Below are positions 1 through 64,000 of a stretch of DNA of 64,000 bases, piece after piece. How positions within the stretch are numbered: the stretch's first letter is position 1; each line of letters starts with the position of its first letter. Source of the stretch: Taurinivorans muris. Lineage in GTDB: Bacteria; Desulfobacterota; Desulfovibrionia; Desulfovibrionales; Desulfovibrionaceae. The notes under the pieces were generated by a model, which worked only from the letters and a program-made list of their open reading frames with translations, did no database searches and was not told the DNA's origin. The stretch is taken from NCBI RefSeq assembly GCF_025232395.1, contig NZ_CP065938.1, positions 1,426,001-1,490,000 on the forward strand, in the 5' to 3' direction. A program made the position numbers and the translations under genes.

Positions 1-1
1 A

Positions 2-2002
2 TGGTACGGAGCTTGGAATTATGACTATGAAAATGCGGTCAATGTGCAGGGCGAGGGAAAGTATTGGAGCAGGCAGCGGGAAAACCTGCGGTACGGATTT
101 GTTTCAGTGCTTTTTGCCGAAGCAATGAAAAAACAAAATACAAAAAACAATCCCGAAAAAATTAAAACATATTTGAACAGCCCGCAAGGGCAGGCAAAAG
201 CCATTCTTCCCGCTTTGCTTTTCGGGGATAAATTTTATTTGACGCAAAACACCCTCGATCTTTTCACCGCGCATAATCTATCCCATTCCTTGGCGTTATC
301 CGGACAGCATTTGACTTTTGCGGGCATTTTGGCTTGTTTCCTCATCTTTTCAATTTCCTGCTTATACCCCCGCTGTTCTTTGCATATTTCAAGACCCCAG
401 TTATCGGTTTCACTCGGACTTGTTTTAGGATTTTTATATTGCTGGCTCGGCGATTCGCCTTATTCACTGCTCAGAGCGTATACCATGCTTTTTTTTGCAG
501 GCATAATTTATGTTAACGCCAAGCAGTTGACTTTACTTGATTTACTGTTTTATGCTCTGGCATTTTTTATTTTCATTCAACCGCTGTCACTGTATTTTTT
601 GGGCGTTCAGCTTTCTTTTTCGTGCGTATTCGTCATTGCTCTGCTTTTGCCGTTTTTGCGTTTTATGTATGATACGCATTTCAGGCACGGAAATTTTTAT
701 ATGCGGAAATTTTGTTTTCCGCTTTTTTCGGTGTTTGTTGTTTCCTTTGCTGTCCAACTTGCGATTATTCCTATTCTTTTGCTTTATTTCGGACAAATAA
801 GCTGGTCTTTTTTCCTCAATGCCGCATGGCTGCCGCTTTTGACTTTTTGGGTGATGCCCGCCGCTTTTGCAGGATTTTTATGTTCGGCTTTTCCTTTCGC
901 CCAAACGCTTTTGGACTTCGCCTGCCTGCCTGTTTCCTCTTTTATCCTTTGTTTGGAAAAACTTTCCGTTTTTTTGCCTGATTTCTTAATATCGGCACAC
1001 GGAATACGCCCTTTGGGATTGTCATTCATCGGTTTTTATTTATTGATATTCCTTTTGTTCTTTTCATGGAAAAAACAAAATCCGAAAAACGATTTTTTTC
1101 TTCGCATAGCAATTTTTTGCCTTTTCATGCCGGTTTTTTTGCGTTTTATCCCTCTGAAACCCTATGTGCAAATTTCCCTGTTTGAAGTGGGGCACGGACA
1201 GGCAATTCATTTGCGGACCAACAATGCGGATATGTTGCTTGATGCCGGCGGAACACGCTCAAAGCGTTTCAATGTGGGAAAAGATATTGTTGCGAAAGCA
1301 ATAACGCAAAACCGATTTCCAAAACTCGATTACATCGTGGCAAGCCATGACGATTACGACCATATCAACGGTATTGCTCCTCTTTTAAACATCTTTTCAG
1401 TGAAAAAATATGCGGAAACAAGTATCGGTATTGAAAAAAGAAGTTATGCGAAAAAATTTCTGGATAAAGAATTAACCATGCGAAATCTGCCGGCTGTGAA
1501 ATTAGGCAGAGGGGATTTTCTCGATTTGGGAAACGGCTACGGCTTGGAAGTTTTGTATCCTCCTAAAAAGCCGGGTCCTTGGTCTTTGGAAAAATATACC
1601 GCCAACAACAGTTCGCTTGTTTTGCGATTAGTCAAAGACAGCCAAGGAATAGCATTGTTTTGCGGGGACAGCGAATCGCCTGTTTTGGAAAAACTTGCTG
1701 CCATGCACAATGCCAAACTCCATTCCCTGGAAGCCGATATTTTGATTTTGCCCCACCACGGTTCCGAAAGCAGCTATGCTGAAGATTTTTACGCTTCTGT
1801 CAACCCGCGGTATGTGGCTGTATCCTGCGGCAAATTCGACAGATTTAATTTTCCCTCCCAAAAAATCGTCACGTATTTTCAAAAGAAAAATATTCCTGTT
1901 TTGTCTACGGCAGACTGCGGGAATATTTCTTTTTTACATGAAGAAGAACGAATTTTTTTCAACAGGAAAATGGTTTTACAAGAATTTTATTCTATATTAT
2001 AA
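2..2002 (+). CDS. comEC: ComEC/Rec2 competence channel protein (5' partial)
   Basis: The protein is the inner-membrane channel that takes up transforming DNA. The reading frame is open back to base 2, so the true start lies before the window; 667 codons are visible. The N-terminal two thirds is a string of hydrophobic segments with the ComEC-type SLALSGQHL motif (about 245-330 bp region). The last third is a metallo-beta-lactamase-like domain with LLDAGG, a SHDDYDHING metal motif near base 1342 and LPHHGSES near base 1750. The metal-site residues look intact, which fits the nuclease-like ComEC C-terminus. The next gene begins 12 bases downstream on the same strand. Whether this organism is naturally competent cannot be read from this gene alone. 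Confidence 0.9.
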   Translation, partial: WYGAWNYDYENAVNVQGEGKYWSRQRENLRYGFVSVLFAEAMKKQNTKNNPEKIKTYLNSPQGQAKAILPALLFGDKFYLTQNTLDLFTAHNLSHSLALSGQHLTFAGILACFLIFSISCLYPRCSLHISRPQLSVSLGLVLGFLYCWLGDSPYSLLRAYTMLFFAGIIYVNAKQLTLLDLLFYALAFFIFIQPLSLYFLGVQLSFSCVFVIALLLPFLRFMYDTHFRHGNFYMRKFCFPLFSVFVVSFAVQLAIIPILLLYFGQISWSFFLNAAWLPLLTFWVMPAAFAGFLCSAFPFAQTLLDFACLPVSSFILCLEKLSVFLPDFLISAHGIRPLGLSFIGFYLLIFLLFFSWKKQNPKNDFFLRIAIFCLFMPVFLRFIPLKPYVQISLFEVGHGQAIHLRTNNADMLLDAGGTRSKRFNVGKDIVAKAITQNRFPKLDYIVASHDDYDHINGIAPLLNIFSVKKYAETSIGIEKRSYAKKFLDKELTMRNLPAVKLGRGDFLDLGNGYGLEVLYPPKKPGPWSLEKYTANNSSLVLRLVKDSQGIALFCGDSESPVLEKLAAMHNAKLHSLEADILILPHHGSESSYAEDFYASVNPRYVAVSCGKFDRFNFPSQKIVTYFQKKNIPVLSTADCGNISFLHEEERIFFNRKMVLQEFYSIL

Positions 2003-2014
2003 GGAGATGAAGCT

Positions 2015-2401
2015 TTGCGCGAGGTTATCATAAAAGCTTTCGGACATTTTGAACCGGCAGCAGAGGCTTGCATACGGGAGCTTTCAGCGCTGTGCGCGGA
2101 ATGGTATTTAGGTGAAGAAGTTTTCACCGCAGAAAACAACATGCTGCATATATATCACGAGGGAGAGTATTTCCCCCATGAGGAAACAGCGCGGATTTTG
2201 GCAAAATACATAAATGAGGACAGCCGGGGAAAGTTGGATATTGTCGATTATGAAGCATGGACCTTACGCCGTTATTTCTTGCAGATGCAATATCAGCGTA
2301 AAGAAGATTTGGAAAAAGGCATAGTGTATTTCCGTACTTCTTCGCTCAATCACGCACTGGAAGCTTCCATGCAGAAAAATAGTCAAACGGAGATAAAATG
2401 A
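2015..2401 (+). CDS. Hypothetical protein, 128 aa, between comEC and menA
   Basis: I do not recognise this family. The frame starts at a TTG (2015) preceded by a strong AAGGAGA ribosome-binding site at 2001-2007, and no better start is visible. The protein is soluble, mildly acidic, with alternating charged and hydrophobic stretches and no signal peptide, membrane segment or cysteine motif that I can see. It overlaps the menA start by four bases (ATGA), which argues for translational coupling and that it is a real gene. No function is proposed. Confidence 0.7.
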   Translation: MREVIIKAFGHFEPAAEACIRELSALCAEWYLGEEVFTAENNMLHIYHEGEYFPHEETARILAKYINEDSRGKLDIVDYEAWTLRRYFLQMQYQRKEDLEKGIVYFRTSSLNHALEASMQKNSQTEIK

Positions 2402-3300
2402 TGCAGACGGTTTTTTGTTGGATACGGGCGATGCGGCTTAGGTCTTTGCCTCTTTCCCTGTCCGGAGTGGTTTTAGGGGGAGCTTTCGCAAGTTTTGACC
2501 ATGTTTTTTCATGGAAAATATTTGTCTTAAGTCTTGTGGTCGGTGTGCTTTTGCAAATTCTCACCAATTTTGCCAATGATTACGGCGACGCGACAAAAGG
2601 CCTTGAAGGTGCTTTGCGACAGGGACCGAAAGGCGTTGTTTCATCAGGCGTGATTTCGCCGAAGAAAATGCTGCGGGCCATTTTTTTTGTGGTAGCTCTC
2701 ATCGTGCTGTTTTCCTTGCTTCTTTTTTATGTCAGCTTCGGAAACAATATCTGGGCATGGTCGATTTTCAGCGTATTGCTTCTTGTTTCCATATGGGCTG
2801 CCATGTCGTACACTATGGGAAAAAATCCTTACGGATACCGGGCTCAAGGCGATTTTTACGTTTTCATTTTTTTTGGACTTGTGGCGGTAGCGGGTTCCTA
2901 TTGTCTGTATGGCGGCTCTTTTTACCATCTTCCCGGATTTCCGGCTTGCGCCGCGGGCTTGCTTTCCTGTGCGGTGCTTAATGTCAACAATATTCGCGAC
3001 ATGAAGAGCGATGCCGTTTACGGCAAAGAATCGCTCGCTCTGCGCCTTGGCGACGAATACGCCCGTTATTATCACGTCCTGCTTGTTTTGAGCGCTTTTT
3101 TATGCTGGCTGGTGTATTTCTGGGTTATGCTTCCAAATACGTACCTATTGCTTCTTATTCTTTATTTGCCTCTTGCGTACAGCGCCTATAAGGTTTATAC
3201 GAGCCGCGAAACCCTTGTCCTTGACAGGCAGGTGGATATAACGGCGGCTTCCACGGGAATTTTCCATATAATCGTATCTATCATGCTCTTTATGAAATAA
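2398..3300 (+). CDS. menA: 1,4-dihydroxy-2-naphthoate polyprenyltransferase (UbiA family)
   Basis: MenA attaches the isoprenoid tail to dihydroxynaphthoate in menaquinone synthesis, in the inner membrane. The 300-residue protein has the usual length and about eight or nine hydrophobic segments. The first Asp-rich motif (NDYGDATKG, near residue 60) and the second (NNIRDMKSD, near residue 197) are both present; these bind Mg-diphosphate in the UbiA superfamily. It follows the 128-aa gene with an ATGA overlap and is closed by the hairpin at 3311-3340. The motif spelling favours MenA over UbiA. Confidence 0.88.
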   Translation: MMQTVFCWIRAMRLRSLPLSLSGVVLGGAFASFDHVFSWKIFVLSLVVGVLLQILTNFANDYGDATKGLEGALRQGPKGVVSSGVISPKKMLRAIFFVVALIVLFSLLLFYVSFGNNIWAWSIFSVLLLVSIWAAMSYTMGKNPYGYRAQGDFYVFIFFGLVAVAGSYCLYGGSFYHLPGFPACAAGLLSCAVLNVNNIRDMKSDAVYGKESLALRLGDEYARYYHVLLVLSAFLCWLVYFWVMLPNTYLLLLILYLPLAYSAYKVYTSRETLVLDRQVDITAASTGIFHIIVSIMLFMK

Positions 3301-3310
3301 CCATAACAAT

Positions 3311-3340
3311 AAACCTCCCTTTTTGAAAAAAGGGAGGTTT
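3311..3340. terminator. Bidirectional terminator between menA and livF
   Basis: Two arms of 14 bases, AAACCTCCCTTTTT and its complement, are separated by only a couple of bases. The stem is flanked by T-rich ends in both directions, so it can end menA transcription on + and the convergent liv operon on -. Confidence 0.85.
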
Positions 3341-3364
3341 ATCGCCCATATGGGAAGATTTATA

Positions 3365-4072
3365 TCAATGCCCCAAATACGCTTTCTGCACGCTTGGATT
3401 GGCAAGAAGATTTTCCGCACTGTCTTCCATAACGATACGTCCCATTTCCATAACATAACCGCGCGTGGCGATTTTCAGGGCAGCTTTGGCGTTCTGTTCG
3501 ACAATAAGAATGGTCACGCCGTTTTCATTGACTTTTTTCACTGTTTCAAAAATAGCTTTCACAAGAAGCGGCGCAAGTCCGAGGGAAGGTTCATCCAAAA
3601 GCAAAATTTCAGGCTGTCCCATAAGGGCGCGGCCGATAGCGAGCATTTGCTGTTCACCGCCGGAAAGAGTTCCCGCCATTTGGCTCCTGCGTTCGTAGAG
3701 GCGGGGAAAAAGTCCGTATATCCAGTCTAAACTTTCATTGATGAGTTTTTTATTTTCAATGGTAAAGGCACCAAGCTTAAGATTTTCCAAAACAGTAAGC
3801 GAATTGAAAACACGTCTGCCTTCCGGAGATTGGGTAAGCCCCCGGGTAACGATTTCATGACTGGGAAGTTTGCTGATTTCTTCATCCGCAAGGCGGATAC
3901 TTCCGCTCATAATGGTGGCAAGACCGCTGATTGTGTGCATGGTTGTCGTTTTACCCGCACCGTTCGCTCCCAGTATGCTGACGATTTCACCTTTATTGAC
4001 ATGCAGGCTGACGCCATGCAAAACTTCAACTTGCCCATATCCCGCCCGTAAATCTTTCAATTCCAAAAACAT
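3365..4072 (-). CDS. livF: Branched-chain amino acid ABC transporter, ATPase LivF
   Basis: LivF is one of the two cytoplasmic ATPases of the high-affinity leucine/isoleucine/valine importer. The protein shows Walker A (GANGAGKTT), the signature LSGGEQQ and Walker B (ILLLDEP), followed by the C-terminal VEQN switch region. The frame can be opened to 4135, but the start at 4072 (MFLELKDLRAGYG) aligns with the family, lies ten bases after the livG stop and has a GGGGG-type ribosome-binding site. It is the last gene of livHMGF. Confidence 0.92.
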   Translation of the reverse strand: MFLELKDLRAGYGQVEVLHGVSLHVNKGEIVSILGANGAGKTTTMHTISGLATIMSGSIRLADEEISKLPSHEIVTRGLTQSPEGRRVFNSLTVLENLKLGAFTIENKKLINESLDWIYGLFPRLYERRSQMAGTLSGGEQQMLAIGRALMGQPEILLLDEPSLGLAPLLVKAIFETVKKVNENGVTILIVEQNAKAALKIATRGYVMEMGRIVMEDSAENLLANPSVQKAYLGH

Positions 4073-4082
4073 GTTACCCCCA

Positions 4083-4850
4083 TTAATCATCACGGCCGAG
4101 ATACGCTTCAATAACACGGGGATCATTGCGGACATCGTCCGGCAGACCTTCGGCTATTTTTGTTCCATATTCAATGGCGACAAGCTTCTCGCAGACATTC
4201 ATGACAAGTCCCATATCGTGTTCGATAAGCATGACGGTAATACCCCGTTTTTGAATAGCGCGGATAAGAGTGATAAGGACTTCCGTTTCCGGCTGGTTCA
4301 TACTGCCGGCGGGCTCGTCCAAAATGATAAGCTTGGGATCGGAAGCCAAAGCCCGCGCCATTTCCAAAAGACGCTGATTGCCGTAAGATAACGAGCCTGC
4401 CCGCGCATTCCACATGGAAGCAAGTCCGACAAATTCCAATTCCCGCATGGCGCGTTCAAGAGCGGCTTGTTCTTCCTTTTGCTGATTTTTAAAACGGAAA
4501 AGAGAGGAAAAAAGCCCGCTTCGCATACGGCAATGGCGGCCGGCGAGGACATTTTCTATGGCAGGCAGATTGGAAAAAAGTCGGATGGACTGGAACGTGC
4601 GGGAAATACCCTGCTCGACAATTTGATGAGGTTTGAGCTTTGTCAGGGATTTGTCCTGAAAACGGATATCGCCGCCATCAGGAACGTAATTTCCTGTAAT
4701 AAGGTTGAAAACCGTTGTTTTTCCAGCCCCGTTCGGACCGATGATACCGATGACGGAACCGTCGGCGACTTCAAAACTCATATTGTTGACAGCTTTAATT
4801 CCGCCGAAAGATTTTGTGACATTTTCCAAAGAAAGCAAGGGAGTATCCAT
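4083..4850 (-). CDS. livG: Branched-chain amino acid ABC transporter, ATPase LivG
   Basis: This is the second ATPase of the transporter, 255 residues, the usual LivG length. Walker A (GPNGAGKTT), a degenerate signature (LSYGNQR) typical of LivG, and Walker B (LIILDEP) are visible, with the EHDM switch histidine. It starts one base after the livM stop, so the genes are tightly coupled. LivG and LivF are told apart by the longer insert after Walker A in LivG. Confidence 0.92.
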   Translation of the reverse strand: MDTPLLSLENVTKSFGGIKAVNNMSFEVADGSVIGIIGPNGAGKTTVFNLITGNYVPDGGDIRFQDKSLTKLKPHQIVEQGISRTFQSIRLFSNLPAIENVLAGRHCRMRSGLFSSLFRFKNQQKEEQAALERAMRELEFVGLASMWNARAGSLSYGNQRLLEMARALASDPKLIILDEPAGSMNQPETEVLITLIRAIQKRGITVMLIEHDMGLVMNVCEKLVAIEYGTKIAEGLPDDVRNDPRVIEAYLGRDD

Positions 4851-4851
4851 A

Positions 4852-5847
4852 TTATGCGTCCTTTGCCCCTATGGTTTTCAGTTTTTCAATCCACGCAGAA
4901 GGAAGAACGTACGTGCGGGGGCGGGGAGGTAAAATTCCCTGCGGACGGATAATCATCATGACCATAAGGGCGATACCGAAAATAAGCATGCGGGCGTCTG
5001 CGAAACTTCTGAAAATTTCCGGCAAACCAAAAACGAGAAAAGCGCCTAAAATGACTCCCGCCTGGCTGCCGCCGCCCAAAATAACGGCGGCGAAAAGAAG
5101 AACGGAATCCCAAAATGTAAAAGAACCCGGTGAAATAATAGTCATTTTTGCGGCAAAAAGGGTTCCAGCCATACCTGCCCAAAACGCGCCGAGCATAAAC
5201 GCCGTCGTCTTATAATGGGCGACGTCGATACCGCAGCCTTCCGCCGCGATATCATCTTCCTTTATGCAGGACAAAGCCCGTCCGAAGCGTGAATTATGAA
5301 GCCAATGAAAAAGAATGAGGGTTGCGAAAATAAAAGTCCAAATCAAATAATAGAATTGAATGTCTTTTTTGATTTTAATGCCGAAAAATTCAGGACGGGA
5401 AATACCGAAAAGTCCGTTGGCGCCGCCCGTTAATCCGCCGATATCATTGACAAGGGCGATACGCACGATTTCAACAATGCCGATAGTGACCATAAGCAGA
5501 TAATCCCCGCGCAAATGAATGATGGGACGAGCCACCAAACCCGCAAAAAGGGCGGAAACAATGCCTGCAAGAGGAATGAGATAAAAAATGGGAATGCCGA
5601 AGCGGGTATTCAAAATAGCGGTGACATAAGCGCCGACCGCATAAAAAGCGGCGTGTCCCATGTGAAAAATGCCAGCCTGCCCTAAAATGATATTGAGGGA
5701 AAGGGAAAGAAGCGTGCCCAGACCTACGCTGACAAAAACAGCCGTCCAATAGGAGTTGAGCATTTGGGGCAAAACCGCCATGAAAAGGGCGAAAAGCCCG
5801 AAGCCGTAAAAATAGGAATATTTTGAAGATAGGTTTTTCGCAATCAT
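4852..5847 (-). CDS. livM: Branched-chain amino acid ABC transporter, permease LivM
   Basis: LivM forms half of the membrane channel. The 331-residue protein has around nine membrane spans and the family motif GQAGIFHMGHAAFYAVGAY near residue 55, plus the EAA-like cytoplasmic loop (AEGCGIDVAHYKTTAF) that contacts the ATPases. Its start overlaps the livH stop by four bases (ATGA). Confidence 0.92.
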   Translation of the reverse strand: MIAKNLSSKYSYFYGFGLFALFMAVLPQMLNSYWTAVFVSVGLGTLLSLSLNIILGQAGIFHMGHAAFYAVGAYVTAILNTRFGIPIFYLIPLAGIVSALFAGLVARPIIHLRGDYLLMVTIGIVEIVRIALVNDIGGLTGGANGLFGISRPEFFGIKIKKDIQFYYLIWTFIFATLILFHWLHNSRFGRALSCIKEDDIAAEGCGIDVAHYKTTAFMLGAFWAGMAGTLFAAKMTIISPGSFTFWDSVLLFAAVILGGGSQAGVILGAFLVFGLPEIFRSFADARMLIFGIALMVMMIIRPQGILPPRPRTYVLPSAWIEKLKTIGAKDA

Positions 5848-6749
5848 AATTTGTCAGCCACCCTTTCCCCTAAAATACCCGTAGGACGAATGATGAGAAT
5901 AAGAATAAGCACAAAGAAAGAAATGGCGTCTTTCCATGCGATAGTGAGATAAGCCGCGCCCAAGGTCTCGACAAGTCCGAGAATGAGCCCGCCGATCATG
6001 GCTCCGGGAATATTGCCGATACCGCCCAAAATAGCGGCGGTGAAAGCTTTCAGTCCATAGGAAAATCCCATGCTGTAATCAATTTGCCCGTAGGCAAGCC
6101 CGACCATGAGGCCTGCGACTCCGCCAAGCCCCGGACCGATGAGAAAAACCAGGGCGATAATGCGGTTCACATTGATACCCATGAGTTTAGCCGCTCCCTG
6201 GTCAATGGCGGCGGCGCGGATGGCGGTTCCTGTTTTGGTTCTGTGGATAAACCAATATAAAATAAGCATGAGCATGACGGACGCGGCAATGAGCACAAAG
6301 CGGATAAGCGGCACGCCCATGCCGAAGAGGCTGATAATCGTTGTCGGCCGAACACTTTCAGGATAAACATAATAATTGCCGCCCCAAATCAAAAGAATGG
6401 CGTTTTGAAAGAAAATAGATGCGCCCACGGCGGAAACAACGGCGGAAAGTCTGCTTGCATTACGTAAAGGACGGTAGGCGATACGTTCCAGAAGTCCGCC
6501 GACAAGGGCGACAAGTCCCATGACCATGAGGGCTACAAGGATAATGGAGCCGTAAACAGGCAGAATATCCGCAAGACGATAACTTACGAACAGCGTCATG
6601 CCAAGGTATGCCCCTATCGTGAACAAATCGCCGTGCGCGAAGTTGATAAGCTTAAGAACGCCATAAACCATCGTATAGCCGAGAGCGACAAGGGCGTAAA
6701 TGCCCCCGATGGCGAGACCGTTGATAATTTGTTGAAAAAATTGCTCCAT
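5844..6749 (-). CDS. livH: Branched-chain amino acid ABC transporter, permease LivH
   Basis: LivH is the partner permease and the first gene of the operon. The 301-residue protein carries the LivH signature INGLAIGGIYALVALGYTMV at its N-terminus, then KLINFAHGD, and eight or so membrane spans. No gene for the periplasmic binding protein (LivJ/LivK type) lies next to it: upstream on the same strand, after a 105-base gap, is the diguanylate cyclase. The binding protein must be encoded elsewhere, or just outside the window context. Confidence 0.92.
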   Translation of the reverse strand: MEQFFQQIINGLAIGGIYALVALGYTMVYGVLKLINFAHGDLFTIGAYLGMTLFVSYRLADILPVYGSIILVALMVMGLVALVGGLLERIAYRPLRNASRLSAVVSAVGASIFFQNAILLIWGGNYYVYPESVRPTTIISLFGMGVPLIRFVLIAASVMLMLILYWFIHRTKTGTAIRAAAIDQGAAKLMGINVNRIIALVFLIGPGLGGVAGLMVGLAYGQIDYSMGFSYGLKAFTAAILGGIGNIPGAMIGGLILGLVETLGAAYLTIAWKDAISFFVLILILIIRPTGILGERVADKL

Positions 6750-6807
6750 AACTAACCGTATCCAATAAAAATCTTCAGCACGAACTATTCATTTTTTCTT
6801 AAAAAAC

Positions 6808-6828
6808 GGAAAAAAGCAAGTTTTTTCC
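6808..6828. terminator. Possible terminator between the cyclase gene and livH
   Basis: An 8-base inverted repeat (GGAAAAAA/TTTTTTCC) around a 5-base loop lies in the gap downstream of the cyclase gene. It is AT-rich and short, so only weakly supported. Confidence 0.35.
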
Positions 6829-6854
6829 TTAGATAAAATCATAAAAAAAACGCA

Positions 6855-7835
6855 TTAGGCGTATTCTTTGACAATGCTCCTGTTTCTTCCCGCCTCTTTG
6901 GCTTGGTAGAGGAGTTTGTCTGCAAAATCAAGAAGTTTTTCAAAATCGCCGTATTCAATATGCTGTTTCGGAGTAAAATAGGTAATGCCCGCGCTGAACG
7001 TGACGGAAACGGAACCGGTTTCCGTTTCAACGTTCAAAGCCGCAACATTCTTTCTGAACCGTTCATCGATGTTAGGAATAAATTCTATGGCGACATTGGG
7101 AAAAAGAATAACGAATTCTTCTCCGCCAAGACGGCAGCAGAGATCCGAATCGCGAATGCTCTCCTGAATTTTTCGGGCAAATTCTTTAAGAGTGAGATCG
7201 CCGACAGTATGTCCGTACGTATCGTTGATTCTTTTGAAATGGTCAAGGTCGAAAAGAAAAAGAGCGCATGTATGCCCTCTGTCCGCAGCGAAATTGATTG
7301 CGTTGAGAAATTCTTTTTTAAGGGCGTTCCTGTTATAATAATTTGTCAGAGGGTCATGCGAAGAAATCTTTTCAAATGTCTGGGAGGATTGGTGAAGTTC
7401 ATGTATGGTCGAACTGATGTGTTTGACAATGGACTGAAACGCGCCTGAATCATTATGAAGTTCATCGGAAGAAGCGTAATTTTTCTCTTTGCCGATCTCC
7501 AGTATTTGCCAAACCAAATTGCGCAGTTCCATTTGAATGGCTTTAAGCTGGGCTATGGAATAATTGCGAGTGTTCGGGGAATGTTCCAAATTGCCTTTTC
7601 TTATGGATTCGCAAAATTCCTGTATGTCCGCAAGAGTATTCTGTATTTGTTTAAATTCCGAAATGTCGTTTAAAAATTCGGGGGGATGAAACTCTTTTGC
7701 GTTTTGCTGCAAAAGTTCAAGAATAATATGCAGGATTTCCTGGGCGTCTTTACTTAATCGCGTATGTTCTTTGCTTAGTTCGTCAGCTTGTTCTTGAAAA
7801 AGTTTATTTTGTTCATCGCTGAAAGGCATAATCAT
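6855..7835 (-). CDS. Diguanylate cyclase (GGDEF domain)
   Basis: The enzyme makes cyclic di-GMP from two GTP. The C-terminal GGDEF domain (about residues 155-320) has an intact active-site GGEEF at 237-241 and an RxxD inhibitory site (RDSD, 228-231) five residues before it, so it should be active and feedback-inhibited by its product. The first 150 residues are helical and charged with no membrane span, suggesting a cytoplasmic signalling helix. The start overlaps the V4R gene by four bases, which links this cyclase to that sensor. Confidence 0.9.
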   Translation of the reverse strand: MIMPFSDEQNKLFQEQADELSKEHTRLSKDAQEILHIILELLQQNAKEFHPPEFLNDISEFKQIQNTLADIQEFCESIRKGNLEHSPNTRNYSIAQLKAIQMELRNLVWQILEIGKEKNYASSDELHNDSGAFQSIVKHISSTIHELHQSSQTFEKISSHDPLTNYYNRNALKKEFLNAINFAADRGHTCALFLFDLDHFKRINDTYGHTVGDLTLKEFARKIQESIRDSDLCCRLGGEEFVILFPNVAIEFIPNIDERFRKNVAALNVETETGSVSVTFSAGITYFTPKQHIEYGDFEKLLDFADKLLYQAKEAGRNRSIVKEYA

Positions 7836-8356
7836 TTATCCGTTTTTTGCGCTTCAAAACGACAAGTTCTGCCTCCAAGACACCAACAATCGATTTCTTT
7901 GACAGAATACCTGTTTCCTGTCTGAAAATCCAAAGCACCTTTGATAAAGCCTTCGTCATAGTGGCAGGTTTCCATGCCCGTATCGGGAAGCCCCGAACAG
8001 TCAAGGTCTTCTTCTATGGAAATAATAAGATTGATATCATCTTGGGAAACTTGTTCCACACGCAAAATCCCAATTTTAAATTCCTGCAGCTTTTTTTGAA
8101 GAAGAGAAAGGAAAATATAAAGCGTTTCCTGTTTTCCGACAAATTTTTCAACAAAACTTTTCCCTGCCAATTTTCCCGCTTCAAAGAAAATATGGTCGAC
8201 TTTCTCTTTAGAGCCTAATTCCTGCTCTAAAACATCGCGTATGGTGAATTGAAAAAGACGGTATATTTCAAGACGGGTGTCTTCGCCGATATGAGGACGC
8301 CCTTTTTTAACATCTCCGATTAATTCCCAAGAAAACGGATAAACCCTGTTTGCCAT
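7832..8356 (-). CDS. V4R-domain sensor protein
   Basis: The 174-residue protein matches the V4R (4-vinyl reductase) fold family, a small-molecule-binding domain found in signalling proteins. The C-terminus carries the family pattern CWCLGGRTCRF (Cys157, Cys159, Cys165) with further cysteines at 120 and 131 (TCHYDEGF). In related proteins such cysteines can bind metal or a redox cofactor; the ligand here is unknown. The ATGA overlap with the cyclase gene downstream suggests the pair senses a compound or redox state and tunes cyclic di-GMP, next to the flagellar operon. Confidence 0.8.
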   Translation of the reverse strand: MANRVYPFSWELIGDVKKGRPHIGEDTRLEIYRLFQFTIRDVLEQELGSKEKVDHIFFEAGKLAGKSFVEKFVGKQETLYIFLSLLQKKLQEFKIGILRVEQVSQDDINLIISIEEDLDCSGLPDTGMETCHYDEGFIKGALDFQTGNRYSVKEIDCWCLGGRTCRFEAQKTDK

Positions 8357-8424
8357 AGTTTTTCTCTAATCATGCATAATTTATTGATGAAAAATTAGCA
8401 CAAAAGAGAAAAATCCGCAAGCGA

Positions 8425-9093
8425 TTAGATTTCGTTTTCAGCGTTCAGTTTTTCAAGACAGTCTTTTAACAATACTTTCGTAGGGGTGATGTCTTGCGGA
8501 ACTTGCAAGGCAAGACGCTTTTTATAGTTGATAAAGATAGGTCCCGAAAGGTTCAGGGTGATGTCTTCCGGTTTTCCGTGAGGAATGGTCACCGTAACGA
8601 AAACATTGATGTCTTCCGCCGATTCCGCCTGCAAGATGTTTTGTTCCGCTTCGCTGAGCTTAACCGTATATTCGCTGAGGAAGAAATACGGGTCGGTAAT
8701 CAAGACGCCGAAATCAGGGGTTTTTGTGCTTTGGTAAATATAGAAAGGCGAATTTTGCCTGTATTCGATGATGGTGTATTCCTTTTCATCGTCATAGCCG
8801 ATAAGCCCTTTGGGCATATGGATAAATTTATCTCTGTCAAGCTCAATATTGCCGATTCGCGTTTCCATGAGTCTTGAATAATTGGCATTGTCGGCAAGTT
8901 CCTTATTGTCGGAACTGCCTGCTGAAATATTATCCTGCATGACACGCTTATAAACTTCTTCACGGTATACCGTCATGGTATCGGGAAGATTGATTCCGAT
9001 ACGGGCCTGTTTGCCCTGCACGCTGATAAGGGTAACTTTTATATCATCGCCAATATAAAGGCTTTCGCCCGCTTTTCTTGTTAAAATAAGCAT
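8425..9093 (-). CDS. CsrA-FliW fusion: RNA-binding regulator joined to its antagonist
   Basis: One uninterrupted frame of 222 residues encodes CsrA (residues 1 to about 55, [18 protein letters not shown], with the RNA-contacting VYREEVY including Arg44) then a polar linker (56-75) and a complete FliW domain (76-222, [22 protein letters not shown]). In Bacillus-type systems separate FliW binds CsrA and frees flagellin mRNA from repression; free flagellin releases FliW. Here the two are tethered. The gene has an AGGTGG ribosome-binding site and follows flgL by 17 bases, so it is the last gene of the flagellar operon. Confidence 0.9.
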
Positions 9094-9110
9094 ATGCCAC
9101 CTATAAAGTG

Positions 9111-10673
9111 TTAAATATAATTCAAAAGGCTTAAGTTCATAATCATGCTGGACGTTTGCAAAACCCCTTGGTACGTCACTTGCTGCTTTTTAATATTATT
9201 GAGAAGCGTAGGCAAGTCAATATCTTCAATATTGCTCATGCGCTCCTGCTGATTGAGCTGATGGGTCTGCATGACAGTCAGATTCGCTTCGACACGGTTG
9301 CTTCTTCCGCCGATATTGGCAAGCTTCGTGACCAAATGCTCGCTCATTTTTCTCAAATCTTCGACAGATTGTCCGCAGCCGTCGCTGTTATTGGTTTCAC
9401 AGTACGCAATCAAATCCGAAATCGTTTCAAAGATATTGGGTTCTTCCACCGGGGTGGCGTGATTGCTGCCCTTCGCCTGATAAAGACCGCCGAAAATATC
9501 CTTGCCATCGTTGGTGATATGCACAAAATCTCCGGGAGCGATTTCATAGCCCTGTTCTTCCGCCCTGTTCGGACGGACGACGAATTGGGAGCCGGCATCA
9601 ATGCTTACGCCGTTCTTCGCTTCAACATCGACGTATCCTCCCGGAACAACGACGCGAACAGACGTACTGCCTGCAGAAGTTGTGGCTTTTCCCGTCTCCC
9701 ATGTCAAGCCATTGTCTTTGCTGTATTGAAATTCAATGGTGCCGTCTTGTCCGACGCTGACATCATCGGGAAATTTAATCTGCACATCGGATTTGAAAAT
9801 ACCCTGCGCATCGGCAGAACCGATACTGTCGCCGTAAACGTCCACTTCCGGAGGAAAATCGTTGTCATCTCCGATATAATGGGCGGAAGGACGGATATAG
9901 AGCATGGAACCGTTGGAAGGTGAAGTTTCCGCATCCGGATTATAGGCGGTGACTTGCACCGGCGCCGCAGTCGGAGGATTGGTGGGAGGAACGGCCTCAG
10001 GCAATGCCATATTGACAAGGCAGCCGTCGAGATTGAGCGTCGTGTCGCCTGCCGCAAGGGTTTTTGTCACCCATGTTTTTCCGCCGTCTTTTGAATATTC
10101 GTAAGTAAGGTCATTCGCTCCGCCGATTTCACCGTCCTGAGGAAAACGAATCATGGCTGTTTGAGGCAGCTCTCCCTGCACATCAAAAATCGCCTTATTG
10201 AATTCCGCACTTTCCGTCATGACTCCGAGTTTTTTCGTATAGGCGGGACTGTCGGTCTTATGTCCGGAAAAAATATGCGTGCCGTTATATTCCGTATTGG
10301 CGATATTCATCAGAAGCTCGAAATTCTGTCTGAGCTCCGTGGCTATCTGCATTCTGTTTTCAGGAGAATACGTTTGCGAGGACGCTTGTTCGGCAAGTTC
10401 CGTGATACGCGTCAGCACGGTTTGCGCTTGCTGCAGCGCTCCGTCCGTACTTTTAAGCCAGGCGCTCGCTTCTTTGGAGTTGTCGATATAGGTCGCGTTG
10501 ATATTGATGGAAGCGCGGTAATTGAGAATATGCACCGTGCCTGTCGGATCGTCGGAAGGATTGTTGACACGTTTTTGAGTGGACATTTGTATGCCGTAAT
10601 TCATGTAATCGCTAAGAATAGTGTTCATATTCTTGCTCATTGAATTATACATCATATTATGGGTAATGCGCAT
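9111..10673 (-). CDS. flgL: Flagellar hook-filament junction protein FlgL, with inserted modules
   Basis: FlgL (HAP3) joins the hook-side FlgK ring to the filament. The N-terminal helix region ([19 protein letters not shown], to about residue 150) and the C-terminal helix region (from about 430) match flagellin/FlgL. At 520 residues it is much longer than the roughly 300 of enteric FlgL: the centre holds two related modules, each with a YSKDxGxTWxT pattern (near residues 190 and 315). The ribosome-binding site is AAAGGAGA. Confidence 0.88.
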
Positions 10674-10694
10674 ACGGTTCTCCTTTCAGGCTTG

Positions 10695-12767
10695 CTATTG
10701 CTTCAATCCGAGCAAGGTTTCAAACATTTGGTCTGCTGTGGAAATAAGCTTTGCAGCAGCTGTGTAGGAATGTTGATATCTGATCAATAAAGTAAGTTCT
10801 TCGTCCAAGTTCACGCCCGCAACGGATTGGGCTTGTGTTTCCGCTTCATTGGCAAGGGTTTGGTAATAATCGGCATTGAAATTGGCGTTTCTTGTGTCAG
10901 AGCCTATATTTCCGACTATTGCGGCGTAATAGGATAAAAGGCTTTCTTCCCTTGTTTCCCAAACCGTGGTGATTTTAATGGGAGCTTCCGCAAGCTTTCC
11001 GATTTGCTGGGCTATTGTTCCGTCGCCGATATTGCCTTCCGTCTGCCCGTCAATGGAGGCGGAGTTGATATATTCCGGATTATCCACCAAATTCGGGTTG
11101 ATATGGATAGTCGAAGCGCTGTCGCCTCCGAAAAATGTGTTGATGCCGAGAGCCGCCCAAAGTCCTGTCGTATCGGAACCCATTTTAAATTCCACGTCTT
11201 CGGCGGCGGTCAATTGAAGCATACCGCCTTCAATGGTCGCTGTGACAAGTTGTCTGCCGTTGTCATCGACGAAACTGCGGTTGATGGCGGCGGCTACATC
11301 CTGCAAACTGTGCTTGTTCGGATCGAAGTTTTCAGGAGGATTGCCGGCGGGATTGAAATTCAACGAACCGGATAAAAGAGGTTCTCCGGTCTTATCATTA
11401 TAAAAATGCAGATTCAGGTTTCCTTCGGTCAGTCTGTCGTGGAACGCATACGTTTGCCAATCGCTGCCAAGAGCCAAATCGGGTCTTTCGATTTTTGTCG
11501 TTCCGAGTATATGGTTGAAACCGTCAAGACCGGTGCCTTGGCTGTGTATGCGGTTCACTTCCCAAATAAGGCTTTCCGCCAACGCGTCAAGCTGGGCTTC
11601 GTATTTTGATATTCTTTTGTCGCGTACTTCACAGTATGCCCCGAGCTTGCCCCCTAAGGATTCCATATCAAGGTTCTTGCTGACGTTGATAGGGTCACGG
11701 GTTGGTTCGTGCCAAAAGACACTGTCCTTCGGAACGATATAAAACTTATCGCCGATGTCGAAATAAGGGGTATCGCCTTCTTTCAGCCCGTCGCCGGAAA
11801 ATGATATTTTCAATTCCGCAATGTCAAGCTTTTCGCCGACAGGAGGAACGGTAAAGACATTGTTTCCCTTGGAATCGGTAACCCATGATTTTCCGCCGTC
11901 GATGGAAACTTTAAATTCCGTCGGGCTGACAAATTCCATGGTGTATTCATAGGCGCTTGAACCTTCGAAATGCAATTCGCCGGTAAAGTTCTTACAGTCG
12001 TTTTCGTAAAAAGGACCTTGGTTGGAAAGATGGTATTTGGTTTGATTTTCAAGCAAAGGCATACCTTCCTTGAGGTACACTTTGAAATCTCTGGGACCTT
12101 TGTCCTGAACACTGACATCGACCAAGGTGCTCAGCTCACGCACCAAAGCGTCACGCTTATCCAAAAGGGAATTGCAATTGTTGCTGGGCGGATTGTAGCT
12201 CTTTGCGATTTCTTGGTTTACATCAGCCAGTTTGTCAATGATTTCATTGACATCTGATATCGCAAGGTTGATATATTCATTCATTTCCCTTTTGGTGTCG
12301 GCAAGGGCTTTGTTCGCATTTTGATAGAGCATGGTCAAATTCTGCGTTTTTGAAATGATATCTTCCCTTACCGCCGTACTGCCGGGATTGGTGCTTAATT
12401 TTGTCCATGCCTGCAGGAAGCTTGACAGCTGATCGTGGATACCGTCCGTATTCGCCTCGTTAAACGTGCTTTGCACCGTTTGCATGATGACGGATTCTTC
12501 ACTCCACATATTGAAAAGCCCGTTTTGGGAAAGATAATTATTTTCCAAATAACGGTCAAAATTGCGGTATATTTCTTGGGCGTAGGCACCTGTTCCAATT
12601 TGACCTGGTCGGTAGTCAAAAGGAGTGGACTCTTGGAAACGGACAGATTGGCGGACATATCCGGCTGTATTGCTGTTCGCAATATTGTTACCGGTGGTGT
12701 TGATGGCGACTTGGTTCGCCCGTACCGCATTGTTTCCTATATTGAGTAAGTTGCTTACGCCTGTCAT
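10695..12767 (-). CDS. flgK: Flagellar hook-associated protein FlgK
   Basis: FlgK (HAP1) caps the hook and anchors FlgL. The N-terminus (LLNIGNNAVRANQVAINTT, NIANSNTAGYVRQ) and C-terminus (GVNLDEELTLLIRYQHSY, LGLKQ) are the conserved axial-protein ends. The 690-residue length exceeds the enteric protein and the extra sequence is in the middle, including an SIDGGKSWVTDSKGN stretch that resembles the modules inserted in FlgL. The gene lies 22 bases after flgN. Confidence 0.9.
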   Translation of the reverse strand: MTGVSNLLNIGNNAVRANQVAINTTGNNIANSNTAGYVRQSVRFQESTPFDYRPGQIGTGAYAQEIYRNFDRYLENNYLSQNGLFNMWSEESVIMQTVQSTFNEANTDGIHDQLSSFLQAWTKLSTNPGSTAVREDIISKTQNLTMLYQNANKALADTKREMNEYINLAISDVNEIIDKLADVNQEIAKSYNPPSNNCNSLLDKRDALVRELSTLVDVSVQDKGPRDFKVYLKEGMPLLENQTKYHLSNQGPFYENDCKNFTGELHFEGSSAYEYTMEFVSPTEFKVSIDGGKSWVTDSKGNNVFTVPPVGEKLDIAELKISFSGDGLKEGDTPYFDIGDKFYIVPKDSVFWHEPTRDPINVSKNLDMESLGGKLGAYCEVRDKRISKYEAQLDALAESLIWEVNRIHSQGTGLDGFNHILGTTKIERPDLALGSDWQTYAFHDRLTEGNLNLHFYNDKTGEPLLSGSLNFNPAGNPPENFDPNKHSLQDVAAAINRSFVDDNGRQLVTATIEGGMLQLTAAEDVEFKMGSDTTGLWAALGINTFFGGDSASTIHINPNLVDNPEYINSASIDGQTEGNIGDGTIAQQIGKLAEAPIKITTVWETREESLLSYYAAIVGNIGSDTRNANFNADYYQTLANEAETQAQSVAGVNLDEELTLLIRYQHSYTAAAKLISTADQMFETLLGLKQ

Positions 12768-12788
12768 GATGATGCCTCAAATGTGTTT

Positions 12789-13253
12789 TTAATATCTGGC
12801 GCTGAATACGGCCGCCTGAGGATGTTCCTTCGCGTATGTTCCGCGTCTGCTGTAATTGGTGCGCTGCGGAGGTATGATACGTTCATGCAGATAATTCAAA
12901 AGGTCCTTGCTTTGGTCCAAAAGCCCCAAAGAAAGGCGGGTGTTCAAAGACGCCTGCCTTGCGCAGGCTTGTTCTTTCTTGTCAATGCTGAGCCAAAGGG
13001 AGAGAATGATTTCCCTTTTGTCTTCGGGAAGCATTTGGGCGTAATCTTTTAAACGCCCTCCGCCAAGGGCTTGGATAATGCTTTCTTTTTCCGTAGCCAG
13101 CTGCCTTAACAATTCGTGAATGGAAAATTCAATGGTCATAACTGCGTCGGTATCACGTTTCATGAGCAGGGAAAATTCTTCCTGCAAAAGCTCTTTCATG
13201 AGATCTAACGCCTTATCTTGGCGGTTTAATGTATCTTGGATATTTGCAAACAT
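12789..13253 (-). CDS. flgN: Flagellar chaperone FlgN
   Basis: FlgN is the cytoplasmic export chaperone for FlgK and FlgL. The 154-residue protein is helical, starts with a clear GGAGGAA ribosome-binding site, and sits directly before flgK, where flgN is usually found. Sequence conservation in this family is low, so the call rests on size, helix pattern (LLQEEFSLLMKRD, LATEKESIIQAL) and position. Confidence 0.78.
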   Translation of the reverse strand: MFANIQDTLNRQDKALDLMKELLQEEFSLLMKRDTDAVMTIEFSIHELLRQLATEKESIIQALGGGRLKDYAQMLPEDKREIILSLWLSIDKKEQACARQASLNTRLSLGLLDQSKDLLNYLHERIIPPQRTNYSRRGTYAKEHPQAAVFSARY

Positions 13254-13303
13254 GTGATTCCTCCGTCAAATTTATGTCACATCAATTCTCTTTTTGGTCT
13301 GCA

Positions 13304-14998
13304 CTAGGAAATTTCTTCCTTGGCGAAATACGGTTCAGGGTTTATGGAAAGCCCGTTTTGTCTTATTTCAAAGTGCAAATGGCTGCCATTTGTCCGACCG
13401 CTTGAACCTACTTTTGCAATTTGTGTGCCAGAATTGATTGTATCGCCTGCCTTGACAAGAAGCTCGCTGTTATGCCCATATACGCTTTCAACACCGTTGC
13501 CATGGTCGATAATGATCATGTTGCCCAATTCCCTGTCTTGTCCAGCAAACTTCACAATGCCTGTTCCGCTTGCCGTGACCGCGCTGCCATGCTTCGCCTG
13601 AATGTCAAGCCCGGTATGCCAAGCCCTCTGCTTGTTGACAGGGTCGAATCTCCAGCCGAATGAAGAAGAAATGGAGCCGGCAGCAGGCATTTGAAATTCA
13701 TTTTCCAAAGGCTTTGCGGAAACATTGTCAAAAACGGGGGGAGTGCTGATAATTGTGCCGCCGCCTATATGCGCAGCGGTTTCCATACCCTGCCCTGTTT
13801 GCTTCTTTGCCTGCATTTCTTGAATTTGAGCTTCTTCCTGAGGAGACAGGGAAGCCACAAGCGTACCCATTCTTAAAGCGTCTTCCAAGCTCGGAAGCTT
13901 GAATGCGGGCTTAATTTGTTCCGTTTCCGCTTGTGCGGGCTTCGTATTTTCCGCCACTTGAATTTGCGTGTCAGGCTTTTGTCCCCCGCTTGCCAAAATC
14001 ATCGCCCGTCTTTGTTGATAAGGAATATAGGTTGTTGAAATGCCTGCCAAAATATCATTTTGCATGCTCTGTCCAATCCCCTGACTTTGGATTTCCTGAC
14101 CGGACACCGCCTGCCGCGCGTTTTGTTCCGGTTTTTGTTCAGGCTGCCGGATAGGCGTTTCTTGGTTTGTCCCTGTTTGGACGGTCGGTTCCGCAACCTT
14201 GAACGTGCGCGCGATGGAGGCGCTTCTGTCAAAATAATCTTCACGGGTCGGAGCTTTCACTTCCGTTGTGCGGGGGCTTTCCTGATATTTCTTAATAGGA
14301 TTTCCCTTCTTGTCCAAAATGGCATGCTCGCGCTTTTCAGGCGGCAGGTTCGTGGTATAGGTTGTACGGATGATTTGTGCCTGCTGTTCTTCCTTCGCTT
14401 GATTTTGCGTTTGCGCCGCCCGCTCTTGGGCAGGAGCTTCGGCTGTATTTTGCGCTGACGCTTCCTGAGGCGTTACGCTGTATTCTTCATAGAGCTGAGC
14501 CGTGTTGACGGGCTTTACCGGATTTTGCCTGCCGGCTGTTTCAGCCTTGGCTTCAAGAGAAACGTCTTGCGCAGCGGGTTTTGCATTTTCTTCAGGCAAA
14601 AGAGGTGCCGGCTTCACCGCCATACGGATGCGGCTTAATGCCCCGGTTTGCGGAGTGCCCGCGGGACGGGTCAATTGTTCGACCATCATATCCGCAAGCC
14701 CTATTCCGCCCGCGCTTGCCATGCTCTTGCCAAGTTCCTGACTGTACATGGACTGCCAATACTCTTCTTCCTTGCTGTAATGCATGCCGTTCTTCGGAAG
14801 GGAAGAACGCATTTCATCCCACATCTTCTGAATGAAAATAGCTTCAAATCCTTCAGCCGCCTTGCGCAATTCCTTTTCTTTCAGCGCTTGGTCTTGGGAA
14901 TTGCTCAGAGCGTTCAAACGGCTCTTTTCAGTGTCCAAATTACTGTGACGGGCGCTTTGCATCGCCATATCCGTCATCATATTCATTGCTTGGCTCAT
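13304..14998 (-). CDS. flgJ: FlgJ-type rod-cap protein with M23 peptidase domain
   Basis: The first 110 residues are the FlgJ rod-binding domain (LRKAAEGFEAIFIQKMWDEM, GIGLADMMVEQL), which caps the growing rod. Instead of the glycosidase found in enteric FlgJ, the C-terminus (about 435-560) is a LytM/M23 zinc peptidase with WHTGLDI and HLHFE ligands intact. A Gln/Ala/Pro-rich linker of some 300 residues joins the two. The protein would open peptidoglycan for rod passage by cutting the peptide bridges. Its start overlaps the flgI stop (TAATG), and its GGAGGT site lies inside flgI. Confidence 0.85.
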   Translation of the reverse strand: MSQAMNMMTDMAMQSARHSNLDTEKSRLNALSNSQDQALKEKELRKAAEGFEAIFIQKMWDEMRSSLPKNGMHYSKEEEYWQSMYSQELGKSMASAGGIGLADMMVEQLTRPAGTPQTGALSRIRMAVKPAPLLPEENAKPAAQDVSLEAKAETAGRQNPVKPVNTAQLYEEYSVTPQEASAQNTAEAPAQERAAQTQNQAKEEQQAQIIRTTYTTNLPPEKREHAILDKKGNPIKKYQESPRTTEVKAPTREDYFDRSASIARTFKVAEPTVQTGTNQETPIRQPEQKPEQNARQAVSGQEIQSQGIGQSMQNDILAGISTTYIPYQQRRAMILASGGQKPDTQIQVAENTKPAQAETEQIKPAFKLPSLEDALRMGTLVASLSPQEEAQIQEMQAKKQTGQGMETAAHIGGGTIISTPPVFDNVSAKPLENEFQMPAAGSISSSFGWRFDPVNKQRAWHTGLDIQAKHGSAVTASGTGIVKFAGQDRELGNMIIIDHGNGVESVYGHNSELLVKAGDTINSGTQIAKVGSSGRTNGSHLHFEIRQNGLSINPEPYFAKEEIS

Positions 14999-16161
14999 TA
15001 CAATACCTCCAAGTCCGCATAAAGGGAACCGGAACTCTTCAATGCTCTCAATATGCTGATAAGGTCGCGGGGAGTGGCGCCAATGGCATTCAATCCATCA
15101 ACGAGTTCCTGCAGGGTCGCACCTTCAACAAGATGTAAATTGCGGGATTCTTCCTTCGCCATAAGGTCTGTCACAGGTGAAGCGACTGTCGTTCCTTGTG
15201 AAAAGGCGTTGGGCTGGCTCACATCGACGCTTTCCTGAATGGTCACCTGCAGGCTGCCGTGGGCTATGGCAACCCGGGCGAGCTTTACGTCCTTACCGAT
15301 AACGATAGTTCCGGTCTTTTCATCAACAACGACTTTTGCCGCATTTTGCGGGGTAATGTTCAGATTTTCAATGGATGCCATAAGAGGAACGAGATTGCCT
15401 TGGAACTCGGCGGGAATTTGCAGTCTGATCGTGGAGGCGTCGTTTGCGGAGGCGTATTCGCCGCCAAGGCTGTCGTTAAGGTGTTCTACCGTTTGCTGGG
15501 TTGTTGAAAAATCATGCACATGCATATTGATAACCAATTCTCTTTGGTTATTGAAAGAAAAAGGAACTTCGCGTTCGACGGTCGCACCGTTCGGAATGGT
15601 CGCCACCGTAGTATGGTTTTTTTGGGCGGAAGCGGCAGCGCCTTGGGTGGAAAAACCGCCGACAACAAGCGGACCTTGGGCAATGGCATATACCTTGCCG
15701 TCAATACCCATCAAAGGAGTTTGCAAAAGAACGCCGCCCTGCAGGCTTGAAGCGGAGCCGATACTTGAAATGGTAACGTTGATTGCACTGCCGGCTTTCG
15801 CAGAAGCGGGCAAATTGGCTGTAACCATGACGGAAGCCACGTTTCTTGCTTCCACTTGGGCGGAACCTGCGGCGATTCCCATTCCCTCAAGCATATTGCT
15901 CAAAGAAGAAGCTGTTAAATCATCCCGTCTGTCACCTGTTCCGCCAAGTCCGACAACCAAACCGTAACCGGTCAGCTGGTTGTTCCGTACTCCGGAAATG
16001 CTTGAAATATCCTTGAGGCGGACAGCAAAAGCGGAAGGAACACAGAGTATGCCGGAAAGAAACAGCAGCGCTGTCATGCAAATAAAAAAATATGTCAAAG
16101 TTTCGACAGAAGAACGATTCACATGAAGAGGACATTCCATAGTATTCTTGATATATTGCAT
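14998..16161 (-). CDS. flgI: Flagellar P-ring protein FlgI
   Basis: FlgI builds the P ring in the peptidoglycan layer. The protein has a hydrophobic signal segment (residues about 20-46, ending SAFA) followed by the mature start VRLKDISSISGVRNNQLTGY, and GLVVGLGGTGD. The frame can be opened to 16236, but that start lies inside the sigma-54 promoter. The start at 16161 has an AAGGCGG ribosome-binding site and gives 387 residues, close to the family. It is the first gene of flgI-J-N-K-L-csrA::fliW. No flgH precedes it here. Confidence 0.9.
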   Translation of the reverse strand: MQYIKNTMECPLHVNRSSVETLTYFFICMTALLFLSGILCVPSAFAVRLKDISSISGVRNNQLTGYGLVVGLGGTGDRRDDLTASSLSNMLEGMGIAAGSAQVEARNVASVMVTANLPASAKAGSAINVTISSIGSASSLQGGVLLQTPLMGIDGKVYAIAQGPLVVGGFSTQGAAASAQKNHTTVATIPNGATVEREVPFSFNNQRELVINMHVHDFSTTQQTVEHLNDSLGGEYASANDASTIRLQIPAEFQGNLVPLMASIENLNITPQNAAKVVVDEKTGTIVIGKDVKLARVAIAHGSLQVTIQESVDVSQPNAFSQGTTVASPVTDLMAKEESRNLHLVEGATLQELVDGLNAIGATPRDLISILRALKSSGSLYADLEVL

Positions 16162-16230
16162 AGTTACCGCCTTTTTGTTTTTGGAGGAAATCGTTTCAAA
16201 AACAGTAAAAATAATTCTTGCCATATATGT

Positions 16231-16246
16231 TGCCATTATTGTGCCA
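16231..16246 (-). promoter_or_regulatory. Sigma-54 promoter of the flgI operon
   Basis: On the minus strand the sequence is TGGCACAATAATGGCA: a perfect -24 element (TGGCAC) and a -12 element (TGGCA in place of TTGCA) with the exact 5-base gap. Transcription would begin about 60 bases before the flgI start at 16161. RpoN control of middle or late flagellar genes is well known in proteobacteria. Confidence 0.75.
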
Positions 16247-16428
16247 TTAATAAAATATCATGTTTTTTCAAATAAATATGAATAAAATTTTACCGGCAGT
16301 TATATTTTTGGCAGCTGTTTTGTCATAAAGAAGCTCGGTTCAAAAACGTACGGAACGATAAGAAAAAAAAGTGTCGTATTTTTCTAACGGAAAAGTAAAA
16401 TATATCGCAAAATCGGCATAAAAAAATG

Positions 16429-16458
16429 TTGACTTGGTTTTAGGTCTTATGCTACTAA
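16429..16458 (+). promoter_or_regulatory. Sigma-70 promoter of tRNA-Ser
   Basis: TTGACT at 16429-16434 and TACTAA at 16453-16458 are 18 bases apart, and the tRNA begins about 15 bases further on. Confidence 0.6.
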
Positions 16459-16472
16459 TATGTTCTCAAAGC

Positions 16473-16562
16473 GGAGAGATGGCAGAGCGGTTGATAGCGG
16501 CGGTCTTGAAAACCGTTGAGGATTTGCGTCCTCCGGGAGTTCGAATCTCTCTCTCTCCGCCA
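16473..16562 (+). tRNA. tRNA-Ser (TGA)
   Basis: A 90-base class II tRNA with a 7-bp acceptor stem (GGAGAGA with TCTCTCC), a long variable arm, anticodon TGA in the loop after CGGTCT, the TTCGAAT T-loop and an encoded CCA. The remnant of phage genes begins about 50 bases downstream, after its terminator. Confidence 0.95.
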
Positions 16563-16573
16563 TATAAGAATTT

Positions 16574-16612
16574 AACCTCTTGTAAAGAAATAATTTTTAC
16601 AAGAGGTTTTTT
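16574..16612 (+). terminator. Terminator of tRNA-Ser
   Basis: A 13-base stem (AACCTCTTGTAAA and its complement) with a 9-base loop is followed by a T run. Confidence 0.85.
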
Positions 16613-16930
16613 ATGTTTAATCTGCAAGACAAAAAAATTACTTGGCTTTGCCGTATTCACACAGCGACCCGCTGGTCAGAGAAGTTCGTTACGGAACAGC
16701 AACAAGTGTTGCAGCATATCTGATGAAGCAGGGTGCGGTTGTCTTCTCCCCTATCATATACGGACATCAGATTTGCCGATACGGCATAGATACAAATTTC
16801 AAACGATGGGCTGAACTTGATTACCCCATGATTACACGGGCTGATGACTGCATGGGGTGATGAGTTATGGCTCTTGGAACTTGACGGGCAGGACACCTCT
16901 TTTGGCGTTCGGGAAAAACTGAACTGCGTG
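16613..16930 (+). pseudogene. Broken DUF1937-like phage gene
   Basis: The middle frame from 16639 reads YLALPYSHSDPLVREVRY and later GAVVFSPIIYGHQI, the pattern I know from DUF1937, a phage-associated relative of nucleoside deoxyribosyltransferases. The likely start MFNLQDKKI at 16613 is in another frame, and the downstream part DELWLLELDGQDTSFGV (from about 16852) is in a third. Two frameshifts therefore break the gene. It belongs to the decayed prophage that fills the gap to the tmRNA. Confidence 0.55.
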
Positions 16931-17742
16931 TGCGGGCTGGATATTTTTAATCTTTCTTATATTGTTATAAATAACAATTCAATTTCAACCACAAAAAAGA
17001 CTGAATTGATTTCCTGGCTTTTTTGGAATTGCAGCATTTTTAAAATTAAGAATTTTTTTAAGAGGCACCGCTTTTGTTTGGGGTTTCCGCAAAACAATCA
17101 ACGCCTGCAAATTTGAAATTCTCAAAAATAATTTTACGCTCAAAACAGCATTATTCCGGAACTGCATTATCCCTAAAACAACATTCAAAGAGGGGACACA
17201 TTCGCTTTGCAACCCGTTTAAAATTTTCGGCTTCTCTTTAAATTTCTCCTCCGAATTTTTCTGTTCGCTCACAATGAAACGCTTGCAACGGAACCGTCAG
17301 TCTTTGTATGGTTTATACGAAACAATGCTCTCTTGATTTATCATCAGACTTTTTTACCTCGACCACTGCCGTATCTCCATGTACAATGAACAAAATAATA
17401 AAACCCGAAACGAATAAGCTAAAATATGAAAAGACAGAGAAAATGTATGCATAACCTATTCAAATCCATACATTTTTACATACAGATGCATGCATTGGAC
17501 TAAAATCTCCCTTTTTGAGATGAAAAATATTTTTTTATTTTTAAAATCTAAAAAATTGCATTTTTATAATACATTGATTTTACTTTATAAAACTTTAATT
17601 ATTGGATTTCAGAAAGAAAAAAACAAAAAAATACGGACAATTTTTTGCATAGCATATTGACACAAAAAAAAGAAATTTTTACTTTTTCAGAAAGCCATAC
17701 GCTCTTTATGTGGTAAGAAAATTACCGATTACCCTAATTCAT
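16931..17742. other. AT-rich gap without a recognisable gene
   Basis: The stretch has only short frames in both directions; none has a convincing ribosome-binding site or family pattern. It probably is decayed prophage sequence, judged from its neighbours. Confidence 0.4.
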
Positions 17743-17813
17743 AAAGGTTTTTACAAGAATTGCCCAATAGTTGCAGAACTCCCTAATCTGTGATTTTTCT
17801 TGTAAAAACCTTT
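17743..17813. repeat. Perfect 17-base inverted repeat
   Basis: Arm 17743-17759 (AAAGGTTTTTACAAGAA) is repeated as its exact complement at 17797-17813, with 37 bases between. It lies beyond the end of the phage head gene on the minus strand and may act as its terminator or mark an old element boundary. Confidence 0.6.
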
Positions 17814-17977
17814 TTGTATACAGCTAACCGTATAGTTTTATGTACAATTTTTATAAAATTTTTAAATTTTCCGCCATACGCACTGCCGGCTCGCCATACC
17901 ACGGATACCAACCATGTTTTTTACAGGATTTATTGTTTCAAACAATTGCGGCGGTTATTATTCATAACACGCATGCG

Positions 17978-19528
17978 TCAGAAAAGCTCTGCGCACACAG
18001 TATCCTGCCATGCCCCCGCTCTCGCTTGCGAAAAGAGCGGCTGCTTTGCTGTCCATTTCTGTACGGATCGTTTCTCTCCTGCACAAATCGCTATACGCCC
18101 CTTCGGGTGGCTTTGCTTCGCTCGTACAGCTCTGCTCTCCATTTGCATAGGGGCTCTTCCTTCGCCATCGCAAACGACTGTGTCGCCATTCGGTGGGTGC
18201 GTGGCGCCAGTACATCCTGTACTGTTTTTTTTACTGTCGGCAACGCACACGTCGGCACCGGCTCTGCCGGTTTCCACCAAGGCGATGTGGTTGCCTTTTA
18301 TTTCCGTCATGATGAAATCATAGGCTTTTCCCCCGAACTCGCCTTTTTCAAACACGGGCTCGAAAAAGTAGCCTGCTGAAAACTCCATGCGTTCGCCGCT
18401 TTCGATTTTGCGTATGGCTTCGCCGTCCGTAATGGTGACGCTTGCCTGCAAATAAGGTGCGTTATACGCGCAGTCCGTGCCTATGCTGCCAACCCTGTGC
18501 TCGCGCTGCGGGTTTTCCGCGCTGTCCACATGGTGCTCCCGCGTTATGGGCAGTCCGTTGAACGTGTGCGCCGCTTTTTTCAGCTCCTCGCCGCTGCGGT
18601 AGCCCATGTATATTTTATCAGGGTCAAACCCGAATTCCTTAGACCTTGGAATTTCATAACCGCGGTACGGGTCCACGCTTTCCTTGGTGATGTTGCAAAG
18701 CTCCACATGCATAAAACCGTTCACGTCTATGCTGCGCTTGCTTGCGCTGTCCATGACTAAATTTTGTCTGTTCATATTTTTGTCATCTTCCAGTATGGTT
18801 ATTTCAATGTTGACAACTTCACCTTGCAGGGGTATAGTTTCATCAAAAGCTGGTTGCGAAAAGTGCGAAGGCGCCTCTTTTTGAGGCTCATTTATCCCGT
18901 TCGGGGTAAAGTGGTAACCTTCAGCAGTCCCTCCGGCTTTTTTTGTATCTTCTGTTATTTTTGTCACTTTATAGTGGTAGGCTTCGTTTTCGTTTTCCGT
19001 ATTTTTTCTTGTTCCCACATCAACTTTTATTCCCGCTTTTATCTTTTTGCCGTTAATTTCCTTTTCCACTTCATGTTCAAAATAATGGAATTTAGAAAAG
19101 TCATCTCTTGCATGGCTTAAGCCTTTACTTGTCTTGTAATGCTGCAATACGTCCGGCACGTCTTCCAAAAAACTCGCCTTTGTTTCGCTGTCAGCAATTT
19201 TTCTTCTGAACTCTTGCCAGCTTCCGCCCGTAAAATGAATATCCGCAGGTTGTCCGTTTATCGTCGCCGTTACGTATTTTCCTTGCAAATTTTCTTGAAA
19301 ATACTTATGCGCGGCTTCTTTTTTATTGCCGCCGTGTTCCTCAAGATATTGCGCAAAGCTCTTACTTGGTTTTGCATACGGCTTCAATTCGGTTGTTTGC
19401 ACATCCTTTATTTTTGAAATGTTTTTGCCCATGAAGCCCTGAAACCCGGCAATAACGTTTCCGTTTTCATCAAGTTTGACCTTTTTTCCGCTTTTGAGCG
19501 TTATCCATTGTTCCTTGTCTTCCGCCAT
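17978..19528 (-). CDS. Prophage head-region protein: nuclease-like domain plus DUF2213-like protease
   Basis: The first 45 residues (WITLKSGKKVKLDENGNVIAG, KNISKI) resemble the linker tail of phage head proteins. Residues about 110-215 look like a phage-encoded barnase/RelE-type nuclease domain (tentative). From about 260 on (SIDVNGFMHVELCNITKE, RGYEIP, FNGLPITREHHVDS, MEFSAGYFF) it matches DUF2213, a capsid maturation protease. The last 80 residues, after an 8-A run at about residue 435, do not look like the family and may be a frameshifted tail. The start is two bases after the Mu F-like gene. It is part of a truncated prophage. Confidence 0.6.
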   Translation of the reverse strand: MAEDKEQWITLKSGKKVKLDENGNVIAGFQGFMGKNISKIKDVQTTELKPYAKPSKSFAQYLEEHGGNKKEAAHKYFQENLQGKYVTATINGQPADIHFTGGSWQEFRRKIADSETKASFLEDVPDVLQHYKTSKGLSHARDDFSKFHYFEHEVEKEINGKKIKAGIKVDVGTRKNTENENEAYHYKVTKITEDTKKAGGTAEGYHFTPNGINEPQKEAPSHFSQPAFDETIPLQGEVVNIEITILEDDKNMNRQNLVMDSASKRSIDVNGFMHVELCNITKESVDPYRGYEIPRSKEFGFDPDKIYMGYRSGEELKKAAHTFNGLPITREHHVDSAENPQREHRVGSIGTDCAYNAPYLQASVTITDGEAIRKIESGERMEFSAGYFFEPVFEKGEFGGKAYDFIMTEIKGNHIALVETGRAGADVCVADSKKNSTGCTGATHPPNGDTVVCDGEGRAPMQMESRAVRAKQSHPKGRIAICAGEKRSVQKWTAKQPLFSQARAGAWQDTVCAELF

Positions 19529-19529
19529 A

Positions 19530-20090
19530 TCATTTTTTCACACTCGGAACGATCAGCCGGAAGCGGCAGTTGCAATTAATAAGCTCTCCGGGCATTACCC
19601 ATTTGTTCACGTCCTTGTCGTACATGCCCTTGTTCAAATCAAAGGGCTTGCCATCAAAATGCTTATGGGTTTCACGGCTTGTTTTCGCCCCTGGAATATG
19701 CACCCAGCGAGCCTTTGTTATGCCCGTTTCCAAGGCTCTCGCCCGGGAAATGGTTTGCATGGCTTTATTGGTTTGGTCGCGGGCTATGATTTTGGCTTTG
19801 CGCTCCGAAACGCCGAAGCGTTCCGTAAGCTCTTTGCGGATGTATTCCATGTCCCGCCCGTTTTTCACCGCCTGCATGATTACTGTCTGCACTTGGTCGA
19901 AATACATGGTGTGTATGCTTTTTATGAGGTTCACATTTTCGGCGACGGTCGCCTACAAAATATCGTTCAGCTGCCGTGTCATCCGAAAATCGACGGTAAA
20001 GCCTTCTTCCTTCAAAATGGATTTCAGGGAAACGGCAGCCCCTTTTTCCGCACGGCTTGCGAATTTTTTATTACAAAAAACACTTTACTT
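19530..20090 (-). pseudogene. Broken Mu F-like phage head morphogenesis gene
   Basis: The C-terminal part (19530-19934) shows the Mu gpF/SPP1 gp7 pattern: IARDQTNKAMQTISRARA, then HIPGAKTSRETH, and PGELINCNCRFRL. The same frame continues upstream (AAVSLKSILKEEGFTVDFR, then LNDIL) but is cut by an in-frame TAG at about 19952, and the N-terminal half is missing where the tmRNA promoter region begins. A nonsense mutation plus a 5' deletion therefore inactivate it. Confidence 0.75.
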
Positions 20091-20105
20091 TTGAAAAATA
20101 GTCAT

Positions 20106-20111
20106 TATAAT
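20106..20111 (+). promoter_or_regulatory. Candidate -10 box of the tmRNA gene
   Basis: TATAAT lies 26 bases before the mature 5' end, with a weak TTTACT -35 box 16 bases upstream at 20084-20089. Confidence 0.4.
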
Positions 20112-20136
20112 TAATAATGTGGTAACTCCCCCAAAT

Positions 20137-20516
20137 GGGGGCGCATTGGCTTCGACGTGGATAAAGAAGCCAAAGTTGCAGGTCGAGGTGCCGCTGGCCT
20201 CGTTAAAAGCGGCAACAATGTAATTGCAAACGACGATTACGCTTACGCATACGCTGCTTAATTGCAGTTATGCCCTTTGGGTTCAATAAGCAACTCACGT
20301 CAATCTAGGAAATGTCTGATATCTTAGTGCGATGTCATCCTATCAGGCTGGCAGAACCTTTCGCCTTGCGGGGGAAATGCGAGAACTTACACAAGGCTAA
20401 CCATGGACAACCGGTTTGAGGGTGACGTGCATGGTGATTTCATACTCAAACTAAACCTGTAGACGCTTTGCGTGGATTGTTCGCGGACGGGGGTTCAACT
20501 CCCCCCGCCTCCACCA
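20137..20516 (+). ncRNA. ssrA: tmRNA
   Basis: The RNA rescues stalled ribosomes by trans-translation. The 5' end (GGGGGCG) pairs with CGCCTCC before the encoded ACCA 3' end, forming the tRNA-like acceptor. The tag frame at 20226-20261 reads ANDDYAYAYAA followed by TAA, and the T-arm GGTTCAACTCC is present. The total of 380 bases is in the usual range. A broken phage head gene abuts the upstream side, but no duplicate of the 3' end is visible nearby, so I cannot call an attachment site. Confidence 0.95.
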
Positions 20517-20552
20517 AACAGAAAAATTTTTCAGTCCGAAAAAATATTTTTA

Positions 20553-20585
20553 CCCATAATATTCAACATATTATGGGCATTTTTT
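20553..20585 (+). terminator. Terminator of tmRNA
   Basis: A 9-base stem (CCCATAATA/TATTATGGG) with a 7-base loop is followed by a CATTTTTTT tract. Confidence 0.85.
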
Positions 20586-20804
20586 TGTCCTATACTGTCC
20601 GATAAGATCCTGCCTAGTCCATATACATGGGGGTACACCATGGTAAATTTAAGCCTGAAACCTGGTATGATAGTTCAAAATGTATACGCGGCATGATTAA
20701 AAGTTAATAAGTTTTTCTTATTAATTCCTAATCATTAATATAAAATTTTTCTCTATAATGTATGTAAATGAAACTATATTAATGGGCGATGAACGTTTTT
20801 TGAT

Positions 20805-21465
20805 AATAAACACATTACAAGCACAATTTCAGATACGCTTGAGGAACCTGTTGAATTTGTGAGAAAAAACAGCCGAACAAAGACGATTATTGACGATAAC
20901 GGGCGGCAAGCAAACAAAAAGGAATACCCCATAAAAACAGTGCGTAAGGCGACTTTGAATGCCCTTCCTCTCTGTGATTACAGTATACATACCAAGAATA
21001 CGCCGATTAGTTTGGTGATGTACCGTGACCGAATGGAAATTATCAAAACCAGCGGGATTTACGACAAGATTTCTGTCAATGACCTAGATAAGATGCGTTG
21101 ACACAAGAACCCCACGATTTGCTGGCATTTGGAACAATTGAAAACTGCTAAAAATAGATATTCCGGTATCATTATAATGATGTAGAAATTTGTAATAGAT
21201 AGACTTCCTGAACCAATTTTCAGTATTTGGTACAACAATTTTAAAGTAACCATGAAAAATAACCGTTGATAGAGAAAACAGCACAAGCGAACAAAGTATA
21301 CTGGAATTTTGCAAAGCCCCACGCACACGCAAGGAACTGATTGACTTTACAGGCAAATCCCGCATCTATACTATGGATAAACTCGTCAATCCCCTCATCT
21401 ACACCGGCAAACTCAAACTCCCCAACAAACCCAAAAGCTCAAAACAGAGATATGTGAAAGGATAA
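20805..21465 (+). pseudogene. Broken AlbA/HATPase-type ATP-binding regulator gene
   Basis: The longest open piece (20859-21101) reads VRKATLNALPLCDYSIHTKN and MYRDRMEIIKTSGIYDKISV, typical of the divergent ATPase domain in putative transcriptional regulators with an AlbA_2 domain. The pieces RYSGI, LPEPIFSVWYNNFKVT, and the winged-helix end LEFCKAPRTRKELIDFTGKS to KPKSSKQRYVKG follow in other frames. The 5' half is gone and several frameshifts are present. It lies in the same decayed zone as the prophage. Confidence 0.65.
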
Positions 21466-21549
21466 AAAATTGCGATTATATAACAGGTAATAGAAGCATA
21501 TAAAATTTTTGAAAGAAATAAATTAAATTCTATTAAAAGTTAAATAAAG

Positions 21550-22055
21550 ACCACCGGCTAAGCCGGTGGTTTTCTCAAGCCCTGGAAGGGCATGTTACTG
21601 GCTTGCGCCTTAAGGGCTTTGAACGGTTCGCCAATCGCATTACATTCACAAGCGGCTGCTAAAGCAGCTTACTCATTGCCTTAGGAATTCTTGCCACCCG
21701 TAAACGGGGCGTAATACTCTTTCAGCGAGTATTGGTCATTCATCCTATCTTCATTTAGTTGATTTTGGATATATGCTTTTACCGCCTCTTTATTGCGCCC
21801 GACTGTATCGACGTAATAGCCTCTGCACCAGAAATGCCTGTTCCGTATTTATATTTCAGATATGCATGTCTATCAAATATCATCAAAGAACTTTTTCCTT
21901 TCAGATACCCCATAAATTTGGTATGAGATAAACTTTGACTGTCTTGCATAAGACACTGTCCTCCTTTGGTGTTATGATTGACGAACACATCGAAACATAC
22001 CAAAGGAGGACAGGCTTGTATCTAAAGATTTTTATTCCACCAGCTTAGCTGGTGG
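21550..22055 (-). mobile_element. IS200/IS605-family element, internally deleted
   Basis: Palindromic hairpins stand at both ends: ACCACCGGCT/AGCCGGTGGT at 21550-21570 and CCACCAGCT/AGCTGGTGG at 22037-22055, as in IS200/IS605 elements. A further inverted repeat (CTGTCCTCCTTTGGT and complement, 21956-22012 region) covers the translation start of tnpA. The transposase inside is deleted. A second copy of the left end is at about 47486-47605. Confidence 0.7.
21681..21949 (-). pseudogene. tnpA: IS200/IS605 TnpA remnant
   Basis: The start (MQDSQSLSHTK) is fused directly to KFMGYLKGKSSLMIFDRHAY, which belongs to the C-terminal third of TnpA; the HUH nuclease motif between them is missing. A frameshift after YKYGT then moves the end (YAPFTGGKNS) to another frame. 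The protein cannot be an active transposase. Confidence 0.75.
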
Positions 22056-22094
22056 TTTTTTTGAGCTAAAGCGCACAAAAAAGAGATAAATAAA

Positions 22095-23180
22095 TCAATC
22101 TGATTTACTTATCTCTTTTCCTTCTGTTACTGCTTCAATTTTTTCTTTTATAGTAGGAGTAAGTGGCATATTATCTAATTTTAAATCAACCTCTATCTTG
22201 TTTGTTTTTGGGTTTTCTTTAATAAATCGTTCATTTCTTGTTTCAACAACACCATTACACCAAGCTTTTATTGTAAAAAATAGTAATAAGATAATAATAA
22301 TATTAGGTAATAAACAAGTTCTTATATCTAAACTATTACCTTTTATAATTGTAAGAACAAAACTAAATAATATATATAAAACATTAATAAGAACGCAGCC
22401 AAGTAACAAACAAGTGAATACTAAACGATAAATAGAAACATTATCAATATTATTCAATATAGAACTTGAAAATGTTGTACCAGCTGTAAAAGCAACAATA
22501 ACAGCAGCAAAAATAGATAAAATTCCAACATATTCTTTTTGAAATCCTTCAATTTTTGATTTTAATCTAGTTACCTTTTTTAGCTCTTTATCATTTTGCA
22601 GAGTTAATTCTTTAAGAGTGTTTTGTAATTTTCCAATATTTTTTTTCTCATTATCATATTGTTTAGTTAAATTAGTAAGATTATCTTGTAATTTTTCAAT
22701 ATTTTCTTTCTTTTCTTCATATTCATTTTTTAACTCATTTATTTCTTTTCTTCCTTTCTCTAATGCATTCAATGAAAGATCATTTTCTGCATAACGAGCA
22801 TATTCAAGATTTATATGATCAAAAAGTTTTACTAAATTTTTATAAATATTTCTTTGAATTCTATTTTGACTAGAAATATTTTCTTTATATTTCAAATAAC
22901 TATCTTTTAATAAACCAATATTACATATTAAATTTATTATTGAATTTTCATCCCTCTCTTTTATAATTCGATAAAAAGTAGAATAAATATCGGAGTAATA
23001 ATGTCGAAACTGATATTCTTTACAGGAGTCATTTGTTATATTGTTGTTTAAATAAATATTTTCTAGTCTTTTATAATAAACAGAAAGATTATTTTTTTCT
23101 ATAAAAGAAGCAGATAATTCAAAGAGAAGATTTTTTAAATCTTCTCTTTTTTTATTGTCTTCAGTAACAAAATCATCCAT
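22095..23180 (-). CDS. Putative membrane toxin/effector paired with a Panacea antitoxin
   Basis: I do not recognise the family. The 361 residues divide into a helical N-terminal part (1-135), a coiled coil (about 140-215, repeated EKLQDNL/GKLQNTL heptads), and three membrane segments (about 218-238, 251-279, 288-307), with a charged C-terminal tail. The ATG at 23180 overlaps the upstream Panacea gene by eight bases, the usual layout of a toxin-antitoxin pair with the antitoxin first. Base composition is very AT-rich compared with core genes, which suggests transfer. The membrane part could disturb the membrane; that is inference. Confidence 0.6.
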   Translation of the reverse strand: MDDFVTEDNKKREDLKNLLFELSASFIEKNNLSVYYKRLENIYLNNNITNDSCKEYQFRHYYSDIYSTFYRIIKERDENSIINLICNIGLLKDSYLKYKENISSQNRIQRNIYKNLVKLFDHINLEYARYAENDLSLNALEKGRKEINELKNEYEEKKENIEKLQDNLTNLTKQYDNEKKNIGKLQNTLKELTLQNDKELKKVTRLKSKIEGFQKEYVGILSIFAAVIVAFTAGTTFSSSILNNIDNVSIYRLVFTCLLLGCVLINVLYILFSFVLTIIKGNSLDIRTCLLPNIIIILLLFFTIKAWCNGVVETRNERFIKENPKTNKIEVDLKLDNMPLTPTIKEKIEAVTEGKEISKSD

Positions 23181-23598
23181 TACTTTTTATTAACTCTACA
23201 GGAATTGTATTATTAAATTTATTATCTTGGTATACTTTATCCCAAGCACTATTAGTTGCATGAGTAATTCTTACAAGTTCCCAAGGATTTTTTTGAACAT
23301 TATCACTAATTACTTTATCAACCAATGATTTATTAGGGATATCATTTTCTATCTTAGTTGTATCATATACAATAGAAATAGGCATTACACCAAAATTACA
23401 ATATTCATAATAAACAGTAGGAACAACAGGACCAAACTGCCAAGCTTCTATTCTATCATTAAAGGCAACGCCCATGTTTTTTTGCAAAAATTCCTTTTGA
23501 ATAAAATACAAAAATTTTTGGAGTTGCAAATTACTTATGGGGATTCCATCACGCGTGCATTTTGTAATAATATAATGAGCCAAATCTAATGCTTTCAT
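23173..23598 (-). CDS. Panacea-domain antitoxin (SocA/DUF4065-like)
   Basis: The 141-residue protein follows the Panacea/DUF4065 pattern: ALDLAHYIITKC, then LQLQKFLYFIQKEFL, AWQFGPVVPTVYYEY, and WELVRITHATNSAW. This domain is known as the antitoxin of PanTA modules, where it neutralises many unrelated toxins. It has a strong AGGGGGT ribosome-binding site and is translationally coupled to the membrane protein downstream. It lies 160 bases after hsdM, so it may be part of the same defence island rather than its operon. Confidence 0.82.
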   Translation of the reverse strand: MKALDLAHYIITKCTRDGIPISNLQLQKFLYFIQKEFLQKNMGVAFNDRIEAWQFGPVVPTVYYEYCNFGVMPISIVYDTTKIENDIPNKSLVDKVISDNVQKNPWELVRITHATNSAWDKVYQDNKFNNTIPVELIKSNG

Positions 23599-23759
23599 TT
23601 AATTACCCCCTTTATCATTTTTTCATTTTAAAACGTTCTATATTTAAATTTTAAAACATATATCTTGATAGTCAAGATATATGTTTTTATATATGATTCT
23701 AATTCAATTAGCCTACTTGATTTTAAAAAAATTGTAAAGAATATTTTAAAAGCCGTCCT

Positions 23760-25376
23760 TTACCTCAGTTCCTCAAGTCCCAGTTCGCGGAGAAAAACGT
23801 TATGTTTTTCTTTGGCTTGAGCGATTTGCCGCTCCAAATCGTCAAGTTCGTTTTTAACGGCTTTCAGATCGATTATTTCCTCTTCTTCGGCGGTGCTGAC
23901 GTAGCGTGAGATATTGAGGTTAAAGCCATTTTTTTCGATTTCATCCATGAAAACCATGCGGGAATAGCGGTTTTCCTCGGTTCTGTTTTGATAGGTTTCA
24001 ACAATTTTATTAATATGTTCATCCAACAGAACATTTTGTCTTTTGCCTTTTTCATAGTTTTCGGCGGCATTGATGAAAAGCACGCCATCATCACGGCGGC
24101 ATTTTTTCAGCACAAGGATACAAACAGGAATACCCGTGGAGTAAAAAAGATTTTGGGGCAGTCCTATTACGGTATCAATTTTATTTTCTTCCAAGAGTTT
24201 TCGGCGTATCCTTTCTTCCACTCCGCCGCGGAACAAAACACCGTGGGGCAGAATAATTGCCATGGTTCCTTCTTGGCTTAAAAAATGGAAGCCGTGCAGA
24301 AGAAAAGCAAAATCTGCGGCGGATTTCGGGGCAAGTCCATAATTTTTATAGCGGAAATCTTGGGCAAGGCTTTCATTTGGTTCCCAACGATAACTAAAAG
24401 GCGGATTTGCCACTATGGCGTCACACTCTATTTTTTTACCAGGGTTCATTTCTCCGAAAATATCCCATTCGTTAATAAGGGTGTCGCCGTGAAAAATTTC
24501 AAATTCATTGTCTTTCACGCCGTGCAGGAGCATATTCATTCTTGCGAGGTTGTATGTGGTGATATTTTTTTCCTGTCCGTAGATTTTGCCGATGGCATTT
24601 GTCCTCATTTCTTTGCGGACATTAAGAAGCAAGGAACCTGAACCGCAGGCAAAATCCAGCACGGCATTTAAATAATTTTTTTTCTTATGCGGTTCACGGC
24701 AATCGCAGGTGACGATTTTAGACAGGATTTTTGAAATTTGCTGGGGTGTATAAAATTCTCCTGCTTTTTTGCCTGAACCTGCGGCAAACTGTCCGATAAG
24801 GTATTCATAAGCGTCACCGAGCAAGTCCCGCTCATTGGGAAATTCGGAAAGTCCCTTGGCAATTTCCGTAATGACATTGCAGAGCATGGCATTTCTGGCA
24901 GTATAATTTTTTCCAAGCTTTTCGGAATCCAGATTTACTTCAGAAAACAAGCCCCGAAAGCTGACTTCAAAGGATTCGTTTTCAATATATTTAAAACCGT
25001 TCTGCAATGTTGACAATAAATCATTGCTTTGGGTGCGGGCAAGTTCCGTGATATTGCTCCATAAATAATCGGGCTGAATAACATAATGGACTTTACGCCG
25101 CATTTGTTTTTCAAACATTTTAGTATCTTCTTTGTTTTTTTCATACCACAAAGCCAGAGGATTTTTAAAGGTACTTTGACTAAGTGCCTGTTCGCAGTCT
25201 TCATATTCTTTGCCCAATTCTTTTTTTACGGCGTTTTCGTAGTTATCGGAAAGATAACGCAAAAAGAGAAAAGACAGCATATAATCGCGGAAATCGTCAG
25301 GGTTCATTGCTCCGCGCAGTTTATCCGCTATATTCCACAGGGTCTTGCCCAATTCTTTTTGCATTGTTTCTATCAT
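23760..25376 (-). CDS. hsdM: Type I restriction-modification DNA methyltransferase HsdM
   Basis: HsdM methylates adenine in the sequence chosen by HsdS. The 538-residue protein has an N-terminal helical domain (TLWNIADKLRGAMNPDDFRDYM), the SAM-binding motif DFACGSGS near residue 239 and the catalytic NPPF near residue 321. AGGATA precedes the start. It is the last gene of hsdR-hsdS-ATPase-hsdM. Confidence 0.95.
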   Translation of the reverse strand: MIETMQKELGKTLWNIADKLRGAMNPDDFRDYMLSFLFLRYLSDNYENAVKKELGKEYEDCEQALSQSTFKNPLALWYEKNKEDTKMFEKQMRRKVHYVIQPDYLWSNITELARTQSNDLLSTLQNGFKYIENESFEVSFRGLFSEVNLDSEKLGKNYTARNAMLCNVITEIAKGLSEFPNERDLLGDAYEYLIGQFAAGSGKKAGEFYTPQQISKILSKIVTCDCREPHKKKNYLNAVLDFACGSGSLLLNVRKEMRTNAIGKIYGQEKNITTYNLARMNMLLHGVKDNEFEIFHGDTLINEWDIFGEMNPGKKIECDAIVANPPFSYRWEPNESLAQDFRYKNYGLAPKSAADFAFLLHGFHFLSQEGTMAIILPHGVLFRGGVEERIRRKLLEENKIDTVIGLPQNLFYSTGIPVCILVLKKCRRDDGVLFINAAENYEKGKRQNVLLDEHINKIVETYQNRTEENRYSRMVFMDEIEKNGFNLNISRYVSTAEEEEIIDLKAVKNELDDLERQIAQAKEKHNVFLRELGLEELR

Positions 25377-25380
25377 AGTG

Positions 25381-26514
25381 TTATCCTAATTTTCTCACTG
25401 TATTTTTATTAAATTTATAATTTTTTAAAAAATCATAGAATAATTCTTTAAAGTTCTGCTTATTATCATCTACCATTTCAACAGGCTCAAACAAAGAATG
25501 TCCCCCATGTGACATAGAATGCAATAACCGACTATATATAACTTTTTTACGTTCTTTATCTCTTTCACTGTCTTCATCAACAATAATACAATCCCCAAAT
25601 TCAGTGTAACCGTGAAAACTGGCGGTTTTTTCCAATAATGTCCGTAACGTATTAAAGTGATATGTATATAATTTATCTTCTCGAATTGCTGAATCTAATC
25701 CTGCTAACAAAGCTATGTGATGAAAAAAAGGTGTTCCTTCAATATTAACGATTTTAAATATCTTTTTACTTTTTTTATAATGTAAATACAGTTTAGCAAC
25801 TTCATTTGATTTTTTAAAAAAATGGCTGATAACATTAAAAAATAAAGAGTGATGTGTTGAAATTATAAAACGTATACGTTCTTGGTGCGTCATAATTTTA
25901 TTAATCTGATACGCAACATTTATTGAATTATGTTCATCAAGAGAAGAAATCGGGTCATCAATATAAATATATTTCACCCATCTATAGGCTTGCTCTCCAT
26001 CAAGAGCAAGCTGAACTATTGCTAAAAAGAAGCACCATTTAAAAATATTTTCTTCTCCACGAGAAATTTTAATATTTTCTTCTATCATAGTTTCCGAAAA
26101 TTCTCTATAAAAAGAAACTTGTGAATTATTATAATCAATTTTAAAATCAAAGTCAGCAAGTTCTCTTAAAAAAAACTGTATTTTCTCCTCCATTGGGAGC
26201 TCGTGAAGACCATTAAAAAACTTTGATTGGCTATTTAAGCGTAAAACTCTTTGATTATCATTTTCTAAATCATTATCCCAAACGAACAAATCTTCAGTAA
26301 AAGCATTAAAATATAAGGTATCCCTTTGTAATTCTTCAGGTTGATTTTGATTTAATTGTTTTCCTATGTTTTTAAATTCCATAGACAAACGAGTTTTACC
26401 TGTTCCGTTATGGGCAAAACAAATAATATATTTTTTCTTTTCCAAAATATCCCGATAATGCTGTGCTATTTCAGACAAAGAATTAAACTCTTGAACTGAT
26501 GTATTAGTTGACAT
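25381..26514 (-). CDS. RloA-like AAA ATPase inside the hsd operon
   Basis: The 377-residue protein has Walker A (HNGTGKT, residues 36-42) near the N-terminus and Walker B (YIYIDDPISSLDEH, about 183-196) followed by RFIISTHHSLFF, the layout of SMC/RecF-like ATPases such as RloC, PrrC and RloA. Genes for such ATPases linked to type I systems have been described as rlo in Campylobacter. No nuclease motif is obvious in the C-terminal part. It overlaps the hsdS end by 11 bases and ends four bases before hsdM, so it is built into the operon. Confidence 0.7.
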   Translation of the reverse strand: MSTNTSVQEFNSLSEIAQHYRDILEKKKYIICFAHNGTGKTRLSMEFKNIGKQLNQNQPEELQRDTLYFNAFTEDLFVWDNDLENDNQRVLRLNSQSKFFNGLHELPMEEKIQFFLRELADFDFKIDYNNSQVSFYREFSETMIEENIKISRGEENIFKWCFFLAIVQLALDGEQAYRWVKYIYIDDPISSLDEHNSINVAYQINKIMTHQERIRFIISTHHSLFFNVISHFFKKSNEVAKLYLHYKKSKKIFKIVNIEGTPFFHHIALLAGLDSAIREDKLYTYHFNTLRTLLEKTASFHGYTEFGDCIIVDEDSERDKERKKVIYSRLLHSMSHGGHSLFEPVEMVDDNKQNFKELFYDFLKNYKFNKNTVRKLG

Positions 26515-27712
26515 CTCCCACCCCGTTTATATTTGGAAATAAGCCTTGCAGTAAGCCTTTTTTATGCTGTTTAAGCTGTTCTATTTTTTGTCGTTGTTTT
26601 TCAATCAGTTCATCAACACCGGAAAGAAAATCCGCTATTTTTTGTTGTTCTTGTAAATTTGGAATTAAAATCTTCAAAAATTGATAAACTGAAATATAAT
26701 ATCTTTTATGCTCATCTGCTGAAAAATTTTTTAACTGCAATAATTCAAAAATAAATTTTAAATTATTATTTCCAATAGATTTCAAAATTTTTATTGCTGA
26801 AGATTTTACCTTAAATGAAAAAATTACATATTTTTTATCGGTAGTAAAATCATCAAAAATAATTACTGGCACGTTATTATAAATATTATTTTTTTCATTA
26901 GTATATCCTAAGATAAAACTTTTGTTGGCAGTTAAAACAGGAGTTCCTATCCCTTGTGAATGCATCTCTTCTACAATATAATTTGTTGGTTGCTCATAAC
27001 AAAGAACATCTTTAATCATTTTTTCTTCCCATTCTCCTCTGTTTTGGAACTCGGGAAAACGCCATTCGGGAACGCGGCTTTCTCCTTGGGGGAAAAGTTT
27101 TTGCAATAGTCCTTTTTTATATTTTTGGAGTGCTGACAGTTTTTTTTCTTCAAGGTCAAGCAGTTCATCAAGGGACGCAAGACAATCCGCTATTTTTTGT
27201 TGTTCCGCATAATTTGGCAATGCTAAAGGCAGCTCAAATAAATGCCTTGTGTCAAAACTTAAAGCACCGTGAGCCCTTGCTCCAACCTCAATAAATTTTT
27301 TTAACCATTTCCCATGATAGTTAATTTGGAAAAGCTGGTCTAAAAATTGCGGAACAAAATAATCTTTATCTATTGAAAAACAAACAAAAATACTATTAGG
27401 CAATGCCGCTTCATCATAATCTTTCAGCATTGCTATATAACCTTGCGGATATTGCTTGGTTGAACTTTTATTATAAGCAAAATCAAATTTATTAATAACA
27501 AAATAATTCTTGTATGAATTTCCTGCTATTTCTTTTCCAAATTTTTCAACTTGAGGAATTAACCCTTGTCCTGCTGTAACACTTAATAATAAGTATTTTT
27601 TATCTTTTGCTCTTTTAGTTATTTCAACCGCAATTTCTCCTAATTCCTTAATTTCCCATTCACCTGAGAACTCGGGAAAACGCAGTTTCGGAACTATATT
27701 ACTTGTTTTCAT
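26504..27712 (-). CDS. hsdS: Type I restriction-modification specificity subunit HsdS
   Basis: HsdS recognises the two halves of the target sequence. The protein has two variable domains, each followed by a conserved helix: EQQKIADCLASLDELLDLEE (about 180) and EQQKIADFLSGVDELIEKQ (about 375), both ending KKGLLQ. The start at 27712 (MKTSNIVPKLRFPEF) fits the family and lies inside the end of hsdR, overlapping it by 14 bases; the earlier ATG at 27745 is deeper in hsdR. Confidence 0.93.
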   Translation of the reverse strand: MKTSNIVPKLRFPEFSGEWEIKELGEIAVEITKRAKDKKYLLLSVTAGQGLIPQVEKFGKEIAGNSYKNYFVINKFDFAYNKSSTKQYPQGYIAMLKDYDEAALPNSIFVCFSIDKDYFVPQFLDQLFQINYHGKWLKKFIEVGARAHGALSFDTRHLFELPLALPNYAEQQKIADCLASLDELLDLEEKKLSALQKYKKGLLQKLFPQGESRVPEWRFPEFQNRGEWEEKMIKDVLCYEQPTNYIVEEMHSQGIGTPVLTANKSFILGYTNEKNNIYNNVPVIIFDDFTTDKKYVIFSFKVKSSAIKILKSIGNNNLKFIFELLQLKNFSADEHKRYYISVYQFLKILIPNLQEQQKIADFLSGVDELIEKQRQKIEQLKQHKKGLLQGLFPNINGVGDVN

Positions 27713-30692
27713 AGGCTCCCAATCCTGAAATCTCTTTACCGTCATTGAGCTTATACAAAAGGGGCGTTAAATTGTCCATTAAGGCTATTTCTTTTTTTGC
27801 CCGTTCACGCCAGCCAAGCTCCAAGGGAGCAAAAAGCTCTGTCAGTTTTTCCGCGTCAAAAATATCCCTTTTGACAGTTTCATCCACAAAAGCCTGCAAG
27901 GCCTCAAGAGCAAGATTAAATTCCTCTGCCAAAGCAAGAATGGCATTTTTGATTTTATTTTCTTTAAAAAGCAAATAACCCTGCTTGATTTCTTCTTCCG
28001 TAAGCGGGGTATTTTCTTTTAAAGACAGAATATAATCTCTTATATCTTCTTTTTCGTCCATGAAATTGGAAGTGGAGAAAAGCAAATTAAGCAGTTCTTT
28101 TCTGGACATGACCACTTTCTTATCAGGCTGGGTAAAGTCCGCAATAAGTTTCATGATATAATCATAATCAATGATTGCGGAAGAAAACAGCACAAATTCA
28201 AAATCCGTCTGTTCTGCACTTTCTTTTTCCGGAGAATCTTCCTTATACTGTTTTTCCCGCAGTTTTTGGGCTGTTTCCAAATATTTGCTGCGGAAAGAAA
28301 CGTGCAACGCTTCGGGCAGAAGATTTTCGATTTCTTCTTTTTCTTCCTGCTCCAAGTCCGTATATTGGTCCAAACGGGTTTTTAAACGCTGTACTTCCTT
28401 AAATGCATTGATAAAACCACAGCGGGCAATATCACCTTTTAAATTGTCCACGTCTTCGGGTTTAAAGTCCAAGCCTTGATTTTGCATGAAGTTTTTCAAT
28501 GCCGTTACTTTTTCGTGCAGCTGTTCTATCACCTTGGGTGCAGGGTCAACAAGCCAGATTTCTTTTGCATTGTCGGCATTGTCTTCGCCTGAAAACAGTT
28601 TAATGGCTTTATCCACTTCTTCGCCCTGCTGTCTGAAATCCACAATATTGCCATAGGGTTTTGTATCGTTCAAAATCCTGTTCGTACGGGAAAATGCCTG
28701 TATCAGTCCGTGATATTTCAAGTTCTTATCCACATACAGCGTATTTAAAAATTTGGAATCAAAGCCCGTCAAAAGCATATCCACCACAATGGTTATGTCT
28801 ATTTTTTTCTCTTTATATTCACTGCTCGGATATTGCTGATTTTTTATGCGCTGCTGTATATCCTGATAATAGGCGTCAAATTCTTCTATGACGTGAGCTG
28901 TGCCGTAGCAGGCATTATAATCTGCCATAATCTTTTTCAGGGCGGATTTTTTGCCTTCAGGGTCTACTTTGTTGTCTTCCTGTTCTTGGAGCAAATCTTC
29001 CTGTATTTGCATGGTGTCTTTGTTGCCCTCGGCAGGAGGGGAAAATACGCAGGCTATATGCAGGGGAACAAAACTCGGATTGCTTTGTGCTGTTTCGTTT
29101 TGTATCTGCTTAAAGAGTTCATAATATTCTATGGCGTCATTAATGGACGCTGTGGCAAAAACCGCATTGTATTTTTTGGAAAAAGTCAGGGCATTGTGCT
29201 TTTCCAAAATTGTTTTGATAATGCTTCGTTTATAATTTTTATCTTTGGGGTTTGCAGTTTCTGCGGATTTAAAATATTCCACATGGAAACGCAAAACGGT
29301 TCTGTCTTCTATTGCATTGGTGATAGTGTATTTATGCAGGCAATTTTGGAAAATGTCCTGTGTTGTTTTGTAGGAAGCCTGCATGCCCGAAATTTGGCGT
29401 ACTACGGCATTGTCGGGAAAAATCGGCGTACCCGTAAAACCGAAAAGCTGGGCTTTTGGGAAAAATTCCTTGATAAGCTGATGATTTTCCCCGAATTGGG
29501 AACGGTGGCATTCGTCAAAAATAATCACAACCCTTTTGTCACGCAAAGGTTTTAAAATTTCCGCATAAGTTTCTTTGCCCTTGGTTTTGCGTTTCTCGTT
29601 GCGGACGCTGTTTTCATTGAGTGCCAAGCCCAATTTTTGTATGGTGGTTACAATTACTTTGTCTTTGTAATCATCGGAAAGAAGACGGGTTACCAAAGCG
29701 GCTGTATTGGTGTTTTCTTCCACACAGCCTTTTTGAAATTTATTAAACTCATCTCTGGTCTGTTTATCAAGGTCTTTTCTGTCTACCACAAAAAGACATT
29801 TTTCAATATCTTCGTTTTCTTTTAAAATCGTGGACGCTTTAAAAGATGTCAGCGTTTTTCCGCTGCCTGTGGTGTGCCAGATATAGCCGTTGCCGCGGTT
29901 CTCGTCTATGGATTTGATTATGGCTTTTACGGCATTTATCTGATACGGACGCATAATCAGCATTTTTTGTTCACATTCCACCAAAACCATATATCTGCCG
30001 ATCAGTTCCGCAAGCTGACAGCGCTTTAAAAATGTTTTTGCAAAATCAAACAGATTGGAAATTTTTTGATTGTTTTCATCGGCATATTGATAAATCGGCA
30101 AAAACAGTTCATCGGCATTAAAAGAAAAATGCTTGCTGCGGTTATTGCTGAAATAATAGGTTGACCCTCCGTTGCTTACTATAAAAAGCTGCATAAAACA
30201 TAAGAGAGAATTAAAATAACCGTTGCCGGGTTCGTTCTTGTAACGGACTATTTGCTCCATTGCCTTTTTGGGACTGCTTAAAATGCTTTTCAGCTCTATC
30301 TGCACCAAAGGCAAGCCGTTTATCAAAATAATCACGTCATAGCGCTGAAAAGAATTTTCCGTATTTATGCGAAGCTGGCTGACTATTTCAAATTCATTTT
30401 TGCACCAGTCTTTTGTGTTCAGCAAATCAAAAACTAAAGGAGTATCGTCATCACGCTTGAATGTGTTTTTCTCACGCAGAAACTTGGACGCTTCAAAAAC
30501 ATCGGAAATGGTCAGCATTTCTTTCAAACGGGCAAATTCAGAATCAGACAAATGGCAATAATTGCGCTTTTCAAAAATCCTGCGAAAATTCTGCTCAAGA
30601 TTTGCACGGTCTTTTATATCGTTCCTATAAGTATATCCATGTTCTTTAAGACTTTCTATAAAATCTTTTTCAAGTTGTGCTTCATTTTGCAT
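27699..30692 (-). CDS. hsdR: Type I restriction enzyme HsdR
   Basis: HsdR is the translocating nuclease of the complex. The 997-residue protein has the N-terminal nuclease signature with VQIELKS (about residue 130), then helicase motifs TTGSGKT, the DEAD-box DECHRSQFG, and FTGTPIF, TGFDSKFLN and QAFSRTNRI further on. All look intact. It is the first gene of the operon; an AT-rich stretch lies upstream. Confidence 0.95.
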   Translation of the reverse strand: MQNEAQLEKDFIESLKEHGYTYRNDIKDRANLEQNFRRIFEKRNYCHLSDSEFARLKEMLTISDVFEASKFLREKNTFKRDDDTPLVFDLLNTKDWCKNEFEIVSQLRINTENSFQRYDVIILINGLPLVQIELKSILSSPKKAMEQIVRYKNEPGNGYFNSLLCFMQLFIVSNGGSTYYFSNNRSKHFSFNADELFLPIYQYADENNQKISNLFDFAKTFLKRCQLAELIGRYMVLVECEQKMLIMRPYQINAVKAIIKSIDENRGNGYIWHTTGSGKTLTSFKASTILKENEDIEKCLFVVDRKDLDKQTRDEFNKFQKGCVEENTNTAALVTRLLSDDYKDKVIVTTIQKLGLALNENSVRNEKRKTKGKETYAEILKPLRDKRVVIIFDECHRSQFGENHQLIKEFFPKAQLFGFTGTPIFPDNAVVRQISGMQASYKTTQDIFQNCLHKYTITNAIEDRTVLRFHVEYFKSAETANPKDKNYKRSIIKTILEKHNALTFSKKYNAVFATASINDAIEYYELFKQIQNETAQSNPSFVPLHIACVFSPPAEGNKDTMQIQEDLLQEQEDNKVDPEGKKSALKKIMADYNACYGTAHVIEEFDAYYQDIQQRIKNQQYPSSEYKEKKIDITIVVDMLLTGFDSKFLNTLYVDKNLKYHGLIQAFSRTNRILNDTKPYGNIVDFRQQGEEVDKAIKLFSGEDNADNAKEIWLVDPAPKVIEQLHEKVTALKNFMQNQGLDFKPEDVDNLKGDIARCGFINAFKEVQRLKTRLDQYTDLEQEEKEEIENLLPEALHVSFRSKYLETAQKLREKQYKEDSPEKESAEQTDFEFVLFSSAIIDYDYIMKLIADFTQPDKKVVMSRKELLNLLFSTSNFMDEKEDIRDYILSLKENTPLTEEEIKQGYLLFKENKIKNAILALAEEFNLALEALQAFVDETVKRDIFDAEKLTELFAPLELGWRERAKKEIALMDNLTPLLYKLNDGKEISGLGAYENK

Positions 30693-31109
30693 GGAAATTT
30701 ACCTCATAGTTTAACTTTAAAAAGTTTAAGTGTTTTTCGCACTAAAGGCAAGAGAAAAAACAAGGAGTTTTGTTTAGAATTTATTTGATTTTTGATTGTT
30801 TTTTTAGTTTATCTATTAGCTATGATGAATGGATTATTTTTATAGTAACTGCTTATAAATTATTACCCTGTACACAACCCTGTCCAAAAAATTTAAAAAT
30901 AATTTTTATTCCTTATTATAGATAAAAATTTATTTATTGAAAACATAAATATTAAAAAAATATTCATTGACACCGGTTATTATCTTGGATTAAATTTTTA
31001 TGCGCTGATAACATATGATAATTATGTATAAACGAAGCAAAAAAGTCTAATTATGAGGAATCCTCCTATTGTTAGGCAAGAGCACAGGTCCTGCAAAAGG
31101 GGGATTTTT
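30693..31109. other. AT-rich gap between divergent hsdR and brnQ
   Basis: This divergent intergenic region must hold the hsdR and brnQ promoters. It is very AT-rich and I see no box that stands out from the background, and no coding frame. Confidence 0.4.
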
Positions 31110-32399
31110 ATGAACAAGAAAAAAGAAGCGGTGGTTTTAGGATTTGCTTTATTTGCCATGTTCTTTGGAGCGGGCAATCTTATTTTCCCTCCCTCTTTGG
31201 GAATTGCCATGGGAAAGGACTGGTTTTTAGCCGGAATAGGATTTTTATTAACAGGCGTGGGACTTCCGTTATTCGGCGTTTTGGCTTTTACAAAAGTCGG
31301 GCGGCTTGAGAATTTTTCCATAAAAATATCTTCTCGGTTTAACACGCTTTATTGTACGGCACTTATCCTTGTCATCGGGCCTTTATTTGCCATACCGAGA
31401 ACCGGCTCAACCACATTTGAGATGGGGGTTCTTCCGTTATTTCCGAATACAGACCCATTTTTATTGTCAGCAATTTCTTCTGTTTTATTTTTTGGGGCAA
31501 CCTATCTGATTGTTATTAAAGAATCAAAACTGACTGATATTATAGGGAAATTTATTACACCTGTTCTTCTTATTATTTTGGCTGCCATAGCATTTTTCGG
31601 CATTACGGGTGACATTGGAACTGCTGTTGATAAACACGTTACGGGCGTTTTTACCCAGGGTTTTGTCAATGGTTATCAGACAATGGATGCCCTTGCTTCT
31701 GTTTTGTTCGGGGTAATTATTATTAAAGGTCTTGAAGGGAAAGGGATAACAGAAGAAAAAGAACAGCGATATTTTCTTACAGGTGCAGCGTTTATTGCGG
31801 CAGCAGGGCTTGGGTTTATTTATTTCAGTCTGATGTTTTTAGGCTCTAAAATAAGCGGAGCGGGAACATTTGAAACAACAAGTTCTGCCCTCTATCTTGC
31901 AGAAGTAACCCTTGGATCAGCGGGGAAAATACTTTTTGGTATTTGTGTTGCCGCTGCATGCTTTACAACAGCTGTCGGGCTTGTTGCCATATCCTCTGCA
32001 TGGTTTTCAAGACTTACACGTATCAGATATAACGTGTGGGCTGTCATTATATGTGTATTTTCTGGTCTAATGGCACTGGGAGGGGTTGATTTTATCATAA
32101 AACTTTCTATCCCTGTTTTATGTATCTTATATCCCGTAACAATCATCCTTATTCTTTTAAATATTTTCGGAGTAAAAAATATTTTGGTTTACAGAGTTGC
32201 AACATATACAACTCTTATTGCGATTACTTTTGAAGTAGGGGCTCAGACATTCGGTCTTACGGGAATTTCTGAATTTCTAAAGGTAATTCCTTTGGCCGAT
32301 GTCGGTTTCATATGGATTATGCCATGTATTTTAGGAATGATAATCGCTTATTTTATTACACAAATAAGAAATGGCGCAAAACAAAAAACAGAGAAATAG
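31110..32399 (+). CDS. brnQ: Branched-chain amino acid:cation symporter BrnQ
   Basis: BrnQ imports leucine, isoleucine or valine with sodium or protons. The 429-residue protein has about 12 membrane spans and the family N-terminus VVLGFALFAMFFGAGNLIFP, then GIGFLLTGVGLPLFG. The start at 31110 (MNKKKEAVV) has an AAAAGGGGGA site; the frame extends to 31053 but without such a site. With livHMGF it gives the cell a second route for the same amino acids. Confidence 0.93.
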   Translation: MNKKKEAVVLGFALFAMFFGAGNLIFPPSLGIAMGKDWFLAGIGFLLTGVGLPLFGVLAFTKVGRLENFSIKISSRFNTLYCTALILVIGPLFAIPRTGSTTFEMGVLPLFPNTDPFLLSAISSVLFFGATYLIVIKESKLTDIIGKFITPVLLIILAAIAFFGITGDIGTAVDKHVTGVFTQGFVNGYQTMDALASVLFGVIIIKGLEGKGITEEKEQRYFLTGAAFIAAAGLGFIYFSLMFLGSKISGAGTFETTSSALYLAEVTLGSAGKILFGICVAAACFTTAVGLVAISSAWFSRLTRIRYNVWAVIICVFSGLMALGGVDFIIKLSIPVLCILYPVTIILILLNIFGVKNILVYRVATYTTLIAITFEVGAQTFGLTGISEFLKVIPLADVGFIWIMPCILGMIIAYFITQIRNGAKQKTEK

Positions 32400-32953
32400 G
32401 TTATAAAAATCCACAAATTAAAAAATCGTGAAAAACCAGAGCAGTTCCGTTAATTATTAAAAAATTTTTCAGGAAGAGAACCAAACTTCTCTCCCCGTCC
32501 CTTTCTCAAAACGTTTTACACTATTATTTCATAGTTACAGTATTACAGCTATAAGAAGGGAATATTCCCCAAGAAAAAAAATTGTATGAAAATTATATGG
32601 GACTGTTCTGAGTAATAAAAAATTCTTGTAACGGAAAAATGCGGTTTTCTGATATAAGGAAATCCGTTTGCGTAACGTTTTTGCTGTAATAAGTAAAAAT
32701 GTGTACATGCAATAGGTTAAAGACCATTTCCCTGCATGTACGCAACCATGGCAAGAAACTTAAAAATAATTTTTATTTGTAATTATATCAATATAATACA
32801 ATACAATATAATATAATCAAAAACAGATTTCACCCGCCGCCAGCCGCACAGAATTTTATCTGATTTTCATATGCGGCGTATATGAAATACCGCCATTACA
32901 AAAAAAACTAAAAAAAACAAACCGGTTAATTTGATCAATTAACAACTAAAAAC
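32400..32953. other. AT-rich gap after brnQ
   Basis: I see no gene. One 9-base inverted repeat (GTACATGCA at 32703-32711, TGCATGTAC at 32733-32741) is present, of unknown role. Confidence 0.4.
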
Positions 32954-33802
32954 TCACGCCCATTTTTTATCGCTTTGTTTAATCTTTTTTAAAACTCCCT
33001 GCCAAGAACGGCCTGTCAGGAATGATTGAGGGGCTTTATCAATCATCTCCGCCAGCACGTCAGAAGAAACCGTAAAACTCAATTCGTCCGTTTTCATGAA
33101 AGGACGGCAGGAAATATCCGTGCAGCCAATCACGGCACGCCGCAAACCTTTACGCTGATACGTCCGCGGCCATGCAAATATCCCGCTGCAGCCAGCTCCA
33201 AAGGGCATAGCAACCGCATTGTGATCGTTGAGAGCAAAATAGGCAAGGTGACAAAGTCCTGTTAATCGTTCAGCTCTGGCAAAAAATGTCACAACTTCAG
33301 GCTTCTCTTCACCCTGAAATAGAGAGAGCGGCTTGACCACACAATAGCTGCCAGAAGCTTTTTGAAACTCCATTTCCTCAAATAAACGGTATATGGAAGC
33401 AGGCTCGGGCATATAGTGCTCCCCTCCCCTGCCGGGAAGCCCGGTGGTCACAAAGCTGGCTATTTTATCCCTGTTTTCGTTTGAAAATCCCAAATACGTC
33501 CAGCCACCCATGCAGGCGTTTGTGTCCGCCGCAAAAAAAACAGGAGTTTCTTGCGTCCGACTTTTGCGCATAAAATTGATAATACACTCATGTCTGCCCC
33601 GCGCGGGAGTAAGTCCTGCAGTTGGCAGCGTATTCGTATAATACGCCCCAAGGGGCATTTCCATATTCCCCAGCAAATGCAGCAGCCGTTCCAAACCTTC
33701 CTGAAACCAAAACATACCGTTCCTCCCGTAATATAAAATAATATCCATTAAATACCGAAAATTCGGATGATGTCCAGTTTTTCCCGCAATTTTATTATTC
33801 AT
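32954..33802 (-). CDS. DUF169-family protein
   Basis: The protein shows the DUF169 layout: an N-terminal helix part, FFAADTNACMGGWTYLGFSNE near residue 90 and ASFVTTGLPGRGGEHYMPEP soon after, then GAGCSGIFAW near the C-terminus. The family is common in anaerobes; some members bind metal or haem, but no firm function is known. I place the start at 33802 (MNNKIAGKTG, 282 residues); the extra upstream codons to 33970 look unlike coding sequence, and MDIILYYGRNGMFW at 33748 is an alternative. No ribosome-binding site decides it. It is a single gene. Confidence 0.75.
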   Translation of the reverse strand: MNNKIAGKTGHHPNFRYLMDIILYYGRNGMFWFQEGLERLLHLLGNMEMPLGAYYTNTLPTAGLTPARGRHECIINFMRKSRTQETPVFFAADTNACMGGWTYLGFSNENRDKIASFVTTGLPGRGGEHYMPEPASIYRLFEEMEFQKASGSYCVVKPLSLFQGEEKPEVVTFFARAERLTGLCHLAYFALNDHNAVAMPFGAGCSGIFAWPRTYQRKGLRRAVIGCTDISCRPFMKTDELSFTVSSDVLAEMIDKAPQSFLTGRSWQGVLKKIKQSDKKWA

Positions 33803-34191
33803 TATTTTTTTTTGCTGTTGAGATTTATAAAAATCAATTGGAATGATATGAATTTGCCAGTTTTTTATTGACGATGACACCGCATAACGGAAAATTTGGC
33901 AAAGCAGGCTGTTATGAATAAAAAGAGAAATAAGAAAATGGATAAAAAAAAACTCCAAACTTATGGGCAATCAGGGCGTTCTTCGCCACCTAATCCCATA
34001 AGCAATTAATTTTAAAAACGAAAAAAAAGCGTAACACCAATAAAAATCAGAGCGTTTAATTAGTACCGAATAATACGAACCAACAGCCAAAATCTGTTTT
34101 TATTGTGAAAATAATCCTTAAATTAATATACCGATAGGGCAAAAAAACGCGTCCGTTTGGAAAAAAGCAAGGCTCCCATTCCCGCCATAAA
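33803..34191. other. Gap between the DUF169 gene and the tRNA-Val terminator
   Basis: No gene is supported here; the sequence is AT-rich with short frames only. Confidence 0.4.
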
Positions 34192-34226
34192 AATAATACG
34201 CTCCCTATTTCGGAGAGCGTATTATT
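34192..34226 (-). terminator. Terminator of tRNA-Val
   Basis: A 12-base stem (AATAATACGCTC and complement) with an 11-base loop is followed on the minus strand by a T run. Confidence 0.8.
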
Positions 34227-34240
34227 CATAAAATTATGAC

Positions 34241-34316
34241 TGGTGGATGGTGAGAGGCTCGAACTCCCGACCCTCGGTGTGTAAAACCGATGCTCTACCA
34301 ACTGAGCTAACCATCC
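34241..34316 (-). tRNA. tRNA-Val (TAC)
   Basis: A 76-base tRNA with acceptor GGATGGT/ACCATCC, D-arm AGCTCAGTTGGTAGAGC, anticodon stem-loop TCGGT-TTTACAC-ACCGA (anticodon TAC), GTTCGAG in the T-loop and an encoded ACCA. Confidence 0.95.
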
Positions 34317-34461
34317 GAATTAAACAATCTAAATGAATATCATTAAAATCATTCAAAACAGCTGAACTGTATGCTTTATACACCATTTTACTGTGGTTCG
34401 TCAAGCTTTTTTGCTGACCGTATCCGGCGGAGTATTTAAACAACCAATGGGGATTTATTCG

Positions 34462-34475
34462 GATTATGCATAATC
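34462..34475. promoter_or_regulatory. Candidate operator palindromes before the ferredoxin gene
   Basis: GATTATGCATAATC (34462-34475) is a perfect 14-base palindrome, and TGAATTT-ATG-AAATTCA (34533-34549) is a 7-3-7 dyad. Both lie upstream of the reductase operon, which has a Crp/Fnr-type gene of its own, so they could be binding sites. That is inference. Confidence 0.35.
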
Positions 34476-34613
34476 AAGATTTTTTTCAGTTGTCGCATTT
34501 GCGATATTTTAAATCATTGCTTTGTGAAATACTGAATTTATGAAATTCATTTTACCAAGCGGAAAACAATGCCGGAAAATCAACCGGTCGCTTGCGAACA
34601 AAAGGAGATGAAC

Positions 34614-34856
34614 ATGCCGCCAGTAATTGATGAACAAAAATGCATAGGCTGCGGAGTTTGCGCGGATATTTGCCCTCTGCAGGTTTTTTCCCATAAACCT
34701 AAGGAGAACAAAACGCCAAAAGTACAGCGCCCTTATGAATGCTGGCATTGCAATGCCTGCGTGCTTGACTGCAAAGCAAAAGCCATTGAATTGCGTCTGC
34801 CGCTTACGCATATGCTGCTTTATGTCGATTCCTCTTCTTTACGCCCAAAACATTAA
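34614..34856 (+). CDS. Two-cluster [4Fe-4S] ferredoxin (AprB-like)
   Basis: The 80-residue protein has two complete four-cysteine motifs, CIGCGVCADICP and CWHCNACVLDCK, for two [4Fe-4S] clusters. The order and spacing recall the N-terminal part of AprB, the electron-transfer subunit of APS reductase, but the long AprB C-terminal tail is absent. The start at 34614 lies six bases after AAAGGAG; the ATG at 34608 would touch that site. It should feed electrons to the flavoprotein that starts 43 bases downstream. Confidence 0.82.
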   Translation: MPPVIDEQKCIGCGVCADICPLQVFSHKPKENKTPKVQRPYECWHCNACVLDCKAKAIELRLPLTHMLLYVDSSSLRPKH

Positions 34857-34899
34857 AGAAGGCTTCCAATTAAGAAAACCATTCAAAAAGGAACATGCA

Positions 34900-36579
34900 A
34901 TGATTGAAGTGAAAGAAAAGTTACAGGCCGATGTCCTTATCATCGGCGGAGGCATTGCCGGGCTCATGGCCGCCATTGGAGCGGCGGACAAAGGCGCCGA
35001 TGTTGTTTTACTGGATAAAGCCAATACGAAGAGAAGCGGCGCGGGAGCGACCGGCAATGACCATTTTTTATGCTGGATACCTGAAAAGCACGGCGACATC
35101 GGTGTTGTGTATGAAGAATTTATGGACAGCCAAAACGCGACAAGCAACGACACGCCCCTTGTCATGCGTTTTTTGGAAACAAGCCCCCAAGTCGTAGCAA
35201 TGTGGAATGATTGGGGAATCAATATGAAACCCACGGGCGATTATCATTTTGAAGGCCACGCTTATCCCGGCCGTCCGAAAATTTTTCTGAAATACGACGG
35301 ACATAATCAAAAGAAAGTGTTGACGGAACAGGCTAAAAAACGCGGAGTGCGTATCATAAACCATTCTCCCGCTTTGGAAATCTTATCTGAAAACGGAAAG
35401 ATTACGGGTGTGCTGGCGCTTGATATTTCTGAAGACACGCCCAAATACCGCCTTATCGCCGCAAAAGCCGTGGTTGCCGCAACTGGCTATGTAAGCCGCC
35501 TTTTCACAACCGACCCGACTCCCAGCCAAATGTTCAATACCAATATGTGCCCTTCCGGCACGGGCGATTCAATAGCGCAGGCATGGCGCTGCGGAGCATA
35601 TCTCGTGAACATGGAAAAAACTTACCGCCACGCAGGACCGCGTTTCCTGGCACGCTGCGGCAAGGCGACATGGATCGGGGTATACCGGTATCCTGACGGC
35701 AGACCCGTCGGTCCGTTCGTGACGGAACCCAATGTGGAAACCGGCGATATTACCAGCGATGTCTGGTCCTCCGCGTTCACCGATTTAAAAATGAGCGGAC
35801 AGGGTCCTGCCTATATGGACTGCTCCGGAGCAAGCAAAGAAGATCTTGAGCATATGCGCTGGGCGATGAAATGCGAAGGACTGACAGCCCTTATCGATTA
35901 TATGGACAAGGAAGGCATAGATCCGGGCAGGCATGCCGTCGAATTTGGACAATACGAAGCCAATCTTTGCACCAACGGCATTGAAATCGATATCAATGGC
36001 GAAAGCAATATCAAAGGGCTTTTCGCCGCCGGCGACATGATGGGAAACATCAGCGGAGACATCGGGGCGGCAGCCGTATACGGCTGGATAGCGGGACAGC
36101 ACGCAGCCGAATATAAAAATTCCGCATTCGTCTGTGAACATATTGAAGAAACTCCCCGCTGCCTTGAACGCATGGAACTGTTCAATACGCTTTATGACAG
36201 GAATACCGGGGCGAATTGGCAGGAAGCGAACTTCGCCCTGCAGCAGATCATGACGGAATATGCGGATTGCGGTCCGCACAGGGTGCGTTCCGATTCCATG
36301 TTGAGTGCGGGAATAAAGTATCTTGGCGATTTAAGAAAAAAAATGCTGGGCGAACTTTTTGCCAATGATGCGCATGAACTCATGCGTGCCGCGGAAGTGC
36401 TGAATCTGTTGGACTTGGGACAGGCGCTCATGATAGCTGCCCGTGAACGCAAAGAAAGCCGCGGGCGTCATCTGCGTTCCGATTATACGTTCACCAATCC
36501 TCTTTTGCGTGATAAATTTCTCCGTGTATGGCAGGAAAACGGCACACCGTGTTTCGCATGGCGGGACCGGATTAAATAA
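34900..36579 (+). CDS. FAD-dependent reductase, AprA/fumarate reductase superfamily
   Basis: The 559-residue flavoprotein has the FAD-binding start DVLIIGGGIAGLMAAIGAAD, the GAGATGNDHF loop, and GLFAAGDMMGNISGDIGAA with AAVYGWIAG near residue 390, as in the SDH/FRD/AprA superfamily. It pairs with a small AprB-like ferredoxin, yet is shorter than AprA (about 660), so I do not call it APS reductase. The substrate is probably an organic or sulfur oxyanion brought in by the DASS transporter downstream. The start at 34900 has an AAAAAGGA site. A terminator follows at 36599. Confidence 0.75.
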   Translation: MIEVKEKLQADVLIIGGGIAGLMAAIGAADKGADVVLLDKANTKRSGAGATGNDHFLCWIPEKHGDIGVVYEEFMDSQNATSNDTPLVMRFLETSPQVVAMWNDWGINMKPTGDYHFEGHAYPGRPKIFLKYDGHNQKKVLTEQAKKRGVRIINHSPALEILSENGKITGVLALDISEDTPKYRLIAAKAVVAATGYVSRLFTTDPTPSQMFNTNMCPSGTGDSIAQAWRCGAYLVNMEKTYRHAGPRFLARCGKATWIGVYRYPDGRPVGPFVTEPNVETGDITSDVWSSAFTDLKMSGQGPAYMDCSGASKEDLEHMRWAMKCEGLTALIDYMDKEGIDPGRHAVEFGQYEANLCTNGIEIDINGESNIKGLFAAGDMMGNISGDIGAAAVYGWIAGQHAAEYKNSAFVCEHIEETPRCLERMELFNTLYDRNTGANWQEANFALQQIMTEYADCGPHRVRSDSMLSAGIKYLGDLRKKMLGELFANDAHELMRAAEVLNLLDLGQALMIAARERKESRGRHLRSDYTFTNPLLRDKFLRVWQENGTPCFAWRDRIK

Positions 36580-36598
36580 CCGATGAAATTTGGTTTTG

Positions 36599-36627
36599 CC
36601 CATAAGCGAACGGGCTTATGGGTTTTT
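36599..36627 (+). terminator. Terminator after the flavoprotein gene
   Basis: A 9-base stem (CCCATAAGC/GCTTATGGG) with a 6-base loop, followed by TTTTT. It separates the reductase pair from the transporter gene, unless read-through occurs. Confidence 0.8.
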
Positions 36628-36676
36628 ATAAGACACTGTATTGTGATTTTTTTAACTTTAATTTTTTGAGGTTATT

Positions 36677-38062
36677 ATGTTTGCATTACCATATATTAAA
36701 TGGGGATTGACAGCGCTTATTCCTCTTCTTCTTTATTTTTTCGCTCCGCAAAACATCTCTCCCGAATTTCCTTTGTACATGGCGTTCACAAGCGCCGCGA
36801 TCCTTGCCTGGGCATTCAATATTTTTCCCGCTGTGGGCGTTGCCGCCATGCTCGCCTTCGCCTATGTCCTTTTCGGCGTTGCCGATGCCGAAACCGTTTT
36901 CGGACCATGGGCGACGGTTTTGCCTTGGCTTTCTTTCGCCGCCGTCATCATCGGTGATGCCATGGAAGAAAGCAACCTTGCCAAACGGCTTGCGCTTTTC
37001 TGCCTGAAAAGCACAGGTGGCAGTTTTACGGGGTTGACGCTCGGATTTTTCATAGCAGGGCTTGTGCTCGTCGTCATTCTTCCTTCCATTTTGGCACGCT
37101 GCGTCATCTTTTGCGCCATCGCTTCCGGAATTATTCAAGCGCTTGACATAGACCCGAAATCCAAAATGTCTTCAGCCCTTATCCTTACGGCATTTTTTGC
37201 AGCTGCGGCTCCTCAGTTCATGTTTCTCCATTCCTCGGAATCTTTCATTTGGGCGTTTGACATCATGCTGAAAGGAACAGACAAATCCGTTGATTTTTGG
37301 GATTACTGCTATCACGGAACATTGATCAACATTGTCTATTATGCCGTTTCCATGGGTTGTGTCTATTTTGTCAAAGGAAAAGAACAACTGCCGATGTCTG
37401 ACGGTTTGAAACGTTTCATAGACGAAAGCAGAACGGAATTGGGGCCCCTTTCCGGCAAAGAGATAAAGCTGTTCGGCATAGTGCTTTGCATCATCGCCGG
37501 CTTCATGCTTCAGCCTTGGACCGGAGTGGACCCTGTGTATTTGTTCTGTATTTTTGCGTTATGCTGCTATCTGCCTTGTTTCGACATCCTGAAAGCTGAA
37601 AGCTTCAATAAATTGAATATCGTTTTTCTTGTTTTTGTGGCGGGCTGCATGGCCATAGGCTTTGTCGGCGGGGCGGTCGGAGCAAACAAATGGGCGGTCG
37701 GCGAACTTGTGACAATGCTGCAGGGCGCATCTTCCGCAATGTCCGTGTTTTTCGCTTATGTCGCAGGCGTTGTGGTGAACTTCTTACTGACACCTTTTGC
37801 GGCGACAGCGGCATTCACTCCCGCCATAGGAGAACTCGGCACAGCTCTCGGAGTAAATCCGCTGCCTCTTTTTTACGCTCTCAATTTCGGCTTGGACCAG
37901 TATCTTTTCCCTTATGAAGCGGTGTACTTCCTATATATCTTCATTACCGAAAAGGTCACATTGCGGCATATTGTGCCGGCACTTGCGATACGTATTGTTT
38001 TAACGGCGGTTTTCCTTGTTCTTGTCGCCATTCCGTACTGGAAATGTATCGACATCCTTTAA
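36677..38062 (+). CDS. DASS-family (SLC13-like) anion symporter
   Basis: The 461-residue membrane protein has around 11-12 spans and the general plan of divalent-anion:sodium symporters, with re-entrant loop-like segments near FLTPFAATAAFTPAIGELG and a typical C-terminal half. The substrate is likely a di- or tricarboxylate or a similar anion. Its position between the flavoprotein and a Crp/Fnr regulator suggests it imports the electron acceptor for the flavoprotein. Confidence 0.78.
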   Translation: MFALPYIKWGLTALIPLLLYFFAPQNISPEFPLYMAFTSAAILAWAFNIFPAVGVAAMLAFAYVLFGVADAETVFGPWATVLPWLSFAAVIIGDAMEESNLAKRLALFCLKSTGGSFTGLTLGFFIAGLVLVVILPSILARCVIFCAIASGIIQALDIDPKSKMSSALILTAFFAAAAPQFMFLHSSESFIWAFDIMLKGTDKSVDFWDYCYHGTLINIVYYAVSMGCVYFVKGKEQLPMSDGLKRFIDESRTELGPLSGKEIKLFGIVLCIIAGFMLQPWTGVDPVYLFCIFALCCYLPCFDILKAESFNKLNIVFLVFVAGCMAIGFVGGAVGANKWAVGELVTMLQGASSAMSVFFAYVAGVVVNFLLTPFAATAAFTPAIGELGTALGVNPLPLFYALNFGLDQYLFPYEAVYFLYIFITEKVTLRHIVPALAIRIVLTAVFLVLVAIPYWKCIDIL

Positions 38063-38069
38063 TGGTTCC

Positions 38070-38097
38070 GCAAAAGGGGGCATACGCTCCCTTTTGT
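38070..38097 (+). terminator. Possible terminator after the transporter gene
   Basis: An 8-base stem (CAAAAGGG/CCCTTTTG) around a 10-base loop. The following T tract is weak. Confidence 0.5.
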
Positions 38098-38208
38098 GCA
38101 ATACTCTTTTCGTTTCTGTTGACCGTTTTTTTTCTTGATTTTATAATACGAGATAGTACGGGATTATTTTTTCCGATAAAACAAAATTGAACGAACAGGA
38201 AAACCGCC

Positions 38209-38889
38209 ATGTATGAAAATCCGCTTTTTTCCCAATTCGCCATTCCGGCAATTACGGGAACATGCACAATAATAAAGGAGTTTTTTTTACAAGGCAAACG
38301 CCTCGTTCTTCCTGCCGGCAGCATTCTTTCCCTTGACGGAAAAATGCGAAATTCGATTTTTTATATCGAGCAGGGGGAAATGCAAGTCGTCTTCAATAAT
38401 GCGGAAGGACAGCAAAGAACGGTTATCAGGTTCGGAGAAGGGGGAATTTTCAATATTGCGCCTGCCGCGCTCGAACAGGACGCATCGGGTGAATTTCAAG
38501 CTTTACGGATGACGATATTGTATTACATGCCGGCTGATGAAATTTTAAATGAAGAAACAATCCAGGAATATCCGGAAGTCGCCCTTGTGCTCATCCGCCA
38601 TTTATCCCGTCTTGTCCTCATTTACCACACCTTATTGACGGATTTGCAGGTGAGCAGCTTTTTCACGCGTTTTTGCCGGTATTTATTTTCATTGCATTTG
38701 CAGCATGGCTGTATGGCATTTCCCCTCGGAACGACCCAGGATGAACTTGCGGCGATACTGGGGGTGCATAGGGCAACCCTTGCGCGGGCTATACGAAAAT
38801 CACGCTCACTCGGAATGATAGGAAAATTCAATAGCCGCACGATTGAAATACTTGATTTAAACCTTTTGCAGTCGCTCGCCGTATCATAA
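38209..38889 (+). CDS. Crp/Fnr-family transcription regulator
   Basis: The 226-residue protein has an N-terminal cyclic-nucleotide-like sensor barrel (NSIFYIEQGEMQVVF, TVIRFGEGGIFNIA) and a C-terminal winged helix (TTQDELAAILGVHRATLARAIR, about 170-192). It lacks the four-cysteine FNR cluster, so a small effector rather than oxygen is likely, as in CprK-type regulators. It probably controls the reductase and transporter genes just upstream. Confidence 0.85.
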   Translation: MYENPLFSQFAIPAITGTCTIIKEFFLQGKRLVLPAGSILSLDGKMRNSIFYIEQGEMQVVFNNAEGQQRTVIRFGEGGIFNIAPAALEQDASGEFQALRMTILYYMPADEILNEETIQEYPEVALVLIRHLSRLVLIYHTLLTDLQVSSFFTRFCRYLFSLHLQHGCMAFPLGTTQDELAAILGVHRATLARAIRKSRSLGMIGKFNSRTIEILDLNLLQSLAVS

Positions 38890-39087
38890 GGACAGCATTT
38901 TTTCATGAAATACGAATATTGCGAATGCGCAAGCAATACTTTTATCAGAAACCATGGCGATCCCGCCGCAGGCTTTTTCATAACCGAGTAAAAATACTGA
39001 ATATTTTATTGCCAATATTTGAAAAGCATGATGTATGAAAAAAAAAGCTTGACTATTCCGATATGAAAATATAAAAATTTCGGATAT

Positions 39088-39163
<76 letters not shown>

Positions 39164-39170
39164 GATTTCG

Positions 39171-39208
39171 GGACTTACGAAATGAAGCATTTTCGTAAGT
39201 CCTTCTTT
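39171..39208 (+). terminator. Terminator of tRNA-Lys
   Basis: A 12-base stem (GGACTTACGAAA and complement) with an 8-base loop, followed by TTCTTTTTT. Confidence 0.85.
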
Positions 39209-39412
39209 TTTATCCCCCCTCCGGTACGCTTTTTACCGAATAATAAGAAAAACAAATAAACTCCTGCCCGTATCGACAACATAAAAAAATCTTTGCAAGC
39301 AGTCGGCTGTCACCCATTGTCATTATATATTACGATACGGCAGTTAAAACTGTTCTTAGCGGGAGAAATTTCTTTAGAAGTTAATATGCAAAGTTAGCCA
39401 ACTGATTTAATC

Positions 39413-39434
39413 TCAATATCAATATTGATATTGA
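39413..39434. repeat. Perfect 22-base palindrome
   Basis: The left half TCAATATCAAT is mirrored exactly with no spacer. It lies between the tRNA-Lys terminator and the queF terminator, in a gap without genes. Role unknown; it could be a protein-binding site. Confidence 0.6.
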
Positions 39435-39448
39435 TACGATATAAAAAA

Positions 39449-39475
39449 GCCAAGAACGGAAAAACGCTCTTGGCT
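39449..39475 (-). terminator. Terminator after queF
   Basis: On the minus strand AGCCAAGAGCG pairs with CGTTCTTGGCT (one G-T pair) over a short loop and is followed by TTTTTT. Confidence 0.8.
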
Positions 39476-39503
39476 CAGCATGGATTGACCGTATCCGACA
39501 GAA

Positions 39504-39986
39504 TTAATTTTTGCGTCCCAGTAATTGCAGCGTATCAAGCAAGTTGCCGGCGGGAATGTCAGGAGCGACAAAAAGCGCTGTCGGGTTTAAATACGTTCCG
39601 CCGCGGGGATTGAATTCTCCCCTCACCCGCAGATATTTGGGTTCCAAAAGTTTTACCAAGTCGTCCTTAATCGTGTTGATGATTGTTTCCATGAAAGATT
39701 TATGATTGCGGTACGCCACCAAATAAAGTTTCAGGCTTTTGGATTCAACGCATTTCTTGCCGGGAATATAATCAATATGGATTTTGGCAAAATCGGGCTG
39801 TCCGGTTTTGGGGCAAAGGGAAGTAAATTCCGGATGTTCGATTTCAATCAGATAATCATTGTCGAAAAGATTGGGAAAGGTTTCCAAAATTGCAATAGAG
39901 GGTTCGTCCAGTTTATATTCCGTTTTCGCGGAACCGAGCAACGTAAGCTTGCTGACATCGTCTTTGGAAGAAGTGAATGTATTCAT
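39504..39986 (-). CDS. queF: NADPH-dependent 7-cyano-7-deazaguanine reductase QueF
   Basis: QueF reduces preQ0 to preQ1 in queuosine synthesis. The 160-residue protein is the short, unimodular type. It has the nucleophile in TSLCPKTGQPD (Cys58, with Asp65) and the QueF substrate motif ESKSLKLY (81-88). It lies 13 bases after the yhhQ-like gene, which imports a queuosine precursor, so the two form a salvage pair. Confidence 0.93.
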   Translation of the reverse strand: MNTFTSSKDDVSKLTLLGSAKTEYKLDEPSIAILETFPNLFDNDYLIEIEHPEFTSLCPKTGQPDFAKIHIDYIPGKKCVESKSLKLYLVAYRNHKSFMETIINTIKDDLVKLLEPKYLRVRGEFNPRGGTYLNPTALFVAPDIPAGNLLDTLQLLGRKN

Positions 39987-39999
39987 ATCGTATCCTTCA

Positions 40000-40581
40000 T
40001 TATTTTTTATTTAAAAACCAAGAAAGGGCGGGGATGAGAGGCAGGGCGAACAAACTGCAAACGTATTTCACGATGGCTTGCCCCCATACGGCATCGGAAT
40101 ACCAGGGAACACCAAAAGCGATAGGAACGAAAATAAGCGAATCCAAAGGACAGGAAATCAAGTTGCTGACAATGACGCGGGTCTTCAATTGTTTATGTTT
40201 GAGAAAATAGAAAACAGTCCAGTCAACGGTTTCACTGCCGATAAAGGCGAGCATGCTCGCAAGCGCGACGTCCTTATTCCAAAAATAGGTGATAATACCT
40301 GCAATGATCATCCAAATCCAGCATTTTTGGTGGGACCAATAGCGCTGGACAAAATCGCGGAAACTGAACGTAAGCCCTATCCACAACGCGCCTAAAGGAA
40401 ACGTTATGGAAAAATACACGGTTTCGGGGTGAAAGGTGTCTGCCAGTGTCAATGTGCCTATGCCAAAAAGAATGACAAAAATATTTCCCAAGGCGATACT
40501 GGCCAAATACAAGACCGCGCTTGACCATTTTTGCCATGGCGTGCCTTGCATGGTTTGCGCCCACTGTAAATCTTGTTCCAT
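40000..40581 (-). CDS. yhhQ: Queuosine precursor transporter (YhhQ/VUT family)
   Basis: The 193-residue membrane protein has about six spans and YhhQ-family motifs: FRDFVQRYW near residue 75, LAFIGSETVDWTVFYFLK near 113, and RVIVSNLISCPLDSLIF near 135. YhhQ imports preQ0/preQ1. It stands directly before queF and shortly after topA::rnhA on the same strand. Confidence 0.85.
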   Translation of the reverse strand: MEQDLQWAQTMQGTPWQKWSSAVLYLASIALGNIFVILFGIGTLTLADTFHPETVYFSITFPLGALWIGLTFSFRDFVQRYWSHQKCWIWMIIAGIITYFWNKDVALASMLAFIGSETVDWTVFYFLKHKQLKTRVIVSNLISCPLDSLIFVPIAFGVPWYSDAVWGQAIVKYVCSLFALPLIPALSWFLNKK

Positions 40582-40614
40582 GCGTTTTCCTCCGTATGCT
40601 GAGTTGGTTATGTT

Positions 40615-43602
40615 TTATTCAGGAACAAAGCCCGTGTCTTCCGTCAGATTTTCCGCACTCGCACTTGTGCGGGCAAGTTCGTCACAGCGTTCATTTTCGG
40701 GATGTCCCGCATGCCCTTTTATCCAGTTGAACGTGACATTGTGCCGGCTCAGGGCTTTATCCAGTTCCATCCATAAATCCTGATTTTTCACGGGCTTTTT
40801 CTGGGAATTTTTCCAGCCGTTTTTTTTCCAATTTTCCAGCCAGCCCTGTTTTATGGCTTTAGCCACATATTGGGAATCCGTATAAATATTGACAGTGCAG
40901 GCTTCTTTCAATTTATTCAGTCCGGCGATGACGCCCGATAATTCCATGCGGTTATTGGTGGTAAGCGAAAACCCTCCGGAAAGCTCCTGTTTTTTGCCTT
41001 TAAATTCCAAAATCGCCCCATAGCCCCCTTTTCCGGGATTGCCGAGGCAAGAACCGTCGGAATAAAGATTGACTTCTTTTTCCGTTTTTAAGGCATTATT
41101 GAAAACGCTTTTTTCAGAATGCTCCGCCGTATTTTTTTCAGCGCTGCTTTTACGGCTTTTTTTCGGCTTTTCCGCTGCCTCTTTTGTTTTCGCCTTGATA
41201 TTTTTTTCCGCTTTCCCGATTGGCTTCGTATTGCGTTCTTCATCCGTTATCACCGCTTTTTGTGGCAGCTGGTTCGGCAGCAGCGGAATCTGCACGGGGA
41301 AAGACTCGGATTCCTCACTGTTTTCCCCGATAATGCGGGTATAGGAACAGGATTTGTTGGGGCAGGCGTAATGTTCGCCTTTTGTTTTGGTATTCTTGCG
41401 CACAAGAAGAGGAGAATCGCACACGGGGCAAGGCTCCGCAACAGGCATGTCCCAAAGGGCATAATCGCATTTCGGGTACGTGCTGCAAGAATAGAAAATT
41501 TTGCCGCGTTTGGTGCTTTTTTCAACCAAAACACCGGTTTTGCACTGCGGGCAGGTAACGCCCGTGGAATAAGGCGCGGTATAATCGCATTTCGGATAAT
41601 TGGCGCAAGCGATAAACCTCGCTCCGGCATGGGAACGTTTTTCCACCGTATTTCCGCCGCATTTCGGGCAAGTGCCGACAATTTTCTGCTCCGGAGCGGT
41701 CTGCAGTTCTATTTCGCCCTGCTCGTTGCGGATGAAATTGGAGGTGAATTTACAGTCGGGATAACCGGAACAAGCCAAAAACTCGCCGCTTTTCCCGAAC
41801 TTGATCGTCAGCGCTTTTCCGCATTTCGGGCAAGGCATGTCGGTTTCAACCCCTGATTTCATAGCTTTCATGTGTTCGCCCGCCTTGGCGAGGGTGCTGT
41901 TGAAATCGCCCGAAAAATCCTTAAGCAGTTTCACCCAGGCGAGTTCGCCGTCCGCAACCTTATCAAGGTTTTCCTCCATTTTCGCGGTGAAACCGACGTC
42001 CATAAGGGTTGGGAAATTTTCACGAAGCTGGGAGCAAACAACATTGCCAAGGTCTGTCGGCACAAAATGTTTGCCGTCCAAACGCACATACTCCCGGTCC
42101 TGGATTGTGGAAATAATGGTTGCGTAAGTGGAGGGACGGCCAATGCCCTTTTCTTCCAGTTCACGCACAAGGGAAGCTTCCGTGTAGCGCGGGTTCGGCT
42201 GGGTGAATTTTTGTTCTTTTATGATCTGCTCGACGCCAAGCACATCATTCGCATTCAATTCAGGCAATTCATCCACTTTTTCATCCGTGGAAGAAAGGAC
42301 GGTTAAAAACCCTGCGAATAAAAGACGTTCTCCCTTTGTTTTCCATTGTGTTTTAAGGGGATAAAACTCTTTTTCCGTATCGCTTTGAGGCGTTATTTCC
42401 GTATTGTCGCACACAATGCTTACCGCTGTGTCGTGGAATTTCGCATTCGCCATCTGCGAAGCGACAAAACGCGCCCAAATGAGATTGTACAGGCGGTATT
42501 GGTCGGGAGTGAGGGCTGACTTCACATCTCCGGGCATAAGGGAAACATCGACGGGACGAATGGCTTCGTGGGCGTCCTGTATGCTTTTCTTGCCTTTGAA
42601 ATCACGGCCTTTTCCGCCGGCAGCCAAAAATTCCCTGCCGTACTTTTGTTCGATAAATTCTTTTGCCGCGTTCTTGGCTTCGTCGGCGATACGCACGGAG
42701 TCCGTACGCATATAGGTGATAAGAGCCACCGTGCCTTTATCTTCAATATCTATGCCCTCATAAAGACGCTGGGCGGCGGACATGGTCCTTTTGGCGGAAA
42801 AGCCCAAACGCTGGTTGGCTGCCTGCTGCAGGGTGGAAGTGGTAAAAGGCGCCTGCGGGCTTTTGCTCCGTTCTTTTTCTTCAACGCTTTCCACGACAAA
42901 AGAAGCGGATTTCAAAGCTTTTTCAACGGCAAGGGCCTGCTCTTCATTTTTTATCTGCGCTTTTTTGCCGTTGATTTTTGCCAGCTCCGCCTTGAAAGGC
43001 ATACCGCCGGCGGCAAGCTGGGCTTTGAAATTCCAAAATTCTTCCGGAACAAAAGCAAGGCGTTCTTCCTCGCGTTCAACGATGAGCCTTAAAGCGACAG
43101 ACTGCACACGTCCTGCGGAAATGCCCCGTTTCACCGATTTCCATAAAAGAGGGGATATTTTGTAGCCGACCAATCTGTCCAAAATACGTCTTGCCTGCTG
43201 CGCTTCAAAAAGATTGGGATCGATTTCGCGGGGGTGGGCAATGGCGTCTTTAACCGCTTTCGCCGTAATTTCGTTGAATTGGATACGTTTTATATTGTCA
43301 GAGCAATTTTTTATCGATTCCGCGATATGCCATGCGATAGCTTCCCCTTCGCGGTCCGGGTCGGGCGCAAGGTAGACAATGCCGGCTTTCTTCGCGGCAT
43401 CCTGCAAGCTTTGCACAACTTTTTCCTTGCCTTGAATGGTGACGTATTTGGGCATGAACGTTTCTTCGTCAACGCCAAGCTCGCGGGAGGGCAAATCACG
43501 GATATGCCCGACGCTTGCCTGCACCAGATAATTATTGCCAAGAAATTTTTTTATTGTTTTAACCTTCGCAGGTGATTCCACAATGATAAGGTCTTTGCTC
43601 AT
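40615..43602 (-). CDS. DNA topoisomerase I fused to RNase HI
   Basis: One frame of 995 residues. Residues 1-590 are the type IA topoisomerase: Toprim domain (IIVESPAKVKTIKKFLG, DPDREGE at about 79) and the catalytic tyrosine in TYMRTDS (about 296). Four C-terminal four-cysteine zinc ribbons follow (about 593-775). After a Lys/Ala/Glu-rich linker comes a full RNase HI domain (about 840-985) with all catalytic acids: YSDGS, NRMELSGV, YTDSQYV and NERCDELA, plus KGHAGH. The enzyme would relax negative supercoils and cut the RNA of R-loops. No separate rnhA lies nearby. Confidence 0.93.
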   Translation of the reverse strand: MSKDLIIVESPAKVKTIKKFLGNNYLVQASVGHIRDLPSRELGVDEETFMPKYVTIQGKEKVVQSLQDAAKKAGIVYLAPDPDREGEAIAWHIAESIKNCSDNIKRIQFNEITAKAVKDAIAHPREIDPNLFEAQQARRILDRLVGYKISPLLWKSVKRGISAGRVQSVALRLIVEREEERLAFVPEEFWNFKAQLAAGGMPFKAELAKINGKKAQIKNEEQALAVEKALKSASFVVESVEEKERSKSPQAPFTTSTLQQAANQRLGFSAKRTMSAAQRLYEGIDIEDKGTVALITYMRTDSVRIADEAKNAAKEFIEQKYGREFLAAGGKGRDFKGKKSIQDAHEAIRPVDVSLMPGDVKSALTPDQYRLYNLIWARFVASQMANAKFHDTAVSIVCDNTEITPQSDTEKEFYPLKTQWKTKGERLLFAGFLTVLSSTDEKVDELPELNANDVLGVEQIIKEQKFTQPNPRYTEASLVRELEEKGIGRPSTYATIISTIQDREYVRLDGKHFVPTDLGNVVCSQLRENFPTLMDVGFTAKMEENLDKVADGELAWVKLLKDFSGDFNSTLAKAGEHMKAMKSGVETDMPCPKCGKALTIKFGKSGEFLACSGYPDCKFTSNFIRNEQGEIELQTAPEQKIVGTCPKCGGNTVEKRSHAGARFIACANYPKCDYTAPYSTGVTCPQCKTGVLVEKSTKRGKIFYSCSTYPKCDYALWDMPVAEPCPVCDSPLLVRKNTKTKGEHYACPNKSCSYTRIIGENSEESESFPVQIPLLPNQLPQKAVITDEERNTKPIGKAEKNIKAKTKEAAEKPKKSRKSSAEKNTAEHSEKSVFNNALKTEKEVNLYSDGSCLGNPGKGGYGAILEFKGKKQELSGGFSLTTNNRMELSGVIAGLNKLKEACTVNIYTDSQYVAKAIKQGWLENWKKNGWKNSQKKPVKNQDLWMELDKALSRHNVTFNWIKGHAGHPENERCDELARTSASAENLTEDTGFVPE

Positions 43603-43754
43603 AGCATTTCACTTTTATTTTTTTTATGGAGAATAAAGGAAAGAAAAAAAGCGTCAAGAAAAAATTTATGTTTTTTCAAAATTTTTCATTTCCGCAGGCG
43701 TGTTTTGCTTGCTTTTTTTCATAGGCTATATAACAATATCAATATGAGGTGAAT

Positions 43755-44525
43755 ATGAACAAAGCGTATGCGATTATACCAGCACGCTATGCGTCGACGC
43801 GTTTCCCCGCCAAGCCTTTGGCTGAAATCGGAGGGAAACCTCTTTTCTGGCATGTGTACATGCGGGCGAAACAGGCGGATATTTTTGAAGAAGTATGGCT
43901 TGCGACCGATGATGAACGGATTGAAAAAAAGGCGGAAGAAGCCGGGATTCCTTTCATTCACACCCGAAAAGAACATCAAAGCGGAACGGACAGGGTGCGC
44001 GAGGCTGTCAATATCCTGGGTTTGGACGCCAAGGCCGTCATTGCCAACATTCAGGGCGACGAACCGTTCATCACACGGGAAATGTTTGTAAAACTGCTTG
44101 AACCTTTTCAGTCTTCCCGCTGCGAAAGCGCTACCCTTGGCGTAATTCTCGATGAAGAAAAAGACAGGGAACGCATTTTTTCACCCAACCAAGTGAAAAT
44201 TGCGCTGGCGCAAAACGGCGAGGCACTCTATTTTTCCCGCTCCCCCATTCCTTTCGCCCGTGACGATGTGCGGAAAGCTCCTTATGTGGGGCATGTCGGC
44301 GTTTATGCGTTCAGACGCATCACGCTTGAAAAGATGGCGGAATTTCCGCCCAGTCCTTTGGAAGAAACCGAAAAACTGGAGCAGCTCCGTTTGCTTGAAC
44401 ACGGTATCCGCATGCAGGTACGCCTTATTTCGGAAGCTCCGCATGGCGTCGATACCCCGGAAGATTTGGAAAAAGCTCTTGAATATTACAATAACCACCC
44501 GGAATATTGGGTAAAATCAAAATAA
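43755..44525 (+). CDS. kdsB: 3-deoxy-manno-octulosonate cytidylyltransferase KdsB
   Basis: KdsB activates Kdo as CMP-Kdo for LPS core synthesis. The N-terminus AIIPARYASTRFPAKPLAEI is the nucleotide-binding signature, followed by EHQSGTDRVREA and IQGDEPF near residue 100. The 256-residue length is normal. The ATG at 43755 follows an AGGTG site; a GTG at 43749 in the same frame overlaps that site. It heads kdsB, a small membrane-protein gene and xth. Confidence 0.93.
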   Translation: MNKAYAIIPARYASTRFPAKPLAEIGGKPLFWHVYMRAKQADIFEEVWLATDDERIEKKAEEAGIPFIHTRKEHQSGTDRVREAVNILGLDAKAVIANIQGDEPFITREMFVKLLEPFQSSRCESATLGVILDEEKDRERIFSPNQVKIALAQNGEALYFSRSPIPFARDDVRKAPYVGHVGVYAFRRITLEKMAEFPPSPLEETEKLEQLRLLEHGIRMQVRLISEAPHGVDTPEDLEKALEYYNNHPEYWVKSK

Positions 44526-44538
44526 TTGGACAAATGTT

Positions 44539-45048
44539 ATGAAAAAAAGCACGCTTTTCACATTTATGATCGGACTTATCATCCTTGTGGGTCTGGGTTC
44601 ATTTATCGCGGGAAAAAATAACGCCGGCGCGGAAAAGAGCATGCCTGAACCCGCAAGAGCGGCTGAAGACATCGGATATACCGAATACGCGGGGATTTAT
44701 ATGCTGAAGGAACTTCTTCCCTATGCCGCATATAAGGAAAATGTTCTGCCCCATGCCCAAAAACTTTTTGCCAGGAAAAAAATCACCCGAAAAGATTTTT
44801 CGGAATTTCAGGAAAATGTCGATAAAAGCTTGAGCAGCAAAGGATATTCCGTAAAAGAAGCCCTTATCGCCCATGCGAAAGAAGAAAGTTTTTCCGATTC
44901 TTTTCAGCGGAATATTGAAAAATTCAATGAAGACGCCGAAAAAATGGGACAAGGAATGAAACAGGGCATTGAAAGTTTCATGAAAGGCCTTATGGACGAA
45001 AATTCCGATAACAAATCGAAAACGCAGCCAAAAGGTACGGAATTGTAA
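44539..45048 (+). CDS. Hypothetical protein with N-terminal membrane anchor
   Basis: I do not recognise this family. The 169-residue protein has one hydrophobic segment (about residues 6-24, FTFMIGLIILVGLGSFIAG) and a charged helical part facing, probably, the periplasm, with a Lys/Glu/Ser-rich tail. No cleavage site or lipobox is clear. It lies 13 bases after kdsB and ends exactly where the next gene starts, so it is part of that operon. Confidence 0.7.
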   Translation: MKKSTLFTFMIGLIILVGLGSFIAGKNNAGAEKSMPEPARAAEDIGYTEYAGIYMLKELLPYAAYKENVLPHAQKLFARKKITRKDFSEFQENVDKSLSSKGYSVKEALIAHAKEESFSDSFQRNIEKFNEDAEKMGQGMKQGIESFMKGLMDENSDNKSKTQPKGTEL

Positions 45049-45846
45049 ATGATACGCTTTCAATCTTGGAATGTGAACGGTTTTCGCAGTGTCCGCAAAA
45101 AAGAAGAGTGGGCATGGTTCGAATGTGAAAACAGCGCGGATATTGTCGGTATTCAGGAAACAAAAGCCCATGAGGAACAAATTCCGGCAGAAGACAAATC
45201 TCCTTTGCAAAGAAAGAGCTATTGGGCAAATTCCCTTGTGAAGAAAGGATATTCCGGAGTCGCCGTTTTTACGCGCCTGCAGCCTTTAAAGGTGGAAATA
45301 GAATTGCCCGACCCCGCTTATCAAGGGGAAGGACGTATCGTGCATTTGGAATTTCCGCATTTTCATTATTTCAACGGTTATTTTCCAAATGGCGGCGAAG
45401 AGCTTTCCAAGGGTGTTTTTAAACGTGTCCCTTATAAAATGGGCTTTTTTGAAAGTTTTCTCGCTTATGCGGAACTGTGCAGAAAAGAAAAGCCCATTGT
45501 CGTGTGCGGCGATTTCAACATCGCCCATAAGGAAATAGATTTGGCGCGTCCCAAAGACAATATCCATAATACCGGCTTTTTGGAAGAAGAACGCGCGTTT
45601 TTGGATAAAATGGTCGCTTCGGGCTATGTGGACACTTTTCGCCACGTGCATGGCGATACGGACGGGGCGTACACATGGTGGTCCTATAAAACGCGGGCGC
45701 GGGAAAGGAACATCGGCTGGCGCATCGATTATTTCTTCGTATCAGAAGAACTGAAACCGTTCATTTCGGACGCTTGGATTGAAGATACCGTTTACGGATC
45801 CGACCATTGCCCCATAGGGCTTTCCCTTGATTTGCCCGCGGAATGA
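45049..45846 (+). CDS. xth: Exodeoxyribonuclease III / AP endonuclease
   Basis: The enzyme cuts abasic sites and degrades DNA 3' to 5'. The 265-residue protein has the EEP-family motifs SWNVNGFRS, GIQETKAH (catalytic Glu), YFPNGG, VVCGDFNIAH, and SDHCPIGL at the end, with WRIDYFFVS before it. All metal-binding residues appear intact. It follows the small membrane-protein gene without a gap. Confidence 0.93.
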   Translation: MIRFQSWNVNGFRSVRKKEEWAWFECENSADIVGIQETKAHEEQIPAEDKSPLQRKSYWANSLVKKGYSGVAVFTRLQPLKVEIELPDPAYQGEGRIVHLEFPHFHYFNGYFPNGGEELSKGVFKRVPYKMGFFESFLAYAELCRKEKPIVVCGDFNIAHKEIDLARPKDNIHNTGFLEEERAFLDKMVASGYVDTFRHVHGDTDGAYTWWSYKTRARERNIGWRIDYFFVSEELKPFISDAWIEDTVYGSDHCPIGLSLDLPAE

Positions 45847-45894
45847 AAACAAGCAATTTTTGGGTGAAAGTATGGAAAAGCGGAAAAACAAAAA

Positions 45895-45915
45895 ACCCCG
45901 AACAATGTTCGGGGT
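45895..45915 (-). terminator. Terminator of tRNA-His
   Basis: A 9-base stem (ACCCCGAAC/GTTCGGGGT) with a 3-base loop, followed on the minus strand by TTTTTTG. Confidence 0.85.
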
Positions 45916-45920
45916 AAATC

Positions 45921-45997
45921 TGGGGCGAAAGAAGGGACTTGAACCCTCGGCCACCTGGGCCACAACCAGGTGCTCTGCCAACTGAGCTACTTCCGCC
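45921..45997 (-). tRNA. tRNA-His (GTG)
   Basis: A 77-base tRNA with acceptor GCGGAAG/CTTTCGC, anticodon stem-loop CCTGG-TTGTGGC-CCAGG (anticodon GTG), GTTCAAGTC T-loop and an encoded CCA. A G at 45997 can pair with C73, the extra base pair that marks tRNA-His. Confidence 0.95.
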
Positions 45998-46068
45998 GTG
46001 AACAATTTTTTTAATCTAAAATTCATCGTCCGTCAAGTTTTTTTATAAACAATTTTTTGGGAGTATAT

Positions 46069-47331
46069 ATGGACAGCCTATTAATTTCCGGAGGGGTTCC
46101 GCTCAAAGGAACCGTAAAAGCAAGCGGAGCGAAAAACGCCGCACTGCCCATCCTTTTAGGAAGCATTTTATTTGACCATACGGTTATTTTCGATAACGTG
46201 CCTCATTTAAGAGACATCCGAACCACTCAAAAGCTTTTGGAAACGCTGGGCTTTGAAACAAATTTCGAAAATAACCGCATGCACGTTTGCCTGAAAAACG
46301 AAGTTCTTCCGGAAGCTCCCTATGATTTGGTAAAAACAATGCGCGCTTCCGTGCTGTGTTTGGGACCGCTTTTGGCAAGGCTCGGCAAAGCGAGCGTCGC
46401 CTTGCCCGGAGGCTGCGCCATCGGGGCGAGACCTGTGGATTTGCATTTATCCGCCCTTGAGAAAATGGGGGCCGAATTCACGCTTGACGGCGGTTATATT
46501 ATGGGCAGATGTGAAAAACTGCATGGCGCCCATATTCAATTTGACAAAGTCACCGTCGGCGGAACGGAAAATTTAATGATGGCGGCCTGTTTGGCTGAAG
46601 GGGAGACGATTTTGGACAATGCCGCACGCGAACCAGAAATTGTCGACCTCGCCAATTTTTTAAAGAGCTGCGGGGCGAAAATCGAAGGCGCGGGACAAAC
46701 GCAAATAAAAATTCAAGGCGTGACAAGCCTGAGGCAGGAAACCCCATACAGCATCATGCCCGACAGAATTGAAGCGGGAACGTATTTAATCGCGGCAGCC
46801 ATGACCAACGGGGAAGTCCGGGTGGAGAATTGCCCTTATAAGGATATGGAAGCCCTTTGCAGCAAATTGGAAGCATGCAATGTCAAGCTTGATTTCGAGG
46901 AAAACGCCGTAACGGCGAAACCTCATGGTGAACTGAACGCCGTGGACATCCGCACCGTCCCGCATCCGGGATTTCCTACGGACATGCAGGCGCAGTTCAT
47001 GGCGATGCTCACGCTGTGCAGAGGGTCAGCCATTGTCGAGGAAACCATTTTTGAAAACCGCTTCATGCATGTCCCGGAACTTGTGCGCATGGGGGCGGAT
47101 ATTCGGGTCACGGGCAATTCCGCCATGGTGCGCGGCGTTCCAAGCCTGACGGGCGCTCCCGTCATGGCAAGCGATTTACGGGCGGGCGCCGCTCTTGTCA
47201 TTGCGGGGCTTTGCGCGGACGGTGAAACGCGCGTTGACAGAATTTATCATGTCGACCGCGGTTATGAGGGCATGGAAATAAAATTGCAGGAACTTGGCGG
47301 CAGAATCAAGCGCGTTGCAACACCGAACTGA
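46069..47331 (+). CDS. murA: UDP-N-acetylglucosamine 1-carboxyvinyltransferase MurA
   Basis: MurA makes the first committed precursor of peptidoglycan from UDP-GlcNAc and phosphoenolpyruvate. The 420-residue protein has [20 protein letters not shown] at the start, then the active-site loop [15 protein letters not shown] with its cysteine (the fosfomycin target), and [15 protein letters not shown]. The ATG at 46069 lies after GGGAG; the TTG at 46057 overlaps that site. Confidence 0.95.
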
Positions 47332-47485
47332 TTTGCGAAGTCCATACAATTTCACAAAAAAAGCCTCATTATTCTGCCATAGTATGTAAACTTCCCCTTG
47401 ATATGCCGATTGATATGCCGATTACAGCAGGTCATGTTTCAGCGGCAATTTACATATGATATGGCAGCTATATGATTTTGCATAA

Positions 47486-47605
47486 AAACTGTCCTCTTTC
47501 GGTTTTGCCTGACAAACACATCAAAACATACCGAAGGAGGACGGTTTTGTCTTGAAAGGTTTTTCACTCCGCCCGCTTTGCAGGCGCGGTCTTTCGTGCT
47601 GACGC
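47486..47605 (-). repeat. Left-end remnant of an IS200/IS605-family element
   Basis: This stretch is the same in layout as 21955-22060: CTGTCCTC, a core with AACACATC then AAACATACC, then GGAGGAC, a TTTTTCACTCC-type stretch and a degenerate GC hairpin. Only the left end is present, with no transposase gene; the gap 47332-47652 otherwise holds no gene. Confidence 0.6.
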
Positions 47606-47652
47606 GTCAAAAAAAACTTACATCAACGCTCACAAGCCCTTTTCATTCTTCT

Positions 47653-48516
47653 TTAGGAAAAAGCAATATCCTTATCGGACAAATTCAACACACGCACCGC
47701 ATTATCAAACATCACCGCCTGCATGACTTCGGCACGAAGCCCCCACTGTTTGTAATACGCGGTGGCCTGCCGCATATCAACACACGGATAAGCTGTCCCG
47801 AACATGAATTTTTCAGGAATCAAATAATTCGCGGCGTCCAGATATTCCCGGTTTCCTGGTACGTTCATCGTGTATAAATCAGGAGCCAAATACACATGTT
47901 CGCGATTAAACGCCACATGGCAAATGGCGGAAACAAACGGCCAGCCGCCATGGGCGACAATCAGCTTCAATTTTGGAAAAGCCAAGGCAATCCTTTCAAC
48001 AATCATAGGGTCGGTATAACTCAAATCCGGGGCGACAAATCCCCCGAAAGAAATGAAAACAGGAATATTTTCAGCCTCGCATTTTTCATAAAACACCGAC
48101 AAAATTTTATCGTCTGCATACAGGGGAGGACGGCAAAATCCGGTTTCAAACAAAACTCCCCGGCATATGCCTTTATGCACAAACGTATCGATTTCGTCCA
48201 AAGCGGCTTTGCCTTCATGCGGGTCAATTCCCGCAATACCGACAAAACGCTTCGGATACGAACGTGTCAATTCTTCCAAATCTTCGTTTTTCATTGCCGT
48301 TGATTTGCGGATTAAAACGGCACCTGCACAAATTCCGGCTTCATCCATTTCCTGAATGCATAATTCCATCGAGCGCTGTTTTGCGGATTCGGCAATACGC
48401 ATTCCGAAACGGGGGGCAAAAACTTCAGGTTCAAAAAGCTCTCTTCCGGAATTTTGAAACATTCCCTCCGCAATGGATTTAAAAGGAGGACGCAAACGCA
48501 TATCGAAAATTTTCAT
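47653..48516 (-). CDS. Amidohydrolase-superfamily protein lacking the HxH metal motif (copy A)
   Basis: The 287-residue protein has the amidohydrolase_2 plan (ISFGGFVAPDLSY, LIVAHGGWPFVS, NREHVYLAPDLY). The usual first-strand HxH is replaced by MRLRPP (FDMRLRPPF), and the usual last-strand Asp motif (GSDxP) by GTAYP. The protein is thus unlikely to bind the canonical metal pair. It may be a metal-poor decarboxylase, lyase or hydrolase. A paralogue lies at 51016-51846, and between them are an anion transporter and a LysR regulator. Confidence 0.75.
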   Translation of the reverse strand: MKIFDMRLRPPFKSIAEGMFQNSGRELFEPEVFAPRFGMRIAESAKQRSMELCIQEMDEAGICAGAVLIRKSTAMKNEDLEELTRSYPKRFVGIAGIDPHEGKAALDEIDTFVHKGICRGVLFETGFCRPPLYADDKILSVFYEKCEAENIPVFISFGGFVAPDLSYTDPMIVERIALAFPKLKLIVAHGGWPFVSAICHVAFNREHVYLAPDLYTMNVPGNREYLDAANYLIPEKFMFGTAYPCVDMRQATAYYKQWGLRAEVMQAVMFDNAVRVLNLSDKDIAFS

Positions 48517-48525
48517 AAAAACTCC

Positions 48526-50001
48526 TCAGAGGAAAAATCCGTACACAGCCCCGATAATCGGGAAACCGCAGACAAATAAAACAATAAGCCCCGCAATCAC
48601 GGCACTGAAACCGGCTTTAAAAGAATTTTTAACCCCGATCCAATCGACATTTGAAAAAAGAATTGCCGCCACCGTGGAAGCCGCAGGCGTCGCATACGCG
48701 CATGCCGCGGCAATGACGACCAAAACGGTCAGGGCCAACGGGTTCAATCCCAAAGAACTGCTTACCTGCACGGCAACAGGCACGGCAATAAGCACCAAAC
48801 TCACATTATGGGTAAGCTGTGTCGCCAAATTAACAATAACGGAAAACAACACAAGAAAAACAAAAACATTCGTATCTTGAAAATACTCATTCATAAGCAT
48901 GCCGAGCCACTGGGTAATTCCCGCTCCCTCGCTGCTTACGGCGGCGGAAACCGGCAAAGCCGCCGCAGTTATCCAAAACACATGCCAATGAATGCCGGAA
49001 CGGGCACAAGCATCAAAATCAAGCAAAGGCTTTCCCTCAACTTTTATGAGCGTTAATGCAATAAGAACAATGGCGACGGCTGACAAAAAATTAAAACTGC
49101 CGAAAAAACCGGCAATCCCTTTTTCACCGGATAAAAATGTCGGCAAAATCATCAAAAGCATAAAAACAAGCAAAGCGAGAGCGGCGGTTTTTTCATGCAA
49201 AGACAGCTTCAATTCACTGCGCATCCGAGCCAGATATTTGTCGGAAAGATTCATCAGCTTGCTCACATCGGGACGGAAAACATATTTCATAACCAAGAAA
49301 TATGCGGTGACAAACAATATGCAGATAGGAACGGTGACCGCCATAAAGGTTAAATAATCAACCGTATATGCCCCGCCCGTGGCACTTTCCAATGCTCCGA
49401 TAGCCAAAATGCACACATTTCCCCAAGGCTTGCAACCGAAGGACAAAATAGCGGCAATGGCGGCTCCTGCCAAAACAAAGGCGGGATAGGGCTCGCCTTT
49501 CTTGTATCCGACCTCGTCGAAAATGCTGTACATGAGATTCCAAACCAAAAAGACAACCGCATTGCCGTCCACCAAAAAACTGACGACAAACGAACCCAGC
49601 AAAACCATGAACGTAAATATCCACGGATGTCCCACCAGCATTTTCCGGCTCAAAAACCAACAAGACATTTTTTTATTCAGACCGCTTTGCTCGCAGTAAG
49701 CCGTAAATACCAATACCAACAACATGAAAACCACCAACTGCTGGCTGAAAGCATGAGCGAAAGCGTCCTGAGGGGACGGAAAGAAACCGCAGACCCCCAA
49801 CATGAAAATGCTGAACATGCTGGGCCAAATGAAGCCTATGAACGTCCAGCCATAAAGCAGACCGAGAAAAATCCCTATGACGGACATACCCATAGGAGGC
49901 AGCGCGGAATAAGAAATTTTCCCGATTCCGAACGTCAATAAAAAATATATCAAAGTATGCAGCCAATAATAATTGCGGGAAGTTGCAATTGTCCTGTTCA
50001 T
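48526..50001 (-). CDS. DASS/ion-transporter family membrane symporter
   Basis: The 491-residue membrane protein has about 12 spans and reads as an SLC13/ion-transporter superfamily carrier of anions such as dicarboxylates, with MGMSVIGIFLGLLYGW near the N-terminus, SFLVDGNAVVFLVWNLMY, and NLATQLTHNVSLVLIAVPVAV and YATPAAST in the second half. It starts 12 bases after the LysR gene and ends before amidohydrolase A, so it likely brings in the substrate of that pathway. Confidence 0.78.
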   Translation of the reverse strand: MNRTIATSRNYYWLHTLIYFLLTFGIGKISYSALPPMGMSVIGIFLGLLYGWTFIGFIWPSMFSIFMLGVCGFFPSPQDAFAHAFSQQLVVFMLLVLVFTAYCEQSGLNKKMSCWFLSRKMLVGHPWIFTFMVLLGSFVVSFLVDGNAVVFLVWNLMYSIFDEVGYKKGEPYPAFVLAGAAIAAILSFGCKPWGNVCILAIGALESATGGAYTVDYLTFMAVTVPICILFVTAYFLVMKYVFRPDVSKLMNLSDKYLARMRSELKLSLHEKTAALALLVFMLLMILPTFLSGEKGIAGFFGSFNFLSAVAIVLIALTLIKVEGKPLLDFDACARSGIHWHVFWITAAALPVSAAVSSEGAGITQWLGMLMNEYFQDTNVFVFLVLFSVIVNLATQLTHNVSLVLIAVPVAVQVSSSLGLNPLALTVLVVIAAACAYATPAASTVAAILFSNVDWIGVKNSFKAGFSAVIAGLIVLFVCGFPIIGAVYGFFL

Positions 50002-50013
50002 AATATTTTTCCT

Positions 50014-50952
50014 TCAAACTTTGCCTTTCGGCAGAAATGTTACAAATTTTTCTATGATTCCTTCGGATTTTCCAACTATTAAGCAGCCGGTTACCGCAGA
50101 AAATTTATCTTTGATACGGATGGGAACAATGTGCTCCAAACAGGAGCAGAAAGGCTCCCGTCCATCCAAGAAAATATCATGCAAAAAACCAATGCCCATA
50201 TTGGAAGCGATAATGTTGTGCCAAAGCGTAAGCGATGTGGTTGCAAGCACGATATTGGGTTTTCCGTATCGGCTTAACATAAAATGCAGCGGCGTCACAT
50301 TCAGTTCTTCCGCGGCGCCTATGACAAGCGGTTCCCGCAAAATGGAACGCAGGGAAAGCTCGCGGCGCTTCGCCAAGTGTGAATTTTCACTTACACAGGC
50401 ATGATAATTCCCCTTTTCCAAAGGGATGAAATTCAATCCGTCAAAAGACATGAACCCGGAATCTCCCCCGTTTTCTTCCGCACAGGGCACATTCACCAAT
50501 CCTACGCGGTATACGCCCTCTTCTTTGGGCTCCAGCAAGCGTTCACGAATGACAGCGGGCGAAGCACCCAGCGTGACAACTTTGATTTCAGGATACCGGT
50601 AACAAAAATTTTTAATGATTTCCGTTAATGTTGCCAAATAAAAAAGCGAATTCACATAAATACGCAATTCACCGTAAAAACTCCGCCCGTTATTGTCTTT
50701 TGCGGCGATACTTTCCAATAATTCCTCATATTCCGGAATTATTTTCACCGCATAGGCGAAAACTTTTTTTCCTTCCGCTGTCAAGCTCACGCCTTTGCTT
50801 GTACGTTTCAGCAAAATCACATTCAGCTCGCGCTCCATATTTTTAATGCACGCGCTCAATGTTTGCTGGGTCATATGCAAAGATGCGCAAGCCAAATTCA
50901 AAGATTTATATTTTGCCACCTCAATCAAAACAGCTAATTGCTCCAAACGCAT
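50014..50952 (-). CDS. LysR-family transcription regulator
   Basis: The 312-residue protein has an N-terminal HTH (LAVLIEVAKYKSLNLACASL, MTQQTLSACIKNMERELN) and a C-terminal substrate-sensing domain. It is followed at once by the transporter gene, and should control the cluster in answer to a pathway compound. Its promoter region is the 63-base gap before amidohydrolase B. Confidence 0.88.
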   Translation of the reverse strand: MRLEQLAVLIEVAKYKSLNLACASLHMTQQTLSACIKNMERELNVILLKRTSKGVSLTAEGKKVFAYAVKIIPEYEELLESIAAKDNNGRSFYGELRIYVNSLFYLATLTEIIKNFCYRYPEIKVVTLGASPAVIRERLLEPKEEGVYRVGLVNVPCAEENGGDSGFMSFDGLNFIPLEKGNYHACVSENSHLAKRRELSLRSILREPLVIGAAEELNVTPLHFMLSRYGKPNIVLATTSLTLWHNIIASNMGIGFLHDIFLDGREPFCSCLEHIVPIRIKDKFSAVTGCLIVGKSEGIIEKFVTFLPKGKV

Positions 50953-51015
50953 GAAAACCTCCTAACAACCCGGAAACCGTATACCGAAAAACGCGAGAAG
51001 CACGGTTTGCCCAAA

Positions 51016-51846
51016 TCATAACCGCAAAAAACGGCAAGCGTTTTTTTCCATGACATACGGTAAAAATTCTTCCTTTATGCCGCAAGTCTTATAGTGCCGT
51101 TCAGCATCTTTAATGGAAATTATCGGTGCGGCAGAAGCGAAAATCATTCTATCGTACAATATTCCGTTTGCCGCGGCAATATAATCGGCGCTTCCCGGAG
51201 CATTGAGCATATACATGTCAGGTGCAAGGTAAATATTTCCGCGGTTGAAAGCCAGTTGGCAAAACTCCGTCACAAAAGGCCAGCCTCCATGGGACAATGC
51301 GATTTGCATTTCAGGAAATTCCTTGGCGACCGTGTCTATCGCAAAAGGCGAATATAAATCAAGCTTAGGCGTGAAAATACCGCCAAACGTAAACACAACG
51401 GGTATTTTCTCCGCTTGGCATTTTTCATAAAGAGGAAAAACGCGTTCATCGTCCGCATGCCATGGTTCGGGATCGAAAGCCGGCTCCAAGGCTATTCCGG
51501 CACAAGGACCGTCTATGACATACTGCCGCAATTCATTAAATGCCTGCTCCATTCCCATGAAAGGAGCGATTCCGGCAAGTCCTATAAATCGGGAGGACCA
51601 ATTTTTCAAAAGAAACAGCAAATCTTCATTGTTCCCCCCGCAGCCCTTGCGGATGGGAACGACCGCACGGGAAATCCCGCATTCATCCATTTCCCGTATC
51701 AAAGCTTCCATGGAAAAAGTGGCGGCGCAAGGAGATATTTTTGCATTGAAGCGAGCCGCCCTTTGGGATACGTCCGCAATATTATTATAGAACTCCGCGT
51801 TTCTATAACTTGCTATCGGCGGACGCACCCTGAAATCTATGCTCAT
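51016..51846 (-). CDS. Amidohydrolase-superfamily protein lacking the HxH metal motif (copy B)
   Basis: The 276-residue paralogue of 47653-48516 starts MSIDFRVRPPIASYRN: RVRPP stands where HxH would be, as in copy A. It keeps FTFGGIFTPKL, IALSHGGWPFVT and NRGNIYLAPDMYMLNAPGS, and has ASAAP where GSDxP would be. The start at 51846 has an AGGAGGAAGG site; the upstream codons to 51960 look non-coding. It would open the cluster of copy B, LysR, transporter and copy A. Confidence 0.75.
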   Translation of the reverse strand: MSIDFRVRPPIASYRNAEFYNNIADVSQRAARFNAKISPCAATFSMEALIREMDECGISRAVVPIRKGCGGNNEDLLFLLKNWSSRFIGLAGIAPFMGMEQAFNELRQYVIDGPCAGIALEPAFDPEPWHADDERVFPLYEKCQAEKIPVVFTFGGIFTPKLDLYSPFAIDTVAKEFPEMQIALSHGGWPFVTEFCQLAFNRGNIYLAPDMYMLNAPGSADYIAAANGILYDRMIFASAAPIISIKDAERHYKTCGIKEEFLPYVMEKNACRFLRL

Positions 51847-52009
51847 TTTAACCTTCCTCCTGCAATGGATTAAAGCAAAATAAAAATTTTTCACTTTATT
51901 GCAATATAAGAGGAAAAAATATCTCTGTCCAACAAATAAAAAAATAAAAAGAGCACTCATTACAAATTAATTTTGTAACAAGCGTATGCAATGAACCAAT
52001 TCAACACGT

Positions 52010-52183
52010 TCAAACCAAAGCAATCAAAACAAAATAAAAAAGACCTGCAAAAATTTTTATTTTCATAAGCCCTAAAAAACACAGGATAAATACCGGCTGG
52101 ATACCCCGCAGGTCCGCCAATGAGCCAATACCCCACATTAAAACTGTCCGTATTTTCGGGTATCTTTCTGAATTATCCAGAAT
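52010..52183 (-). pseudogene. Possible 3' remnant of an MFS transporter gene
   Basis: The frame reads GIGSLADLRGIQPVFILCFL and then hydrophobic sequence to a stop, which resembles the end of an MFS transporter. It is cut at its 5' side by an IS5-like fragment. The match is by eye and short. Confidence 0.3.
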
Positions 52184-52185
52184 TA

Positions 52186-52261
52186 GGATGTGTTTCCAAA
52201 TTACTTTAACCAAACTAAACAACACGCAATAAGGACAAAATTTTTATACATTATTTGTAAT
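52186..52261 (-). mobile_element. Right-end fragment of an IS5-like element
   Basis: The 76 bases match the right end of the IS5-like element at 56197 almost base for base (GTGTTTCCAAATTACTTTAA, then CACGCAATAAGGACAAA). It is cut off where an IS1595-like end begins, so the latter inserted into it. Confidence 0.8.
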
Positions 52262-52343
52262 GGCTCTAGACTAGTATCTCATATAGGAATCATATATAAC
52301 TATATGGAATACAATAGAATAAGCAAGTATAAAATAAAAAAAT
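52262..52343 (+). mobile_element. Left-end fragment of an IS1595-family element
   Basis: The fragment starts with the terminal repeat GGCTCTAGAC and has a start codon 42 bases in (52304), exactly as in the complete copy at 54377. The following frame (ATGGAATACAATAGAATAAG) matches the transposase start but is truncated where the intact copy begins. Confidence 0.65.
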
Positions 52344-53053
52344 GGCTCTAGACCATCACTTTTTATTTTTGAAGTAAAGTTGTTCCATAAAAACAGCAAA
52401 ATTTTCATTTCTGAGGTTAAATCTACATTCACATTCTTTTAAATGCAATATAAATTTTTCATCCGTCAGACCATTGAATTTCGCCAACCGTCTTTTAGCA
52501 AAGCTCCAGAAGCTTTCTATGCCGTTCACATGTGATTTTCCCCGCACAAATTCGTTTTCATGGTGGAATACCCTGTAATGGGTATAACCATTCAAAATAA
52601 GACCGTCATAGGCTTTCCAGCCGTCTGTATGGATAGTTAGCCTTCAAGGATTTTTCCTTGTATTATGGGCAATAACTCTTCCCTTGAACATCTTGGAACT
52701 ATGCTGACAAAAACTTTTCCCTCACGCTTTAAGACTCCAAAAACAGGAGTCTTGCCGGCAGCTCCGCGTCCTCGCTTACCTCTCACTCTTTTGGCTCCGA
52801 AATAGCTTTCGTCAAGTTCAAATATTCCAAGCTCTTTTTGGTGTTTTTGAACACTGTCTTCAAGAATTAATTCACGAAATTCCGTAAAATAATTGTTAAC
52901 AGTTTTACGATTTAACTTTAATAATTCACTTGTTGCAGTGGCAGTTAAATCCATTGAAAAACAGTTAATAATTTTTTTTATTTTATAATTACTTAATCTA
53001 TTGAATTTCATTATTATTAATCATAATCTCGAAAAAGATAATGGTCAAGAGCC
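52344..53053 (-). mobile_element. IS1595-family insertion sequence, copy 1
   Basis: A 710-base element bounded by GGCTCTAGACCAT (52344) and its inverse ATGGTCAAGAGCC (ending 53053). It is nearly identical to the copy at 54377-55086 and lies in the opposite orientation, so the two form an inverted pair around a nuclease gene. I see no clear 8-base target duplication. Confidence 0.85.
52356..53011 (-). pseudogene. IS1595 transposase with internal -1 frameshift (copy 1)
   Basis: The first frame (53011 to 52637, 124 residues) ends with KILEG and a TAA; the rest (TIHTDGWKAYDG, NGYTHYRVFHHENEFVRG) follows in the -1 frame to 52356. The DDE residues are split between both pieces: ELDESYFG in the first; TDGW and VNGIESFWS in the second. 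Copy 2 has the same break. Confidence 0.8.
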
Positions 53054-53235
53054 ATAATTAATATAACAAAAAATACCTTGCCCAATAAAAAACTCTCGAA
53101 TTAATAAAATATTTCATAATAACTCTAACAATCCAGAATGACCACATAAACGTCAAATCTTGACCTAATTAAAATTCCTCTTGAAAAACACCTTAAATAG
53201 GAATATAATAATCTAAAATATAATAAGGAGTTCTT

Positions 53236-54243
53236 ATGAATTTAGTATTTTTTAATGTTGGCTGGATGGCACATTATAAAGGTGAAGACAAAATATTGGG
53301 AAATTTTAAATACGTAAAAGAATATAATTATGGACATGAAAAATGGAATTTTCTTCCATGTAATAAGAAATGTTATGCTTATGTTCCAATAAGATGGTCA
53401 AACGAAGAAATTCCTCCAAGCATAAATCTCGAAAGAATCTATGAAAAAAATAATAATCGTGATGAGTTAAATAATGTTACTATAGTCTTTATTTCACGAA
53501 ATCCAACAGACCGAAAAACGTATATTGTTGGCTGGTACAAAAATGCTACTCTTTTCAGAACATTGCAGCTACGTCCTAACCAAAAAGAGATATTTGACAA
53601 TGTTTATATTGCAGCAGTAGCTGATGAAAATAACTGTATTTGCTTACCGTTAGATGCAAGAACATTCAAAGTTCCTACTGCTCAAAAAGAAGGAAAAGGT
53701 AAAGGCTACGGTATGTCACCAATCTGGTATGCCGATACTGAAGAAATTCAAGAATACAGAAAAGAAGTAATCAACTATATAGAAAATTTTTCTTTGGAAA
53801 ATACACCTGAAAGAATTTATAAAAGTCTTAATAAACAAACTGATCCTGAACATAATAAACAAATTGAAAAAATAGCTGTAAATACTGTGATGGAATATTA
53901 TCAACAACAAGGATATACAGTTCACAGTGTAGAAAGTAAAAATCTTGGTTATGACTTATTTGTTTACAGAGAGGACGAAGAACTGTTTGTAGAAGTAAAG
54001 GGAAATAGTGCAGCCAAAACACTTATCAGGTTATCACCACATGAATTTGATGTATTAAAGCAAAATCATTTAAATTATATCATTGCGTCAGTCATAAATT
54101 GTGATGACAAGCCAATACTCAATCTTTATAGTATTGACAAAAAAATTATTGCTTCAGAAGAAATATACTATATTCAACATACTGAAGACAAAGATAATAT
54201 TCATGAATTAATTCCAGTTACTTTTGCAATAACATCATTCTAA
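53236..54243 (+). CDS. DUF3883-like protein with PD-(D/E)xK nuclease core
   Basis: The C-terminal part has the DUF3883 / NO VEIN-type restriction-like core: KIAVNTVMEYYQQQGYTV, then NLGYDLFVYREDEELFVEVKG, with the Asp (about 240) and E-x-K (about 254-256) of a PD-(D/E)xK active site. The N-terminal 150 residues (MNLVFFNVGWMAHYKGE, WSNEEIPPSINLERI, SRNPTDRKTYIVGWY) could be a modified-base reader of the EVE/PUA type; this is a guess. A base reader with such a nuclease would fit a type IV restriction enzyme. The gene is AT-rich, lies inside the inverted IS1595 pair, and is closed by the hairpin at 54251. Confidence 0.65.
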   Translation: MNLVFFNVGWMAHYKGEDKILGNFKYVKEYNYGHEKWNFLPCNKKCYAYVPIRWSNEEIPPSINLERIYEKNNNRDELNNVTIVFISRNPTDRKTYIVGWYKNATLFRTLQLRPNQKEIFDNVYIAAVADENNCICLPLDARTFKVPTAQKEGKGKGYGMSPIWYADTEEIQEYRKEVINYIENFSLENTPERIYKSLNKQTDPEHNKQIEKIAVNTVMEYYQQQGYTVHSVESKNLGYDLFVYREDEELFVEVKGNSAAKTLIRLSPHEFDVLKQNHLNYIIASVINCDDKPILNLYSIDKKIIASEEIYYIQHTEDKDNIHELIPVTFAITSF

Positions 54244-54250
54244 CTTGCCA

Positions 54251-54293
54251 ATACTTCTTAAGTTTGCAAATAACCAACAAACTTAAGAAGTAT
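54251..54293 (+). terminator. Terminator of the DUF3883 gene
   Basis: A perfect 16-base stem (ATACTTCTTAAGTTTG and complement) with an 11-base loop, followed by a TATTATATTA stretch. It is strong as a hairpin, weaker in its T tract. Confidence 0.7.
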
Positions 54294-54376
54294 TATATTA
54301 TTTAAATAACTACCAATAATCATTATATATTTTTTGTTGCAATATTTTTTTCAAAAAGAGTATACTATTTATGCTT

Positions 54377-55086
54377 GGCTCTTGACCATTATCTTTTTCG
54401 AGATTATGGTTAATAATAATGAAATTCAATAGATTAAGTAAGTATAAAATAAAAAAAATTATTAACTGTTTTTCAATGGATTTAACTGCCACTGCAACAA
54501 GTGAATTATTAAAGTTAAATCGTAAAACTGTTAACAATTATTTTACGGAATTTCGTGAGTTAATTCTTGAAGACAGTGTTCAAAAACACCAAAAAGAGCT
54601 TGGAATATTTGAACTTGACGAAAGCTATTTCGGAGCCAAAAGAGTGAGAGGCAAGCGAGGACGCGGAGCTGCCGGCAAGACTCCTGTTTTTGGGGTCTTA
54701 AAGCGTGAGGGAAAAGTTTTTGTCAGCATAGTTCCAAGATGTTCAAGGGAAGAGTTATTGCCCATAATACAAGGAAAAATCCTTGAAGGCTAACTATCCA
54801 TACAGACGGCTGGAAAGCCTATGACGGTCTTATTTTGAATGGCTATACCCATTACAGGGTATTCCACCATGAAAACGAATTTGTGCGGGGAAAATCACAT
54901 GTGAACGGCATAGAAAGCTTCTGGAGCTTTGCTAAAAGACGGTTGGCGAAATTCAATGGTCTGACGGATGAAAAATTTATATTGCATTTAAAAGAATGTG
55001 AATGTAGATTTAACCTCAGAAATGAAAATTTTGCTGTTTTTATGGAACAACTTTACTTCAAAAATAAAAAGTGATGGTCTAGAGCC
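54377..55086 (+). mobile_element. IS1595-family insertion sequence, copy 2
   Basis: A 710-base element from GGCTCTTGACCATT (54377) to GGTCTAGAGCC (ending 55086). The terminal repeats differ in a few positions, as in copy 1. I count only a few single-base differences from copy 1 by eye. Confidence 0.85.
54419..55074 (+). pseudogene. IS1595 transposase with internal -1 frameshift (copy 2)
   Basis: The first frame (54419-54793) ends KILEG-TAA and the second continues in the -1 frame from about 54787 to 55074. The overlap window between the stop codons of both frames is only a few bases and holds no classic slippery heptamer, so a programmed frameshift is doubtful but not excluded. Confidence 0.8.
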
Positions 55087-55107
55087 TAATTTATATAAAG
55101 GTTATAT

Positions 55108-55396
55108 ATGGCATTACAAAAAACCTATTTAGGCGTTAATAATCAACCCAAACAGATTAAAACAAAATATTCTGAAGTTGATAAGAAAGCCCATAAAATT
55201 GAAAAGGCTTATGTTGGTTTAGAAAGTGGGAATAATAAAATCTGGCATGATACTGTTCCACCAATTATTAGGGATTCAATGAACACTTAGACAATCTGCC
55301 GCAGATAAGCAATGGATTTCTGTTTGTTACGGTAATGACCTATTCGTTGCAGTTGCTAGTTCTGGAACTGGTAACCGTGTAATGACTTCACCTTAA
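55108..55396 (+). pseudogene. Phage tail-fibre-like fragment
   Basis: The first frame reads MALQKTYLGVNNQPKQIK and later KKAHKIEKAYVGLESGNNK, like the repeat of certain phage tail or fibre proteins. After a frame break at about 55290 it continues SAADKQWISVCYGNDLFVAV and ASSGTGNRVMTSP to a stop. It is a small remnant between two IS elements. Confidence 0.45.
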
Positions 55397-55468
55397 TAGA
55401 ATCTTGACAATTTTTCTAAAGCTTTCTAAACTTGATAAGAATTTTGAAAATCCAATATTGAGGAAATT

Positions 55469-56092
55469 ATGATGAAAAACGTGGCTTTTACCCCTTGGAC
55501 CGGCAAGTATTATTTTGAAAATGGATATAATAATATAAAAATTCTTGTAATGGGTGAAAGTCATTATTGTGAGAATTGTGATGAATGTGACGATTATAAA
55601 AAATGTGGAATTACAACAACTGTGATTGAAAGCTATTTAAAATATAAAAATGGCAATGGACAACATAAATCATGGATGACTACATTTACAAGATTTACAA
55701 ACATTTTCTTTGGTAAACATTGTGATACAGAAGAAATAAATATTTTTTGGAATTCAGTATTATTCTATAATTATGTGCAAAAGTCAACTGGAGGGACAAG
55801 ACAGTCTCCAACAGAACAAATGTTTAAAGATAGCAAAATGGCATTTAATGAAATTTTAAATGAATATGAGCCAGACATTATTATCGTATGGGGTAAAAGG
55901 CTGTGGAGTTATCTTGACCTTGATAATGGATATTGGGGAGAAGAATATATTTTAGATGAACATGGAAGAAAGTTTTATTATTTCAAATGTAAAACAAAAA
56001 ATATTCCCGCATATTGGATTTATCACCCTTCAACATCATATTTGACTTATAAACATTCAAAATATTTAAAAAGAGCTATGGAATTAGTTTAA
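55469..56092 (+). CDS. Uracil-DNA-glycosylase-superfamily-like protein with a cysteine cluster
   Basis: The 207-residue protein has a GESHY motif (29-33) after a hydrophobic strand (ILVM), PDIIIVWGKRLW later, and HPS at 186-188 near the end, the order found in the UDG fold. Directly after the first motif come cysteines 34, 37, 40 and 46, which could bind an iron-sulfur cluster as in families 4 and 5 UDG, though the spacing differs. I do not know a firm function. It is flanked by an IS1595 copy, a phage remnant and an IS5-like element, so it is probably acquired. Confidence 0.5.
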   Translation: MMKNVAFTPWTGKYYFENGYNNIKILVMGESHYCENCDECDDYKKCGITTTVIESYLKYKNGNGQHKSWMTTFTRFTNIFFGKHCDTEEINIFWNSVLFYNYVQKSTGGTRQSPTEQMFKDSKMAFNEILNEYEPDIIIVWGKRLWSYLDLDNGYWGEEYILDEHGRKFYYFKCKTKNIPAYWIYHPSTSYLTYKHSKYLKRAMELV

Positions 56093-56196
56093 AACAAAAT
56101 CGCCTATTATTTTTAATTGGTGGCTAACTGGTTGAAATTGATGAGATTATTAAAAGAGTACTATTGAGCATAATCTCCTTTGGTGGAGTAAAAGTA

Positions 56197-57024
56197 GGGT
56201 GTGTTTCCAAATTACTTTAACCAAACTAAACAACACGCAATAAGGACAAATTTTTTATACATTATTTGTAATTTATCATACCTTGTTGCAATTCTCCGGC
56301 TTTCTTTTATTTTTTGAAAGAAACATTCTATTGCATGGCGTTCTTTATATAAATGTCTATCATAACTTCTTGGATTTATTGCATTCTTCTTCGATGGAAT
56401 TACAACTTCACTGTTCATTTCTTTTATGAGGGCCTCAATTTTTTTAGAATTGTAACCTTTATCCGCCAAGACGGCTTTTGCTTCCATTCCAAAAAGCAAA
56501 TCTTCTGCAAGCTTTGAGTCATGGACATTCCCGGCTGATAAAATAATTTTTAAAGGATTTCCCAAAGCATCAGTCACCGCATGGATTTTGGTGGTTATCT
56601 CCCTCTGCTTCGCCCTATGCGTTGTTTTTTTGTCCGCCTTTTGGGACTGAACCGTGTTTATGAACCTTAATACTGCTGCTGTCTATTGATAACCATTCAT
56701 TATCAACACATTCCCTAAAAGCTTGCAGCAGCCTTTCTAAAGCTCCCGACTTAGCCCATCTGGCAAAGAGGTTATAACCAGTTTGCCATACTCCAAATTC
56801 TTTTGGCAAATACCGCCATGGAATACCGGTTTTTAAAACATAAATAACGCCTTCAAAAGCAATTCTGTCATCAATCCTTTAAGGTCTACCTGCCTTACTT
56901 TTATTGTTCCTTGTTAGATACAAAGAAAATAATTTCCATTGTTCATCTGTTATTTTTATCATGTTCATAACTGCTTTATAACATAACTTAAAAACAATTA
57001 AAAGAAAAAGTTAGAAACACACCC
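56197..57024 (-). mobile_element. IS5-family (IS427-like) insertion sequence
   Basis: The ends are GGGTGTGTTTCC (56197) and GAAACACACCC (ending 57024), and the flanking TA (56195-56196 and 57025-57026) fits the short target duplication of this family. The transposase on the minus strand is broken. Confidence 0.8.
56212..56968 (-). pseudogene. IS5-family transposase, broken
   Basis: The start (MIKITDEQWKLFSLYLTR) is followed by a stop after KAGRP, then RIDDRIAFEGVIYVLKTGIP and WLSIDSSSIKVHKHGS, then a frame change at a 7-A run (ACAAAAAAACAACG), and a second break before TKIHAVTDALGNP. The C-terminal part (ADKGYNSKK, YKERHAIECFFQKIKESRRIA) is intact. The first break is a stop; at least one later shift may be the programmed frameshift known for the IS427 group. 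Confidence 0.75.
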
Positions 57025-57212
57025 TAGATAACCAACGTAGTATAAAATATGAAAAACAGATAGGCATTGATTTTGAATTCGGGTAATTTCATTCATTGGA
57101 AGCGGGAGCGTCAGCTCCCTGCTTCAACACAATGCAAAACCAAGAATAATACGGAATTTCCGGATAACCGTTTCCTTCTTCAAGGTTTATTTTTAATCGG
57201 TCAATTGCAAAT

Positions 57213-57244
57213 AAAAAAAGCACCGATTGCTCGGTGCTTTTTTA
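57213..57244 (-). terminator. Terminator of groESL
   Basis: A stem made of AAAAAAGCACCGA and its complement around a TTGC loop. On the minus strand the last T run follows the stem. Confidence 0.85.
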
Positions 57245-57273
57245 TTTCACAGCTCTTTGGGGAGAGCAGTATT

Positions 57274-58929
<1,656 letters not shown>

Positions 58930-58963
58930 CTAAAATTTATGCTTAACGATGTATTTTTTATGA

Positions 58964-59251
58964 TTATGAAAGAACCGCCAAAATATCTTCTTCTCTTAAA
59001 ACGAGGTATTCTTCGCCTTCATATTTCAATTCAGTGCCGACATATTTGCCGAAAAGGACAATGTCACCTTCTTTCACTTCAAGAGGAACGCGTGTGCCGT
59101 CAGCCAAAACTCTGCCGGAACCGACAGCGATAACTTTCGCTTGGGATGGTTTTTCTTTTGCAGATTCGGGAATGAAAAGCCCACCTGCTGTTTTTTCTTC
59201 AAGATCTGAGCGTTTTACAAGCACACGGTCATTAAGGGGTTTAAAACTCAT
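58964..59251 (-). CDS. groES: Co-chaperonin GroES
   Basis: The 95-residue protein is the 10-kDa lid. [20 protein letters not shown] at the start and the mobile loop [10 protein letters not shown] (about 21-30) are typical, as is the end [21 protein letters not shown] lies before the start. It is the first gene of groESL. Confidence 0.97.
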
Positions 59252-59484
59252 GGGAACATATCCTCCAACAAGATTATTTATTTTGTTTTTTTATGCCGCC
59301 ATTCCGGCAACAACAAATAAATAAGCTTTTTTTCATGCTTGAAAAGGGGTAAAAAGAAAAAAAGTTTAAAATATTTTTTTAATGCTGTTATTCCTTATGG
59401 TTATCCTATTAACTTTTTTTGTTTTTTTATTTCTTTGCAATATATTAAAAAATAGCTATACTTTTTCTTCACAATGGGAAAATT

Positions 59485-60384
59485 ATGGTAAAAAACATTT
59501 TGAAATCCGCACTTGCTTTTTTGGGAGCGTTTTTCCTTTTCGCCGTTTTGGCAAACGGAATGAATTTCCTTTTAATAGACAGTTTATTTGCGTTTTCCGG
59601 ATATCCCCGTTTTCCCGCAACCCCGGCAAATCCTTTATATGTGCTTTTTCCTCTTGTTTTCATGTTTTTTTCTTTTCCCGCCCTTACGCTGATAAGCGTG
59701 CAAAGACAATTTTCCTTAAAAAAACGGTTTCTGCTTCTGCTTGAAAGCCATGCTTTTTTCTTTTTTTGGCAGGTGCTTTTCTGGAGCGCTTTTTGCTTTT
59801 TCACACTGCATCAGGCTCATGTCATTCTGCAGTTTTTGCTTGGATATTCACCAAAAATCGACGCAAGCCTCACCAGTATTTTCATGCCCCTGATTTTGAC
59901 ACGGTTAATGCCTGTTTTCGCATTCTTTTTTATTTGTTTTTCTTTTCGCACCACGCTTTTTTTATTAAAAGACGAAGAAAGAAAATTATCCGTGCCCAAA
60001 GAAGATAATGATAATTTTTCTTTTTCATTAAAGGAAATCGAACGGGCGTTCACTCTCGCCGATTTCGGGAACGTGTTTTTCCTTTTGCTTGTCTTGGTGA
60101 TGTTCCTGCCTCCCGATTACGCAAAATATTTCCCGAAGCTTTGCTCCCTCCCCGTTATTTTTCTTCTTTGCCCCTTGCAGTATTATATTGTGCATTTATA
60201 TAGGAAAGAAAAGAGGAAAAGTTTGCTTTTGCCGGGCATATTTCTTCAGTTTTTTATTTTAGGAATAACGCTCTTCCTGGAAGACTCAACATATCAACTT
60301 GTTTTTATTGCTTATTTTTTAATACAAGCCCTTGCGTATTATTACTTCATACGTTACGGCAAGGATTTTTTCACAGCGCAGTGA
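59485..60384 (+). CDS. Hypothetical integral membrane protein
   Basis: The 299-residue protein has about seven or eight hydrophobic spans and I recognise no family motif. It is rich in Phe and Leu, with a charged cytoplasmic-looking loop (LLKDEERKLSVPKEDND) around residue 165. It ends 15 bases before the metalloprotease-like gene, so the two may be one transcript. Confidence 0.7.
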   Translation: MVKNILKSALAFLGAFFLFAVLANGMNFLLIDSLFAFSGYPRFPATPANPLYVLFPLVFMFFSFPALTLISVQRQFSLKKRFLLLLESHAFFFFWQVLFWSAFCFFTLHQAHVILQFLLGYSPKIDASLTSIFMPLILTRLMPVFAFFFICFSFRTTLFLLKDEERKLSVPKEDNDNFSFSLKEIERAFTLADFGNVFFLLLVLVMFLPPDYAKYFPKLCSLPVIFLLCPLQYYIVHLYRKEKRKSLLLPGIFLQFFILGITLFLEDSTYQLVFIAYFLIQALAYYYFIRYGKDFFTAQ

Positions 60385-60399
60385 TATGGGTTTAACAAT

Positions 60400-61269
60400 A
60401 TGGCGCAAACAAAGAACATCTCCGCCGCCTTTTCATATCAGGGAAAAGAAATTTCCTATACCCTTTGCTTCGATAGGTTTAAAACCGTCCGCCTGCGTAT
60501 GAAAGAAGCCAACCGGCTGGAAATAAAAGCCCCTTTCCATACGCCATTGACCGCGATAGAAAACAGCATGCGAAAACATGCCGAATGGATATTCGCCAGA
60601 CAGGAACAGCTCGCAGACATGCAGACGGCAATAAAGCCGGTAACGGAAGAAGTTTTTATTTTCGGAAAATCGTTTGGCGTGACGCTTCGCAAAACAAGCT
60701 CCGCTCCGCTGGAAAAAGTACGGTTTTTCGCCCGAAATTCTTATATTGACCAAGAGGAACTTTTTTCGCAGGCTTTGCCCATTTTACAAAATTCCCGTCC
60801 TGAAATACGGCTGACCGGCCAAGAACTTTCCATATATTGCCCGAATAGTGAAGAAGCGCTGAAATTGCTCAGCCTCTGGCGGAAAAAAACGGCGCAGCGG
60901 TTCCTGCCTTTGCATTATTCTTTGTTGTGGAAAATTTTCCAAGAAAAAACAGCGCATTTTCTTTTACGGCATACCATAACAACCCCTTATCATTTTTCCT
61001 GCCCGCCTCTTACCGTCCGTTCATGCAAGCGCTGTTTCGGTTCATGCAGGATTTTTGCGAAAGAGCAAAAAACACGCATCACGCTTTCCCGGCATTTAAT
61101 GGGTCTGCCTCTTGAATATATCGAATTTGTCATTCTGCATGAATTTTGCCATTTGGTTTATCCCGATCATTCTCCGCAGTTTTACGCTCTTTTTTCAGCT
61201 GTCCTGCCCAACCACAAAAGTCTGAAAGCAGGCATATCCCATTGGAGCAAGGGACATAATTCTTTTTAG
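60400..61269 (+). CDS. YgjP/DUF45-family metal-dependent hydrolase
   Basis: The 289-residue protein has the zinc motif HEFCH (247-251) followed by LVYPDHSPQFY, as in YgjP and WLM-type metallopeptidases, with CKRCFGSC before it in place of the usual WGSC-like turn (about 208-215). The N-terminal half matches the DUF45 plan (VRLRMKEANRLEIKAPFHTP). The extra cysteines are odd. Substrate unknown. Confidence 0.75.
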   Translation: MAQTKNISAAFSYQGKEISYTLCFDRFKTVRLRMKEANRLEIKAPFHTPLTAIENSMRKHAEWIFARQEQLADMQTAIKPVTEEVFIFGKSFGVTLRKTSSAPLEKVRFFARNSYIDQEELFSQALPILQNSRPEIRLTGQELSIYCPNSEEALKLLSLWRKKTAQRFLPLHYSLLWKIFQEKTAHFLLRHTITTPYHFSCPPLTVRSCKRCFGSCRIFAKEQKTRITLSRHLMGLPLEYIEFVILHEFCHLVYPDHSPQFYALFSAVLPNHKSLKAGISHWSKGHNSF

Positions 61270-61275
61270 TTTTTT

Positions 61276-61304
61276 TTGACTATTTTTTATTTTTGACATA
61301 AAAT
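61276..61304 (+). promoter_or_regulatory. Sigma-70 promoter of the CoA-disulfide reductase gene
   Basis: TTGACT (61276-61281) and TAAAAT (61299-61304) are exactly 17 bases apart, 25 bases before the start codon. Confidence 0.75.
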
Positions 61305-61328
61305 GCACCTCAAATAAAAGGAGTTGTT

Positions 61329-63056
61329 ATGGCTAAGAAAATTCTTATCATCGGAGCTGTCGCTCTTGGAACAAAAGCTGCCACACGCTGCAAACGGGTA
61401 AATCCCGATACCGAAATCACTATTATAGACCAAGGACAATTTATTTCCTACGGCGGCTGCGGCATGCCTTTTTATATTTCTTCCGAAGTGGACAGTATCA
61501 ATGAATTGCGCGCCACAAGCGCCAATGTTATCCGCGACCCGCATTTTTTCACCCATGTAAAAGATATCGACCATGTGAAAATCAGGACCAAAGCCCTTGA
61601 AATCAATCCGCAGGAACAATATGTCCTTACGGAAAATCTGGATACCGGCGAAAAAGAAAAACTTTTTTATGACGAGCTTGTGCTCGGCATGGGCAGCCAT
61701 GCCATTGTGCCTCAAATCAAAGGTGTCGGTCTTAAGAATATCACAACCATAGCGGGGCTTGAGGACGCGGAAAAAATCCGCACCCACTGCGAAAAAGGCA
61801 TACGACATATGGTGATTATCGGGGCGAGCTTCACGGCTATTGAAATCGCCGTGGGCTTGGCTGACATGTGGAATATTCCCTGCACGCTGATAAAGCGTTC
61901 AAAACGCATGCTTCCGAATCTTGTTTCAAGCACCGTTTCCGACATGATCAGGCATGACCTTGAAGAAGCGGGAATCAATATTGTTGCGGAAGAAGATGTG
62001 CTTGAATTTGCGGGCGATGATGAAGGCAACGTATGCGAAGTTGTCACCAACAAACAGCGCATTAAAGCCGACCATGTCATTTTGGCAATGGGCGTAAAGG
62101 CGAATTATGAACTCGCCGAAAAAGCGGGACTGAAATGCGACCCGAAATACGGGGTTTGCGTCAATGAATATTTGCAGACTTCCAATTCCCATATTTACGC
62201 GGGGGGCGACCTCATCGCCATAAAAAACCTTATTTCGGGCAAGGAAATGCATTTGCCCATGGGCTCCCTCGCCAACAGACAGGGACGTATCATCGGGACG
62301 AACATTGCCGGCGGAAATCCGCAAACCGGTTTGGAAACATTCCCCGGAGTCGTGGGCACATGGTGTATGAAAATGCATAAAGGAACAGTTGCGGGAACGG
62401 GCTTGAATGAGGATATGGCAGTCAAAGCCGGGTTCGACGCTGTCAGCATCAATATGGAACAGCTCGACAGAGCCCATTTTTACCCTGAAAAACATATGAT
62501 GACTCTGGAAGTCGTTGTGGAGAAAAAAACACGCCGCATTCTCGGCATGCAAGGATACTGCGCTGACGGAACGGCGGTGAAAGCGCGTATCGACACCATG
62601 GCTGCCATGCTTCAATTCGGCAAACCGACCCTGCATGAATTATCCATTGCGGAAGTTTCCTATTCTCCTCCGCTTGCCTCCGCCATGGATGTTTTCAATA
62701 CGGCGGGCAATGTTGCGGACAATATCGTCACGGGTCTCGGCGAATTTATCAAACCTGCGGAATTTGACGCGCTTTTTGAGGCGCGGGACAGCAATAATTA
62801 TGTTTTTGTGGATACGAGAGCGGGACAAGCCCCTCTTGAACTGTGCAAAAAATATCCGGAATATTGGCTTAATATTCCGTTGGAACGTTTTAATGAAGAT
62901 ATGGAAAAAATCCCCGCGGATAAAAATATCGCTTTCATTTGCAATTCAGGCACACGGGCTTACGAATGCCTGCTGAAATTCAAACGCGGCGGCAGAAATG
63001 CCGTCAACTCTTCCGGCGGTATGCAGGCGATGAAAAAACGCGGCAAAAAATATTAG
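61329..63056 (+). CDS. CoA-disulfide / NADH-polysulfide reductase with rhodanese domain
   Basis: The 575-residue protein is an FAD- and NAD(P)H-dependent disulfide oxidoreductase: KILIIGAVALGTKAATR (FAD), YGGCGMPFYIS with the redox Cys44, VIIGASFTAIEIAVGLADMW (NAD(P)H), and YAGGDLI. A single C-terminal rhodanese domain (about 490-575) carries Cys538 in ICNSGTRA. Such enzymes reduce CoA disulfide, CoA persulfide or polysulfide. It has an AAAAGGAG site and its own promoter, and suits a sulfur-respiring cell. No DsrE domain is fused to it. Confidence 0.88.
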   Translation: MAKKILIIGAVALGTKAATRCKRVNPDTEITIIDQGQFISYGGCGMPFYISSEVDSINELRATSANVIRDPHFFTHVKDIDHVKIRTKALEINPQEQYVLTENLDTGEKEKLFYDELVLGMGSHAIVPQIKGVGLKNITTIAGLEDAEKIRTHCEKGIRHMVIIGASFTAIEIAVGLADMWNIPCTLIKRSKRMLPNLVSSTVSDMIRHDLEEAGINIVAEEDVLEFAGDDEGNVCEVVTNKQRIKADHVILAMGVKANYELAEKAGLKCDPKYGVCVNEYLQTSNSHIYAGGDLIAIKNLISGKEMHLPMGSLANRQGRIIGTNIAGGNPQTGLETFPGVVGTWCMKMHKGTVAGTGLNEDMAVKAGFDAVSINMEQLDRAHFYPEKHMMTLEVVVEKKTRRILGMQGYCADGTAVKARIDTMAAMLQFGKPTLHELSIAEVSYSPPLASAMDVFNTAGNVADNIVTGLGEFIKPAEFDALFEARDSNNYVFVDTRAGQAPLELCKKYPEYWLNIPLERFNEDMEKIPADKNIAFICNSGTRAYECLLKFKRGGRNAVNSSGGMQAMKKRGKKY

Positions 63057-63159
63057 AATATTTCCGCACCATATTCATAATGGCATGTGATTTTAAAAGT
63101 GTGTGGAAAATTAGTATAAAACGTTTTGTAACATGGTGCGGGGGAAGAAGTTTCTCGTT

Positions 63160-63255
63160 TTAGCTGTCAGCGAACTTGTGAGCTTTGCGGCAGCCGTTAG
63201 CGGGTTTACGGGCTTTACGGACAGCGACAGCAGAGATAAAAGTTTTCCCCTGCAT
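63160..63255 (-). CDS. Small basic 31-residue ORF
   Basis: On the minus strand ATG at 63255 is preceded by TTAGGAATTTTTT and the frame (MQGKTFISAVAVRKARKPAN, then GCRKAHKFADS) ends at 63160. It is rich in Lys and Arg and uses codons (CGT, AAA, GCT, GAC, AAC, TTC) typical of highly expressed genes, in a gap with no other gene. I do not recognise the product; it could be by chance. Confidence 0.4.
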   Translation of the reverse strand: MQGKTFISAVAVRKARKPANGCRKAHKFADS

Positions 63256-63310
63256 AAAAAATTCCTAATCTTAAATGGAAATACCCTGATTATTGTATGA
63301 CAACCCCGAA

Positions 63311-63335
63311 AGGGCGGACCGGTCCGCCCTTTTTA
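63311..63335 (+). terminator. Terminator after the CoA-disulfide reductase gene
   Basis: A perfect 20-base palindrome (AGGGCGGACC and complement) followed by TTTTTATT. Confidence 0.8.
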
Positions 63336-63417
63336 TTATGCAAAAACCATCAGAATGAAAAAATCAGAACCATGCCACAAAAATTTTTCCGTTTTCTTAT
63401 TAAAATAGCATAAAAAA

Positions 63418-63446
63418 CCTTCCGCATTCTTTGATCACGCGGAAGG
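63418..63446 (-). terminator. Terminator read on the minus strand
   Basis: An 8-base stem (CCTTCCGC/GCGGAAGG) with a 13-base loop; on the minus strand TTTTTTA follows. It fits the end of the SDR remnant or of transcripts from the gene at the right edge. Confidence 0.7.
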
Positions 63447-63473
63447 CTGAAAAATCATATGGATAAACCGAAA

Positions 63474-63518
63474 TTACCTAGCCGTAAAACCGCCGTCAAC
63501 CATAACACACTGTATTTG
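63474..63518 (-). pseudogene. C-terminal remnant of a short-chain dehydrogenase gene
   Basis: Fourteen codons read QIQCVMVDGGFTAR and a stop, the typical end of an SDR-family oxidoreductase. No frame continues upstream. It is only a trace of a lost gene. Confidence 0.35.
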
Positions 63519-63759
63519 TTAATTTTTACTGATTAACTAAAGAACCAACGTATAAAAACATACAAGGCAGCGTGTTTCCATACAAAAACCATCCGGATGT
63601 CATGAACGGATCTGTATGATTTTATCACAATCCAACAGACGATAAACGTTTTTATGCGGTATCGCACATTATCGCGGTATTTATCGGGCAGAACCAAAAA
63701 ACAGATGAAATGCGTTCCGTCTGTTTTTTGGTTTTAAGTTTTATGCGGAAGCGTTCATA
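63519..63759. other. Gap before the right-edge gene
   Basis: I see no gene or clear signal in this short stretch other than AT-rich sequence. Confidence 0.3.
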
Positions 63760-64000
63760 TTATGCGCTTTCATAAAGCCTTGTCATGACAAATTCCTGAT
63801 GTTTCAAGGCTTCAGCGGAAGTCAAACGTCCATTGACGGTTTTTTCCATCATGTCAAGAAGCAAATCGCCTGCCTGATCGAGGTTCATCTCACGGCGCAG
63901 CAAACCGGAAACATCAACGTCAATATGTTCCGACATGGTCCGAACGGTGCGGGGATTGGCGGAAAGCTTGATAACCGGCAATATCGGATTGCCGATGATA
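63760..64000 (-). CDS. UxaA-family hydro-lyase, C-terminal part (partial)
   Basis: The frame is open to the window edge ([20 protein letters not shown]), so only the last 79 codons are visible. The sequence reads as the end of the altronate/galactarate dehydratase family (UxaA/SuyB), with [13 protein letters not shown] and then [20 protein letters not shown] at the end. In Desulfovibrionaceae such proteins can be the large subunit of sulfolactate sulfo-lyase (SuyB), but this cannot be decided from the fragment. Confidence 0.6.

Follow-up and report, generated by a model that had tools for sequence, protein, structure and literature searches.

The window, a stretch of 64,000 nucleotides of the Taurinivorans muris genome with a G+C content of 36% to 48% in 8-kb steps, contains on its reverse strand a single open reading frame that runs from an ATG to a stop codon without internal stops and encodes 995 amino acids (Table 1). 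The predicted protein begins with a complete type IA topoisomerase and four zinc ribbons of the C4 type; a low-complexity linker, 85-89 residues long, then leads to a ribonuclease HI (RNase HI) that is likewise complete. The Pfam matches of the protein follow in the order Toprim, Topoisom_bac, Zn_ribbon_Top1 and RNase_H. A sequence-only reading of this region had placed the frame at the correct coordinates and had described the same full topoisomerase, four ribbons and RNase HI with its catalytic residues in one frame, all of which stood; only its description of the linker as basic had to be toned down, because the Lys-rich linker of T. muris is mildly so, with 17 lysines and arginines against 14 aspartates and glutamates among 89 residues. 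The gene at 43749-44525, transcribed away from the fused gene, looks by eye like kdsB; a kdsB-like neighbour also lies beside the fusion at three other loci (L033, L034 and L035), and the genes downstream of the fusion differ. The genome is a single contig of 2,172,708 bases, 99% complete, with a match to Xsc above the cut-off for that protein. T. muris LT0009 is described as a cultured commensal of the mouse gut with a complete genome of 2.2 Mbp, a G+C content of 43.6%, taurine degradation by Xsc and publicly available proteome data (PMC10507020).

Table 1. Features of the fused gene, in positions of the window
Feature	Position	Strand	Evidence or remark
Whole fused gene (TopA, zinc ribbons, linker, RNase HI)	40615..43602	-	995 aa; ORF, Pfam, NCBIfam
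Toprim domain, residues 5-112 (E9, D81, D83, E85)	43267..43590	-	Pfam PF01751
Type IA topoisomerase body, residues 127-560, active-site Tyr297	41923..43224	-	Pfam PF01131, 423.3 bits
Four C4 zinc ribbons, residues 588-755	41338..41841	-	PF01396; 16 Cys invariant, n=6 sequences
Low-complexity Lys-rich linker, residues 756-840	41083..41337	-	Sequence comparison; missing from the family's unfused TopA proteins examined
Short hydrophobic stretch FPVQIPLLPNQLP, residues 768-780	41263..41301	-	Partly conserved, 3' of last zinc ribbon
RNase HI domain, residues 842-981 (D849, E887, D909, H964, D974)	40660..41079	-	PF00075; PRK00203; alignment with solved RNase H chains 1goc, 1goa

The N-terminal part is a bacterial topoisomerase I, as its score of 783.1 bits against the NCBIfam model topA_bact (TIGR01051, cut-off 456.4) is accompanied by near-full coverage of the model (positions 1-630 of 632). 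Sequence alignment finds E9, K13, D81, D83, E85, Y297 and R299 all in place, and the motif ITYMRTDS, which holds Tyr297, aligns with the solved topoisomerase I chain 9gda; E9, D81, D83 and E85 are presumably the acidic residues of the Toprim domain, Y297 the active-site tyrosine and R299 the arginine that follows it. Three stretches pass the threshold of Zn_ribbon_Top1, and four C4 sets can be recognized by eye (C591/594/611/617, C645/648/666/672, C684/687/706/712 and C725/728/747/752), invariant in all six aligned sequences. The protein shares the Toprim domain, topoisomerase body, active-site motifs and C-terminal zinc ribbons with bacterial TopA proteins of TIGR01051 that carry C4 ribbons, but adds to them a C-terminal linker and a whole second enzyme. 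At the 28 loci of unfused TopA examined in the family (one of them, L238, incomplete), the 27 complete proteins end 8-28 residues past the last cysteine, so that the linker and RNase HI of the fusion extend past the former end of TopA. A TopA protein extended at its C-terminus is also known from the TopA-SWIB fusion (NF004966), but there the added domain is SWIB and not a nuclease; the T. muris protein falls below the cut-off of NF004966 (714.6 versus 868) and has no SWIB domain among its Pfam matches.

The C-terminal part belongs to RNase HI by its matches to both RNase_H (PF00075, 164.6 bits versus a cut-off of 25.8) and the NCBIfam model of ribonuclease HI (PRK00203, 220.7 bits versus 160). 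Its alignment with solved RNase H chains covers almost the whole length and finds all five expected residues present: we take D849, E887, D909 and D974 to be the catalytic DEDD set and H964 to be the catalytic-loop histidine, with roles and E. coli numbering assumed. In its full domain and catalytic residues it resembles bacterial RnhA (PRK00203), but the usual RnhA is a free protein of about 155 amino acids, whereas this one is tethered behind TopA. RNase HI is tethered to another domain in two further arrangements, with the hybrid-binding domain dsRHbd (noted in PMC1950709) and with an acid phosphatase (PRK07238), but neither has a topoisomerase partner; against PRK07238 the T. muris protein reaches only 28.8 of the 326 bits set as its cut-off and matches positions 3-131 of 378.

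All six sampled genomes of the genus carry the fusion, one of them in a gene interrupted by a contig end. The fused protein has 1029 amino acids in G086, 1024 in G039, 1020 in G101 and 1077-1080, according to the start chosen, in G067; in G113, which is of the same species as the window, the contig ends inside the gene, and the 552 residues that remain extend from the topoisomerase body to the RNase HI. Pfam topoisomerase, zinc ribbon and RNase_H domains are found in each of these five relatives. The fusion is real, as had been supposed: the chance that an assembly error or a frameshift produced it is negligible, since the frame is free of stops, the genome is a single contig, and five other genomes, one with a partial gene, show this in-frame architecture as well, which excludes chance or misassembly.

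Both enzymes of the fusion are under purifying selection at similar slow rates. By a simple codon count, dN/dS is 0.054 for the TopA core and 0.053 for RNase H between T. muris and G086, and 0.062 and 0.064, respectively, between G086 and G101. Species pairs with dS of 0.65-1.62 gave dN/dS of 0.033-0.079, and one species pair with dS near 2.5 gave 0.073 and 0.092, for a full between-species range of 0.033-0.092; the remaining between-species pairs were saturated and yielded no value. Within the species (T. muris and G113), dN/dS of RNase H is 0.13, a value based on very few changes. The most diverged member of the genus, G067, has a TopA core 79% identical to that of T. muris. The linker is only 22-41% identical between species, varies from 89 to 159 residues but is in frame throughout the five genes compared, and has a net charge of -2 to +5 in four relatives. 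With both domains selected and the linker drifting yet in frame, both ends of the protein are apparently in use, and the linker resembles a flexible tether.

If the linker were cut by a protease, or if translation also began within it, RNase HI would be released and the cell would contain two separate enzymes, which is improbable on balance. The low complexity of the linker makes it a likely protease target, and candidate internal starts exist in all five genes: two GTG codons (residues 770 and 784) in the T. muris linker, GTG or ATG codons at a distance of 63-110 codons before the RNase HI motif in T. muris, G086, G039 and G101, and nine candidates in G067, the farthest 146 codons and the nearest 1 codon before that motif. 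A scan of the five genes with a short list of motifs found no Shine-Dalgarno-like motif before the internal starts, and the T. muris linker contains no ATG or TTG; this argues only weakly against internal initiation, because the true start of the fused gene also lacks a strong Shine-Dalgarno-like motif. None of the genomes examined shows a break of frame anywhere in the linker. Internal initiation alone would not require this, but cleavage would, so that the intact frame does not count against cleavage.

Just after the last zinc ribbon, FPVQIPLLPNQLP resembles the sequence FVQIPLLPxQLPPKA shared by G086 and G101 and, more loosely, its counterparts in G067 and G039; this stretch may be a binding motif or an internal start region. 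An AlphaFold model built from six sequences had a mean pLDDT of 43.5, too low for use in a fold search. RNA-primed DNA can be a substrate of RNase HI, and the QIPLL within the stretch is, we presume, loosely like a sliding-clamp-binding motif, two points in favour of a coupling that serves replication, through the removal of primers or fork-linked hybrids, and not transcriptional R-loops. This role is very unlikely, as the QIPLL stretch is not kept in G039 and as the partners of TopA named in the accounts consulted are RNA polymerase and single-stranded DNA (PMC10969213, PMC9352719).

The sequence-only reading had suggested looking for a second rnhA, and none was detected: the fused RNase HI is the sole PF00075 match in the T. 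muris genome, and the same holds for all six genus genomes. The fused protein is likewise the only type IA topoisomerase of T. muris found with TIGR01051 or with the fused protein itself as query, a protein search that also recovers lower-scoring type IA proteins in relatives. A single match to PF00521 (GyrA/ParC-type; C1:1618920-1620239, + strand, in an 831-codon frame) indicates one A-type subunit of gyrase or topoisomerase IV. Neither topoisomerase III nor topoisomerase IV was thus detected as a back-up for TopA in T. muris. Within the searches made, the topoisomerase set of T. muris is minimal, with one match of each of these two types. G039 and G086 each have one TIGR01051 match. G067 possesses a second type IA topoisomerase of 721 amino acids (L048, at G067:C38:12938-15061), 39% identical to the T. 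muris fusion, which means that sole supply by the fused enzyme is not general to the genus. No PF00521 match was found in G067 and G113, both draft genomes from which sequence may be missing.

Outside the genus, the search for other TopA-fused copies of RNase HI that the sequence-only reading had proposed returned none, among the matches listed in samples from family to phylum. In the family, 189 of 199 genomes have an RNase HI match, comprising the six fused genus members and 183 of the 193 others, and no TopA fusion is apparent by frame length among the listed matches of those 193 genomes. Two long frames (906 amino acids in G082 and 689 in G090) prove to be rnhA within a long frame of GC-rich DNA without TopA, and two genomes with long TopA frames (G028 and G044) have their rnhA on other contigs. 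PF00075 is matched in 167 of 170 genomes of the order and 156 of 159 of the class, and the last 251 residues of the T. muris fusion are matched in 339 of 395 genomes of the phylum; these samples overlap with that of the family. Among the matches listed for them, no RNase HI frame outside the genus is of TopA size, the longest having 514 amino acids in the order and class and 708, with an internal stop, in the phylum (G449). Nor does any fusion appear in the 80 named loci kept of at least 595 relatives, a set of one genome per species from which T. muris itself is possibly absent. These comparisons suggest that the fusion is lineage-specific within the sampled genomes; independent fusions may have occurred elsewhere in bacteria.

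The titles, abstracts and passages of the PubMed Central literature searched contained no report of a TopA-RNase HI fusion, in agreement with the hunch that no such fusion had been characterised. The words "topoisomerase" and "RNase H" are absent from the main text of the T. muris paper (PMC10507020), and in the available portion of PMC10969213 "RNase H" occurs once only, in the reference list. An enzyme core with an added domain is a known kind of protein, but the combination of TopA with RNase HI appears to be undescribed in the literature searched.

The origin of the fusion was traced in a quick maximum-likelihood tree of RNase HI (117 rows without bootstrap, from 132 loci; identical rows were dropped and 80 viral loci were not included). 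All fused copies group together in a single clade (SH-aLRT 99), which adjoins unfused Desulfovibrionaceae RNase HI (supports 83 and 90) and is nested in a 47-row Desulfovibrionaceae group (SH-aLRT 92, below the value of 95 that the tool marks with a star) that includes one row labelled only Deltaproteobacteria. Because there is one fused clade and it lies inside the Desulfovibrionaceae, the fused RNase HI is most likely native to the family, and one fusion event would suffice. A horizontal or phage origin of RNase HI is unsupported, as the tree places the fused copies within Desulfovibrionaceae. One place covering 80% of the query was found in none of 1140 matching phage records and none of the best 5000 plasmid records, no TopA motif was found near RNase H in the 80 kept of 579 viral relatives, and a viral scan with the whole fusion gave 304 pattern matches and no relatives.

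Also unsupported is an origin by read-through from a neighbouring rnhA, as a TopA motif near rnhA occurs at none of the 193 loci of unfused rnhA examined, a set made up of 33 loci from the family, 80 named and 80 viral ones, with flanks to about 1.5-6 kb, shorter at contig ends. None of the 28 unfused TopA loci contains a real RNase H motif, the single GHAGTQN in L220 being due to chance. As to the ancestral rnhA site, a search of the six genus genomes with the small gene that precedes rnhA in L054 gave a single weak match (E 0.17), the phosphomannomutase-like gene that precedes rnhA there has several paralogues in each of them, and a motif scan saw no constant synteny of the genes preceding rnhA in relatives.

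Topoisomerase I is described as relaxing negative supercoils that arise behind RNA polymerase and RNase HI as degrading the RNA of R-loops, which accumulate upon loss of topA (PMC10969213, PMC9352719, PMC7140829). In both E. coli and M. smegmatis the C-terminal domains of topoisomerase I are reported to bind RNA polymerase, and the zinc ribbons of the E. coli enzyme to bind single-stranded DNA (PMC10969213, PMC9352719). Against this background, the fusion most likely brings RNase HI to where R-loops form, so that one protein would both prevent and clear them. The fused gene probably encodes a bifunctional enzyme that acts at the same sites on negative supercoils, which it would relax, and on R-loop RNA, which it would degrade. 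The gene probably arose by a single joining of the topA and rnhA that the ancestor of the genus already possessed. Its TopA part would bind negatively supercoiled single-stranded DNA behind RNA polymerase, cut it with Tyr297 and relax the DNA, and the RNase HI, attached through a flexible linker of about 90 residues, would cut the RNA of R-loops at the same spot. Relaxation would lower the odds that the transcript re-anneals, RNase HI would clear hybrids already formed, and the tether would take the place of whatever guides a free RNase HI to where it acts. We infer that the gene is translated as one protein, that both activities are present, and that they are co-located and cooperate.

The intact frame, the full domains, the fusion in six of six genus genomes, the low dN/dS of both parts, the failure to detect a second copy in T. 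muris and the reported binding of topoisomerase I C-terminal domains to RNA polymerase favour this bifunctional enzyme, and sequence and conservation together give good support to the encoding of relaxation and R-loop removal in a single polypeptide. Against it, cooperation does not follow from a long flexible linker as such, linker length is not conserved, RNase HII (one in T. muris, in a 270-codon frame) stays a separate enzyme, and G067 has its second type IA topoisomerase. The sequence-only reading had also relied on the relief of topA loss by extra RNase HI in E. coli, a genuine but contested background: partial suppression of a topA deletion by overexpressed RNase HI was reported but is disputed (PMC9352719, PMC7140829), and loss of rnhA worsens the topA phenotype (PMC9352719).

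It is rather unlikely that the fusion is a neutral or economical one in a small genome, with the enzymes working independently side by side and the tether giving equal dosage only. The genome, at 2.17 Mb, is smaller than most listed for the family (many of those being drafts), the linker is fast-evolving and of variable length, and the domains look unaltered compared with free homologues. The fusion has nevertheless been kept in all six genomes of the genus, deeply diverged as these are, without damage to the linker and with no separate rnhA detected, and in E. coli both enzymes bear on the same problem (PMC9352719, PMC7140829). The bifunctional enzyme may, more tentatively, be a dedicated resolver of R-loops, in which the TopA part would find the R-loop by its displaced strand or by RNA polymerase, RNase HI would cut the RNA and TopA would remove the freed supercoil, all in one visit. 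As no topoisomerase III, topoisomerase IV or other RNase HI was detected, the whole task would fall to such a protein, which would then be essential.

Since the 1990s, the genetics of topA and rnhA in E. coli has fed an argument over whether preventing R-loops is the vital function of topoisomerase I (PMC9352719, PMC7140829). A lineage, probably from the gut, in which both enzymes are fused, and in which no second copy of either was detected in T. muris, is independent evolutionary evidence for a working link between them. The fusion is a natural construct for probing whether the jobs of topoisomerase I and RNase HI belong together.
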